Assembly (NCBI GenBank): GCA_012729095.1
Contig: JAAYDU010000069.1
Location: 1 to 43,226 of the forward strand
DNA from: Methanobacteriota archaeon
GTDB taxonomy: Archaea > Thermoplasmatota > Thermoplasmata > Methanomassiliicoccales > UBA472
Length of the DNA stretch: 43,226 nucleotides
Direction of reading: 5' to 3'
Shown here: positions 1 through 43,226 of the stretch, piece by piece
Position numbering within the stretch: position 1 is the first letter of the stretch
Layout of the letters: the number at the start of each line of letters is the position of its first letter
The notes under the pieces: generated by a model
Seen by the model: only the letters and a program-made list of their open reading frames with translations
What the model was told of the DNA's origin: nothing
Database searches by the model: none
Position numbers and translations under genes: made by a program

Positions 1-10
1 GTGGAAAGCT

Positions 11-859
11 GTGTCCGAGGCGTTGACCGAAGGGCGTTCTCAGTTCGAGTTCCGGCCCGAGACGAGAAGATTGATGCTGAGGGACCTGGTCAATGCCGCT
101 CTCGGGACCCTGCTCATCATAGTCATTTGGTGGTCGGTGGCCGAGGCCATGATCGCTCTGAAGGGGGCAGCCTTCCCCACCCCGATCGACGCGTTCGAGG
201 GATTGCTCAGCTCCCTCGGAGGGGTCGAGATCAACGGGGAAAGCGTGTACGCCCATACCGCCGCCTCCCTGTGGCGCTGGGGGACGGGGTACATCATCGC
301 TCTGGTCCTGGGCCTGGGGATAGGCCTGGTCTTCGGCACCATGCCCAAGGTCCATGATGCTGGTATAATATCCGTATACATACTGCAGATGATACCCGGC
401 CTGGCCTGGATACCTATCGTCATGCTCATCTTCGGTCTGGGCGAGACTGCCACCGTGTTCATAATACTCATAACCGCCCTTCCGCCAATTGTCATCAGTA
501 CCGCGGGAGGGATCCGGCAGGTGCCCGAGATCTATACCAGGGTGGCGCTGATGTCCGGTAAGGACCGCTGGACCCTGTTCGCCCGGGTGCTGGTGCCCAG
601 CGCCTCGATATCCATCATAAACGGCATGAGGATAGGCCTGGCCAACGGCTGGAGGGTTCTGATAGCCGCGGAGATGATCGTGGGGGTGGCGGTCGGGCTC
701 GGCTACACCATCAACTGGAGCCGCTACAGCCTGGACTTCACCTCGGCCTTTGTCTGCATAATGATCATCTGCAGCATCGGGTTGATCATTGAGAAGCTGT
801 TCTTCGTGGAACTGGAGAACCTGGTGCGGAACCGTCTGGGGCTGGACAGGGAGGACTGA
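11..859 (+). CDS. ABC transporter permease, nitrate/sulfonate/taurine type
   Basis: This is the membrane subunit of an SsuC/TauC-like importer. The 282-residue protein has about six hydrophobic segments, the first near residues 28-50. A cytoplasmic-loop region around residues 165-200 fits the EAA motif that docks on the ATPase, typical of the BPD_transp_1 family. The GTG at 11 is the first start visible, but the frame stays open to the window edge, so the true start may lie upstream. The ATPase gene follows after 2 bp and the binding-protein gene after that, forming a complete ABC cassette. The substrate cannot be read from the sequence; nitrate, sulfonate, taurine, or a thiamine- or corrinoid-precursor-like compound are all possible for this family. 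Confidence 0.85.
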   Translation: MSEALTEGRSQFEFRPETRRLMLRDLVNAALGTLLIIVIWWSVAEAMIALKGAAFPTPIDAFEGLLSSLGGVEINGESVYAHTAASLWRWGTGYIIALVLGLGIGLVFGTMPKVHDAGIISVYILQMIPGLAWIPIVMLIFGLGETATVFIILITALPPIVISTAGGIRQVPEIYTRVALMSGKDRWTLFARVLVPSASISIINGMRIGLANGWRVLIAAEMIVGVAVGLGYTINWSRYSLDFTSAFVCIMIICSIGLIIEKLFFVELENLVRNRLGLDRED

Positions 860-861
860 AA

Positions 862-1683
862 ATGCTTATTGAGCTGCGCGGAGTCTCCAAGGTGTTCACG
901 AACCCCCGCACCGGCAAAGGGCTGGTGGCCCTGAACGACGTGACCCTAGAGGTGGGGGAGGGGGAGTTCCTCTGCCTCATAGGGCCCAGCGGCTGCGGGA
1001 AGAGCACCGCCCTTAACCTGCTGGCAGGCTTCGAGGCCTCCACCGGCGGGGACGTGCTGTTCCAGGGGAAGAGGGTCACCGCCCCCTCGCCCAAAAGGGG
1101 AGTGGTGTTCCAGGAATCGAGCCTGTTCCCCTGGATGACCGTCCTGCAGAACGTGACCTTCTCCTTGCAGGGGGAGGACGGCAGGGAAGGGAAGGAGGCC
1201 AAGGCCATGGAATACCTGCGCATGGTCGGTCTGGCGGACTTCGCCCGATCGCGTCCCAGTGAGCTGTCCGGGGGTATGAAACAGAGGGTGGCCATCGCCC
1301 GGGCCTTGGCCATGGACCCGGACGTGCTGCTGATGGACGAGCCATTCGGCTCGCTGGACGAGCAGACCCGCCGGAAGCTGGACAACGAGGTCCTCAGCCT
1401 GTGGAAGAGGGAGGGTAAGACCATCATCTTCGTGACGCACAGCATAGATGAGGCGCTGATACTGGGCACCCGGGTGGTCCTGATGTGCGCCTCGCCCGGA
1501 AGGATCAGCCGGGAATGGAAGGTGGACATGCCCTGGCCCAGGGACCCCTCCTCCCCGCGCATGGTACGTCTCAAGGAGGAGATGATCAGAGGGCTGCAGA
1601 CCTGCTCCTGCGCGGCCACCGCCCCCCGCCCCTCTTTCATCTCGATAGGGAACGAGGTCAACGGAACGGAGGTTGGAAAATGA
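862..1683 (+). CDS. ABC transporter ATP-binding protein, SsuB/TauB type
   Basis: This is the cytoplasmic ATPase of the importer. Walker A GPSGCGKST lies at residues 41-49, the Q-loop is in GVVFQESSLFPW around 80-91, the signature LSGGMKQR at about 135-142, Walker B VLLMDEP at about 155-161, and the switch histidine is in VTHS. The 273-residue length is normal for the family. The last 25 or so residues, after a Cys-x-Cys pair, do not resemble the usual C terminus. The ATG is 2 bp after the permease stop, and its own stop overlaps the next start as ATGA at 1680-1683, indicating coupled translation. Confidence 0.92.
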   Translation: MLIELRGVSKVFTNPRTGKGLVALNDVTLEVGEGEFLCLIGPSGCGKSTALNLLAGFEASTGGDVLFQGKRVTAPSPKRGVVFQESSLFPWMTVLQNVTFSLQGEDGREGKEAKAMEYLRMVGLADFARSRPSELSGGMKQRVAIARALAMDPDVLLMDEPFGSLDEQTRRKLDNEVLSLWKREGKTIIFVTHSIDEALILGTRVVLMCASPGRISREWKVDMPWPRDPSSPRMVRLKEEMIRGLQTCSCAATAPRPSFISIGNEVNGTEVGK

Positions 1684-2651
1684 ACCGGAAGGTCCTCAGC
1701 GGAATCGTGATCGTTGTGCTCTTGATCTCCGCCGTCGGGGCGGCTTTTCTGCTGATGTCGCCCTCAGGTGAAACGGACATCAGCATCGCCTATTCGGAAA
1801 AGGTGAACTACGAGACGCTGATGGTGGCCAACGCCAATGGTTATTTTTCGGAGGAAGGGGTGAACGTGGACGTGAAGCTGGTCACCGGGGGGATCGAGGC
1901 CGCCAGCGCCCTGATCACAGGTGCGGTGGACCTGGCGGTCATGGGCGACGCGCCAGCGGTGCAGCTTATGGCGAACGATGACGGCGCCAGGGTGGTGGCG
2001 AGATTGGTGGGAGGGGAGGGCGCCCACCGCTTCATCGCCTGGAACGACATACAGGAACCGAAGGAACTGGAGGGGATGAAGGTGGGATTGCAGCAGACCT
2101 CCGGCTCGCACGGAGCCTTCCTGCAATGGGCGGAGGCGAACGGGGTGAACGTCGGCGACATCACCTTCGTGTACATGAATCCCCGGGACATCCCCCTGGC
2201 CATGCAGACCAGGCAGATAGATGCCATGGGCGGGAGCGAGCCCTGGGCTTTGAACACCGAAAAGCTGTGCGGCAGCGATGTTCACGAGATCGGCAACTCC
2301 TCCGGCCTGGGAAGCACCTTCCCGATCGTCGTGGTGGCCTCGGAGCGGGCGATGAGCGAAAGACCGGAGGCCATAAGGGCCGTGCTCCGGGCACTGGACC
2401 ACGGAAACCAGTACATACTGGAGGATTGGAACGGGTCCATGGCCATATGCTCCGAGCGCACCGGCCTTTCCGTGGAGGACCAATCGTTCTGCAGTTCCAT
2501 ACAGTTCTTCGATGTCGGGTTCAACGAGACGGACCTGCTGTCCATGAACATGACCGCCATGGGTTTGCTGGAATTCGGCAAGATAAGCGAGATGCCTGAC
2601 ATAATGGGGCATGTGGACCTAAGCTTCCTGCCCCCGCAAGAGGGGACATGA
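1680..2651 (+). CDS. ABC transporter substrate-binding protein (NMT1/SsuA/TauA family)
   Basis: The 323-residue extracellular binding protein starts with a short basic head and one hydrophobic segment (residues 5-24) that likely anchors it in the archaeal membrane. After it come family features: YFSEEGVNV, a GAVDLAVMGDAPA stretch, and a Gly/Ser-rich ligand loop LQQTSGSHGA. I chose the ATG at 1680 because it overlaps the ATPase stop (ATGA), gives a membrane anchor, and leaves out 65 upstream codons of unrelated composition in the same frame. Its own stop overlaps the next ATG (2648-2651). No lipobox cysteine was seen. The ligand is unknown. Confidence 0.88.
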   Translation: MNRKVLSGIVIVVLLISAVGAAFLLMSPSGETDISIAYSEKVNYETLMVANANGYFSEEGVNVDVKLVTGGIEAASALITGAVDLAVMGDAPAVQLMANDDGARVVARLVGGEGAHRFIAWNDIQEPKELEGMKVGLQQTSGSHGAFLQWAEANGVNVGDITFVYMNPRDIPLAMQTRQIDAMGGSEPWALNTEKLCGSDVHEIGNSSGLGSTFPIVVVASERAMSERPEAIRAVLRALDHGNQYILEDWNGSMAICSERTGLSVEDQSFCSSIQFFDVGFNETDLLSMNMTAMGLLEFGKISEMPDIMGHVDLSFLPPQEGT

Positions 2652-3697
2652 ACGGAAGGGAGCGCTTCCTCAGCGCCCTGCGGCTGGAGACCCCGGACCT
2701 GCCTCCGGTCTTCCTGAGGGACCTGACCCTGGGGCTGGACCAGAGCGGTCTAACTACCCCAGAGGTATGCGCTGGGGATTACGACGCTCGCAAGGCCGCC
2801 GAATCGGTGCTGGCGCTGCACCAGCGATTAGGACAGGACGCCGTGGTGGGCTGCATTCACTACGTCGGCATGGAGGTGGAGGCCCTGGGCGGTGAGGTGC
2901 GTTTCCCGGAGCGAGGGATCCCGAGCGTGGTCCGCCATCCCTTTCAGGACGCGGCCGATGCCACCTTTGAGCCGCTGGACCTAAGGCGGGGGCCGTTCCC
3001 GCAAGTGATCGAATGCTATCGGCTGGTTTCGCAACAGCTCCCGGACACCGCCCTGGTCTGCAACCTGGAAGGACCGCTGACCCGGGCCGCCCTGCTGCGG
3101 GGGATGGAGAACCTGGCCCTGGACATGCACTTCGATCCCGGGCTGGCCTCGTCGCTGGTCTCCTACGCCACGGAACTGGGCGAGGATTACCTAAGGGAGG
3201 TGGCGTCCAGGGCGGACCTGGACTGCAGCTTCATCGCCGCCGCCTCGGACAATCCCGACATATTCGGGCGGGAGGCCTTTCTGGAGCACACCATCCCCGG
3301 AGTGGCCAGGCTGAGAAGGGCCGCCGAAGGGATCGGCATCCCGACCGTCTTCCACCCCCACGGGAACCTCAGCTCCCGGGAGAACCTTCCCTTGATGGAC
3401 GAGGTCGTCGCCACCGGGACGGAGGGGTTCCAGTTCGCGGAGGGGAACGACGAGAAGGTGCTAAAGGCGAAGTTCGGCGGGAGAATGGCGCTGCTGGGGG
3501 GCATAGACGCCTTCTCCACGCTGCTTCTGGGCCCTCCGAACAAGATCGCCCGGGAGACCGAGGGATACCTGCGCACCTTCCGTCCTTGGAAGGGATACGT
3601 GTTCATGTGCTCCTGTTCCCTGCATCGGGGTATGCCCCTGGAGCACGTGGACCACATGATGCGCTGCGTTCGCGAGTTCACTAAGAAAGACATATGA
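2648..3697 (+). CDS. Uroporphyrinogen decarboxylase/MtbA-type methyltransferase family protein
   Basis: The 349-residue protein has the UroD fold, including an N terminus MNGRERFLSALR and the C-terminal pattern GMPLEHVDHMM. MtaA/MtbA-type members move methyl groups between methylcobamide proteins and coenzyme M through a zinc site made of His-x-Cys plus a later Cys. Here the first part reads H236-P-H238 instead of His-x-Cys, while cysteines 321 and 323 remain near the position of the last ligand. It is therefore not a standard MtaA/MtbA. The start overlaps the binding-protein stop (ATGA), tying it to the ABC cassette. No corrinoid protein is encoded nearby. It may be a corrinoid or CoM methyltransferase of changed specificity, or a UroD-fold enzyme with another role. 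Confidence 0.75.
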   Translation: MNGRERFLSALRLETPDLPPVFLRDLTLGLDQSGLTTPEVCAGDYDARKAAESVLALHQRLGQDAVVGCIHYVGMEVEALGGEVRFPERGIPSVVRHPFQDAADATFEPLDLRRGPFPQVIECYRLVSQQLPDTALVCNLEGPLTRAALLRGMENLALDMHFDPGLASSLVSYATELGEDYLREVASRADLDCSFIAAASDNPDIFGREAFLEHTIPGVARLRRAAEGIGIPTVFHPHGNLSSRENLPLMDEVVATGTEGFQFAEGNDEKVLKAKFGGRMALLGGIDAFSTLLLGPPNKIARETEGYLRTFRPWKGYVFMCSCSLHRGMPLEHVDHMMRCVREFTKKDI

Positions 3698-3724
3698 ACT
3701 CCGGGCTGACATATCGAACAGTGC

Positions 3725-4606
3725 ATGGCTGCGCCGGACGCCGTCGCCAAACCGTCCTGGCTTCGGACCAGGGCCTCGTTGCCCTCGGGCATAGCCGAGG
3801 TCAGGCGCACCCTTAGGGATTGCGGTTCCAGGACGGTCTGCGATTCCTCGCGCTGTCCGAACCTGGGCTATTGCTGGAGCAAGGGTCACGCCACCTTCAT
3901 GATATTGGGCGATAGGTGCACGCGGGGATGCCTTTTCTGTGCGGTGCCTTCCGGCCCACCCTCCGAATTGGACGAGGGGGAGCCGGAATTGGTGGCGGAG
4001 TCCGTACGCCGGCTAGGCTTGCGGCATGCCGTGATCACCTCGGTCACCAGGGACGACCTTCCGGGCGGAGGCGCTGAGGTCTTCGCCCAGATGGTCCGTC
4101 AGGTCCGCTGGATGAACCCGGGCGTTTCCGTGGAAGTGCTCATCCCCGACCTGCAGGGCGACCTCAACGCCCTGCGCTCGGTGGTTTCGGCGGCACCGGA
4201 CGTGCTGGGGCACAACCTGGAAACGGTGCGCTCGCTGCAGTGGATACGCGATCACCGGGCCTCCTACGAGCGCTCCCTGAACGTGCTCTCGGCCGTCAGG
4301 GAGATGGACCCGACGATGCTCACCAAGAGCTCGCTGATGCTGGGGCTGGGGGAGGTGAGGGAAGAGATCGTTCAGGCCATGAGGGACCTGCGCCGGGCGG
4401 GGGTGGACCTGCTGACCATCGGCCAATACCTGCCGCCGAGGGGCGGCCGGCTGCCGTTGAAAAGGTACGTTCCGCCGGAGGAGTTCGACGAGCTGCGGGC
4501 CACGGCCCTGGGAATGGGGTTCAGGGGGGTCAAGGCCGGACCGCTGGTACGTTCCTCCTACGACGCGCTGCAACTTATGAAAGAGGCTGGTGAAGGAAGA
4601 TGCTGA
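3725..4606 (+). CDS. lipA: Lipoyl synthase (radical SAM)
   Basis: LipA inserts two sulfurs into octanoyl groups on lipoyl domains. Both Fe-S clusters are visible: the auxiliary cluster C39-x4-C44-x5-C50 and the radical SAM motif C65-x3-C69-x2-C72. The C-terminal RSSY (about 276-279), whose serine binds the auxiliary cluster, is intact. The N terminus contains the usual KPSWLR stretch, which supports the ATG at 3725 although no clear Shine-Dalgarno precedes it. The 293-residue length is typical. The gene follows the UroD-like gene by 27 bp and overlaps the E1-alpha start by 7 bp, so it probably modifies the E2 encoded three genes downstream. Confidence 0.95.
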   Translation: MAAPDAVAKPSWLRTRASLPSGIAEVRRTLRDCGSRTVCDSSRCPNLGYCWSKGHATFMILGDRCTRGCLFCAVPSGPPSELDEGEPELVAESVRRLGLRHAVITSVTRDDLPGGGAEVFAQMVRQVRWMNPGVSVEVLIPDLQGDLNALRSVVSAAPDVLGHNLETVRSLQWIRDHRASYERSLNVLSAVREMDPTMLTKSSLMLGLGEVREEIVQAMRDLRRAGVDLLTIGQYLPPRGGRLPLKRYVPPEEFDELRATALGMGFRGVKAGPLVRSSYDALQLMKEAGEGRC

Positions 4607-5655
4607 CGGACGAATTCGATCCTCAGAAAGGGGAGATGCTGCGAATTGTGGACGAGGAAGGGGAAGCCGATATGGGACTGATGCCCAGGATGTCCAAGGA
4701 CCTCCTGCTGAAGGCCTACCGCACCATGCTGCTTACCAGGCTCGCCGACGATAAGGCTGTAAAGCTGCAGCGCCAGGGTCGTCTGGGCGCTTACCCCCCG
4801 AGCAAGGGGCAGGAGGCCAGCCAGGTCGGGCCGGCCATGGCCTTGAAGGAGGAGGATTGGCTGGTATGGGCCTTCCGGGAGATGGGTGCGCTGCTCTGGA
4901 AGGGGGTGCCCCTAGAAACACAATACCTGTACTGGATGGGCAACGAGCTGGGCAATGTGTACCCTGAGGGAACGAGGGTCACACCGTCGGTGGTTCCCGT
5001 GGGCTCTCAGGTCCCACAAGCGGTAGGGATCGCCTACGCTGGCCTCATCAGGAAAGAGAAGAGCGTCGTGCTGGCGTATTTCGGGGACGGCGCCACATCA
5101 GAGGGGGACTTCCACGAGGGATTGAACTTCGCAGGGGTGTTTCGGACGCCCAATGTTTTCGTCTGCCAGAACAATCAGTTCGCCATATCCACACGGCGCT
5201 CCCGGCAGACCGCTTCCGCCACCATAGCCCAGAAGGCGATAGCGTACGGGTTCCCTGGCATACTCGTCGACGGGAACGATATCATGGCCATGTACGCCGC
5301 GACCAAAGAGGCCGCGGAAAGGGCCAGGAAGGGTAAGGGCCCCACGCTCATCGAATCGTTCACGTACCGCATGAGCGACCACACCACATCGGACGACTGG
5401 CGCAAGTACCGCTCCAAAGAGGAGGTGGCCGAGTGGGAGAGAAAGGACCCTCTCAAGAGATTTAGCGCATACCTCGTCTCAAAGGGATTTCTGAAGGACG
5501 AGGCGTCCCTGATCGAGGAACTGGGCGAGTTGGTGGAGAAGGCCGCCGTGCAAGCGGAGGCGACGCCCGCCCCCGGCCTCGCGGACGTGTTCGAACACAC
5601 CTACGCGGAAATGCCTCCATACCTCAGGGAGCAGATGGGAGGCGGATGGAAATGA
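4600..5655 (+). CDS. 2-oxoacid dehydrogenase E1 component, alpha subunit
   Basis: E1-alpha pairs with E1-beta to decarboxylate a 2-oxoacid using thiamine diphosphate. The TPP/Mg motif begins with GDGATSEGDFHEG and continues to QNNQFAIS around residues 165-200. The phosphorylation-loop region YRMSDHTTSDDWRKY is near 260. The 351-residue length fits the pyruvate/branched-chain family; the true substrate (pyruvate, branched-chain oxoacids or acetoin) cannot be decided by eye. The ATG at 4600 overlaps the end of lipA, and the gene end overlaps the E1-beta start by 10 bp. The N terminus (about 25 acidic residues) is longer than minimal, and a later start is possible. Confidence 0.92.
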   Translation: MLTDEFDPQKGEMLRIVDEEGEADMGLMPRMSKDLLLKAYRTMLLTRLADDKAVKLQRQGRLGAYPPSKGQEASQVGPAMALKEEDWLVWAFREMGALLWKGVPLETQYLYWMGNELGNVYPEGTRVTPSVVPVGSQVPQAVGIAYAGLIRKEKSVVLAYFGDGATSEGDFHEGLNFAGVFRTPNVFVCQNNQFAISTRRSRQTASATIAQKAIAYGFPGILVDGNDIMAMYAATKEAAERARKGKGPTLIESFTYRMSDHTTSDDWRKYRSKEEVAEWERKDPLKRFSAYLVSKGFLKDEASLIEELGELVEKAAVQAEATPAPGLADVFEHTYAEMPPYLREQMGGGWK

Positions 5656-6617
5656 TGATGAACATGGTGCAGGCCATAAACGCCGCGCTCTCTGGGGAGA
5701 TGGAACGCGATCCCTCAGTGGTCCTGCTGGGCGAGGACGTTGGTGTCGACGGCGGTGTGTTCCGGGTCACTGACGGCCTTATCGACCGTTTCGGGGAGGA
5801 CCGGGTCATCGACACGCCCCTGGCGGAGGCGGGGATAGCTGGCGTGGCCATCGGAATGGCGCTCAACGGCCTGCGGCCTGTGGCCGAGATACAGTTCATG
5901 GGATTCTCCTACCTTGTGCTGAACCAGATGATCAACCATGCCGCCCGCATGCGCAACCGTACAAGGGGGAAGCTCACCGTGCCGATGGTGCTGCGCATGC
6001 CCTACGGGGCTGGGATCAAGGCATTGGAACACCATTCGGAAAGCACTGAGGCCCTCTATGCACAGATACCCGGCCTCAAGGTGGTGGTGCCATCCACGCC
6101 CTTGGAGGCGAAAGGACTGCTGATCTCATCCATACGCGACCCGGACCCGGTCGTGTTCCTGGAGCCCACGCGCTCCTATCGCATGCTGAAGGAAGAGGTG
6201 CCCGAAGGCGAACATCTGGTGCCCCTGGGAAAGGCAAGGACGGTGCAGGAGGGGGACGACGTCACCATAGTGGGATGGGGGGCGATGATACCCCTGATAC
6301 AGAGGGCGGTTGCCGATCTCAAGGGATCGGCGGAGATCATAGACCTGCGAACCATCTCGCCAATGGACTCGCATGCTGTGGTCGAGTCGGTCAAGCGCAC
6401 TGGCAGGGCGGTCGTGGTGCACGAGGCCCCGCGCTCCTTCGGACCCGGGGCGGAGATCGCCGCCCGCATATACGAGGGAGCGATATTGAAGCTGGAGGCG
6501 CCTGTGGAACGTGTCACCGCTCCGGACATCACGGTACCTTTGCCGAAAGGGGAGGACCGTTACTACGTGAACGAGAAAAAGATCAAGGAAGGCGTGGAAC
6601 GCGCGTTGAGGTTCTAG
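5646..6617 (+). CDS. 2-oxoacid dehydrogenase E1 component, beta subunit
   Basis: This is the transketolase-like partner of E1-alpha, 323 residues. Family landmarks are LLGEDVG near the N terminus, DTPLAEAGIAG around residues 56-66, GLRPVAEIQFMGF, RMPYGAG, and the C-terminal DLRTISPMD and VVHEAPRSFGPGAE. These complete the TPP site and the E2 contact surface. The start ATG at 5646 overlaps the E1-alpha gene; the ATG at 5652 is a possible alternative. It ends in TAG at 6615-6617, and the E2 gene follows at once. Confidence 0.93.
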   Translation: MEMMMNMVQAINAALSGEMERDPSVVLLGEDVGVDGGVFRVTDGLIDRFGEDRVIDTPLAEAGIAGVAIGMALNGLRPVAEIQFMGFSYLVLNQMINHAARMRNRTRGKLTVPMVLRMPYGAGIKALEHHSESTEALYAQIPGLKVVVPSTPLEAKGLLISSIRDPDPVVFLEPTRSYRMLKEEVPEGEHLVPLGKARTVQEGDDVTIVGWGAMIPLIQRAVADLKGSAEIIDLRTISPMDSHAVVESVKRTGRAVVVHEAPRSFGPGAEIAARIYEGAILKLEAPVERVTAPDITVPLPKGEDRYYVNEKKIKEGVERALRF

Positions 6618-6626
6618 GTGGTCATG

Positions 6627-7856
6627 ATGGTAACGGAGTTCAAATTTCCAGATCTGGGCGAGGGCATAGCCGAGGGCGAGGTCAAGAAATGGCTGGTGAA
6701 GATCGGAGACACGATCGAGGCGGACCAGTCGCTGGCAGAGGTCGAGACCGACAAGGCCGTGGTGGAGATACCTTCGCCCGTGGCGGGCAAGGTGCTGCGC
6801 CTGGACCACAAGGAGGGGGAGCTGGTGAAGGTGGGAGAGACGCTCGCCGTGATAGGAGAGGATGGCGAGATGCCCCTGGCTCCAGCTGCGCTTCCCGTGA
6901 AGGAGGACGGGAGACCGCCCTCGGTCTCGGTAGTGGGCGAGCTTCCCTCCGAGGAGGTGGTGGTAACTTCAGCGACCAAGAGGCGTTCCTCGAGGGACCT
7001 GGACGCCATGCCGGCCGTGCGCAGGGCGGCGCGGAACAGGGGGCTGGACATCACCACCGTCAAGGCCAGCGGCCCAAGCGGCCAGGTATTGGAGTCCGAC
7101 CTTGAGGTCAAGCCATCGCTGAAGAGCACCCCCAAGTTCGACATGTACGGTTACATCGACCGGGTGCCGATCCGCGGTATAAGGAGAACGACCGCCAAGC
7201 GAATGATGGAATCGCAACAGAACACCGCTGCGGTCACCAGCATGGAGCAGGCGGATGTGACCAGGCTCGTGGAGATCAGGGAAAGATTGAAAGGGACGAT
7301 GAGGGAGAGGAAGGGGGTCAACCTGACATACATGCCGTTCATAGTGACCGCCCTGGTTCGCGCCTTGAAGGCGCATCCCCTCCTGAACTCGATGATAGAT
7401 GACGAGCGTGAGGAGCTGGTCATAAGAAAGTATTACAACATCGGAGTGGCCGTGGCAATAGATGACGGGCTGATGGTCCCGGTGATCAAGGCTGCCGACC
7501 AGAAGACCTTGTGGGAACTTGCCGAGGAGATCGCCCTATTGGCGAAAACCGCCCAGGAGCGCAAGATTGACCTTGCTGATCTCAAGGGAGGGACTTTCAG
7601 CATAACCAATTACGGCGTGTTCGGCGGTACCTACGGGACTCCCATTATCAACTATCCGGAGACGGCGATACTGGGAATAGGAAGGATAATGGACGCCCCG
7701 CTGGTGTTGGACGGGAAGATCGCGGCGCGCAAGGTGTTGCCGTTGTCGCTCACCTTCGACCACCGTGCCTATGATGGAGCGGTGGCCGCCAAGTTCCTGC
7801 GCGACCTGGTACGCATGCTGGAAAGGCCGGAGGAACTGCTGCTGGACCTGGACTAG
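6627..7856 (+). CDS. 2-oxoacid dehydrogenase E2 component (dihydrolipoamide acyltransferase)
   Basis: E2 carries the lipoyl arm and transfers the acyl group to CoA. One lipoyl domain covers residues 1-80, with the lipoylated lysine in VETDKAVVE at about residue 43. A peripheral-subunit-binding domain near 125-160 begins MPAVRRAARNRG. The catalytic domain ends with the HRxxDG motif as DHRAYDG. I chose the ATG at 6627 because AGGTGG lies 5 bp upstream and MVTEFKFPDLGEG is the normal N terminus; GTG 6618 and ATG 6624 are also in frame. The stop TAG shares the tetranucleotide CTAG (7853-7856) with the stop of the convergent lplA. No E3 gene follows. Confidence 0.93.
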   Translation: MVTEFKFPDLGEGIAEGEVKKWLVKIGDTIEADQSLAEVETDKAVVEIPSPVAGKVLRLDHKEGELVKVGETLAVIGEDGEMPLAPAALPVKEDGRPPSVSVVGELPSEEVVVTSATKRRSSRDLDAMPAVRRAARNRGLDITTVKASGPSGQVLESDLEVKPSLKSTPKFDMYGYIDRVPIRGIRRTTAKRMMESQQNTAAVTSMEQADVTRLVEIRERLKGTMRERKGVNLTYMPFIVTALVRALKAHPLLNSMIDDEREELVIRKYYNIGVAVAIDDGLMVPVIKAADQKTLWELAEEIALLAKTAQERKIDLADLKGGTFSITNYGVFGGTYGTPIINYPETAILGIGRIMDAPLVLDGKIAARKVLPLSLTFDHRAYDGAVAAKFLRDLVRMLERPEELLLDLD

Positions 7857-8602
7857 CGTTCGAAGGTCCAATCCCTGTTCCCGTAGCGACCCTTGGCGAT
7901 GATATTGGCCCTGGTCAGCTCGTCCGTTGTGATGTCGCCGGCGTACCACTCGCGGTTCATGATGAAGGCGTTGGTCATGGCCGCCGCGACGTATTCCCAG
8001 GGAACCTTCTTTTGCTCCCTCACGCTGGTCACCCTTTCCACCGGTTCGCCGATGGAATGCGCGTCCAGCTTGTCCTGGGGGACCTTGAGCACCGAGAACA
8101 TCTTGGCATGGTCGATATCGTAGAGAATGGTGCCGTGCTGAACGAATATGCCTTTGCGCCTGGACTGAGCGCTGCCGCTGATCTTCTTTCCGTCCACCAG
8201 CACATCGTTTATCGGTTCGAATGTCGCCTCTATGCCCAGGAACTTCAGGGCGTTCACTATCCAGCCGCCTATTTCCCTGTATGCCTCGTTGATATCCGCG
8301 GGCATCATGTCGTCGGGACATATGACGCTGTAGGTAACCTCTTGATCGTGGAAGACCGCTCCTCCGCCGGTGCTCCTACGAACGATATCGACGCCCAAAC
8401 GTTGGCAGCCCTCCAGGTCCACCACCTCTTCCAGTTTCTGGAAACGCCCTATGCTCACCGCCGCCGGCCTCCATCCGTAGAAGCGCATGGTCGGTCCGGC
8501 AACGCGGAAGGCCACGGCATCGGCTATCGCCTCGTCCAGGGCCATGTTGAACGCCGCGTTCCCCTCCTCGTAACGTAGCACCCTCCACCTCTTTCTCAGC
8601 AT
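7853..8602 (-). CDS. lplA: Lipoate-protein ligase A, catalytic subunit
   Basis: LplA activates lipoate with ATP and attaches it to E2 and other lipoyl domains. The 249-residue protein has the family core: RRSTGGGAVFHD at residues 75-86 and the catalytic lysine region GKKISGSAQ near 139-145, followed by QHGTILYD. As in Thermoplasma, the C-terminal accessory domain is not fused but encoded by the preceding gene (8596-8853), whose end overlaps this start by 7 bp. The gene converges on the E2 gene that encodes its likely target, sharing CTAG as a double stop. The family could also include octanoyltransferases (LipM-like), but the separate LplB partner favours the ligase. Confidence 0.9.
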   Translation of the reverse strand: MLRKRWRVLRYEEGNAAFNMALDEAIADAVAFRVAGPTMRFYGWRPAAVSIGRFQKLEEVVDLEGCQRLGVDIVRRSTGGGAVFHDQEVTYSVICPDDMMPADINEAYREIGGWIVNALKFLGIEATFEPINDVLVDGKKISGSAQSRRKGIFVQHGTILYDIDHAKMFSVLKVPQDKLDAHSIGEPVERVTSVREQKKVPWEYVAAAMTNAFIMNREWYAGDITTDELTRANIIAKGRYGNRDWTFER

Positions 8603-8853
8603 CTCAGACCCCTCACAAGATATGCCAGGTCGGACGGGGCGAACCCCACCGACCGGAACCCGTTCTCCTGCATGAACTTGGCGATCCTATCCTCCGCTCC
8701 ATCCAAGTCCCAGGCCTTGATCTCCACCAGAAATGATTCCAGTCGCTCAAGGCCTTCCTCCGGATGGAAGAAGAAATCTCCGCTTATGCGGAGCCCTACT
8801 GGGGAACCTTCCTGGCATTCCAGGTCCAGGACCAGGGTCTTGCCCCCGGCCAC
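8596..8853 (-). CDS. lplB: Lipoate-protein ligase accessory subunit LplB
   Basis: This small gene encodes the separate C-terminal domain of archaeal lipoate ligase, needed for the adenylation step. The pattern GGKTLVLDLEC, then ISGDFFFHPEEGLERLE and an acidic helix fits the LplB family. No ATG is available at the right place. The GTG at 8853 gives 85 residues beginning just before GGKT. A CTG at 8871 is nearer a good ribosome-binding sequence (GGTGAT at 8880-8875) and would restore a few basic residues, so the start is uncertain. It sits between the thioredoxin-like gene and lplA, overlapping lplA by 7 bp. Confidence 0.75.
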   Translation of the reverse strand: MAGGKTLVLDLECQEGSPVGLRISGDFFFHPEEGLERLESFLVEIKAWDLDGAEDRIAKFMQENGFRSVGFAPSDLAYLVRGLRC

Positions 8854-8875
8854 TCTGACGCGTCTTTCCAGGTGA

Positions 8876-9163
8876 TCACCCCTTTGCCCAGGACAGCAGC
8901 ATGGCCAGGTCGATGCGCCCGCCGCATATGGCCTTGCCGGTGTTCTCGTTGTAGAAGGCCGGTACCCCCAGGTCGCCGCCGCAGGCCGGGGCGATGGCAT
9001 CAGCGAGGGATCGCATGACCTGGGCGTTCGCCTCGTTGTGCCAGACCTCCAATCTTTCCAGCTTCGTCCCCGTCTCCGACTCGAACTGGTCAACCACCGG
9101 CTCAAGCTTGCGGCAGTGGGGGCATTCCCTTCCATGGAACCATATCAGTCTCTTCTCGCTCAT
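8876..9163 (-). CDS. Thioredoxin/glutaredoxin-like protein with CPHC motif
   Basis: This 95-residue protein has a thioredoxin-fold start (LIWFHGREC) and the redox pair C14-P-H-C17. A cis-proline candidate lies in GVPAFYN, and a third and fourth cysteine (ACGG, ICGG) follow. It is likely a cytoplasmic disulfide carrier. The start overlaps the stop of the FTR-like gene by 4 bp (9160-9163), so the two are almost certainly made together and this protein is a plausible electron acceptor of that reductase. It may also keep a target of the lipoate genes downstream reduced; that is inference from position only. Confidence 0.8.
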   Translation of the reverse strand: MSEKRLIWFHGRECPHCRKLEPVVDQFESETGTKLERLEVWHNEANAQVMRSLADAIAPACGGDLGVPAFYNENTGKAICGGRIDLAMLLSWAKG

Positions 9164-9588
9164 TTCTCATCCCTCTTGACGAAAAGGCCGCACCAGCACT
9201 CGCCCGTCTCCTTGTAGGCCGGCTGCTTCAGGAAATTGCACGGGCATATGAGGGCGAGGTCTTTACCAGGGTCTCCGGTGGTGATGCGACAGGGGCAGTA
9301 GCGTTGCCCCTTGCCCTTGAGGTTCTCCACGACACCTTTCGAAAGGAGCTCCACCTCGTCCGCCTTGGACGTGAGCCTCACTGTCGCGCTCTGGTCCGAG
9401 AACCGTTTCCAGGCGGCCATCACCTTGGCCTGGTCGTCCAGTGCAGGCTGCTTGCCTATTATCTCCAGCGCCTCATCGAGGTCCGACAGGACGAAGGCGT
9501 TCCTTGCCCCGCATGTCGGGCAAACACCTGGAGCCTTGCTGCCCAGGTGAACGTCGTTGCATACATGGCATCTCCAAAGTTCTTTCAT
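9160..9588 (-). CDS. Rubredoxin-like/ferredoxin-thioredoxin reductase catalytic-chain fusion
   Basis: This 142-residue protein joins two metal-binding parts. The N-terminal 30 residues carry a rubredoxin-like pair, C7-x2-C10 and C23-x2-C26. The C terminus carries the ferredoxin:thioredoxin reductase catalytic signature: CPC (98-100), CPC (115-117) and CWC (131-133), which bind a 4Fe-4S cluster next to a redox disulfide. I chose the ATG at 9588 because a strong AGGGAGGG site precedes it. FTR-type reductases pass electrons from ferredoxin to thioredoxins; the directly overlapping thioredoxin-like gene is the obvious partner. It follows the nitroreductase gene by 46 bp. Confidence 0.88.
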   Translation of the reverse strand: MKELWRCHVCNDVHLGSKAPGVCPTCGARNAFVLSDLDEALEIIGKQPALDDQAKVMAAWKRFSDQSATVRLTSKADEVELLSKGVVENLKGKGQRYCPCRITTGDPGKDLALICPCNFLKQPAYKETGECWCGLFVKRDEK

Positions 9589-9634
9589 CCTACCCTCCCT
9601 GCATACGGTGGCTTGAAGATAAAATGGTTGAGGT

Positions 9635-10141
9635 TCACCATCTTTCCATGTGAACCCTTTCCCCATCGTAACGGTCCACGACCTTCCTTTCCTCGGCGGG
9701 ATGGCCGTAAGGCACCAGTGAGAAGGGGACCACCTCTTCGGGAATGCCGAACAGCTTGAGCAGCCCGTTCACCCTTTCCTCTATCGGGTACATGCCCAGC
9801 CATACCGAGCCCAGACCGAGCTGCACGGCCATGAGTAGAACGTTCTCCGTCGCCGCCGAGCAATCCTGCACCCAGAAGCCGGGGTACTTCTCCAGGGAGG
9901 GGTCGCCGCATACCAATATGGCCCCCGCGCACTGCCTCAGCATCTCGGCGTAAGGATGCACGCCCATGATGCTTTCCAAGGCCGCACGGTCCCTTATGAC
10001 CACGAAATGCCAGGGCCTCTCATTCCCTGCGGAAGGGGCGGCCATGCCCGCTTCCAGAAGTTTTCGCACATCGTTCTCCTCCACGGCCTGCGCGGTAAAA
10101 CGCCGGACGCTCCTTCTTTCCAGGATGGGGTCCTTGCTCAT
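9635..10141 (-). CDS. Nitroreductase family FMN protein
   Basis: The 168-residue protein has the nitroreductase-fold pattern: RRSVRRF at residues 9-15, AAPSAGNERPWHFVVI near 34-50, and the later GLGSVWLGM and VPYGHPAEE. It should be a homodimeric flavoprotein using NAD(P)H or another donor to reduce an unknown acceptor. A strong AGGAGGG site lies just upstream of the ATG. It heads a five-gene minus-strand group with the FTR fusion, thioredoxin-like protein, LplB and LplA, suggesting a redox theme. The family is broad and the substrate is unknown. Confidence 0.88.
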   Translation of the reverse strand: MSKDPILERRSVRRFTAQAVEENDVRKLLEAGMAAPSAGNERPWHFVVIRDRAALESIMGVHPYAEMLRQCAGAILVCGDPSLEKYPGFWVQDCSAATENVLLMAVQLGLGSVWLGMYPIEERVNGLLKLFGIPEEVVPFSLVPYGHPAEERKVVDRYDGERVHMERW

Positions 10142-10227
10142 CGACCCTCCTAGGAAGCCGCCCGGACAAATAACTATCGAGATGTTGCGAAAGATGGATA
10201 TTGTCCATTTCGATATGGAGGCCTATG

Positions 10228-10839
10228 ATGGAGTTCGAGGGACTTTTCTATGCAACAACCCTGCTGTTCTTCATCTTCGATCCCTTCGCCACGGTGCCGA
10301 TGTTCATCACCCTGACCAGGGGCCAGACCCAGAAGGAGCAGGTGACCAGCGCCAACAAGGCCGTGCTGGTGGCAGGAATGCTCTTCGGCATCTTCGTTCT
10401 GATCGGTTCCCAGCTGCTGGCCCTGTTCAGCATTTCCGTGGACGCCTTCCGCATCGCCGGCGGCATTGTGCTCCTGCTGATGTCAATGGAGATCATCTTC
10501 TCACTGCATCTCAGCAGGAAGGAGGAGACCAGCGTGGCCTGGGTGATAATCGCCACTCCCCTTCTGAGCGGTCCCGGCGTAATAACCACGGCCATATTGC
10601 TGGTGCAATTATATGGTCACTTCACCGTGATCATAGCCGGGGTGATCAGCCTGACCGTGACCTGGGGCGTCATGCGCAACTCATTGGCCATCTCTCAAAG
10701 GGTGGGGAACAATGCCATAGACGTTTTCTCCAAGATAATCGGAATGCTTCTAGCGGCCATAGCCGTGGAGTTCATAATGCGGGGGTCGGTGGACTATGTG
10801 CTGAACAGCCTTAGCCTGGCCCTGCTTCTCCCGCTTTGA
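10228..10839 (+). CDS. MarC family integral membrane protein
   Basis: The 203-residue protein has about six membrane segments and MarC/UPF0056 landmarks: FFIFDPFATVPMF near the N terminus, FRIAGGIVLLLMSMEI in the middle, and TPLLSGPGVITTAI. MarC proteins have no settled function; an early link to multiple antibiotic resistance was withdrawn. The ATG at 10228 sits 6 bp after GGAGG; the ATG at 10225 is the alternative. It is divergent from the nitroreductase gene, with 86 bp between starts. Confidence 0.85.
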   Translation: MEFEGLFYATTLLFFIFDPFATVPMFITLTRGQTQKEQVTSANKAVLVAGMLFGIFVLIGSQLLALFSISVDAFRIAGGIVLLLMSMEIIFSLHLSRKEETSVAWVIIATPLLSGPGVITTAILLVQLYGHFTVIIAGVISLTVTWGVMRNSLAISQRVGNNAIDVFSKIIGMLLAAIAVEFIMRGSVDYVLNSLSLALLLPL

Positions 10840-11009
10840 TGATAATATGCAAAGTCTTTTATGCATCGTGCGCGGACGGTGGACCGGCGAGAACTTGGCC
10901 GAACGAGATACGTATCGCAAGGCCAAGGAAGGTTCGAGCCGGAAGTGGTCCCCGACCAGCGATTCGGGAAGGCGGACCGCGTCAATAAGCAAGGGATAGA
11001 GGTCATCAA

Positions 11010-11744
11010 ATGGAGAAATGCGCCATATGCAATACCGATCAGGCCCTGCCGAGGACGGGCTCGGTCAGGATAACCGCGTTGAAGGAGGAGGGCCCTGACC
11101 TGCGCCTGGAGATAAACGAGGCGCATCTCAGGATATTGGACATGTCCGTGCACCTTTTGGGTTACGTCAACGCCTATCGCGCCCTGTCGGAGCTGCCCGA
11201 GTACCTTGGCCGACGCCGCACGCGCTACGGCCTGGTGCTGGTCATGCTTGACGAGCTCGCATCCCTGATGGAGCTGATGAAGGAATGCGAGAAGGGTGTC
11301 ACGGAACATTCCTCGGAAGTGCTCATAGAGGGTTTCTTCTCACCCCAGCGAAAGCAGGAGGGCATGGACCGCGTGCTCGAGGAGATCGGCAAGTCCGAGA
11401 TACTGTTCATGAAGGTCAAGAAGAACCTGGGGAGGGAGCCTTCAAGCATAGATTTCACCTTCTTCAAGGACCAGTTCAGAAGCCCGGGAGGAAACACCTA
11501 CCCCATGCTGGAAAAGGTGCTGCGCTATGATTGGAGATGCGGCTGTGACGCCCTGCCCTCGGACGAGGAGATGGACATGCTGTTCACGGCGATAGAGCTC
11601 AACGTCCGTGCCGCGGCCGAGTTCAGCCACCAGTGGGCCATGGCCAACGAGTACGACATAGATTTCAGACTGGAGACGCGTTATTGCAAGGACGGTGTGG
11701 ACAAGCGCAAGGAAAAGGGCTATTGGGTCACTGCCCCCTTGTGA
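11010..11744 (+). CDS. Protein of unknown function coupled to thioredoxin
   Basis: I do not recognise this 244-residue protein. It begins with a CxxC pair (MEKCAICN), is largely helical in composition with a hydrophobic Leu/Met-rich stretch near residues 70-95, and has a second Cys cluster (WRCGCD) near 175. No membrane segment or signal is apparent. A leader of roughly 120-150 nt separates it from a TATA-like box near 10853-10860. A thioredoxin gene follows after only 12 bp, so the cysteines may be redox-active partners of that thioredoxin; this is inference from context. Confidence 0.6.
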   Translation: MEKCAICNTDQALPRTGSVRITALKEEGPDLRLEINEAHLRILDMSVHLLGYVNAYRALSELPEYLGRRRTRYGLVLVMLDELASLMELMKECEKGVTEHSSEVLIEGFFSPQRKQEGMDRVLEEIGKSEILFMKVKKNLGREPSSIDFTFFKDQFRSPGGNTYPMLEKVLRYDWRCGCDALPSDEEMDMLFTAIELNVRAAAEFSHQWAMANEYDIDFRLETRYCKDGVDKRKEKGYWVTAPL

Positions 11745-11756
11745 TGCGGGTTTGAC

Positions 11757-12140
11757 ATGGACGACATAAGGGACGTGAGCGACGAGCTCTTCACGGACCT
11801 CCTGCGCAAGGAGAAGCGTTTCATAGTGCTGGAGTTCTGGTCGCCCGGATGCTCTGTATGCAAGGATGTGGAACCGGAACTGGTCAATGCCCATAGGGAC
11901 CTTGGACCGGACATCCTGTTCATGCGCATCAACACCGACCACAACAAACAGCTGGCGGCCAGGTACCGTATCGCTGGCACTCCCTCTTTCATCTACTTCT
12001 GCAAGGGAGAGAAGGTGGGCGAGGCCGCTGGCTACGTGAATGCCACGGTGCTTCGCAACACCGTTAAGGACCTGATCCGCCACGGGCCCAACTGTTCCCC
12101 GGGAAGACGCATCAGCTACGAGATAGATGGCTACGGCTGA
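11757..12140 (+). CDS. Thioredoxin
   Basis: This is a 127-residue thioredoxin-fold protein with the active site C32-S-V-C35 after EFWSPG, and the cis-proline loop in AGTPSF around residue 80. The CSVC pair differs from the classical CGPC, which usually shifts redox potential. A C-terminal tail of about 20 residues contains an extra cysteine. It follows the unknown Cys-containing gene by 12 bp in the same direction. It is the second thioredoxin-like protein in the window, the other being the CPHC protein in the FTR operon. Confidence 0.88.
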   Translation: MDDIRDVSDELFTDLLRKEKRFIVLEFWSPGCSVCKDVEPELVNAHRDLGPDILFMRINTDHNKQLAARYRIAGTPSFIYFCKGEKVGEAAGYVNATVLRNTVKDLIRHGPNCSPGRRISYEIDGYG

Positions 12141-12173
12141 GCTTTTATCTAATACCGCTGCTATCACCCCCTC

Positions 12174-13421
12174 ATGTGGCAAGCCCTGTCCATCGAGTCG
12201 TGGAAGGCCCGGGGAACCTCTGACCTTAGCGATGTGTTTCCCATCGTCAGCGACATCATCGAGCAGGTGCGCTTCGAAGGCGACGCGGCCATACTGAGAC
12301 TGACCGCCCGTTTCGACAAGGTGGAGCTTTCCGACCTCAGGGTCAGCAGGGCGGAGATAGACGAGGCCTATTCAAAGGTGGAGCCGGACCTTCTCGACGC
12401 CTTCAAGTTCGCTCGTTCGCGCATCGAATCCTATCACAGGAAACAGCGCCCGGACGACATCACGTTGTTCAAAGAGGGGGGGAGCTCTCTCGGCTGGAAA
12501 TACTCCCCGCTCTCCTCGGTCGGCATTTACGTTCCCGGCGGGAAGGCATCATACCCCAGCACGGCGTTGATGTGCACGGTGCCGGCCAAGGTGGCCGGGG
12601 TGCGTACCATCGTCGCCTGCACCCCTCCGCCGGTGCACCCGCTCACGCTGGTGGCCTTGGACATGGCCGGAGTCGACCGCATATTCAAGTGCGGGGGCGC
12701 CCAGGCCATAGCGGCCATGGGGCTGGGCACGGAGAGCGTCCCGAAGGTCCTGAAGGTGGTGGGTCCCGGCAACGTTTACGTGACGGCGGCCAAGGTGCTG
12801 CTGCGGCAGGAGGTGGAGATGGACTTCCCCGCCGGGCCGAGCGAGATAGCCGTTCTCGCAGATAGTACCGCGATGGCCGAGAACGTAGCGGCCGACATCC
12901 TGGCCCAGGCCGAGCACGGCCCCGATTCGGCCTGTGCCCTGGTCACCGACGATCCCGGGCTGGCGGAAAGGGTCGGCAGTATCATCCAGGAGACCGCGGA
13001 ACGCAGCGGTCGCCGCGACCTGATCTTGTCGTCCCTGAAGGGCAGCGGTTACGTGATCGTGAAGGACATGCGGGAGGGGGCGGCGACCTGCAACGACCTG
13101 GCCCCGGAGCATCTGTCGATCCAGACCGCCGATCCTCTGACGTTGTTGCCGCTCATAGAGACCGCCGGCGCGATATTCCTCGGGGATCACTCCCCGGTGG
13201 CCTGCGGCGATTACACCACCGGCACCGATCACGTGCTTCCGACCGGGGGGAACGCGTCAGTGCATTCCGGCCTGGATGTCCTGCACTTCATGAAACGCTC
13301 CTCGGTGCAGATGCTCGACCGGGAAACGCTGAGCATGCTTGCCCCGGCCACGGTTAAACTGGCGGAGACCGAGGGATTGAACGCGCACGCCGATTCGGTG
13401 CGCGTGAGGTTGAAAAAATAA
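12174..13421 (+). CDS. hisD: Histidinol dehydrogenase
   Basis: HisD catalyses the last two steps of histidine synthesis, oxidising L-histidinol to L-histidine with NAD. The 415-residue protein shows the family blocks: YVPGGKASYPST, the Zn/catalytic region CGGAQAIAAM, DFPAGPSEI, AEHGPDS, NDLAPEHLSIQ and HSGLDVLHFMKR near the C terminus. Length is normal. The ATG lies about 27 bp after a TATA-like box (12143-12150), so the mRNA is probably leaderless. No other his genes are in the window. A short hairpin just after the stop separates it from the convergent PPOX gene. Confidence 0.95.
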   Translation: MWQALSIESWKARGTSDLSDVFPIVSDIIEQVRFEGDAAILRLTARFDKVELSDLRVSRAEIDEAYSKVEPDLLDAFKFARSRIESYHRKQRPDDITLFKEGGSSLGWKYSPLSSVGIYVPGGKASYPSTALMCTVPAKVAGVRTIVACTPPPVHPLTLVALDMAGVDRIFKCGGAQAIAAMGLGTESVPKVLKVVGPGNVYVTAAKVLLRQEVEMDFPAGPSEIAVLADSTAMAENVAADILAQAEHGPDSACALVTDDPGLAERVGSIIQETAERSGRRDLILSSLKGSGYVIVKDMREGAATCNDLAPEHLSIQTADPLTLLPLIETAGAIFLGDHSPVACGDYTTGTDHVLPTGGNASVHSGLDVLHFMKRSSVQMLDRETLSMLAPATVKLAETEGLNAHADSVRVRLKK

Positions 13422-13427
13422 AGAAGG

Positions 13428-13444
13428 GATGGTCTTAGACCATC
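13428..13444. terminator. Bidirectional hairpin between hisD and PPOX gene
   Basis: A perfect 7-bp inverted repeat (GATGGTC/GACCATC) with a three-base loop lies 7 bp after the hisD stop. The loop TTA is exactly the stop codon of the convergent minus-strand gene, so the hairpin overlaps its last codons. A short T-rich stretch follows on the plus strand. It probably marks transcript ends in both directions, though archaeal termination rests mainly on T-tracts. Confidence 0.5.
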
Positions 13445-13845
13445 TTTGTCCCTGCGGAGTAGTTGGCGCTCTGGTTCCAGACCTCCTTGGCCTCGAACAG
13501 CCATACCCCGCTGGCCTTCATTCCCATCTTGGAAAGCTCGGCGTTCATGCCATCGAATATAGGGCCGGAGGTGACCAGGTCCTTGACCGTCGCCCTGATC
13601 TCATAGGAGTTCAGCGCGCTGCCGGCCAGGATGGAGACCATCTCCCCGCTTGCCTTCATTCCCTCCAAGTTCTTCCCGGTGCGCTTCATAAGGATCGCTC
13701 CGATGACCAGGGTGTCCGGCGCAGGGGCCTTTATGCTTCCTGCCTGGATAATGTGAACGTCGCCCTTTTCCGATTTCGTTGCCAGGACCCTCACCGACGC
13801 GGGGTCGTTGAGGACCTTCATGACCTCATCCGGTATAGCTACCAT
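13435..13845 (-). CDS. Pyridoxamine 5'-phosphate oxidase-like FMN-binding protein
   Basis: The 136-residue protein has the composition and strand pattern of the PPOX split-barrel fold: an N-terminal helix (PDEVMKVLND), VRVLATKSEKGDVHII, LVIGAILMKRTGKNLE and MVSILAGS. Such proteins bind FMN or F420 and act as dimers. Nothing identifies the substrate. The gene converges on hisD and ends inside the loop of a shared hairpin. A TATA-like element (TTTATAC on the minus strand near 13861-13867) lies shortly upstream. Confidence 0.75.
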   Translation of the reverse strand: MVAIPDEVMKVLNDPASVRVLATKSEKGDVHIIQAGSIKAPAPDTLVIGAILMKRTGKNLEGMKASGEMVSILAGSALNSYEIRATVKDLVTSGPIFDGMNAELSKMGMKASGVWLFEAKEVWNQSANYSAGTKMV

Positions 13846-13975
13846 GCTTTATTCACCTGGGTATAAATGCGGACCAGCGGTTATAAACCATTGCAACAGA
13901 AATATAACCCATCTTTGCCGCCCCCCGCTCGCCGGCCAGTGCTTCTTTTAGATGGATATGACCAATTGGGTCACT

Positions 13976-14779
13976 CTAATGACCTTGTGACGAAAAACAA
14001 CCGCGCTCGCGCATGACGCTGACGGCGCTTCGCAGCGCCTCCTCCGTCTTCACCTCTATGAGCACGGACATGCCTTTCTCCTCTGCCAGGCGCAGGTAGC
14101 GATCGCATTGCAGCGTGCCGGTGAAGGGGACCTGGTGGTCGCTCTTCCCGTCCCAATCATGGAAGTGCATGTGCCACACCCGATCGAGGTGGGAGAGCAT
14201 GAAATCCTCCTCCTTGAGGCCGGAGCGCCCGTCGTGACCTATGTCCCAGCACAGCCCCACGGATGGCAGGTCAATGACCGACTCGGCCGCCTTGCGCATG
14301 AAAGGATGAGCGAAATGCCCCGTGTTCTCCAGGCATATCCTGATCCCCAGCGATGCGGCCAGGGACGATAGACGTTCCAGGGAGCCGCTCAGGCTCTCGA
14401 TGTGCTCGTCCAGGAAGCGTTCGTACACCCATACCTTGCGGTCCGGAAGGGTGAAGTGCACCCCGGGGTTGAGATGGAGGTTGATCAGGAAAACGCCGTG
14501 GCGGGAACCCCAACGCAAGGCCTCCTCGCACCTCTCGATATGCCCTCGGCGCACGGATGGCTGCAGCGAACCAAGGTCCAGGTCGTCGTGCAAGTGCATG
14601 CTGAATCGCATCCCGTCCCCCAGTGCGGTCTTGATGTCCCGGGACCCTATGTTCTCTGGAAACGAGTAAGGCAGGTTCATGTTCAGCTCGACGAAGTCCA
14701 TGCCCAGCTCGCGGCACAGGTCGAGGTTGGGCCTGAGCTCGCTGAATCCGATGAGCACGGGTATTCCGAATGTCCGCAT
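13976..14779 (-). CDS. Sugar phosphate isomerase/epimerase-like TIM-barrel protein
   Basis: The 267-residue protein belongs to the AP endonuclease 2/xylose isomerase-like barrel family. Supporting motifs are FVELNMNLPY, MRFSMHLHDDLDLGS, INLHLNPG, CLENTGHF, VGLCWDIGHDGRSG, MHFHDWDG and LIEVKTEEAL, giving metal-binding His/Glu/Asp residues at the usual strand ends. I chose the ATG at 14779 because GAGGT precedes it by 4 bp and an upstream in-frame ATG would overlap the next gene. Substrate unknown; endonuclease IV activity is less likely given the length and motifs. Last gene of a minus-strand group. Confidence 0.8.
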   Translation of the reverse strand: MRTFGIPVLIGFSELRPNLDLCRELGMDFVELNMNLPYSFPENIGSRDIKTALGDGMRFSMHLHDDLDLGSLQPSVRRGHIERCEEALRWGSRHGVFLINLHLNPGVHFTLPDRKVWVYERFLDEHIESLSGSLERLSSLAASLGIRICLENTGHFAHPFMRKAAESVIDLPSVGLCWDIGHDGRSGLKEEDFMLSHLDRVWHMHFHDWDGKSDHQVPFTGTLQCDRYLRLAEEKGMSVLIEVKTEEALRSAVSVMRERGCFSSQGH

Positions 14780-14820
14780 CCATACCTCGAGACCGGAATT
14801 AGTAGATAAAAGGAACGAAC

Positions 14821-15417
14821 TCACTTGGCTAGCAGGGAACGCCTTTCCTGCCTGACCTCCCTGCGCCCGTGATAACGCTTCTCCAGGCGTCGCTCCCAGG
14901 CGCGGACCTCCCTGAACCGGGGGAAAAGGGAGATCACCTCATCTTCGAGGAAATAATGGCAGAATATGCCGTTACCCCTTTCGAAGGTCCGCTCCTCTAT
15001 CTCGCGCCCCCTGCCGAAACGCATGTCCCCCTCACCGAAAACTGAAACGTAGAGTAGGCCGCCTTCTTCAAGCACCCGCTCGATCTCGACCGCCGCCCTC
15101 TGCCTTTCCGCCTTGTTCAAATGCCCTAGCACGTGAGAGGCTGCAACGCCCGTCATGCTGCCGTCCGCGAACGGCAGTGCGGTGACGTCCGCTTGCACCA
15201 GAGGAAGATCGTGCGACCTCCTGCAGGAGAGCAGTGCGGGACGGGAATGGTCGATACCGATGACGCTCGCGTCCCCGGGCAATGAAGCCAGGTTCTTTCC
15301 GTTGCCTATGCCGAGCTCCAATACAGCCCCGTGCAGGGGCAGTTCCTGGTCGGAGTTCCCCTTCCAGGGCCTGTCGTCCTTCTCGTACAGGCGGTCCCAG
15401 GCTTCCCTGGACCTCAT
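14821..15417 (-). CDS. SAM-dependent methyltransferase (class I)
   Basis: The 198-residue protein has motif I as LELGIGNGKN near residues 33-42, an acidic residue after strand 2 (VIGIDHS), and an ADVTALPFADGS motif, typical of the Methyltransf_11 family. The C terminus is rich in Arg and Lys. Its ATG overlaps the stop of the upstream methyltransferase by 4 bp (15414-15417), so two small methyltransferases are translated together. The substrate cannot be told from sequence. Confidence 0.85.
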   Translation of the reverse strand: MRSREAWDRLYEKDDRPWKGNSDQELPLHGAVLELGIGNGKNLASLPGDASVIGIDHSRPALLSCRRSHDLPLVQADVTALPFADGSMTGVAASHVLGHLNKAERQRAAVEIERVLEEGGLLYVSVFGEGDMRFGRGREIEERTFERGNGIFCHYFLEDEVISLFPRFREVRAWERRLEKRYHGRREVRQERRSLLAK

Positions 15418-16007
15418 CTGCGGCGCAGCTCCAGATGATAGTAGTTGGGATCGTCGTATTCCCTTTCAAGAACGAAACCGGGAAAGTACGATGGGGCCTG
15501 GTCCATCGGCACCCTTTCATGAGGGGGAGGGCCCCTCTCCGTCTCCCTGGCCTGCCAGTCCACCAAGCTCACCCTGCCCTCCGGCCTGAGCACCCTCGAT
15601 ATCTCGGACACCAATCGCGCCTTGTCCTCCACCTCGTGGAACACGTTTACCATGACCACTCTGTCCAGAGAGGAATCTGGAAGGGGGACCTCGGGGAGCT
15701 TCGTTCTCACCAGGACTATACGCTCCAGACCGTTGTCCCTTTCCCTCAAGCCATCGAGCATCTCCTGCTGGAAGTCGAGGGCGATGACCTTGGCCCCCTC
15801 GTCGGCAAGAGGTATGGAGAGATATCCTATCCCGGCACCTAGGTCAGCTATTACCTCCCCCTCCCTCGGCCCTATCCGTTGAACGATGAGCTCCACTGGC
15901 TGTCGACGGCGTCGGTCCTCGTTTACCAAACGATGGCTCTCAGACGCTGGGAACTGGGAGGGGCGGGGGTGCATGCCGTCACATCTTGAACGCGGTATTT
16001 CAATCAT
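15414..16007 (-). CDS. SAM-dependent methyltransferase (class I)
   Basis: The 197-residue protein has motif I ADLGAGIGYLSIPLA near residues 55-69, IALDFQQEML for strand 2, and a VNVFHEVEDK region. It resembles small-molecule methyltransferases such as those related to UbiE/ArsM, without the cysteines of an arsenite enzyme. The ATG at 16007 overlaps the ABC-F stop by 8 bp; another ATG at 15974 is possible. It is followed directly by a second methyltransferase gene. Confidence 0.83.
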   Translation of the reverse strand: MIEIPRSRCDGMHPRPSQFPASESHRLVNEDRRRRQPVELIVQRIGPREGEVIADLGAGIGYLSIPLADEGAKVIALDFQQEMLDGLRERDNGLERIVLVRTKLPEVPLPDSSLDRVVMVNVFHEVEDKARLVSEISRVLRPEGRVSLVDWQARETERGPPPHERVPMDQAPSYFPGFVLEREYDDPNYYHLELRRR

Positions 16008-17811
16008 CGTCCGCCGGCGGAGGGATTTTCCGGACCTTCTTGAGCTCGGTCCCGCCGACCTTCTTCAACTTGCCGTTCTCCATTGCCCAGCGGAAGTTCT
16101 CCATCTCCGACCTGGCTATGGTGACCTTGTCACCCGCCTTGTACGTCACGCCGTTCACCCAGTCCTTGAATCCGGAAACGGCCTTGTACACAACCGCCTC
16201 CTCTATACCCTGCGTGAACTTCTGTCTGCCCTTCATCTCCGAATAGGTGCCGTTGAACACTGTGAGCTTGCCGTCCTTGAGCTCGCCCACCTTGGTGCAC
16301 ACGGAGTCCAGAAGATAACGGTCATGCGTGACGATCATAAGGGAACCGGTGTACTCGCGCAGGGCATCCTCCACCGCCTCCTTGCTCGGTATGTCCAGAT
16401 AGTTCGAGGGCTCGTCCAGGATCAGCAGGTTCTTGTGCTGCGCAAGCAGTATGGCCAGGGCCAACCTTGCCCTCTCCCCTCCGGACAGGGTGCCTATCGG
16501 CCTCTCCACGTCCTTGCCGGTAAGCAGAAGCCGCGCCAAGATCGCCCTGGCCTCCACGGCCTGCTGTCCCAGGGCCTTCTTCATCTGCTGCTCGGCGGTC
16601 AGCTCTTGGTCCAGCAGCTCGTGCTCCTGGGCGTAGTAACCTACCTTGACCCCGGGGGAGACGTACAGCTCCCCCAGGTACGGCAGCTTGGATTGCAGGG
16701 CCTTGAGCAGGGTGGTCTTGCCGCTGCCGTTGGGACCGTATATGCCCAGCTTGTCCCCTTTCTCCACCTCCAGGTCCAACTTGTCCAGGACCTTGCGTTT
16801 TCCCCGGGCGACCTCCAGGTCCTTGGCGGTGATGACGTTCTTTCCCGATTTTCCCAGGGCGTAGATGCGCACCTGCAGGTCCTTCTCGTCCGGAGGGGGC
16901 TCGGAAACCTCCACGCGCTGGGCCATCTTCTCCCGCGTCTTGTGATACGATTTGTACTTGTACTTGGAGTGCAGCTCGTCTGCCACCCGCTCCTGGCGCT
17001 CCTTCTCCTTCATCGCCTTCTCGTGCGCGATGAGCTGTCTCTCGCGGTCCAGCGCCTTCTTCTCCATGAAGACCGAGTAGTTACCAGTATAATGCGTCAG
17101 CTTTCCGCCCTCAAGCTCTATTATCCGGGTGGCGACATTGTCCAGGAAGTACCTGTCGTGCGATATGACGACCACCGCCCCCTTGAGCTTCAGCAACTGG
17201 TCCTCCAGCCACTCCACCGTTTCGATGTCCAGGTGGCTGGTCGGCTCGTCCAGGAATATGAGCTCTGATTGTTCGGCCTGGGCCAGAGCCCGGGAGAGCA
17301 TGACCTTGGTACGCTCCCCGCCGCTCAGCTCGCCCATCTTGCCGTTGGCCTTGTGCTCCAGGCCGAACTCCTCCAGTATGTTCATGGCCTTGTCCTTGGT
17401 CTGCCTGGGGGCCAGTCTCACAAGCTCTTCCTGTATGTGCGCGTACTCCGTCGATATGGCGTTCCAGTCTGTATCGGAATCTCCGCCTGAGGCCATGACC
17501 GCCTCTATCTCCGCAGCCCTTTTACGGAGAGGGGCCTCCTCCTCGCTGAGCACGCCCACCGCGGAATCTACCGAGGACGAATGGTCGACCTCGACGAACT
17601 GCGACAGGTAGCATATCTTGCCGGTCCGGAGGTTCAGGGTCCCCACGTCCGGCTTGGTCCGCCCCATAAGCAGCTTGATCAGAGTGGTCTTGCCCGCCCC
17701 GTTCCGTCCGACAAGACCGATGCGGTCCCCCAGCTCGATCTGGATGTCCACATCCTTCAGGACCTCCTTGGGTCCGAACGCCTTGCCCATGCCCTCCGCC
17801 TTCAGGAGCAT
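16000..17811 (-). CDS. ABC-F family ATPase
   Basis: This soluble protein of 603 residues has two ABC domains and no membrane part. Walker A motifs are GRNGAGKTT (35-43) and GPNGSGKTT (359-367); signatures are ELSGGE (161-166) and TLSGGE later; Walker B sites are IFLDEPTSHLD and LILDEPSNYLD. The charged linker 247-300 is the ribosomal P-site tRNA interaction region of this family. ABC-F proteins act on translating ribosomes. A C-terminal extension of about 65 residues after the second domain contains a compact strand-rich stretch (about 545-585) that I do not recognise. A TATA-like box about 26 bp upstream suggests a leaderless start. Confidence 0.9.
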   Translation of the reverse strand: MLLKAEGMGKAFGPKEVLKDVDIQIELGDRIGLVGRNGAGKTTLIKLLMGRTKPDVGTLNLRTGKICYLSQFVEVDHSSSVDSAVGVLSEEEAPLRKRAAEIEAVMASGGDSDTDWNAISTEYAHIQEELVRLAPRQTKDKAMNILEEFGLEHKANGKMGELSGGERTKVMLSRALAQAEQSELIFLDEPTSHLDIETVEWLEDQLLKLKGAVVVISHDRYFLDNVATRIIELEGGKLTHYTGNYSVFMEKKALDRERQLIAHEKAMKEKERQERVADELHSKYKYKSYHKTREKMAQRVEVSEPPPDEKDLQVRIYALGKSGKNVITAKDLEVARGKRKVLDKLDLEVEKGDKLGIYGPNGSGKTTLLKALQSKLPYLGELYVSPGVKVGYYAQEHELLDQELTAEQQMKKALGQQAVEARAILARLLLTGKDVERPIGTLSGGERARLALAILLAQHKNLLILDEPSNYLDIPSKEAVEDALREYTGSLMIVTHDRYLLDSVCTKVGELKDGKLTVFNGTYSEMKGRQKFTQGIEEAVVYKAVSGFKDWVNGVTYKAGDKVTIARSEMENFRWAMENGKLKKVGGTELKKVRKIPPPADDD

Positions 17812-17847
17812 GCCATGGCAATCGTGCCGCGGCCTTTATGCCTTTCC

Positions 17848-18582
17848 CTACAGTGTGATGATCATATCGTCCTTGGATACCGTCAGCTCGTCGGGGTATC
17901 TCTCGCCCACCTCCTCCCTGTCCCGCATGGTGGGGTACTTGAAGGCGTCGAAATGTGTGAGCACGAGGCGCTTCGCTCCGGACCGATTCTTTATGTCCAG
18001 GGCGTCCTCGGGGGTGAGATGGGGCCAGAGGTCGCTGCTCTCCCCGCTGCGAAATGAGCATTCGGTGATGAGAAGGTCGACGTTCCTGGCAAGCTCTACG
18101 GTGTTCTTGCAGGGACCGGTATCCGTGCAGAAGGCGATGGTGCGCCCGTCCAGCTCCAACCGGTACCCGAGGCATGGAGAGGAATGGAACAGAAGGCGGC
18201 TGTGGAAGTTGAAGGGTCTATCGTGCACGCCCTCCTTCACCTCCAGGATCTCGATATTGTAGGGCAACAATCCCAATGGAACGGAATAGGGGTCTCGCAG
18301 AAGCTCGTGCAGTATGTTGTGCGTGCCGATTATGCCGACCACGGTCACCTTTTCCTTGAATCGGAAGCGGACCAGCTGGTGCAGGCCGATAAGATGGTCG
18401 AGATGGTGATGGGACAGCATGATCACCGTGGGCTTGGAGAGGTCGGCGTAGCGGTCCAGCTTGTGCAACCCACCGCCAGCATCCAGCACTACGTTCAGAT
18501 CGTCGGAGCGGATCAGTATGCTCAACGTGTTCCCGGTCTCTGAATCATACCAGCCGTTCGTTCCCATGAATATCACGTCCAC
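17848..18582 (-). CDS. MBL-fold metallo-hydrolase
   Basis: The 244-residue protein has the metallo-beta-lactamase motif SHHHLDHLIG at about 57-66 and downstream ligands in TECSF and LTHFD. It resembles the RNase Z/phosphodiesterase branch (FMGTNG at the N terminus), but RNase Z-specific features are not clear. The start is GTG at 18582 with GGTGG 4 bp upstream. It lies just upstream of the ABC-F gene on the same strand. The reaction (RNA processing, cyclic nucleotide or lactone hydrolysis) is open. Confidence 0.85.
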   Translation of the reverse strand: MDVIFMGTNGWYDSETGNTLSILIRSDDLNVVLDAGGGLHKLDRYADLSKPTVIMLSHHHLDHLIGLHQLVRFRFKEKVTVVGIIGTHNILHELLRDPYSVPLGLLPYNIEILEVKEGVHDRPFNFHSRLLFHSSPCLGYRLELDGRTIAFCTDTGPCKNTVELARNVDLLITECSFRSGESSDLWPHLTPEDALDIKNRSGAKRLVLTHFDAFKYPTMRDREEVGERYPDELTVSKDDMIITL

Positions 18583-18644
18583 TTGACCACCGTTGATTAC
18601 ATGTTTATCGACAGCATAATAATGATTCGGCGAGGCGTCGCGTA

Positions 18645-18654
18645 AACTATAAGG
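18645..18654 (+). promoter_or_regulatory. TATA-like box for 52-aa ORF/DUF1638 unit
   Basis: An AACTATAAGG element stands about 29 bp before the ATG at 18679. The spacing places transcription start at or next to that ATG, which supports a leaderless message beginning with the small ORF rather than with the DUF1638 gene itself. Confidence 0.5.
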
Positions 18655-18678
18655 CTAGAGCGGACATTCCACAGGAGC

Positions 18679-18837
18679 ATGAACGCTGATGAGGATGCCT
18701 TCCAAGGGACGGAGGGACCGATCGCTCGAACTCGGGGGACCGACGGTCCGCAAAGACGGGTTAACCGATCGGAGATGTACTTTCTCATCGCGAGCGGCAC
18801 GCCGTGCGCAGTGAACCTGTCCGGGGGGCGCCCTTGA
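18679..18837 (+). CDS. Small ORF (52 aa) coupled to DUF1638 gene
   Basis: This short frame begins with an ATG about 29 bp after a TATA-like box and ends in TGA that shares its last base with the next ATG (TGATG, 18835-18839). The deduced protein has an acidic head (MNADEDAFQG), an Arg-rich middle and a C-terminal part with EMYFLIASGTPCAV. I do not recognise it. Coupled position and promoter spacing are the main support; a random open frame of this length is possible. It could be a small subunit or a leader peptide that sets translation of the DUF1638 protein. Confidence 0.45.
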   Translation: MNADEDAFQGTEGPIARTRGTDGPQRRVNRSEMYFLIASGTPCAVNLSGGRP

Positions 18838-19646
18838 TGCCTGGCGAGCGTAGACTGGCCATCATCGGCTGTCCGGTCCTGGAGGATGAGATAACGTACC
18901 TCATGGCCAAGGACCGGGGGCTGAAGGACATCTTCGTCGTGGAGGACGAGCATTCGGAGAAGCTCATCATAAAGCTGAGGCTGAAAGGCGTGAACATCAC
19001 GCCCATAAACGAGGAGGACATGCTCCGCCTTCCCGAAAGCGAGGGCCGTTCCGTGCTTATATGGATGAAGTCAATGGGGCTGCACGAGGAGCCCAAGGAC
19101 CTGGGCAAGGAAGTGGCAAGGTCGGCCAAGCTTCTGGACGGGCATTGTTCCGCCATTCTGCTTTTCTACGGGCTTTGCGGAAACGCCTTCAAGGACATGA
19201 ACCTGCTCTTCGAGGATGTTCGGACCCCGGTGCTGATCCTGACCGACGAAAGCGGGCAGATAGTGGACGATTGCATCGCCGTTCCCCTGGGAGGTACGGA
19301 CGGCTATCTAAGATTGCTCAGGCGTTACGCCGGGGTGTTCTACATGACCCCGGCCTGGGCGGACAACTGGGAGCTGCTCATCAACAAGATGGAGATAGCC
19401 CGGGGCACGGAGATGGGCAACTATGACATGCTGAAGATGCTTTTCGACATGGCCGGTTACGATAGAGTGCTGCTCATCGACACCGGCCTGGGGGACCGCG
19501 ACGTGCTCTGGTCGAAGACGCACGAGTTCAGCGAGGCATTCGGTTTCAAGGAGATCGAGCTTGAACCGGGTTTCGTCACCACCAAGGTTAGCGACCACGC
19601 CTACCAGAAATGCTTGGAACTGGTGGATAACGGCAAAAAGGAATGA
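18837..19646 (+). CDS. DUF1638 domain protein
   Basis: The 269-residue protein matches the DUF1638 pattern: ERRLAIIGCPVLEDE at the start, LLFYGLCGNAFKD around residue 110-122, RVLLIDTGLGD and a Trp/Tyr-rich middle (VFYMTPAWADNW). DUF1638 genes are, as I recall, common near corrinoid-dependent methyltransferases in methanogens and acetogens, and their function is not settled. ATG 18837 is chosen for its TGATG coupling with the 52-aa ORF; a GTG at 18804 is in frame. It stands apart from the MtbA-like gene 15 kb away. A hairpin with four T residues follows. Confidence 0.85.
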   Translation: MPGERRLAIIGCPVLEDEITYLMAKDRGLKDIFVVEDEHSEKLIIKLRLKGVNITPINEEDMLRLPESEGRSVLIWMKSMGLHEEPKDLGKEVARSAKLLDGHCSAILLFYGLCGNAFKDMNLLFEDVRTPVLILTDESGQIVDDCIAVPLGGTDGYLRLLRRYAGVFYMTPAWADNWELLINKMEIARGTEMGNYDMLKMLFDMAGYDRVLLIDTGLGDRDVLWSKTHEFSEAFGFKEIELEPGFVTTKVSDHAYQKCLELVDNGKKE

Positions 19647-19653
19647 AGCCCAG

Positions 19654-19671
19654 GGTTCACGGGAACCTTTT
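19654..19671 (+). terminator. Hairpin and T-run after DUF1638 gene
   Basis: GGTTC and GAACC form a 5-bp stem around a four-base loop, followed directly by TTTT, 7 bp after the stop codon at 19644-19646. It is a plausible transcript end. The rest of the interval to 19889 shows no gene I can support. Confidence 0.45.
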
Positions 19672-19889
19672 CCCCAGGGACCGTTCTTCATAGCCAACCT
19701 GGAAAGGATATCCTTTTTGGACGAAAGATAGCGCGTTCCGTCGACGGCCTGGGAGGAAGGCACTGCGCAACAAGGTATATCGCCTTTGATCTATCCCGGT
19801 CTTCTTCGAACGAACAGCGAACGGGCGTCTTTCAGGCAAAGATCCGATAATAAGTAAAAAGGAAGTGGTTTGTAAATTGCTTTACGAGT

Positions 19890-20072
19890 TTAGAACCTGT
19901 CCTTCGGCTTGTGCTTCTGGAAGCAATCCCTGCAATAAACAGGCCTGCCCTCAGTCGGCTTGAAAGGAACCTGGCATTTCGCTCCGCAGTCGGAGCAAAC
20001 TACATCGTGCATCTCGCGGGGCCCGTCGTTTCTGGGGCGGTTGTATCCGCCCGACCTCTGTCTTCCGTACAT
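19890..20072 (-). CDS. Small CxxC-x17-CxxC zinc-ribbon protein
   Basis: The 60-residue protein has a basic, Gly/Arg/Asn-rich head and a zinc ribbon: CSDC, 17 residues, then CRDC, with PFKPTEGRPVYCRDC around the second pair. This spacing matches a small protein family widespread in archaea and some bacteria whose role is unknown, perhaps nucleic-acid binding. The ATG at 20072 has GGTAG upstream; an ATG nine codons earlier is in frame. It is monocistronic, in a low-GC intergenic setting. Confidence 0.8.
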   Translation of the reverse strand: MYGRQRSGGYNRPRNDGPREMHDVVCSDCGAKCQVPFKPTEGRPVYCRDCFQKHKPKDRF

Positions 20073-20280
20073 TACTAATCTACCTATTTTTGTTATCAAA
20101 GATCAGCTGACCCTTGTAACGAATTATGCGAAGCAGTTACTACTATTTATATTAAGCACCCGGGGAAAGCGTAATTGAAAAGTTCTGCCCGCTCACCCGG
20201 GACCAATATGGACGCGTCATTCTCGAAGGGAGAACGCTTTGGAAAGCATATATCTAGAAACGTTTCCCTGAATTATAATC

Positions 20281-21798
20281 ATGAAAAGGAAGACTTCCAA
20301 GGAAAGGACGTTGACCGATGGTTTTGGGAAACCCGTGGAGGACGACCAGAACAGCGTGACCGCGGGTAGGAGCGGCCCCGTGCTGGTCCAGGACATACAT
20401 CTCATCGAGAAGCTGGCGCATTTTGACAGGGAACGCATCCCTGAGAGGGTGGTACACGCCAAGGGGGCCGGGGCCTACGGTCACTTCGAGGTCACCGCCG
20501 ATGTCACCAAGTATACCAAGGCGAAGTTCTTGAACAAGGTCGGCAAGAGGACCGAGGTGTTCGCGAGGTTCTCCACGGTCGGGGGGGAGAAGGGATCGGC
20601 GGACTCGGAGCGTGACCCTAGAGGCTTCGCCGTCAAGTTCTACACCGAGGAGGGTAACTACGACATGGTCGGGAACAACACACCTGTGTTCTTCATCCGG
20701 GATGCCATCAAGTTCCCTGATTTCATACACACGCAGAAAAGGAACCCTGCCACGAACCTCAAGGACCCGAACATGTTCTGGGACTTCCTCTCCCTGACGC
20801 CGGAGTCCATACACCAGGTTACCATACTCTTTTCCGACCGGGGCACGCCCGCAACTTTCAGGCACATGAACGGATACACCAGCCATACCTACAAATGGTA
20901 CAATGACAAGGGCGAGCACTACTGGATAAAGCTGCACTTCAAGACCGAGCAGGGGATAGAGAACATGACCGGGGAAGAGGCGGACGAGATGAGGAAGGTG
21001 GACCCTGACCATGCCACCAGGGACCTCCACGCGTCCATTGAGCGGGGCGTGTTCCCTTCCTGGAGGGTGGAGGCCCAGATCATGACGCCGGAGGACGCCG
21101 AGAATTACCGCTTCGATCCGTTCGATATAACGAAGGTTTGGCCGCACGGGGACGTTCCCCCCATCACCATCGGGCGCATGGTGCTGAATCGGAACCCGGA
21201 CAATTACTTCGCAGAGGTGGAGCAATCGGCCTTCTCACCCGCCAACTTCGTCCCGGGCATTGCCGCTTCCCCTGACAAGCTGCTGCAGGGGCGATTGTTC
21301 TCGTACCACGACACGCATCGCCACAGGCTGGGCGCCAATTACCATCTGATACCCGTCAATCAACCCAAAGGGACGCTCGCCAACCACTACATGAGGGACG
21401 GCCCCATGATGACCGGGGACAATGGGGGAGCGGGACCAAACTACTACCCGAACACCTTCAACGGCCCGGAACCGGACATAAAGGCGGGAGAGCCAGCCTT
21501 TGATCTGCAGGGCAAGGCGGCAAGGCAACGCCACGATCACCCCAACTCGGACTTCATACAGGCCGGGGACCTGTACTCGAAGGTCATGAGCGATCAGGAC
21601 CGCAAGCACCTGATAAGCAACATCGTGGGGCATATGAGCGGCGCGGAGGAGCGCATCAAGTACCGGCAGACGGCCCTGTTCTACCTGGCCAACGCGGACT
21701 ACGGCAAGCGGGTGGCCAAGGGCCTGAAGCTGGACCTGAAAAGGGTCAAGGAACTTGCGTCAATGACCCAGGAGGATCGGGTGAAGGCGACCGTCTGA
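20281..21798 (+). CDS. katA: Catalase, heme-dependent monofunctional
   Basis: The 505-residue protein is a small-subunit (clade 3-like) catalase that breaks hydrogen peroxide into water and oxygen. The distal histidine H59 lies in [12 protein letters not shown], the distal asparagine in [11 protein letters not shown] (near 132), and the proximal heme tyrosine Y342 in [14 protein letters not shown]. Length and motif order are complete, so it should be active. A TATA-like CATATAT near 20247-20253 stands about 30 bp before the ATG. Monofunctional catalases are uneven in archaea and are often gained by transfer; composition here does not stand out by eye. Confidence 0.97.
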
Positions 21799-22055
21799 TG
21801 CGGTAAAAGCCTTAAACCTTTTTTTATTATTTCCATATATTATATACATACTGATTTTTTTGTATATTACTAGTGAAAAATTATTATGAACATTTTGTTT
21901 AGTTTTACCAGATGTCCATTTATGATTATTATTGCCTCTATTATTATTTATTATTCTAATGTTATTCGCCTACGAAACATATATTTATGATGGGCTTTTT
22001 TTGTAAGTTGAGATTAGAATATCTGTAATATATTTTAATTATTGCTATATATTAG
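21799..22055. other. AT-rich intergenic island between catalase and OpuA operon
   Basis: About 255 bp of very AT-rich DNA lies between two GC-rich genes. It holds several T-runs (21820-21826, about 21855-21861, and about 21998-22004) that could end the catalase transcript, and several TATA-like strings, including AATATATTTT near 22028-22037 about 26 bp before the OpuA start. No convincing ORF or stable hairpin was found. It probably contains the osmoregulated promoter of the transporter, though no operator can be named. Confidence 0.6.
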
Positions 22056-22064
22056 GTGTTTAAC

Positions 22065-23486
22065 GTGAGCGGATCATCAGAAAAAGAGGAAGTGAAACAG
22101 AAGGCCCCCAGTCCTTCCTTGCGGGGGGGATTGCGCAAGACGAAGAAAGGGTTCAGAGCAGCGGAGGATGCTTTGGACAATTGCCTCAATCGCCTCACCC
22201 TTCCTGCGAGAATTGCGTTCCAGGAACTTTTCATCGGGTTCAGCAAGAAGGACAAGCGAACGGATGATGAAGAGGCGGGAACAGAACCAGGAGAGGACAA
22301 GATAGTGGTCAAGGACCTGACCAAGGTGTTCAACGCTCACAATCCGGAGAAGATACTCGGTATGCTGAGAGCGGGTGAGGGAAAAGGCGACATCCTGGAA
22401 AGGACCGGGGCGACGGTAGGACTGTACGACATCAACTTCACGGTCAAGCAGGGCGAGCTGTTCGTTCTCATGGGACTTTCCGGAAGCGGAAAGTCCACAT
22501 TGGAACGGTGCGTCAACCGCCTCATAGAACCGACTGCCGGCCAGATACTGATCGACGGCACCGATGTCCTGAAAATGAGCCGGGACGAGCTGAGGGAGTT
22601 CAGAAAGCAGAAGATAGGCATGGTATTCCAGAGCTTCGCCCTGCTCCCGCACCGAACGGTACTGGAGAACGTTTCCTTCGGTTTGGAGGTCCAGGGAGAA
22701 GGCAGGGAGGAGCGTTTCGCCGCCTCGAGGAGGGCCATCGAACTGGTCGGACTCGCAGGTTACGAGAACATGCTTCCTTCCGAGCTCAGCGGGGGAATGA
22801 AGCAGCGCGTGGGACTGGCCAGGGCATTGGCGACCGATGCAGATATCCTGCTCATGGATGAAGCGTTCAGCGCACTGGACCCCCTTATACGCAAGGACAT
22901 GCAGAACGAACTCCTGGAACTGCAGGAGCGCATGCGCAAGACGATCATTTTCGTGACTCACGACCTTGAGGAGGCATTGCGCCTCGGCGACCGCATCGCA
23001 CTGATGAACGACGGGCGGATCATACAGATCGGCACGGCCGAGGAGATCCTGACCAACCCGGCGGACGACTTCGTGATACGTTTCGTGGAAGGAGTGGACC
23101 GAGACAAGGTGCTTTCCTGCCAGAACGTCATGATGAAGCCGGAAAAGACCGTGACGGTGGGTCAGGGGCTGAGAACGGCCCTGATGATAATGAAGGACGA
23201 CAGTCTTTCCACCGTCCCCGTGCTGGACAAGGACAAGAAGTTCATGGGCCTGCTCAACGCCGACGATGCACTGAAGGCCATCAAGGACGGCAAGACCAAG
23301 ATAATGGAGGTGGCCCGCACCGATATAAGCACGGTGGAACCGGAAACCTCCTTGGACGAGCTGATCTCGATACTCATCGTCACAAATTACCCCATACCGG
23401 TCCTGGGAAAGGGCGGGCGGTTGATGGGCATGATAGTGCCGGGGAACGTGGTTCCTTTCCTTAACTCCCACCGGGGTGATAACTGA
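22065..23486 (+). CDS. opuAA: Glycine betaine/proline ABC transporter ATPase with CBS domains
   Basis: The 473-residue ATPase energises osmolyte uptake. Walker A GLSGSGKST lies at 137-145, the signature is ELSGGMKQR, Walker B is ILLMDEAFSALD, and THDLEEAL holds the switch His. Two C-terminal CBS domains (from about 350) match ProV/OpuAA, where they sense ionic strength. An unusual 78-residue N-terminal extension, basic then acidic, precedes the ABC domain. I chose GTG 22065 with AGGTG 6 bp upstream; GTG 22056 is also in frame. The stop overlaps the permease start (TGATG). Confidence 0.93.
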   Translation: MSGSSEKEEVKQKAPSPSLRGGLRKTKKGFRAAEDALDNCLNRLTLPARIAFQELFIGFSKKDKRTDDEEAGTEPGEDKIVVKDLTKVFNAHNPEKILGMLRAGEGKGDILERTGATVGLYDINFTVKQGELFVLMGLSGSGKSTLERCVNRLIEPTAGQILIDGTDVLKMSRDELREFRKQKIGMVFQSFALLPHRTVLENVSFGLEVQGEGREERFAASRRAIELVGLAGYENMLPSELSGGMKQRVGLARALATDADILLMDEAFSALDPLIRKDMQNELLELQERMRKTIIFVTHDLEEALRLGDRIALMNDGRIIQIGTAEEILTNPADDFVIRFVEGVDRDKVLSCQNVMMKPEKTVTVGQGLRTALMIMKDDSLSTVPVLDKDKKFMGLLNADDALKAIKDGKTKIMEVARTDISTVEPETSLDELISILIVTNYPIPVLGKGGRLMGMIVPGNVVPFLNSHRGDN

Positions 23487-24316
23487 TGGTCGAAAAGATA
23501 CCGTGGGGGGAGTGGGCAGAGCAGGCCGTTGATGTCATAAAGGACAACCTGCAACCCCTTTTGGACGCCATATACAGCTTGCTGAACTGGATGGCCGATT
23601 CGACCCAGGACCTGCTGATGACGGTTCCCGACCTGTGGATGATACTGATAATATCTGTGTTCTCCCTGCTCGTCACCCGCAAGATCATAATGTCGGGATT
23701 GATCGGCGTTGCACTGCTGGTCATCTGGAACATGGGACTGTGGGAACTGTCCATGTTGACCCTGACCCTGGTGGTTGTGGCGGCTATCATATCTCTGCTC
23801 GTGGGCATACCCCTGGGAATATTGAGCGCCAAGAGCGACTGGCTCAACAAGGGGATGAAGGTGGTCCTGGACTTCATGCAGACCATGCCTTCCTTCGTTT
23901 ACCTTATCCCCGTCGTGATATTGTTCCGACTGGGGAACGTTCCCGGCATCATCGCCACGGTTATATTCGCCCTGCCCCCAGTGGTCCGCTTCACGGACCT
24001 GGGCATCAGGGAGGTGCCAAAGGAGCTGAAGGAGGTGTCCGAATCTTTCGGCACCAACTGGTTGCAGAAGCTCACCAAGGTGGAGCTGCCAATGGCCAAG
24101 CCCACCATAATGGCGGGCATCAACCAGTGCATAATGCTGTCGCTTTCAATGGTGGTCATTGCCTCCATGATAGGGGTCGCTGGCCTGGGAAGGGACGTGC
24201 TGATGGCCATCCAGAGGGTGGATGTCGCCATGGGGTTCGAGGCCGGTCTGGCCGTCGTGCTGCTGGCCATCATCCTGGACCGCATAACGCAGAGCATTGG
24301 GAGCAACGGATCATGA
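23486..24316 (+). CDS. opuAB: Glycine betaine/proline ABC transporter permease
   Basis: The 276-residue membrane subunit (ProW/OpuAB family) has about six to seven hydrophobic segments after an N-terminal amphipathic stretch. Motifs include VGIPLGILSAKS, MQTMPSFVYLIPVVILF and the EAA-like ATPase-docking region around KELKEVSESFGTNW. Its ATG overlaps the ATPase stop. It is separated from the binding-protein gene by 65 bp, which holds a possible ribosome site but no hairpin. Confidence 0.93.
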   Translation: MVEKIPWGEWAEQAVDVIKDNLQPLLDAIYSLLNWMADSTQDLLMTVPDLWMILIISVFSLLVTRKIIMSGLIGVALLVIWNMGLWELSMLTLTLVVVAAIISLLVGIPLGILSAKSDWLNKGMKVVLDFMQTMPSFVYLIPVVILFRLGNVPGIIATVIFALPPVVRFTDLGIREVPKELKEVSESFGTNWLQKLTKVELPMAKPTIMAGINQCIMLSLSMVVIASMIGVAGLGRDVLMAIQRVDVAMGFEAGLAVVLLAIILDRITQSIGSNGS

Positions 24317-24381
24317 TTAAAGATATCAAAGGGGGGCGGCGCCTGGCGTCTACCCCCGGAGAGATAGGTAGGTGAAAAAGA

Positions 24382-25266
24382 ATGGATAAGAAAAGTAGGA
24401 ACGTAGTGATCGGCGCCATAGCTGTCGTCGCGATAATAATCGTGGCCGCCCTAGCGGTCATGTGGATGGGCGGCGATGGAGATGATGAGAGCGAACCGAT
24501 CCAGTTCGGATACGTCCTTTGGGAGGGCGAGATCGCCGCTACCAACGTGATGACCCTGGTCCTCGAGGAGGCGGGATTCGAAGTGGATATGGTGAACGTT
24601 GATGCCGGCATCATGTACGAATCTTTGGCCAGCGGTGACCTGGACATTAGCGTGTCCGCCTGGTTGCCAGCCACACAGGCCAACTATTGGGAAGTGTACG
24701 GCGAGGATATCGATGATGTCGGTGTAAACCTGGAAGGTTGCGCCATCGGCCTGGTCGTCCCGACGTACCTGACCGAGGTGAACAGCATCTACGACCTGGC
24801 CAACTACTCGACCGAGTTCCAGGACAGGATAGTCGGTATCGACCCGGGCGCGGGCATGATGACCAACACTGCCGATGCTATCGACGAGTATGGCCTGGAA
24901 GGCTACGAGCTTCTGGCCAGCAGCAGCGCCGGCATGCTCGCCGAGCTGACCGCCGCTTACGATGGTGAGGAGTACATCGTGGTGACCCTGTGGTCCCCGC
25001 ACTGGGCCTTCGCCGAGTGGGACCTGAAGTACCTGACCGACCCGCTCGGAACGTTCGGCGAGGAGGAGTTCGTTCACTCTCTGGCCCGCGAGGGATTCCA
25101 GCAGGACAACCCTGAAGCGTACGCCATCCTTGAGCGGTTCAACTGGACCCAGGATGACATCCAGTCCATCATGGCCGACATAGCCGGCGGAATGGACGAG
25201 GTCGACGCTGCTCAGAAGTGGATAGACGCCAATCGCGACAAGGTCGATGAATGGCTCGGACTCTGA
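24382..25266 (+). CDS. opuAC: Glycine betaine ABC transporter substrate-binding protein
   Basis: The 294-residue protein starts with a basic head and one membrane anchor (residues 6-30), then an acidic linker and the OpuAC/ProX domain. Ligand-site features include YVLWEGE, DLDISVSAWLPATQ and VVTLWSPHWAF, whose Trp and Tyr residues form the aromatic box that holds the quaternary ammonium group. The abundance of acidic residues fits an outside-facing protein. It completes the OpuA set. Betaine versus choline or proline as ligand cannot be separated by eye. Confidence 0.93.
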   Translation: MDKKSRNVVIGAIAVVAIIIVAALAVMWMGGDGDDESEPIQFGYVLWEGEIAATNVMTLVLEEAGFEVDMVNVDAGIMYESLASGDLDISVSAWLPATQANYWEVYGEDIDDVGVNLEGCAIGLVVPTYLTEVNSIYDLANYSTEFQDRIVGIDPGAGMMTNTADAIDEYGLEGYELLASSSAGMLAELTAAYDGEEYIVVTLWSPHWAFAEWDLKYLTDPLGTFGEEEFVHSLAREGFQQDNPEAYAILERFNWTQDDIQSIMADIAGGMDEVDAAQKWIDANRDKVDEWLGL

Positions 25267-25426
25267 GCGAATAAACCATTTCACACAAACCATTTACCAT
25301 TTTTATATTTTCAATGAGAATTTCCGCAAATAAACCGGGAAAAACAATGACATGCTCGGTCCTGTATGTGCAAAAACCACGACAATCCTTTTATGACTGG
25401 GACACTATAATAGAGGTTCGGAGTGA

Positions 25427-25810
25427 ATGCGTTCCATGGACGACGGCAAGTTCCCCCTCAAACTAGATGGCTACTATCACTGGATAACGGTCAACGGAGA
25501 GAGGTTCGAGACGGACATAATAATTCATACCGACGGAAGTGTATCCGAAAGGCTCGAGTTCCTTTCCGTTCCGTACAAGTACGGGTTCCACATCCCGCTC
25601 TCCGAGGCGGAGCTTGATTTCCTGGACGATGAGAAGCCGGATAAGGTGTACATAGGGTGCGGGTACAAGGCCATGATGAACCTGACATTAGGGGCCCAGG
25701 AACTTCTGAGACCTTATACCTACATAGAAAAGAGCACCTTGGACATCATAGAGCTGATCAACAAGGAGAAACCCTCCAACTTCGTTGCCATCATGCATGT
25801 CAGGTGTTGA
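25427..25810 (+). CDS. Mth938-like domain protein
   Basis: The 127-residue protein shows the Mth938/DUF498-like pattern: GYYHWITVNGERFETDIIIHTDG, then PDKVYIGCGYKAMMNLT and a final IMHVRC. Proteins of this fold are found across life without a clear reaction. The ATG at 25427 is preceded by CGGAGTGA; a second ATG at 25436 is an equally good start and lies nearer the expected distance from a TATA-like ACTATAATA (25403-25411). The 160 bp before it, after opuAC, contains a T-rich stretch but no gene. Confidence 0.65.
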   Translation: MRSMDDGKFPLKLDGYYHWITVNGERFETDIIIHTDGSVSERLEFLSVPYKYGFHIPLSEAELDFLDDEKPDKVYIGCGYKAMMNLTLGAQELLRPYTYIEKSTLDIIELINKEKPSNFVAIMHVRC

Positions 25811-26023
25811 GGGGCCGCCATACTTTCCCGGGAATATCTGAAGGCGCTCAAAGCTGAGATGCCATATATCGGATCGTTATCCTATCGATCGCCAGGCTTG
25901 CCCCTGATAAATGTGGCGTTGGACCGTTTATAACTCCCGTTCCCTTTCCGATCCTGGCCTGGCCTTTTTTCGTTCGGGACAAAGTTCGATAATCATTTAA
26001 GCAAGGCACCCGCATGGTCCCTT

Positions 26024-26647
26024 GTGAACGGTTCGCGGGCAGCATCGGCGAGAGATCGCTCGGTCAAAAGGCTGTACTCGGTCAAGGAATTTTATTGGAT
26101 AGCGTACGACGCCTTCCGCACCATGCGTAGAACGGGCAGGGCCAAGAAGGCAGGGGATCTCGGTCCCAAGTTCATCAGGAGAATAATGCTCGCCGTCACA
26201 GAGGTGAACGATTGCCAATTATGCTCCTATGCCCATACCAGGATGGCATTGGAGGACGGCATGAGCGAAGCGGAGATCAAGGGCATGCTGGAAGGAACCC
26301 TGGAAGGGGTTCCGGAGGAGCAAGTGGCCGCGATGATGTTCGTTCAGCATTACGCCGAATCCCGTGGCCGGCCTTCCGAGGGTTCTTGGGCCCGCATCGT
26401 AGAACTGTACGGTACGGAAACGGCGCAGGGAATATTGGGGGCGGTGCGGATGATAACGATGGGGAACGCTTTCGGCATAGCCTACGGCTCCTTCGTGAAC
26501 CGTTTCAGGGGCAGGGCGGACCCCCGCAGCTCACTGGGTTACGAGTCGTTGATGGTCCTGGGCTCGATGTTCATGATGCCGGTGGCCCTTGCGCACGCCC
26601 TGCTCTCCCTGGCTTTGAAGAGGCCGCTGATCTCCTTCGAGAATTGA
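26024..26647 (+). CDS. AhpD/carboxymuconolactone decarboxylase family protein
   Basis: The 207-residue protein has the AhpD active-site set: E60, C64-x2-C67 and H71 in TEVNDCQLCSYAH. AhpD-like proteins use the cysteine pair as a peroxidase or disulfide reductant, which fits the nearby catalase and thioredoxins. The C-terminal 60 residues contain a hydrophobic stretch (LMVLGSMFMMPVALAHAL) that could associate with the membrane, not usual for AhpD. The GTG at 26024 lies about 26 bp after CATTTAAGC, suggesting a leaderless start. The 213 bp upstream hold no supported gene. Confidence 0.8.
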   Translation: MNGSRAASARDRSVKRLYSVKEFYWIAYDAFRTMRRTGRAKKAGDLGPKFIRRIMLAVTEVNDCQLCSYAHTRMALEDGMSEAEIKGMLEGTLEGVPEEQVAAMMFVQHYAESRGRPSEGSWARIVELYGTETAQGILGAVRMITMGNAFGIAYGSFVNRFRGRADPRSSLGYESLMVLGSMFMMPVALAHALLSLALKRPLISFEN

Positions 26648-26787
26648 GAAAGGGCTTGGAACGTCATCCCCGTGACAACCCTATCGCGGTGGGTATGGTT
26701 GATGATAGGGGCGGGTCAAGGTCAATGGACCTCCGCCAGGCCCGCGATCGAGGCGTTGGCCCTTTGAACGCCTGAATGAAGAAAGGG

Positions 26788-27546
26788 CTATTTTCTGGCC
26801 CACACGACCGCTCCCATGTGGTCCTTCCAAACAACGTCCACCTTGGAAAAGCCCACCTCGGAGAGCCAGCGAAGCTGGTCGGTGAGGCAGGGAAGGGAAT
26901 CCTCCTTTCGATGACGTTGCATTACCGCATTGGCCCCTTCCTCCCCCATGCTGGCCCTCATGAAATCCATCCATCTTCTCTTGTAGTGGCCTTCCAACCA
27001 ATCGTCGCACGACATAACCGCGTCAGCGTTCACGAACACGCCATCCGGGCGCAGGGAGCGGAGCACCATGGCGTAGAAGGAGCGTTTATCCTCGCCTGTT
27101 ATAAGATGGTGCAGCGCCAGAGAGGAGACCACAGCATCGATATCCTTCGGCAGCTGAAGATCGTAGAAGTCCTTTACCAGGAATGTCGTGGCGCCGCTTT
27201 CGCCAAGCCTCTCCCTGGCCTTATCCAGCATGTTCTCGGTCATGTCCACCAGCGTCAGGTGACAGTTGGGGAAACGGTCGAGTACGCGTTCGGCAAGGGC
27301 GCCTGTGCCGGTGCCCAGGTCGATTATGCGCAGGGGTGCGTTCTCTTCGAACGGCAAGGAGCTCACTGCGGCCTCGAGCATAGGAAGGTAATTTGGCACG
27401 CTCCTGATTATCTCTTGGTCGTACACATCGCTACGGCTGGAGAAATCGTGTCGTATCGAGCGCATCTTTCTGTCCCTGTCCTCCCTCATCCGATATACGG
27501 GATCGGCGGTGCCTGGTTTAACACTTCCTTTGTTAAGCCGCATCAA
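26788..27546 (-). CDS. SAM-dependent methyltransferase (class I)
   Basis: The 252-residue protein has motif I IIDLGTGTGALAERV near residues 75-89, LVDMTENMLDKA after strand 2, VKDFYDLQLP and SSLALHHL. This arrangement resembles small-molecule methyltransferases of the Methyltransf_12/25 group. The first two codons are both ATG and later ATGs at residues 20 and 28 are possible starts. It stands alone on the minus strand; the substrate is unknown. Confidence 0.85.
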   Translation of the reverse strand: MMRLNKGSVKPGTADPVYRMREDRDRKMRSIRHDFSSRSDVYDQEIIRSVPNYLPMLEAAVSSLPFEENAPLRIIDLGTGTGALAERVLDRFPNCHLTLVDMTENMLDKARERLGESGATTFLVKDFYDLQLPKDIDAVVSSLALHHLITGEDKRSFYAMVLRSLRPDGVFVNADAVMSCDDWLEGHYKRRWMDFMRASMGEEGANAVMQRHRKEDSLPCLTDQLRWLSEVGFSKVDVVWKDHMGAVVWARK

Positions 27547-27654
27547 CCGAATGACCGGGCCGCGAAAACATGCGAGCCGGACAATCGATCGGCGTTACGG
27601 AAGAACAGGGAGCAAGTTTATCGAATCGAACATGAAGTACACATCGGTGATGTG

Positions 27655-27858
27655 ATGAAATGCCCTGATTGTGGGTGGATCGGAGGGGAGGACGAGATGA
27701 TCGAGATGGATACCGATCTGGAGCAGAACGATCACATCTACCTTATCACGTGTTACCTGGGCGTTAAGCGCGTGCTGTTGAAATGCCCGAAATGCGGGAA
27801 GCCCCTGCGAACATGTCGGTATATTTACGGGTCAAAACAGGAAGGTAGGGGCATCTGA
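27655..27858 (+). CDS. Small zinc-ribbon protein
   Basis: The 67-residue protein carries two CPxCG knuckles: MKCPDCGW at the start and LKCPKCGKPL in the middle, with an acidic segment between, so it likely folds as one zinc ribbon. GGTGAT, a near-perfect archaeal ribosome-binding site, precedes the ATG by 4 bp. Upstream codons in the same frame are antisense to the methyltransferase gene and were left out. No function can be assigned; such ribbons often bind nucleic acid or join protein complexes. Confidence 0.7.
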   Translation: MKCPDCGWIGGEDEMIEMDTDLEQNDHIYLITCYLGVKRVLLKCPKCGKPLRTCRYIYGSKQEGRGI

Positions 27859-27932
27859 GCTTTGCCGGATGTCATGGATACCTTATGACGGGTGGACCCG
27901 GGCGTTGATGATCTCCGAGAGTTCTTAGAAAA

Positions 27933-28007
27933 TGGTGGACACTGGGGGATTTGAACCCCCGGCCTCCGCCTTGCGAAGGCGGCGATCTTCCGCTGATCTA
28001 AGTGCCC
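27933..28007 (-). tRNA. tRNA-Ala (anticodon CGC), CCA encoded
   Basis: The minus strand folds into a complete tRNA. The anticodon stem CCGCC/GGCGG closes the loop TTCGCAA, giving anticodon CGC (codon GCG). The acceptor stem GGGCACT/AGTGTCC has the G3-U70 pair that marks alanine tRNAs, and A73 is followed by an encoded CCA. A TATA-like GTTATAAACC (minus strand, near 28032-28041) stands about 26 bp upstream. Confidence 0.96.
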
Positions 28008-28129
28008 GTGCAGGCCTCAGGAAACATACCCAGGTTTATAACGTTTTGTGAATCGGTACATTACTAACAAGACTGTGGCGTAAAATACCAAACAAAGTAT
28101 CAAGCGCACATAATATAGATTTAGTCCAT

Positions 28130-28462
28130 ATGGACCCGGAGGTGCATCTTCTCAGAACGGAGGAAGGTTCGACCGAGATCACCCACGTGTCCCTTTCCAA
28201 CGTCCTTTATGCCATGCTTGTGCTCTACATCATTACGTTGTTCCTGGCCTTTTCGTATGCATTTTTCATCCTCATTTGGTCGATGCTATTGGTCGTTGTA
28301 GGGGCGCTTGCTGTCACGGTCTGCATATTGGGCGTGATCGAGATCATCGGACATCACCCCGATGCTCCATCGAAGACCAGGGTCCTGGTCTTCACAGCTT
28401 TCGCCATCGTGTGGTTCTTCTCATGGCGCCCGCTGCTTTTCATCTTCTGTGGCGGGTTCTGA
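28130..28462 (+). CDS. Small membrane protein, unknown
   Basis: The 110-residue protein has three clear hydrophobic segments at about 27-50, 52-74 and 85-108, with a short polar head. I do not recognise a family. A TATA-like CATAATATAG about 20 bp before the ATG suggests a leaderless or very short leader start. It stands alone between tRNA-Ala and the convergent purB, so context gives no role. Confidence 0.6.
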   Translation: MDPEVHLLRTEEGSTEITHVSLSNVLYAMLVLYIITLFLAFSYAFFILIWSMLLVVVGALAVTVCILGVIEIIGHHPDAPSKTRVLVFTAFAIVWFFSWRPLLFIFCGGF

Positions 28463-28539
28463 TCATTGGGACCCTTGGAAGATCAATTTCGCTTCAGCTC
28501 CGATGGGGCTGGGGAAAAATCAATGGACCGATGTAAGCG

Positions 28540-29889
28540 TCAGCCCAAGGTCTTCCTGGCCTTGGCCACCACGTCGTCCGTCATCTGCGGGGCGAATCCC
28601 AGGTAGTTCGCCGGGTCCATGACACTGGCCAGCTCGTCCTTGCTGAAGTGCTTCTTCACCAGGGGGTCCTGCCACAACGCCTTTTCCAGGTCCCAGCCCT
28701 TCTCCTCGGCCTTCATGCTTGTCGAACGCACTACCTCATGCGCCTCCTGCCTGCCTATGCCTTTCGAGGTTAACGCCATCATCACTGGCTCGGCCATGAT
28801 CATGCCCTTGGCCGCTCTGATGTTCCTCAGCATGTTGTCCTTGTTGACAGATATCCCGCGGAAAACGCTCTCCATCTTGGACAGGATGTCGTCGGTCAGG
28901 ACCATCACGTGCGGCAGCGTGAACCTCTCCGCCGAGGAGTTCGTAAGGTCTCGCTCGTGCCACAGGACCATGTTCTCGAAGGTCGGGGTGACGAAACCGC
29001 GGACGACGCGGCTGAGCCCGCAAATGTTCTCAGAGACTATTGGATTGCGCTTATGCGCCATGGTGGAGCTTCCTACCTGCTTCTTGGCGTCGAAGGCCTC
29101 GGCCACCTCAGCGATCTCCGTGCGCTGCAGGTTCCGCACCTCCGTGGCGTACCTCTCGCAGGACGTGCAAATGTTGGCCATCAGGCATACCATCTCGGTG
29201 TAGCGGTCCCTGCACACGACTTGGGTGGCCGCCTCCTCGTACCCTAGACCGAGGTCCTTCATCATGAAGGACTGGACCTCACGCGCCTTTGGACCAAGGG
29301 CGGCCGCTGTGCCTATGGCTCCGGATAGCTTGCCAACGCATGCCCTTCTCTGGCACTCCCTAAGCCTGTCCAGATGCCTCATTACCTCCGAGGCGTAGCC
29401 GGCCACCTTGAAACCGTACGTGGTGGGTATGGCGTCCTGCCCGTGCGTGCGCCCCATGCACATGGTGTCACGATGCCCCTCGGCCAGGTCGGCCAAGGCG
29501 GCCAGCAGGGCCAGAAGGTCGCTCTCCACGATCTCCAACGCGGCCTTCAGCTGCAACGCGGTGGTGGTGTCGATTATGTCATTGGACGTAGCGCCGAGGT
29601 GCACGTAGTTGCCAGCCTCCCCGCACTTCTCGGACAGTGCCTTTACCACGGCCATGACGTCGTGCTTGGTCTCCGCCTCGATCTCGTATACCCTCTCCCT
29701 GGTAACGATGCCTATGGAAGCCTGTGATGTTATTTTCTTGGCCGCCGCCCGCGGAACGTTCCCGGCCTTGGCGTGGGCACGGGCCAGGGCAGCCTCGACC
29801 TTAAGCTGTAGGTCTATCCTGCGGTCCTCGGAGAAGATGGACCTCATCTCCTTGCGCCCGTAACGAAAGTCTAAAGGACATATCAGCAT
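28540..29889 (-). CDS. purB: Adenylosuccinate lyase
   Basis: PurB acts twice in purine synthesis, splitting fumarate from SAICAR and from adenylosuccinate. The 449-residue protein has HLGATSNDI near the middle of the N-terminal part, MGRTHGQDA, and the fumarase/lyase signature GSSTMAHKRNP, where Ala replaces the usual Pro. I chose the ATG at 29889 because it gives MLICPLDFRYG, the normal family N terminus; longer in-frame starts would run into the divergent gene. A shared GCATATAAGC element between the two genes could serve both directions. Confidence 0.94.
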   Translation of the reverse strand: MLICPLDFRYGRKEMRSIFSEDRRIDLQLKVEAALARAHAKAGNVPRAAAKKITSQASIGIVTRERVYEIEAETKHDVMAVVKALSEKCGEAGNYVHLGATSNDIIDTTTALQLKAALEIVESDLLALLAALADLAEGHRDTMCMGRTHGQDAIPTTYGFKVAGYASEVMRHLDRLRECQRRACVGKLSGAIGTAAALGPKAREVQSFMMKDLGLGYEEAATQVVCRDRYTEMVCLMANICTSCERYATEVRNLQRTEIAEVAEAFDAKKQVGSSTMAHKRNPIVSENICGLSRVVRGFVTPTFENMVLWHERDLTNSSAERFTLPHVMVLTDDILSKMESVFRGISVNKDNMLRNIRAAKGMIMAEPVMMALTSKGIGRQEAHEVVRSTSMKAEEKGWDLEKALWQDPLVKKHFSKDELASVMDPANYLGFAPQMTDDVVAKARKTLG

Positions 29890-29931
29890 TGAACACACCG
29901 TTCGTAAATAGGATGCTGAAATGATGCTCTT

Positions 29932-29941
29932 GGCATATAAG
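29932..29941. promoter_or_regulatory. Near-symmetric TATA element between purB and RecA-like ATPase gene
   Basis: The string GCATATAAGC reads as GCTTATATGC on the other strand, so a TATA box is present in both directions. It lies about 45 bp before the purB start and 55-60 bp before the ATPase start, leaving short leaders for both. A GGGGG tract about 13-17 bp before the ATPase ATG may act as a weak ribosome site. Confidence 0.45.
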
Positions 29942-29994
29942 CTTACTATCGGCCGGGAAAGCCCCACTTTGATAATTTGGGGGTTACCATTAAT

Positions 29995-31533
29995 ATGCCA
30001 CATCCGGATTTATTCGCCAGGTGTGACTTGAACTCAGCAACCGCGGGGGCCCTGCCCCGGGAGATGATCGAATTCCTGCTTTCACCGGGAGGGCATTCCC
30101 TGTTGATCAAGGGGGATGCCGGTACTGGCAAGACCACTATGGCCCTGCAGACGATAGAGGCCCTATCGGACATGCAGCCCGAGTACTACCTTTCATCGCG
30201 CGTCTCGGACGTGGCGCTGTACCACCAGTTCCCTTGGCTCAAGGAAAGGGTGGAGAGGAACCATCTCATGCGGGCCGGGATGGCCTTTCTGAGAAGGTCC
30301 TGGAACAAGGACGGTTCCGAACGGAACGCCCTGGAAGATGCGGAGCTTCATGTCGATCGACGAGAGCTGAACCGCCTGGAGGGGCAGATAGAGGCGGGAG
30401 AACTGTGTTTGGAGGACGAGGAGGGCCCGGCGCTGAGCCCTGACGGCTCGATAACCGTGGACGTGGGCTCCATGCTCCCCGAGCTGGAAATGGCCTACGA
30501 TATCGCAGAGAGCAACCTGCCGAACAAGACCCTGGTGGTCCTGGACTCCGTCGAGGCCCTGGCCGAGAACTACGGCATACCGGCATATCGCATAATGAAC
30601 GCCCTCCAGAAGGACCTGGTGGAGAAGGCGGGCACCAATGTGATATTCGTGATGGAGACCGCCGAGCGAAGCCATTTGGACTACCTGGGCGATGGGATAG
30701 TCCTCCTGAGCAATTCCGTGCACGGTAACAACCGCGTGCGCACGATGGACATAGAGAAGATGAGAGGATCCTCCATCAGGAACTGGAGGTACCTGTTCAC
30801 CCTGGAAGGCGGACGGGTGACCGTGATGAAGAGGGACCTGGACCTGCGGGATTGCCTTCTGACCGGAGAGGGGACGGAGCTGCCTGCCGGTCGCGGCTCG
30901 TTCGGATGGTCGGAGCTGGACAGCCTGTTCGGCGGCGTGCCGCTCGGTTCCCTGACCCTGCTGGAGATAGGCACCGGGATACCGATGGAGCTCCTGGAGA
31001 AGATGGAGACCGCCCTTGTGAGGGAGCATTTGGTACAGGGCAGGGGGGTGCTCTGGTACCCGCAGCGTACCCTCGACCACAGGTCATTGCCCGGTAGGAT
31101 GGATGGGGCGTCCCTGGACACGCTGCAGGTGCTTGATGCCAGCGAGGCCATGGATACCCTGCCCTTCATGAAGAAGATGGAGGGCGAGGACCTGGCGAAC
31201 GATCTGCGCTGGGACTCCCTGAAGTACCTGCTGAAGGATTCGAAGCAGCCCTACCTGTCGATCATGGGGCTGGACGCCCTGGAGTCCGTTTACGGCAAGG
31301 CCGCCCAGAAGCTGATCAGGCACGTGGACCAAATGAGACGCGGCGGGCACATGGTGGTGCTCGAGGCGACGGACGGCTCGGGCGGGCTGGAGTCCCTGAG
31401 CCACCAGGCCCGCCTGCACCTTCGGTTGGAGAACTTGAACGGCTCGGTTATGCTGCGGGGGATAAAACCATCCACCATATTCCACTGCTTGGACGTGAGG
31501 GAGGGCGTCGCCCTGTGGAGACCTATGCTCTGA
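29995..31533 (+). CDS. Two-domain RecA/KaiC-like ATPase with degenerate second domain
   Basis: The 512-residue protein appears to contain two RecA-fold halves, like KaiC or GvpD. The first has Walker A KGDAGTGKTT (39-48) and Walker B TLVVLDS (about 179-185), so it should bind and split ATP. The second (about 298-512) starts with FGWSELDSLFGGVPLGS, as in KaiC repeats, but its P-loop reads EIGTGIPME and lacks the GKT/S. It is probably a signalling or regulatory ATPase, not a recombinase. ATG 29995 is preferred over an upstream TTG. Two winged-helix genes follow at once, which suggests a control module. Confidence 0.78.
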   Translation: MPHPDLFARCDLNSATAGALPREMIEFLLSPGGHSLLIKGDAGTGKTTMALQTIEALSDMQPEYYLSSRVSDVALYHQFPWLKERVERNHLMRAGMAFLRRSWNKDGSERNALEDAELHVDRRELNRLEGQIEAGELCLEDEEGPALSPDGSITVDVGSMLPELEMAYDIAESNLPNKTLVVLDSVEALAENYGIPAYRIMNALQKDLVEKAGTNVIFVMETAERSHLDYLGDGIVLLSNSVHGNNRVRTMDIEKMRGSSIRNWRYLFTLEGGRVTVMKRDLDLRDCLLTGEGTELPAGRGSFGWSELDSLFGGVPLGSLTLLEIGTGIPMELLEKMETALVREHLVQGRGVLWYPQRTLDHRSLPGRMDGASLDTLQVLDASEAMDTLPFMKKMEGEDLANDLRWDSLKYLLKDSKQPYLSIMGLDALESVYGKAAQKLIRHVDQMRRGGHMVVLEATDGSGGLESLSHQARLHLRLENLNGSVMLRGIKPSTIFHCLDVREGVALWRPML

Positions 31534-31594
31534 CGTTATCAGCCATGATATCCGGGGAACGGGAGTTATATTATTGCCAGAAGGTACGCATCTC

Positions 31595-31954
31595 ATGGCC
31601 AAGGACGTCCTGAACATGTCAAGGCTGCTGGCGGACGAGTATTCCGGCAGGATCCTGAGCCTCACCTTCACCCAGCCCCGTTCGGTACAGGAGATATGCG
31701 CCCTCTCCGGAATACCAATAGCGGTCGCCTATCGCCGCGTGACATCACTGGAGGCCGTCGGTCTTGTCAAATGCTGCCGCACAGACGTCTCATCCAACGG
31801 CAAGAGATGCAAATATTACATGTGCCAGGTGGACGCTGCCAGACTGACGTTCAAGGAAGGCCGCTTCGAGGTGGAGATAGAATGGAAGGACCGCTGCGGG
31901 GACATGGCGGCCCACGTTCACGAACGAACGGCGGAACAATATTTATCCAAGTAA
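31595..31954 (+). CDS. Winged-helix transcriptional regulator (first of tandem pair)
   Basis: The 119-residue protein has a helix-turn-helix core SVQEICALSGIPIAVAYRRV at about 31-50, then EAVGLVKC, typical of an ArsR/winged-helix fold, and a small strand-rich C-terminal domain (KYYMCQVDAARLTF). ATG 31595 lies about 26 bp after a TTATATTA box (31566-31573), so the transcript is probably leaderless and independent of the ATPase gene. It is clearly paralogous to the next gene. Confidence 0.8.
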   Translation: MAKDVLNMSRLLADEYSGRILSLTFTQPRSVQEICALSGIPIAVAYRRVTSLEAVGLVKCCRTDVSSNGKRCKYYMCQVDAARLTFKEGRFEVEIEWKDRCGDMAAHVHERTAEQYLSK

Positions 31955-31972
31955 TCCTATGTAAGCGTCCAG

Positions 31973-32341
31973 ATGGGGAACAGCGACCTGCTCGGCAAGT
32001 CCCGCCTTCTGACGGACGAGTATGCGGTCAAGATATTGATGGCCACGGTACGTTCGCCCCGCAGCGCCCAGCAGATATCGGGGCAGTTCGGCATACCCAT
32101 AGCCGCCTGCTACCGGCGCATACGCGACCTGGAAATGGCCGGGCTCATCCGTTGCACGGAGAGGCGCCTATCCAGACAAGGAAAGCGCGTTTGCTACTAT
32201 CAGTCGCGGGTCAGGACGGCCGCTCTGCAGTACGAGAACGGCCGTCTGAGGGTCCGCTTCACAATGCTGGACGGGTCCGATGACAACGACTGGCAAGATG
32301 TGGAGCTGGGTTCCGACCGCGACCCGGACGACGGAAGATGA
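31973..32341 (+). CDS. Winged-helix transcriptional regulator (second of tandem pair)
   Basis: The 122-residue protein repeats the layout of its upstream neighbour: SRLLTDEYAVKIL, then SAQQISGQFGIPIAACYRRI, EMAGLIRCTERRLS, and a short strand-rich C terminus. The recognition-helix region differs (Q-F-G and C-Y-R-R-I-R-D), so the DNA target may differ too. Its own TATA-like box (31938-31946) overlaps the end of the upstream gene and gives a very short leader. Confidence 0.8.
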   Translation: MGNSDLLGKSRLLTDEYAVKILMATVRSPRSAQQISGQFGIPIAACYRRIRDLEMAGLIRCTERRLSRQGKRVCYYQSRVRTAALQYENGRLRVRFTMLDGSDDNDWQDVELGSDRDPDDGR

Positions 32342-32461
32342 TCGGGAACGACCGATGCTGGATTGATCAACTTGCTTATCGAAAAAGTTATAAAGAGCAT
32401 CTCTTATGCCTCTTTCCAGGCTTGGGTCTTATTTAATTTAAACATTTGAGCGTGAACGTTT

Positions 32462-33334
32462 ATGACAGAACTCTTGGAGGACCTCGACCAGAAGCGTCAA
32501 TTTAACAACAACGAGGCGGAGAAGCACCGCCGGCTCAGGGATGAACTGAACGACAAGACCAAGGAATGGGTTCAGAAAAGGGATGAACTCAACTCCAAGG
32601 TCCGTGAGCTGGTGGACAGTGCCGCAGGGCACCGCGAGAACCGCGACAAGATGAACGAACAGGTTAGAGCCGCCAAGGACGCCCGCGACAAGTTCAACGA
32701 ACAGGTCAGCGAGCTCAACAAGAAGGTCATGGCCCTGAAGAAGGACAACATTCCTCAGGACGGGCCGTCAGTGGCCAAGCTCAAGAAGGACCTGAAGCAG
32801 CTAGAGTTCATCCACATGACCTCCGGAGACCTGAAGAGGGACAAGGAGAAGGCACTCGTCGAACAGATGAAGTCCCTCCAGACCCAGATCAAGGAGAGGG
32901 AGAAGTCCCTGGAGGCCAACGACGAGGTGCGGCAGGCCATAACATTGTTGCGCGAGGCCAAGGACAAGGCCGAGGAGCAGCACCGCATGGTCAGCGAACT
33001 CGCGGAATCCGCTCAGAACGAGCATGACGCCATGATAAAGATATACGAGGAGGCGGACAAGCTCAGGAAGGAAGCCGACGAGGCCCAGGAGAAGTTCATC
33101 GAGACCAAGGGCAAGGCCGACGAGGAGCATCGCCGTCATATCGATCATATAAGACAGGTGCACGATTACGACAAGATCATCACCGGTCTCCGGCAGAAGG
33201 CCCGCAAGGCCCGCAAGAAGAAGGACGAGAGCGTAGCCATGAAGGAAGCTGAGGGCATCTTTGATAAGTTCAAGAGCGGAGAGAAGCTCAGCACCGAGGA
33301 CCTGATGGTCCTCCAAAAATCAGGCTACCTCTGA
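32462..33334 (+). CDS. Archaeal coiled-coil protein (COG1340-like)
   Basis: The 290-residue protein is almost wholly charged and helical, with long Glu/Lys/Arg/Gln-rich heptads from residue 10 to about 255 and a short globular C terminus that ends LSTEDLMVLQKSGYL. This matches the uncharacterised archaeal coiled-coil family that I know as COG1340. It is predicted cytoplasmic and oligomeric; a role in chromosome or cell structure is only a guess. A TATA-like stretch (32428-32440) is about 28 bp before the ATG. A clear hairpin and T-tract follow the stop. Confidence 0.82.
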   Translation: MTELLEDLDQKRQFNNNEAEKHRRLRDELNDKTKEWVQKRDELNSKVRELVDSAAGHRENRDKMNEQVRAAKDARDKFNEQVSELNKKVMALKKDNIPQDGPSVAKLKKDLKQLEFIHMTSGDLKRDKEKALVEQMKSLQTQIKEREKSLEANDEVRQAITLLREAKDKAEEQHRMVSELAESAQNEHDAMIKIYEEADKLRKEADEAQEKFIETKGKADEEHRRHIDHIRQVHDYDKIITGLRQKARKARKKKDESVAMKEAEGIFDKFKSGEKLSTEDLMVLQKSGYL

Positions 33335-33364
33335 AAACCCCTTAACACCCAATACCATTTAAGA

Positions 33365-33402
33365 CACTGGCTACCGTTCGTGGCCAGTGCTTTTCCTCTT
33401 TT
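33365..33402 (+). terminator. Hairpin plus T-tract after coiled-coil gene
   Basis: CACTGGC (33365-33371) and GCCAGTG (33383-33389) form a perfect 7-bp stem with an 11-base loop. TTTT-CCTC-TTTTT follows. It separates the coiled-coil gene from the next TATA box at 33420. Confidence 0.6.
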
Positions 33403-33419
33403 TCAGAAAAATGGTAAAC

Positions 33420-33428
33420 TATATATAT
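33420..33428 (+). promoter_or_regulatory. Strong TATA box between coiled-coil gene and SRP54
   Basis: TATATATAT lies 156 bp before the SRP54 start, far too early for a leaderless SRP54 transcript. It predicts transcription starting near 33447-33451, just at the candidate structured RNA, and follows directly after a terminator-like hairpin. Confidence 0.55.
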
Positions 33429-33446
33429 CGTCGAAAAGATAGTAGT

Positions 33447-33524
33447 GTTCGGGAAGGTCTGGGCTGGTTTTCAGAGTGCATCCCATCCCTTCTGACAGGA
33501 CTGGTCCTTCCCAAACCCCTTTTT
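33447..33524 (+). ncRNA. Candidate structured small RNA upstream of SRP54
   Basis: This non-coding stretch lies about 25 bp after a strong TATA box and ends in a CCCC-TTTTT tract. GGGAAGG (33451-33457) pairs with CCTTCCC (33506-33512) and encloses a second helix, TCAGA (33471-33475) with TCTGA (33491-33495), so the whole could fold as one nested stem. SRP54 has its own weaker promoter-like element near 33543-33551. It is not long enough for SRP RNA, and I see no C/D box or tRNA fold. It may be a small regulatory RNA, or a 5' leader element of SRP54. Confidence 0.45.
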
Positions 33525-33583
33525 CCATATTTCTCGGAGCAAAGGTTATTAGAGTCCATTAGATTGTCAATGAAGGTTCGAAG

Positions 33584-34927
33584 ATGGTATTGGAAGGATT
33601 GGGCCAATCATTGAGGGACGTCCTGAAGAAGGTCGCCAACTCCAGCAACGTGGACGAGAAGCTCATCAAGGAGGTGTCCAAGGACATTCAGAGGGCCCTC
33701 CTGCAGGCCGACGTCAACGTCAAGATGGTCCTGGAGATCACCAAGGAGGTCGAGCGCAGGGCGCTCACCGAGAGACCCCCCGCCGGAAAGTCCGGAAGGG
33801 AGCATGTCATCAAGATCATCCACGATGAACTGGTCAAGATCCTTGGCGAGCAGCGTGCCTTGCCGATAGGGAAGCAGGTCATTATGATGGTCGGCCTGTA
33901 CGGACAGGGCAAAACCACCAGCTCCGGGAAGCTTGGACGGTACTTCCATAAGAAAGGGCTCAAGGTGGGGCTGATAGCCGCTGACGTTCACCGTCCCGCC
34001 GCGTACGACCAGCTGAAGCAGATAGGCGACAAGGTGGGCGTGCAGGTCTACGGTTCTCCGGGTGAAAGCTCGGCCGTGAGGATAGTGGAGGACGGGCTGA
34101 GGGAGTTCAGCAACTTGGACGTTATCATCATCGATACCTCCGGAAGGCACGCCCTGGAAGGGGACCTGATAGAGGAGATCAAGCAGGTGTCCAAGGTGGC
34201 CAAGCCCACGGAGAGGATACTAGTGCTGGACGCCAGCGTGGGGCAACAGGCCGGCCCGCAGGCCCAGGCCTTTCACGACGCCGTCGGCGTGACCTCCGTG
34301 ATCCTGACGAAAATGGATGGAACGGCCAAGGGCGGGGGGGCGCTGTCCGCCGTCTCCCGCACCAAGGCGGCCATCGTATTCATAGGGGTCGGGGAGCACC
34401 TGGAGGACCTGGACCCGTTCATTCCCACCCGTTTCATATCCCGCTTGCTGGGTATGGGAGACCTGCAGTCGTTGATGGAGACGGCCAAGGAGAGCATCAC
34501 CGAAGAGCAGGCCATGGAGACCACCCGGAAGATCATGTCCGGCAAGTTCTCACTCAAGGAGATGTACGAGCAGATGGAGATGCTCACCAGCATGGGACCT
34601 CTGAAGAAGCTCATGGGCATGCTTCCGGGCATGGGCGGCGGGCTGCAGGACAAGGTCAACGTCGAGGAGACGCAGGAACGCCTGCGCCGCTACCGCATCA
34701 TCATGGACTCCATGACCGAGGAGGAGATGGAGAACCCCAAGCTCATCAAGTCCTCCAGGGTCATACGCATAGCGCGCGGCTCCGGAATGGACGTCAAGCA
34801 TGTCAGGGAGCTGCTGCAGCAGTACAACAACTCCAAGAAGGCCGTGCGCGGCATGATGGGCAACCGCAAGCTGCGCAAGCAGATGATGAAGCAGATGCAG
34901 GGCGGTGGCCTGGAGGGGCTGCAATGA
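33584..34927 (+). CDS. srp54: Signal recognition particle protein SRP54
   Basis: SRP54 binds signal peptides and SRP RNA and delivers ribosomes to the membrane. The 447-residue protein has the N domain (1-90), the G domain with G1 GLYGQGKTT (104-112), DTSGRH, TKMDGTAKGG and GVGE, and a Met-rich M domain after about 295 (KLMGMLPGMGGG, RKQMMKQMQGG). G1 has Gln where most homologues have Ser, and G3 reads DTSGR rather than DTAGR; both are mild changes. The ATG may be leaderless. The stop overlaps the trmY start (ATGA, 34924-34927). Confidence 0.97.
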   Translation: MVLEGLGQSLRDVLKKVANSSNVDEKLIKEVSKDIQRALLQADVNVKMVLEITKEVERRALTERPPAGKSGREHVIKIIHDELVKILGEQRALPIGKQVIMMVGLYGQGKTTSSGKLGRYFHKKGLKVGLIAADVHRPAAYDQLKQIGDKVGVQVYGSPGESSAVRIVEDGLREFSNLDVIIIDTSGRHALEGDLIEEIKQVSKVAKPTERILVLDASVGQQAGPQAQAFHDAVGVTSVILTKMDGTAKGGGALSAVSRTKAAIVFIGVGEHLEDLDPFIPTRFISRLLGMGDLQSLMETAKESITEEQAMETTRKIMSGKFSLKEMYEQMEMLTSMGPLKKLMGMLPGMGGGLQDKVNVEETQERLRRYRIIMDSMTEEEMENPKLIKSSRVIRIARGSGMDVKHVRELLQQYNNSKKAVRGMMGNRKLRKQMMKQMQGGGLEGLQ

Positions 34928-35511
34928 GGCGCTATATAGTGATAGGGCACAAGGCCGCCACCGCCGCGATATTCAAGCTGGACGACCTGGCTGGCGGAGC
35001 CGGACGATTGGACGTTCTGCTGAGATGCATCAATTCCGCCTTCTTCCTCAGCCACGATATACGCAAGGATGTGGAGGTGATACTCGTGCTGCAGGGGCCG
35101 CCGGCCCCGGCGCGCACCATACGATTGGTTGGAAGCGAGCTGCGCTATCTGAACCCGGACGAGAGGAGCACCGGGGCGCTCATACGCAACGCCCTGATGA
35201 AGGACCCCCGGTCCGAGGAACGCAGCACCCCCGGGATATACGTAAGCTCGAGGACGTTCCCTGACGTTCTGGGCCTGCTCGGCGAGGGGACGGAGGTCGT
35301 CTACCTCAAGGAGGACGGGTCGGACATAAGGGAGACGGAGCTCCCGGAGGACGTGACGTTCGTCCTGAGCGACCATATGGACCTGACACCGGACGAGGAG
35401 GGTCTGCTTCTTCAGTACCAGCCGAAGGTGGTGAACCTGGGTCCGATATCCTATCACGCCGACCACTGCATCACCATAGTGAACAACGAGTTGGACCGCC
35501 GCTCCCATTGA
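34924..35511 (+). CDS. trmY: tRNA (pseudouridine(54)-N1)-methyltransferase TrmY
   Basis: TrmY methylates pseudouridine 54 in the T-loop of archaeal tRNAs, using SAM. The 195-residue length and motifs fit: RRYIVIGHKA at the start, LDVLLRCINSAFFLSHDIR, a VEVILVLQGPP strand, FVLSDHMDLTPDEE and the knotted SPOUT C terminus with NLGPISYHADHCITIVNN. Its start overlaps srp54, so the two are translated together. Confidence 0.94.
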   Translation: MRRYIVIGHKAATAAIFKLDDLAGGAGRLDVLLRCINSAFFLSHDIRKDVEVILVLQGPPAPARTIRLVGSELRYLNPDERSTGALIRNALMKDPRSEERSTPGIYVSSRTFPDVLGLLGEGTEVVYLKEDGSDIRETELPEDVTFVLSDHMDLTPDEEGLLLQYQPKVVNLGPISYHADHCITIVNNELDRRSH

Positions 35512-35542
35512 GCCAAGGTTTATATTTCCCATAAAAGGTCGG

Positions 35543-35743
35543 ATGTCCATGAACCAAAAGATCGCCCAGCATCGACATTGCAGGTCCTGTGGAAAGGCCT
35601 TCGTGGGCGACGGCAGGTATTGCTCGGAGGAATGCGAGAAGGGCAACGAAGAGACCCTGCGCAAGAAGAAGCGCCAGCTCCTCTTGCTTTACGTGGTAAG
35701 CGTCCTCATAATGATCGGCGCGCTAGTGGTCTCGGTGATGTGA
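35543..35743 (+). CDS. Zn-ribbon membrane protein (DUF2116-like)
   Basis: The 66-residue protein has an N-terminal treble-clef or ribbon, HCRSCGKAF and RYCSEECE, a short basic linker, and one C-terminal membrane segment (about 47-65). This layout matches a small archaeal family often annotated as DUF2116. A TATATT box (35519-35526) is about 21 bp before ATG 35543 and 27 bp before ATG 35549, so the second ATG (MNQKIAQ) may be the real leaderless start. Its stop overlaps the next start (TGATG). Confidence 0.8.
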   Translation: MSMNQKIAQHRHCRSCGKAFVGDGRYCSEECEKGNEETLRKKKRQLLLLYVVSVLIMIGALVVSVM

Positions 35744-36702
35744 TGAAGGTAGGCGTCGGCGGTACGTTCAATGTGCTGCACCGCGGCCATCGCCGACTTC
35801 TCGATGTCGCCTTGGGGAACGGCGATCGCCTGGCGGTCGGGCTGATGAGCGACGATTACTGCCGGCGGAACAAGACGGCCGTGCTTCCCTACGCGGAAAG
35901 GGAGAGGGCGCTGAGCGAGTTCCTGAAGGGGAGAGGGGCAAGGTTCACGGTGGTCCCCCTGGACGAAAGGGAGGGGACCGCCCCCGCTGATGAGGAGCTC
36001 GATGTGCTGGTGGTGTCGCAGGAGACCCATGTGCTCGGCCCCCGTATCAACGACATGAGGTTGTGTAACGATCTAGCACCGGTGCGCATCGTGATCGTCC
36101 CCTACGTTCTGGCGGAGGACTTCCGGCCTATAAGCTCCTCCCGGATACTAGCCGGGGAGTTAGACGAGGAAGGGCGCCTTCTCCGTCCTTTGAGGGTCAA
36201 CGTGGGTTCCACCAACCCGGTCAAGGTGTCGGCGGTGCGGGACGTGCTGCAGCGGTTCTTCCCTCGGATGACCGTCAATGCCGTTAACGTCCAACGCGCC
36301 GTAGGCGAGCAGCCTTGGGGAAAGGAGGCCGAACTGGGAGCGGAGGCGAGGGCCAGGGAGTGCCTGGCCGACGGGGACCTGGGAGTGGGCATAGAGGCAG
36401 GGGTGGTGGAAAGGGAGGACGGTCTCTACGACGTTCAGCACTGCGCGATCGTGGACGCCATGGGCTGGACCAGCAGGGGGCATGGCATGGGGTTCCGCTA
36501 CCCGCCGGCCTTGGCGGGCATGGTACGCCAGGGAATGGCGGTGGGGGACGCCTGCGCGCAGCTGTTCGAAGAAGGGGACCAGGGATCGGGAAAGGGGGCC
36601 ATCGGCATACTCACCAATGGCGTCCTGGACAGGAAAGGGCTGACGGAACAGGCCGTGTTGGCAGCAATGGTCCCTCGAGTGAAGAAGGAACTGTATCTCT
36701 AG
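35743..36702 (+). CDS. Phosphopantetheine adenylyltransferase-XTP/ITP phosphatase fusion
   Basis: This 319-residue protein joins two enzymes. Residues 1-148 are archaeal PPAT: GGTFNVLHRGH with the nucleotidyltransferase HxGH at 13-16, and ISSSRI near 130; it makes dephospho-CoA. Residues 151-319 match the YjjX/DUF84 inosine/xanthosine triphosphatase: NVGSTNPVKVSAV, GVEIAG-like VGIEAG, and GKGAIGILTNG, which clears damaged purine nucleotides. I recall the same fusion in Thermoplasma. Start ATG overlaps the Zn-ribbon stop. The stop TAG shares CTAG (36699-36702) with the convergent gene. Confidence 0.9.
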   Translation: MKVGVGGTFNVLHRGHRRLLDVALGNGDRLAVGLMSDDYCRRNKTAVLPYAERERALSEFLKGRGARFTVVPLDEREGTAPADEELDVLVVSQETHVLGPRINDMRLCNDLAPVRIVIVPYVLAEDFRPISSSRILAGELDEEGRLLRPLRVNVGSTNPVKVSAVRDVLQRFFPRMTVNAVNVQRAVGEQPWGKEAELGAEARARECLADGDLGVGIEAGVVEREDGLYDVQHCAIVDAMGWTSRGHGMGFRYPPALAGMVRQGMAVGDACAQLFEEGDQGSGKGAIGILTNGVLDRKGLTEQAVLAAMVPRVKKELYL

Positions 36703-36935
36703 ATGACCGCCTTGTCCCTTTCCTTGCGCACGTAGGCCATGTAATCCTCCATGGTGGCGCAGTTCTCAGGACCGACGCAACCGAAGCGGTTGTACTTGGT
36801 GCAGTAATCCCCCCCGATGCAGTAAGGACAGGAGGCCTCGCGGTCCTCCATCTTGCACTTGTCCTTGATGCAGGCAAAGCCGTAATAAAGGCCGTAGCAT
36901 TTCCCATCCGGCCCAAGCCGGGGACACTCGCTCAT
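36699..36935 (-). CDS. Small cysteine-rich protein
   Basis: The 78-residue protein has about ten cysteines, in patterns such as FACIKDKCKMED, SCPYC, YC and FGCVGPENC, and ends with a charged helix. It probably binds iron-sulfur clusters or zinc. I know no named family. GGAGGGA stands just upstream of ATG 36935. Its start overlaps the stop of the upstream Cys-rich gene by 4 bp, and its stop shares CTAG with the PPAT-XTPase gene. Two of its motifs repeat one seen in the neighbour. Confidence 0.7.
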   Translation of the reverse strand: MSECPRLGPDGKCYGLYYGFACIKDKCKMEDREASCPYCIGGDYCTKYNRFGCVGPENCATMEDYMAYVRKERDKAVI

Positions 36936-37111
36936 TCCCTCCACTCCCCCGGGTATGCCTTGTCGTGATGGCGGTACCATCCCTGACGATCTAACAACGA
37001 CGAAGCCTTGCGGTCCTTGACCGGGCATTCCTGGTCCCCGATGCACCTCAGGCCGGGCACCTTGCCATGGGCGCAAAAGCTATCCCTGTACAGATAATCG
37101 CACATCGACAT
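36932..37111 (-). CDS. Small cysteine-containing protein, partner of next gene
   Basis: The 59-residue protein contains CDYLYRDSFC and LRCIGDQECPVKDRKA, the second resembling FACIKDKCKMEDREA in the coupled downstream protein. This suggests one duplicated metal-binding unit. ATG 37111 follows an AGGATGGG stretch; another ATG seven codons upstream is in frame. The C terminus is basic and His-rich without cysteines. Function unknown. Confidence 0.6.
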   Translation of the reverse strand: MSMCDYLYRDSFCAHGKVPGLRCIGDQECPVKDRKASSLLDRQGWYRHHDKAYPGEWRE

Positions 37112-37203
37112 CCCATCCTGCTCTGACAGCAAGGATATATTGATTCAAGGGCGTTAAATAATTTGCCCGGAATTTATCAGCACGTGGAGTCGGGGTTGCT
37201 CTC

Positions 37204-37558
37204 CTAGATCCCGAACCTGCCGCCCTCCGTGTCAAGGCAGGCCGCCATAAGGCCGAGATCACCCACCTCGGTCCAGGACGGTACGACCTTGCCGCCGAGC
37301 TCGGTGATCCCCTACAGTGCCTCCCCGACCGATGCTGCACCGATATAGTTGGTGATGCCGGCGTCCCATTCGCTCTTCTTGCCCATCCCCCGCCCGGGAA
37401 CGTGTTGCCATCCCTGTCGGATGTATTGATCCCGAAATACCCGAACGGACCGGGTGCGCGCCAGAACTTCCGGTCGAAAAGCCTTCCGTGGAAGGAGGCC
37501 GCCATTTTCAGGCCTCGGCTGGAAGGTCAAGATGGACTGTTGCGACCAGAACTTTCAC
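37204..37558 (-). pseudogene. Decayed VOC/glyoxalase family gene
   Basis: Read across three frames, the minus strand gives a recognisable VOC protein: VATVHLDLPAEA, then AASFHGRLFDRKF and GPFGYFGINT, then WDAGITNYIGAASVGEAL, then GITELGGKVVPSWTEVGD and MAACLDTEGGRFGI. The parts are joined by a frameshift near 37510, a second at a run of five C (37387-37391), and an in-frame TAG at 37312-37314. The order and spacing match intact small glyoxalase/bleomycin-resistance proteins of about 115 residues. It is therefore a recent pseudogene. No intact copy lies in the window. The surrounding 37112-37691 has no other gene. Confidence 0.8.
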
Positions 37559-37691
37559 CTTGCAAATATCTGCATGCAGTGGTTCATTGACCTATGCCGG
37601 GTATGGTCGAACATGAACGGAAGCTGCCGCTCCCACGACCGAACCTTCCATCTCGAAAACGGATAAATAATCGCCTTCAGCTCAAGAGCGC

Positions 37692-38756
37692 ATGGCCGAT
37701 GATAAGGAGCTTCGCGAGGCGGCGAGGATTGCGCTGACCGATTGCCTTGCTGTCAAGGAAGGGGAGCGGGTGCTGATGATCACCAATCTGGGAGGTGACG
37801 TGTTCGATATATGCCAGGAGCTGTTCCGGCAGGCCATTGAGCTCAAGGCCGTCCCGGCCATGGTCGTCCAGCAGGACAAGGACAACTTCACCATGGCCGA
37901 CCCGGCGGTGCTTGACGCCATAAGAGGGGAGCCGGACGTCATCATCGCCATATGCAGGGGGCGCATCGGCAAGGACCCCTACGGCATGCGCATCGGTTAT
38001 GTCGGCAGGGACGGCGAGAAGTACTCGCACATATTCGACAAGGTGCTGGACGGAGACAGGCGTTGCCGTTCCTTCTGGTCGCCCAACTGTACCAGGGAGA
38101 TATTCGAGAGAGGGGTCCCCATCGATTACGTAAAGTTGAGAAGGAACGCCGCCTCCCTGAAGGAGAGGATGGACAGGGGAAGGAGCGTGCGGGTGACCTC
38201 CCCGGCGGGAACGGACCTGCGTTTCGGCATCGATGGGCGAAGGGGGCATTATGACGATGGGGACTTCACCCTGCCGGGTAAGGGAGGGAACCTGCCCACG
38301 GGCGAGGTATACGTCTCGCCATCCAATGGGACCGCGCAGGGGGTGATCGTCTTCGACGGGACCGTGGACCTGGACACCTACGCCGAGATGCCTGACGTTC
38401 CGGTCCGGGTGATGTTCGAGGAGGGTTTCGCGACCGGGATATCGGGAGGGGAGACGGCGCGCAAACTGGATGCCCTGCTGAAGCGTTCCGAGGCCATGGC
38501 AAGGGACCGGGGCATGAAGGAAGAGGAAAGGAACACGCGTCACCTGGGAGAGCTGGGGATCGGCCTCAACCCCAGGGCCATCATGTCATGCAACACCCTG
38601 GAGGACGAGAAGGTCGGGGGCACCGTGCACTTCGCCATCGGGATGAACCTGGAGAACGACGCCAAAGCCCTGGTGCACCTGGACTGCCTTGTGCTGGACC
38701 CGGACGTTTACGTTGACGACGAGCTTGTCATGGAACACGGGAAGCTGCTGGTCTGA
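37692..38756 (+). CDS. M29 family aminopeptidase
   Basis: The 354-residue protein matches the thermophilic aminopeptidase (AmpS/PepS) family, two-metal enzymes that remove N-terminal residues. The C-terminal ligands are present: E205 in PTGEVYVSP, E287 in HLGELGIG, H313 in GTVHFAIG, and H329/D331 in VHLDCLV. The N-terminal part is shorter than in bacterial members (about 410 residues) but keeps EGERVLMITN. It stands alone, with a possible TATA element near 37660-37672. Confidence 0.85.
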   Translation: MADDKELREAARIALTDCLAVKEGERVLMITNLGGDVFDICQELFRQAIELKAVPAMVVQQDKDNFTMADPAVLDAIRGEPDVIIAICRGRIGKDPYGMRIGYVGRDGEKYSHIFDKVLDGDRRCRSFWSPNCTREIFERGVPIDYVKLRRNAASLKERMDRGRSVRVTSPAGTDLRFGIDGRRGHYDDGDFTLPGKGGNLPTGEVYVSPSNGTAQGVIVFDGTVDLDTYAEMPDVPVRVMFEEGFATGISGGETARKLDALLKRSEAMARDRGMKEEERNTRHLGELGIGLNPRAIMSCNTLEDEKVGGTVHFAIGMNLENDAKALVHLDCLVLDPDVYVDDELVMEHGKLLV

Positions 38757-38824
38757 ACGGGCCACGATAACGGGAGCAGCGAGTCTAGGACCTGAAGAGC
38801 TGCGGTCGGGAGGGGTGACGTGAC

Positions 38825-38995
38825 ATGCCCTTGGGATACCGGGATCTCGATCGGGGGATAGGGGTGATCTTCGTGGACAAGGGCATCGGCGACCTGGCGC
38901 CAATTATCGCCGGCGCGACGGGAGCTGCGGGAAACGCGTGGGGCGGCGAGCTTTCCGTCCTGGGCGGGCAGCAGGACCAGGCCCGAAGGGGCTAG
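38825..38995 (+). CDS. Candidate small protein (56 aa)
   Basis: A short frame begins at ATG 38825, 5 bp after a good ribosome site (GGAGGGGTGA), and ends in TAG at 38993. Codon choice is GC-rich at third positions like neighbouring genes. The protein is Gly/Ala-rich with IGVIFVDKGIGDLAPIIAG in the first half. I know no family for it; it could be a real small protein or the remnant of a larger gene. Confidence 0.4.
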   Translation: MPLGYRDLDRGIGVIFVDKGIGDLAPIIAGATGAAGNAWGGELSVLGGQQDQARRG

Positions 38996-39089
38996 CATGC
39001 GGGTAGCTTCGGCCGAGTGACCGGCCTACTCCTTTTTCACCTGTTCGATTAGCTTTAAACCATCACCTGCGCATCGTTACTGGATAAAC

Positions 39090-39236
39090 ATGAGCGACAT
39101 GAAGAAGAAAAAGAAGGGAGCGGGCGAGCCCCCGGCGAACAACAATAGGTCGGACCACAAGAACTCGAAACCATCCGCGGTCGTGAGCGATACGGGAGTT
39201 CATGACAGCAAGAAGGGTTCGAAAGGCAGGAAGTGA
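39090..39236 (+). CDS. Candidate small lysine-rich protein (48 aa)
   Basis: ATG 39090 stands about 30 bp after a GCTTTAAACC element, so the message could be leaderless. The product is very basic and polar: it opens MSDMKKKKKGAG and ends DSKKGSKGRK, with Asn, Ser and Pro between and no hydrophobic core. Such short Lys-rich, probably disordered proteins occur beside RNA genes or bind nucleic acids, but that is a guess. It lies 84 bp before tRNA-Ser on the other strand. Confidence 0.5.
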   Translation: MSDMKKKKKGAGEPPANNNRSDHKNSKPSAVVSDTGVHDSKKGSKGRK

Positions 39237-39320
39237 TCGAGAACGATGGTCCGGCGAGCACGCCCGCTTTGCTGCCACATCGCCGGAACAGCTCTTTTTT
39301 TGCATATTGAGAAAGGGAAG

Positions 39321-39406
39321 CGCCGAGGGGGAGATTCGAACTCCCGAGGTACAGGTACCACCGGTTTTCAAGACCGGCGCCGTTGTCCGGGCTTGGCTAC
39401 CTCGGC
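39321..39406 (-). tRNA. tRNA-Ser (anticodon TGA)
   Basis: The minus strand gives a class II tRNA with a long variable arm. The acceptor stem is GCCGAGG/CCTCGGC with G73, the anticodon stem CCGGT/ACCGG closes loop CTTGAAA, and the anticodon is TGA (codon TCA). The T-arm contains GTTCGAATC. CCA is not encoded. The 5' end lies only 4 bp after the pheT stop on the same strand, so it may be cut from the pheT transcript or use a promoter inside pheT. Confidence 0.95.
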
Positions 39407-39410
39407 TTGT

Positions 39411-41066
39411 CTAAACGATTTTTTCACCGCGTCCGGACGTCAGGTCCTGCAGGTCCAGTTCGAAGGCGATTATGGGATGGCCTAGCTCGTAGGCGGTTAT
39501 CACCTGCGGGTGCAGCTCTCCGAAATGCCCTACCGTGCGGCCGTTCACCTTGATCACAGCGCATCGCCCGGGGATGAACATTTCCATATCGCCGGGGAGT
39601 AGGGAGCATTGCACACCCAGCTCTTTCATTACCCCCTCGGCCAGCGACTTCATCTCGGTGAAACCGGCCTTGGAGTGTATGGACATCGCCGCCAGGTGCC
39701 TTCTCCTTTTAGCCTCTATGACCACGTCGCCCACCTCGAATACGCGCTGGGGCAGGTCCCGGTGCTTGCTGCGTCGCAATACGGTGAGCAACGACGGTAT
39801 CAGATGTACCCGGAGACAGTTGTGGTCCTCGCTGACCGGGTTCAGCACCTCCACCGCCTGGACCTCTGGATAGGGGACCTTGGAGAACTGCTCCTCCATG
39901 GACGACAACGTCAGGGTGGTTACCTCCCAATGGCCGTAACCGACCATCATCTGGCGCACCAGATCGGCCACCCTCTCAATGCGCCTCTCGCCTCCCGTGG
40001 TCCGGAACACCGGCTTGGAATCGCCAAAGTTCTCGTAGCCGTAGCCGATGGCCACGTCCTCCACGACGTCCGCCACGTGGATGAGGTCCATACGCACCGG
40101 GGAGGAGGAGACCTTGACCTTGTGGCCCTTGGGCTCGGCGGAATAGCCCATTCGTGTCAGGCATTGGCACATGGACAGCGGTTCAAGGTCCAGGCCCAGG
40201 ATTGCGTTGGTCCTCTCAACGTCCAGGAGCCACTGCTTCGATCGGAGATTGGGGGTCATCCCCTTCTCCTCGCCGCGCAATGTGATCGTCTCAATGACCC
40301 CGCCCCTTTCAGCTATGGAGGTGCAGACGATGTTCAGAACGCCGCTGATGGTGTTGTGATCGGTACCCGTGACGTCTATGAACAGGTTCCTGGTCTGCTC
40401 CGTGACCGTGGTCAGCCTGCCGTTGATTATCGGCGGGAATGAAAGCACCTCGTTCCTGGAATCGAGTATGACCGGGTACAGCTCCTTGCCATCCAGCAGC
40501 TGCCTGTAGTCCCTTCCCTTCTCGTGCCTCTCCAGAACCTCGTCGAGGTTCATCGCCTCCTCCTTGGCCAGAGGCACGAAGGAAATGGATCCGGGAGGCA
40601 CCGCCTTGTACACGAAGGGCGGACGTACCTTGTCCAGGTCGTGAACGCCTATGGCCACCTTGGCCCTCTTGCGGCCCACGGTGAGGTGCAGCTTCTCTTG
40701 CAGCTCCATGAGGGAGCGTATGCTCTTATCATCGAGGGTGACCCCCCTGATGACGGCTCCCACAACGTAGGGACGTACGCTCCTGACGGAGGGTTCCACC
40801 TTCATGACTATGTCGGAAGCGGACATGTCATAGGTGCGAAGCCCCAGATCTATGTCGAAGAAGGCGCGCAAAGCCCTTGCCAGCCCCTCCACGGAATACA
40901 GGTCCGGACGATTGGGGAAGAACTCGATGGAAGCCTCCTTGGTCACCGGGTCGAAATCATGGAAGTCAGCGCCGATCATGGGAATGCGATCCAGGACCTC
41001 GCGGTCCTCCATCCCGGTCCCCATCAGGGACTTCAAATCCTCGAGATTGAAGTTGATGACTGGCAT
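39411..41066 (-). CDS. pheT: Phenylalanine-tRNA ligase beta subunit
   Basis: The 551-residue protein is the archaeal/eukaryal-type beta subunit, which binds tRNA-Phe and edits misacylated Tyr. Landmarks are the N-terminal [16 protein letters not shown], the [19 protein letters not shown] block, the B3/B4 editing region with [15 protein letters not shown] and [11 protein letters not shown], and the C-terminal EVGDVV and [11 protein letters not shown]. Length is normal for archaea and lacks the bacterial extra domains. pheS is not in the window. The stop is TAG, 4 bp before the tRNA-Ser gene; HMG-CoA reductase lies 63 bp upstream on the same strand. Confidence 0.95.
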
Positions 41067-41129
41067 TGCGTCCGCACCATAGGGTAGAAGGTATATGAGG
41101 GTTTTTAATCCGGGGAAGGTCTGGTGAAC

Positions 41130-42290
41130 TCATCTCCCCAGGGCCTTGTGGGCCTTGCCAAGCTCTCCTGCGGATTGGGCGGCGAGAGTGGACAGCTCGC
41201 CCGCCAGGACCAGGGCTGCGGCGATCTCGGCCAGTTTCTTGGCCTTTCCAGCGCCCAGGCATCCCATCATGGACAGTGCTTCGCTCTGACAGGGAAGCCT
41301 GGTGCCGCCCCCGACCGTCCCCACCTCCAGACAGGGTAGCCGCACCGACAGGTACACGCCTTCATCGCAGGGCTCGCAGGTGGTGCTGACCATGCTTCCC
41401 TCGACAACCTGGGCAGCGTCCTGCCCGGTGGCTATGTAAAGGGCCGCGAGCATGTTGGCGGCATGGGCGTTGGAGCCGTAGGAGAGCGACATGCCGCTGC
41501 CGACCAGGTTCTTTCGGTAGCAGGTCTCCACCATCGCCTCTGGCGTGGTGTGCAGCTTGTCACCTACGAGTTCGGCTGGAACGCGCACGTCGGCCAGAAC
41601 TGTCTTGCCCCTCCCGTCTATGAAATTGATGGCCGCCGGCTTCTTGTCAACGCACATGTTGCCCGAGACCGATATGAGTTTAATGTCTGTGCCTTCCTCG
41701 ATGAGCCTGCAAGCCGCCTCGGTGGCGATCGTGCACATGTTCATGCCCATGGCGTCCCCGGTGTCGTACGAGAACCTGAGGAACAACGAGCGCCCTGAGG
41801 CGAAGGCCCTGACCTTGACAAGCTTGCCGTGACCGGTGGTGGCTTCCGCCGCGGACCTGACCTCGTCCATATGCTGATCGACCCAGTCCACCACCCGCTT
41901 GCTGTCTCGCACCCCTTGTGTCCTGAACACCGGCGCCCGGGTCATCTCGTCCTTGATGATGATGGCCTCCGCCCCGCCGCTGGCGCTAATTATGGAAGCT
42001 CCGCGGTTCACCGAGGCGACCAGAGCGCCCTCGGTGGTGGCCAGGGGCACCAGGAACTCGCCGCTCGCGTGGTCCCCGTTCACCTTGATAGGACCGACGA
42101 AGCCCAGAGGCACCTGTGTGGTGCCGATCATGTTCTCCACGTTCTTCTCGGCGACGATGGGGTCGAAGGTGCAGTTGCCGGCATGCTCCAGCTTCACCCC
42201 GGTAAAGGATTCGACGGCCTTTCGGCGATCGTCCATGTCCGCCCGCGTCCTTCCCTTGTTCCGAAGGCCATCGTGAAAGCTCATCATCAC
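41130..42290 (-). CDS. hmgA: Hydroxymethylglutaryl-CoA reductase (NADPH), class I
   Basis: HMG-CoA reductase makes mevalonate for archaeal isoprenoid lipids. The 386-residue protein carries the class I motifs: PLATTEGALVASVNRG with the catalytic Glu, DAMGMNM, SGNMCVDKKPAAIN with the active lysine, NAHAANM and the C-terminal GTVGGGTRLP. The catalytic His of class I enzymes is not obvious near the short C terminus (GKAHKALGR may hold it). It has no membrane domain, as usual in archaea. Three consecutive ATGs open the gene; a TTATCTA element about 20-25 bp upstream suggests a leaderless start. Confidence 0.96.
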   Translation of the reverse strand: MMMSFHDGLRNKGRTRADMDDRRKAVESFTGVKLEHAGNCTFDPIVAEKNVENMIGTTQVPLGFVGPIKVNGDHASGEFLVPLATTEGALVASVNRGASIISASGGAEAIIIKDEMTRAPVFRTQGVRDSKRVVDWVDQHMDEVRSAAEATTGHGKLVKVRAFASGRSLFLRFSYDTGDAMGMNMCTIATEAACRLIEEGTDIKLISVSGNMCVDKKPAAINFIDGRGKTVLADVRVPAELVGDKLHTTPEAMVETCYRKNLVGSGMSLSYGSNAHAANMLAALYIATGQDAAQVVEGSMVSTTCEPCDEGVYLSVRLPCLEVGTVGGGTRLPCQSEALSMMGCLGAGKAKKLAEIAAALVLAGELSTLAAQSAGELGKAHKALGR

Positions 42291-42522
42291 AGAATCAGGA
42301 TCGTATTAGATAACCTTCTCGCCCCTTCCTCGGGTGCAAAAAGAGAGTTCAATTTATTTTTAAGAAAACAGGGGGATAATTAATTAAAGGCAACTGCTTA
42401 AAATCCGTTTTATCGCTCCAATTGATTTTCAATTCTACATATAGTTACGGGTTAATCTTTAATATCAGAAGCGTTCATGCGGTCGATTCAAGGTGCGAAC
42501 CACCTAGAGGGCGTTACCAGAA

Positions 42523-42945
42523 ATGTACACCATGAGTCCGAAGACGGGCAAGCTTCTGAGCGATGACGAAGCTATAGAGAAGTATGTGAAGGAGAACCAG
42601 TGGGGACTGGCAACCGCGATAGACCTTAGAAAATGCGATCCGGAGAAGATCCGCAGCAAGGATGTCATCACACAGTTCTCGATAGACCTTTGCGAGTACA
42701 TCAACATGAAGAGGTTCGGCGACCCCGTGGTCGTCCGGTTCGGGCCGATCCCCAAGGTCGAGGGATACTCGCTGGCCCAGCTGATCGAAACCTCCATGAT
42801 CTCCGGTCACTTCGCCGAGGACACCGACCGCGCGTTCATCGATGTTTTCAGCTGTAGGGAATACCCCCCGCAGAAGACGGCTGAGTACTGCAAGAAGTAC
42901 TTCGGCGCCGAGGAGATGGAGTACTCAGTATCGTTCAGGAATTAA
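42523..42945 (+). CDS. S-adenosylmethionine decarboxylase family protein (SpeD-like)
   Basis: The 140-residue protein resembles the small SpeD enzymes that make decarboxylated SAM for polyamines and use a self-made pyruvoyl group. Counting back from C111, the spacing to H96 (15) and S91 (20) equals that from Cys83 to His68 and Ser63 of the Thermotoga enzyme. The residue before the processing Ser is Thr (T90-S91) rather than Glu, and the flanking motif ETSMISGHFAED is atypical. It may be a SAM decarboxylase or a related pyruvoyl arginine decarboxylase. A small hairpin (42491-42505) lies in the leader before GAGGG. Confidence 0.75.
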   Translation: MYTMSPKTGKLLSDDEAIEKYVKENQWGLATAIDLRKCDPEKIRSKDVITQFSIDLCEYINMKRFGDPVVVRFGPIPKVEGYSLAQLIETSMISGHFAEDTDRAFIDVFSCREYPPQKTAEYCKKYFGAEEMEYSVSFRN

Positions 42946-42989
42946 AACGCTCGCCTGAAATATAGGACCGAAAAGATTTAACGCCCCAG

Positions 42990-43007
42990 CTGCGGCCACG
43001 GCCGCAG
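42990..43007 (+). terminator. GC-rich hairpin downstream of speD-like gene
   Basis: CTGCGGC and GCCGCAG form a perfect 7-bp stem with loop CACG, 44 bp after the stop codon. No T-run follows directly, but T5 occurs at about 43064-43069. It may help end the speD-like transcript. The rest of 42946-43142 contains no gene I can support. Confidence 0.35.
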
Positions 43008-43107
43008 TCTGGTTCCAACTTCTTCCAATCCCCCTTCTCCGTTATCGCTTTGATCGCAGCGATTTTTAGGCGCTAGAAGAGCCATTCTGTGCCAGGACCA
43101 TGGAAAG

Positions 43108-43117
43108 GTTTAAAATT
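43108..43117 (+). promoter_or_regulatory. TATA-like box for tRNA-Ile
   Basis: GTTTAAAATT lies about 30 bp before the first base of the tRNA, the normal distance for an archaeal tRNA promoter. Confidence 0.5.
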
Positions 43118-43142
43118 GAATGCCGCATTCGCCAATCCACTT

Positions 43143-43217
43143 GGGCCCATAGCTTAGCCTGGTTGGAGCGCCCGGCTGATAACCGGGAGGTCAGGTGTTC
43201 GAATCACCTTGGGCCCA
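43143..43217 (+). tRNA. tRNA-Ile (anticodon GAT)
   Basis: A full cloverleaf is visible: acceptor GGGCCCA/TGGGCCC with A73, D-arm with AGCCTGGTTGGAGC, anticodon stem CCCGG/CCGGG closing CTGATAA (anticodon GAT, codons ATC and ATT), and T-arm GGTGTTCGAATCACC. CCA is not encoded. The gene ends 9 bp before the window edge. Confidence 0.97.
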
Positions 43218-43226
43218 TCCATTTCA

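Follow-up and report, generated by a model that had tools for sequence, protein, structure and literature searches.

A conserved hairpin RNA upstream of srp54, with an invariant loop complementary to cdrS-like and ftsZ mRNAs, as a putative antisense regulator of archaeal cell division

Does the short interval between a coiled-coil gene and srp54 in this archaeal genome hold an RNA gene of its own and, if so, what would such an RNA do? The window, i.e., the whole stretch of DNA analysed, comprises 43,226 nt of the forward strand of contig JAAYDU010000069.1 (assembly GCA_012729095.1; its genome is designated G000). An initial annotation of the interval had proposed an independent RNA of about 80 nt, distinct from SRP RNA.

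An RNA gene in the interval upstream of srp54

The upstream coiled-coil gene (DUF7121) is followed by a terminator-like hairpin (33365–33389, + strand) and by CTTTTCC, and a TATA box (TATATATAT, 33420–33428, +), the putative sRNA promoter, lies further downstream, both as initially described. The predicted sRNA, ≈80 nt in length, spans positions 33447–33527 (+), where the T-tract and the distance from the TATA box serve to infer the ends; the CCCC-TTTTT 3' end (CCCCTTTTT, 33516–33524, +), also recognised beforehand, has the features of an archaeal T-tract terminator. Downstream and outside the RNA, srp54 (33584–34927, +, with the ATG at 33584; Pfam SRP54, E 1e-68) is preceded by a separate promoter-like element (AAAGGTTATTAGA, 33541–33553, +). 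This element, which had been correctly assigned to srp54, is kept in the window's genus as AAAGGTTAT(C/T)TA, at variable spacing from the sRNA T-tract. On the other side of the locus, two small winged-helix regulator genes were noted in tandem 5' of the coiled-coil gene (31574–32338).

The folding energy of the window RNA is unremarkable for its composition (−24.6 kcal/mol, z = −0.46), thus the case for a structure rests on comparison and not on energy. A hairpin on the opposite strand, slightly more stable (z −1.08), was rejected, the TATA box and the T-tract being on the + strand, and covariation was tallied on the + strand. Three helices are supported by covariation. In helix H1, GGGAA (33451–33455, +) pairs with TTCCC (33508–33512); in H2, GGGCTGG (33461–33467, +) pairs with CTGGTCC (33501–33507), with GC, AU, CG and UA types all represented, so that the 3' strands of H2 and H1 together occupy 33501–33512 (+). 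H3 is formed by TCAGA (33471–33475, +) and TCTGA (33491–33495, +), supported also by the alignment, and encloses an apical loop of 15 nt (GTGCATCCCATCCCT, 33476–33490, +), the proposed antisense seed, whose reverse complement is the target motif. The nested helices originally suggested differ slightly from these three; their segments are present as stated (GGGAAGG at 33451–33457 with CCTTCCC at 33506–33512, and TCAGA with TCTGA).

Compensatory changes in the stems, put forward by the initial annotation as a check, were observed on both sides in 16 of the 20 base pairs; double-change cells numbered 105, where shuffled alignments gave 29.8 ± 6.2 (0/500) and slid controls 5–28. It must be said that the alignment used was model-fitted and thus leans towards structure; it had 68 distinct rows, two of which are false matches (L365(−) and L191(−) in alignment A3), removed in alignment A4 that served for model R2. 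The raw MAFFT alignment (A1) misplaced the stems of one family, and model-based alignments were used instead.

A DNA search in 40 relatives plus the window's own genome was positive for the segment in 37 of these 41. Covariance model R1, built from 19 sequences, matches the window RNA at 33448–33522 (76.4 bits, E 2.4e-21) and found the RNA in 163/300 genomes of the class, covering 27 of 33 families (counted by hand), with no RNA detected by R1 in families f10, f14, f22, f30, f32 and f33 of this sample. Model R2 extended the RNA to 200/293 genomes of a phylum sample, other classes included, the weak matches possibly comprising false ones; all of the 20 matches outside the class that were read have the hairpin and the core loop, and most also carry a TATA-like element and finish in a T-rich stretch. 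Some second R1 matches within a genome are antisense target sites read backwards, e.g., G065:C1:133524 at the 3' end of a cdrS-like gene. Family f46 often has several sRNA-like copies or model matches per genome (e.g., L446–L449 and L494), and its sRNA loops run on into CCUCCUAG, an anti-Shine-Dalgarno-like sequence able to base-pair with the ribosome-binding site of ftsZ.

The loop core GAGUGCAUCCCAUCC (GAGTGCATCCCATCC) is identical in 70/70 sRNAs aligned from the class; in the same alignment the arms diverge, and in family f11 so does the 3' half of the loop. Outside the class a single loop variant, GAGCTCATCCC (L462), was found. On comparative grounds, the window element is a real, structured and strongly conserved RNA gene, uncatalogued before (not in Rfam).

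As for known kinds of RNA, no Rfam 15 family exceeded its gathering threshold on the RNA strand, and a weak match to snR40 was on the opposite strand, with 20.4 bits against a cut-off of 50. Archaeal SRP RNA (RF01857) gave no covariance-model match at the locus, the true one being found at G000:C22:4109-4420 (167.8 bits), in agreement with the early claim that the two differ; the only likeness is that the SRP54 partner protein is encoded next to the window RNA. That the RNA is an H/ACA or C/D guide for modification can practically be dismissed: size and hairpin shape would fit and an AAA follows H1 in the window, but the trinucleotide past H1 is not conserved as an ANA, neither C/D boxes (box C included) nor a kink-turn are visible by eye in alignment A3, the RNA strand is without an Rfam match, and conservation falls on an apical loop, not on an internal pocket.

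That the RNA acts in cis on srp54, as its leader or attenuator, is suggested by 79 of the 103 testable loci, where this gene lies no more than 600 nt downstream. Nevertheless, the other 24 loci have no srp54 there, so that the RNA is not always upstream of srp54, as a leader or riboswitch of this gene would have to be, and is predicted from sequence to be an independent gene, in line with the initial proposal. Moreover, the RNA is closed by its own T-tract, the promoter-like element of srp54 is conserved and variably spaced from it, several matches often occur per f46 genome, and we hold the leader hypothesis as highly improbable. Across 114 distinct loci a TATA-like motif is most frequent at −53 to −51 relative to the loop core; of 178 distinct hairpin loci, 142 have TTTT 20–60 nt past the core.

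Complementary sites near cdrS-like and ftsZ genes

The proposed role of the loop is absent from the initial annotation: read as its reverse complement, the loop recurs as a conserved site on cdrS-like and ftsZ mRNAs. With one mismatch at most, the loop 16-mer occurs in 41/41 genomes, as the sRNA plus, usually, one to three further copies per genome, while the reversed 16-mer used as control pattern had no occurrence in the same 41 genomes. The extra copies fall in recurring ortholog classes and are oriented so that the mRNA carries the reverse complement AAGGGATGGGATGCAC. An exact search for the site was positive in 66/300 genomes, nearly all from RNA-carrying families, with no match of the reversed control. 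Genome-wide ranking of targets was by pattern only and most perfect sites came from exact-pattern searches, thus their perfection is not independent evidence; likewise, since the genomes are related, counts of sites and RNAs are not independent events.

Class A sites are located 5–35 nt past the stop codon of a ribbon-helix-helix gene of ≈80 aa, ahead of its terminator; the best NCBIfam match of the encoded protein is CdrS (NF058555, E 1.7e-12), below the curated cut-off. Class B sites lie, in several families, between a two-domain ribbon-helix-helix-like gene and a gene identified as FtsZ by both Pfam and TIGR00065, and the class B' site of family f8 is immediately 5' of the start codon of the two-domain gene. 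Class C sites immediately precede the start of a small ORF whose function is unknown. Outside the class, in the large family f46, the site is in the spacer that follows a CdrS-like gene and directly precedes an ftsZ of ≈370 aa; this CdrS-like protein is homologous to the class A protein of the window's genome (33% identity, E 5e-16).

The window's genome itself has a perfect 16-nt class A site 9 nt past the stop of the CdrS-like gene (L082) and a class B site, GAGGGATGGGATGCAT, in the spacer between the ribbon-helix-helix gene and ftsZ (L386), with 14 Watson-Crick and two G-U pairs. Seven tubulin/FtsZ-family matches were counted in this genome (contigs C72, C19, C50, C12, C4 and C26), one of them being the sRNA-linked short form.

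Not all RNA-carrying families have such sites. In f9, f11 and most of f2, where the RNA is kept, no full-length site was found where looked for, some having half-sites (GGGATGGGA, GGGATGC), and no co-varying targets were found in the f9 and f11 genomes checked for them. Extra half-sites of the same two types were seen around or in place of target sites at L353, L355, L422, L423 and L330–L333, clustered as if several partial pairings were possible. Other occurrences are recorded here as observations. A small unknown ORF of ≈80 aa (L086, L088, L091, L107, L113, L141 and L338) has TTAGGGATGGGATGC or a close variant, once or twice, immediately before its start codon, and sites of this type often sit downstream of a palindrome-like TGTCNGAC...GTCGGAC; in two related genomes (L096 and L099), a one-mismatch site, AAGAGATGGGATGCAC, lies across what may be the start codon of an MFS transporter-like gene.

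RNA–RNA pairing or a DNA operator

Are these sites paired by the RNA, or do they represent a DNA motif that the sRNA gene happens to contain? Four signs point to RNA–RNA pairing, as far as it can be inferred from comparison of genomes. First, polarity and position: it is the mRNA strand that carries the sites, and they fall within UTRs and spacers. Second, co-evolution: the complementarity of the own sRNA with the own spacer between the ribbon-helix-helix gene and ftsZ is perfect over 26 nt in genome G110 and 30 nt in G163, both from methanogens, thus extending into lineage-specific stem sequence, and no other sRNA compared matches longer. Third, a second site: in 19/19 f46 genomes a second run of 9–11 nt (AACTACCAG and variants), complementary to the 5' arm of the sRNA, lies collinearly downstream, 4–13 nt before the GGAGG Shine-Dalgarno of ftsZ; 1.4% of shuffled targets reach 9 nt. 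Fourth, wobble: ten sites linked to ribbon-helix-helix genes depart from the 14-nt core by a single substitution, which in nine of them is A>G or C>T, so that a G-U pair is kept. If transitions hit all positions equally, the chance of 9/9 would be about (5/14)^9, or 1e-4, a figure that the kinship of the genomes raises.

Predicted duplex energies in the window's genome were also considered. Paired with the loop, the class A site (−44.0) beats every 60-nt stretch of the window except the RNA's own complement (next −36.5), and the class B duplex (−34.9) is among the top few against the same stretches. With the whole RNA, the ftsZ-leader duplex reaches −60.9 kcal/mol, only ≈2 sd from shuffled targets.

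The rival hypothesis is that the 16-mer is a DNA operator for ribbon-helix-helix regulators, by which CdrS-like proteins would control their own genes, the sRNA gene merely containing one copy. The sites do adjoin genes of DNA-binding ribbon-helix-helix proteins, and Haloferax CdrS is a DNA-binding regulator of division genes (PMC8406309). On the other hand, an operator would hardly be expected after stop codons and ahead of terminators, in constant mRNA-strand orientation opposite to that of the sRNA, or, within the sRNA, as an invariant loop flanked by covarying helices; nor does a DNA site call for complementarity reaching 26–30 nt into a lineage-specific stem, for a separate second site or for substitutions that keep G-U pairs. 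In addition, the Haloferax CdrS motif is symmetrical (PMC8406309), and the 16-mer is not. The operator accounts well for none of the four signs, and we regard it as very unlikely.

Proposed function and comparison with known systems

At the level of sequence we could demonstrate the RNA gene, its structure, the invariant loop, the conserved complementary sites and the lineage-matched extension of the pairing. A trans-acting antisense RNA should have a conserved structure with an unpaired seed, sites conserved among orthologs on mRNAs encoded elsewhere, and a transcription unit of its own. The first two are met; as to the third, the TATA box and the T-tract are conserved and no transcript data are available. 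We hold it very likely that the RNA is an antisense sRNA acting in trans on archaeal cell division throughout the phylum, with transcription, pairing in the cell and outcome being inferred.

According to the model we propose, the sRNA would be transcribed from its own TATA promoter and fold into a long hairpin displaying the unpaired 15-nt loop. The loop would then pair with the 3' UTR of cdrS-like ribbon-helix-helix mRNAs (class A) and with the leader between the ribbon-helix-helix gene and ftsZ (class B); in f46 it would pair in the spacer of the cdrS-ftsZ operon, with the 5' arm of the sRNA pairing just 5' of the ftsZ Shine-Dalgarno. Since the f46 pairing would fall at the ftsZ ribosome-binding site, translational repression is favoured, as with sRNA41 of Methanosarcina mazei (PMC5867862) and DinR of Klebsiella (PMC10907235); on the whole, repression of ftsZ translation is the outcome we would rather expect, though it is inferred. 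Where the site lies in the 3' UTR, pairing would more likely alter how stable the cdrS-like mRNA is. As a combined outcome, FtsZ and CdrS levels may be tuned together, and the RNA probably controls when cells divide, expression, pairing and direction of the effect being all inferred.

The same pairing could instead activate or stabilise the targets, e.g., if the leader were opened or the 3' end protected. Class A sites, at the mRNA 3' end and ahead of the terminator, are indeed where protection from exonucleases is plausible, but the second f46 site, 5' of the Shine-Dalgarno, occupies a position usually blocking initiation. Activation is therefore somewhat doubtful, although it cannot be set aside, and repression is retained as the preferred direction.

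Hairpins resembling the sRNA were also found in head-tail virus contigs (IMG/VR), in intergenic position inside virion-gene operons and with unrelated stems, sharing the same 25-nt loop segment, CTGTAGAGTGCATCCCATCCCTTCT, with the Methanomethylophilus-type sRNA (L212). In L515 (3990–4060) and L516, from the same kind of virus, the hairpin is 3' of the major head protein gene, and in L517 (1920–1995 as oriented) it lies between the genes for the terminase large subunit and the portal. Two further viral matches (L518 and L519) fall within coding sequence and were read as chance. It is conceivable, as a tentative hypothesis with no host assigned, that the viral hairpins mimic the host sRNA and take over FtsZ/CdrS control; if so, host division would be altered during infection by head-tail viruses of these archaea.

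If the proposed function holds, a loop constant throughout a phylum and matched to cdrS and ftsZ messages would give directly testable access to the question of how FtsZ levels are set in archaea, and the RNA family is ready for annotating the phylum, gut methanogens included. Control of division by sRNAs is known in bacteria, and none was found described for archaea in the literature searched.

Among archaeal systems, sRNA162, sRNA154 and sRNA41 of M. mazei are intergenic sRNAs base-pairing mRNAs in trans (PMC3510493, PMC5867862), sRNA41 masking ribosome-binding sites (PMC5867862), and binding of an sRNA to a 3' UTR has been reported in Sulfolobus (PMC3510493, PMC5867862). The M. mazei sRNAs are likewise archaeal and trans-acting, but have other targets. 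To our knowledge, no archaeal sRNA of this type has a phylum-invariant loop or cell-division targets.

The gene pair is the one of the haloarchaeal CdrS-FtsZ2 (CdrSL) network, and in f46 the genes are ordered as in the haloarchaeal cdrS-ftsZ2 operon (PMC7439475). There, CdrS controls cell division transcriptionally, as a protein on DNA (PMC7439475, PMC8406309); the passages found mention no RNA layer, and neither small RNA nor sRNA appears in them as a term.

The closest functional parallels are bacterial small RNAs having the ftsZ mRNA as target: DicF of Escherichia coli, encoded by a prophage (PMC5069750), and DinR of Klebsiella, which represses ftsZ by covering the ribosome-binding site in an Hfq-dependent manner (PMC10907235). 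Both are unrelated to the window RNA in sequence and structure, the latter being archaeal, phylum-wide, putatively seeded by its loop and linked also to cdrS.
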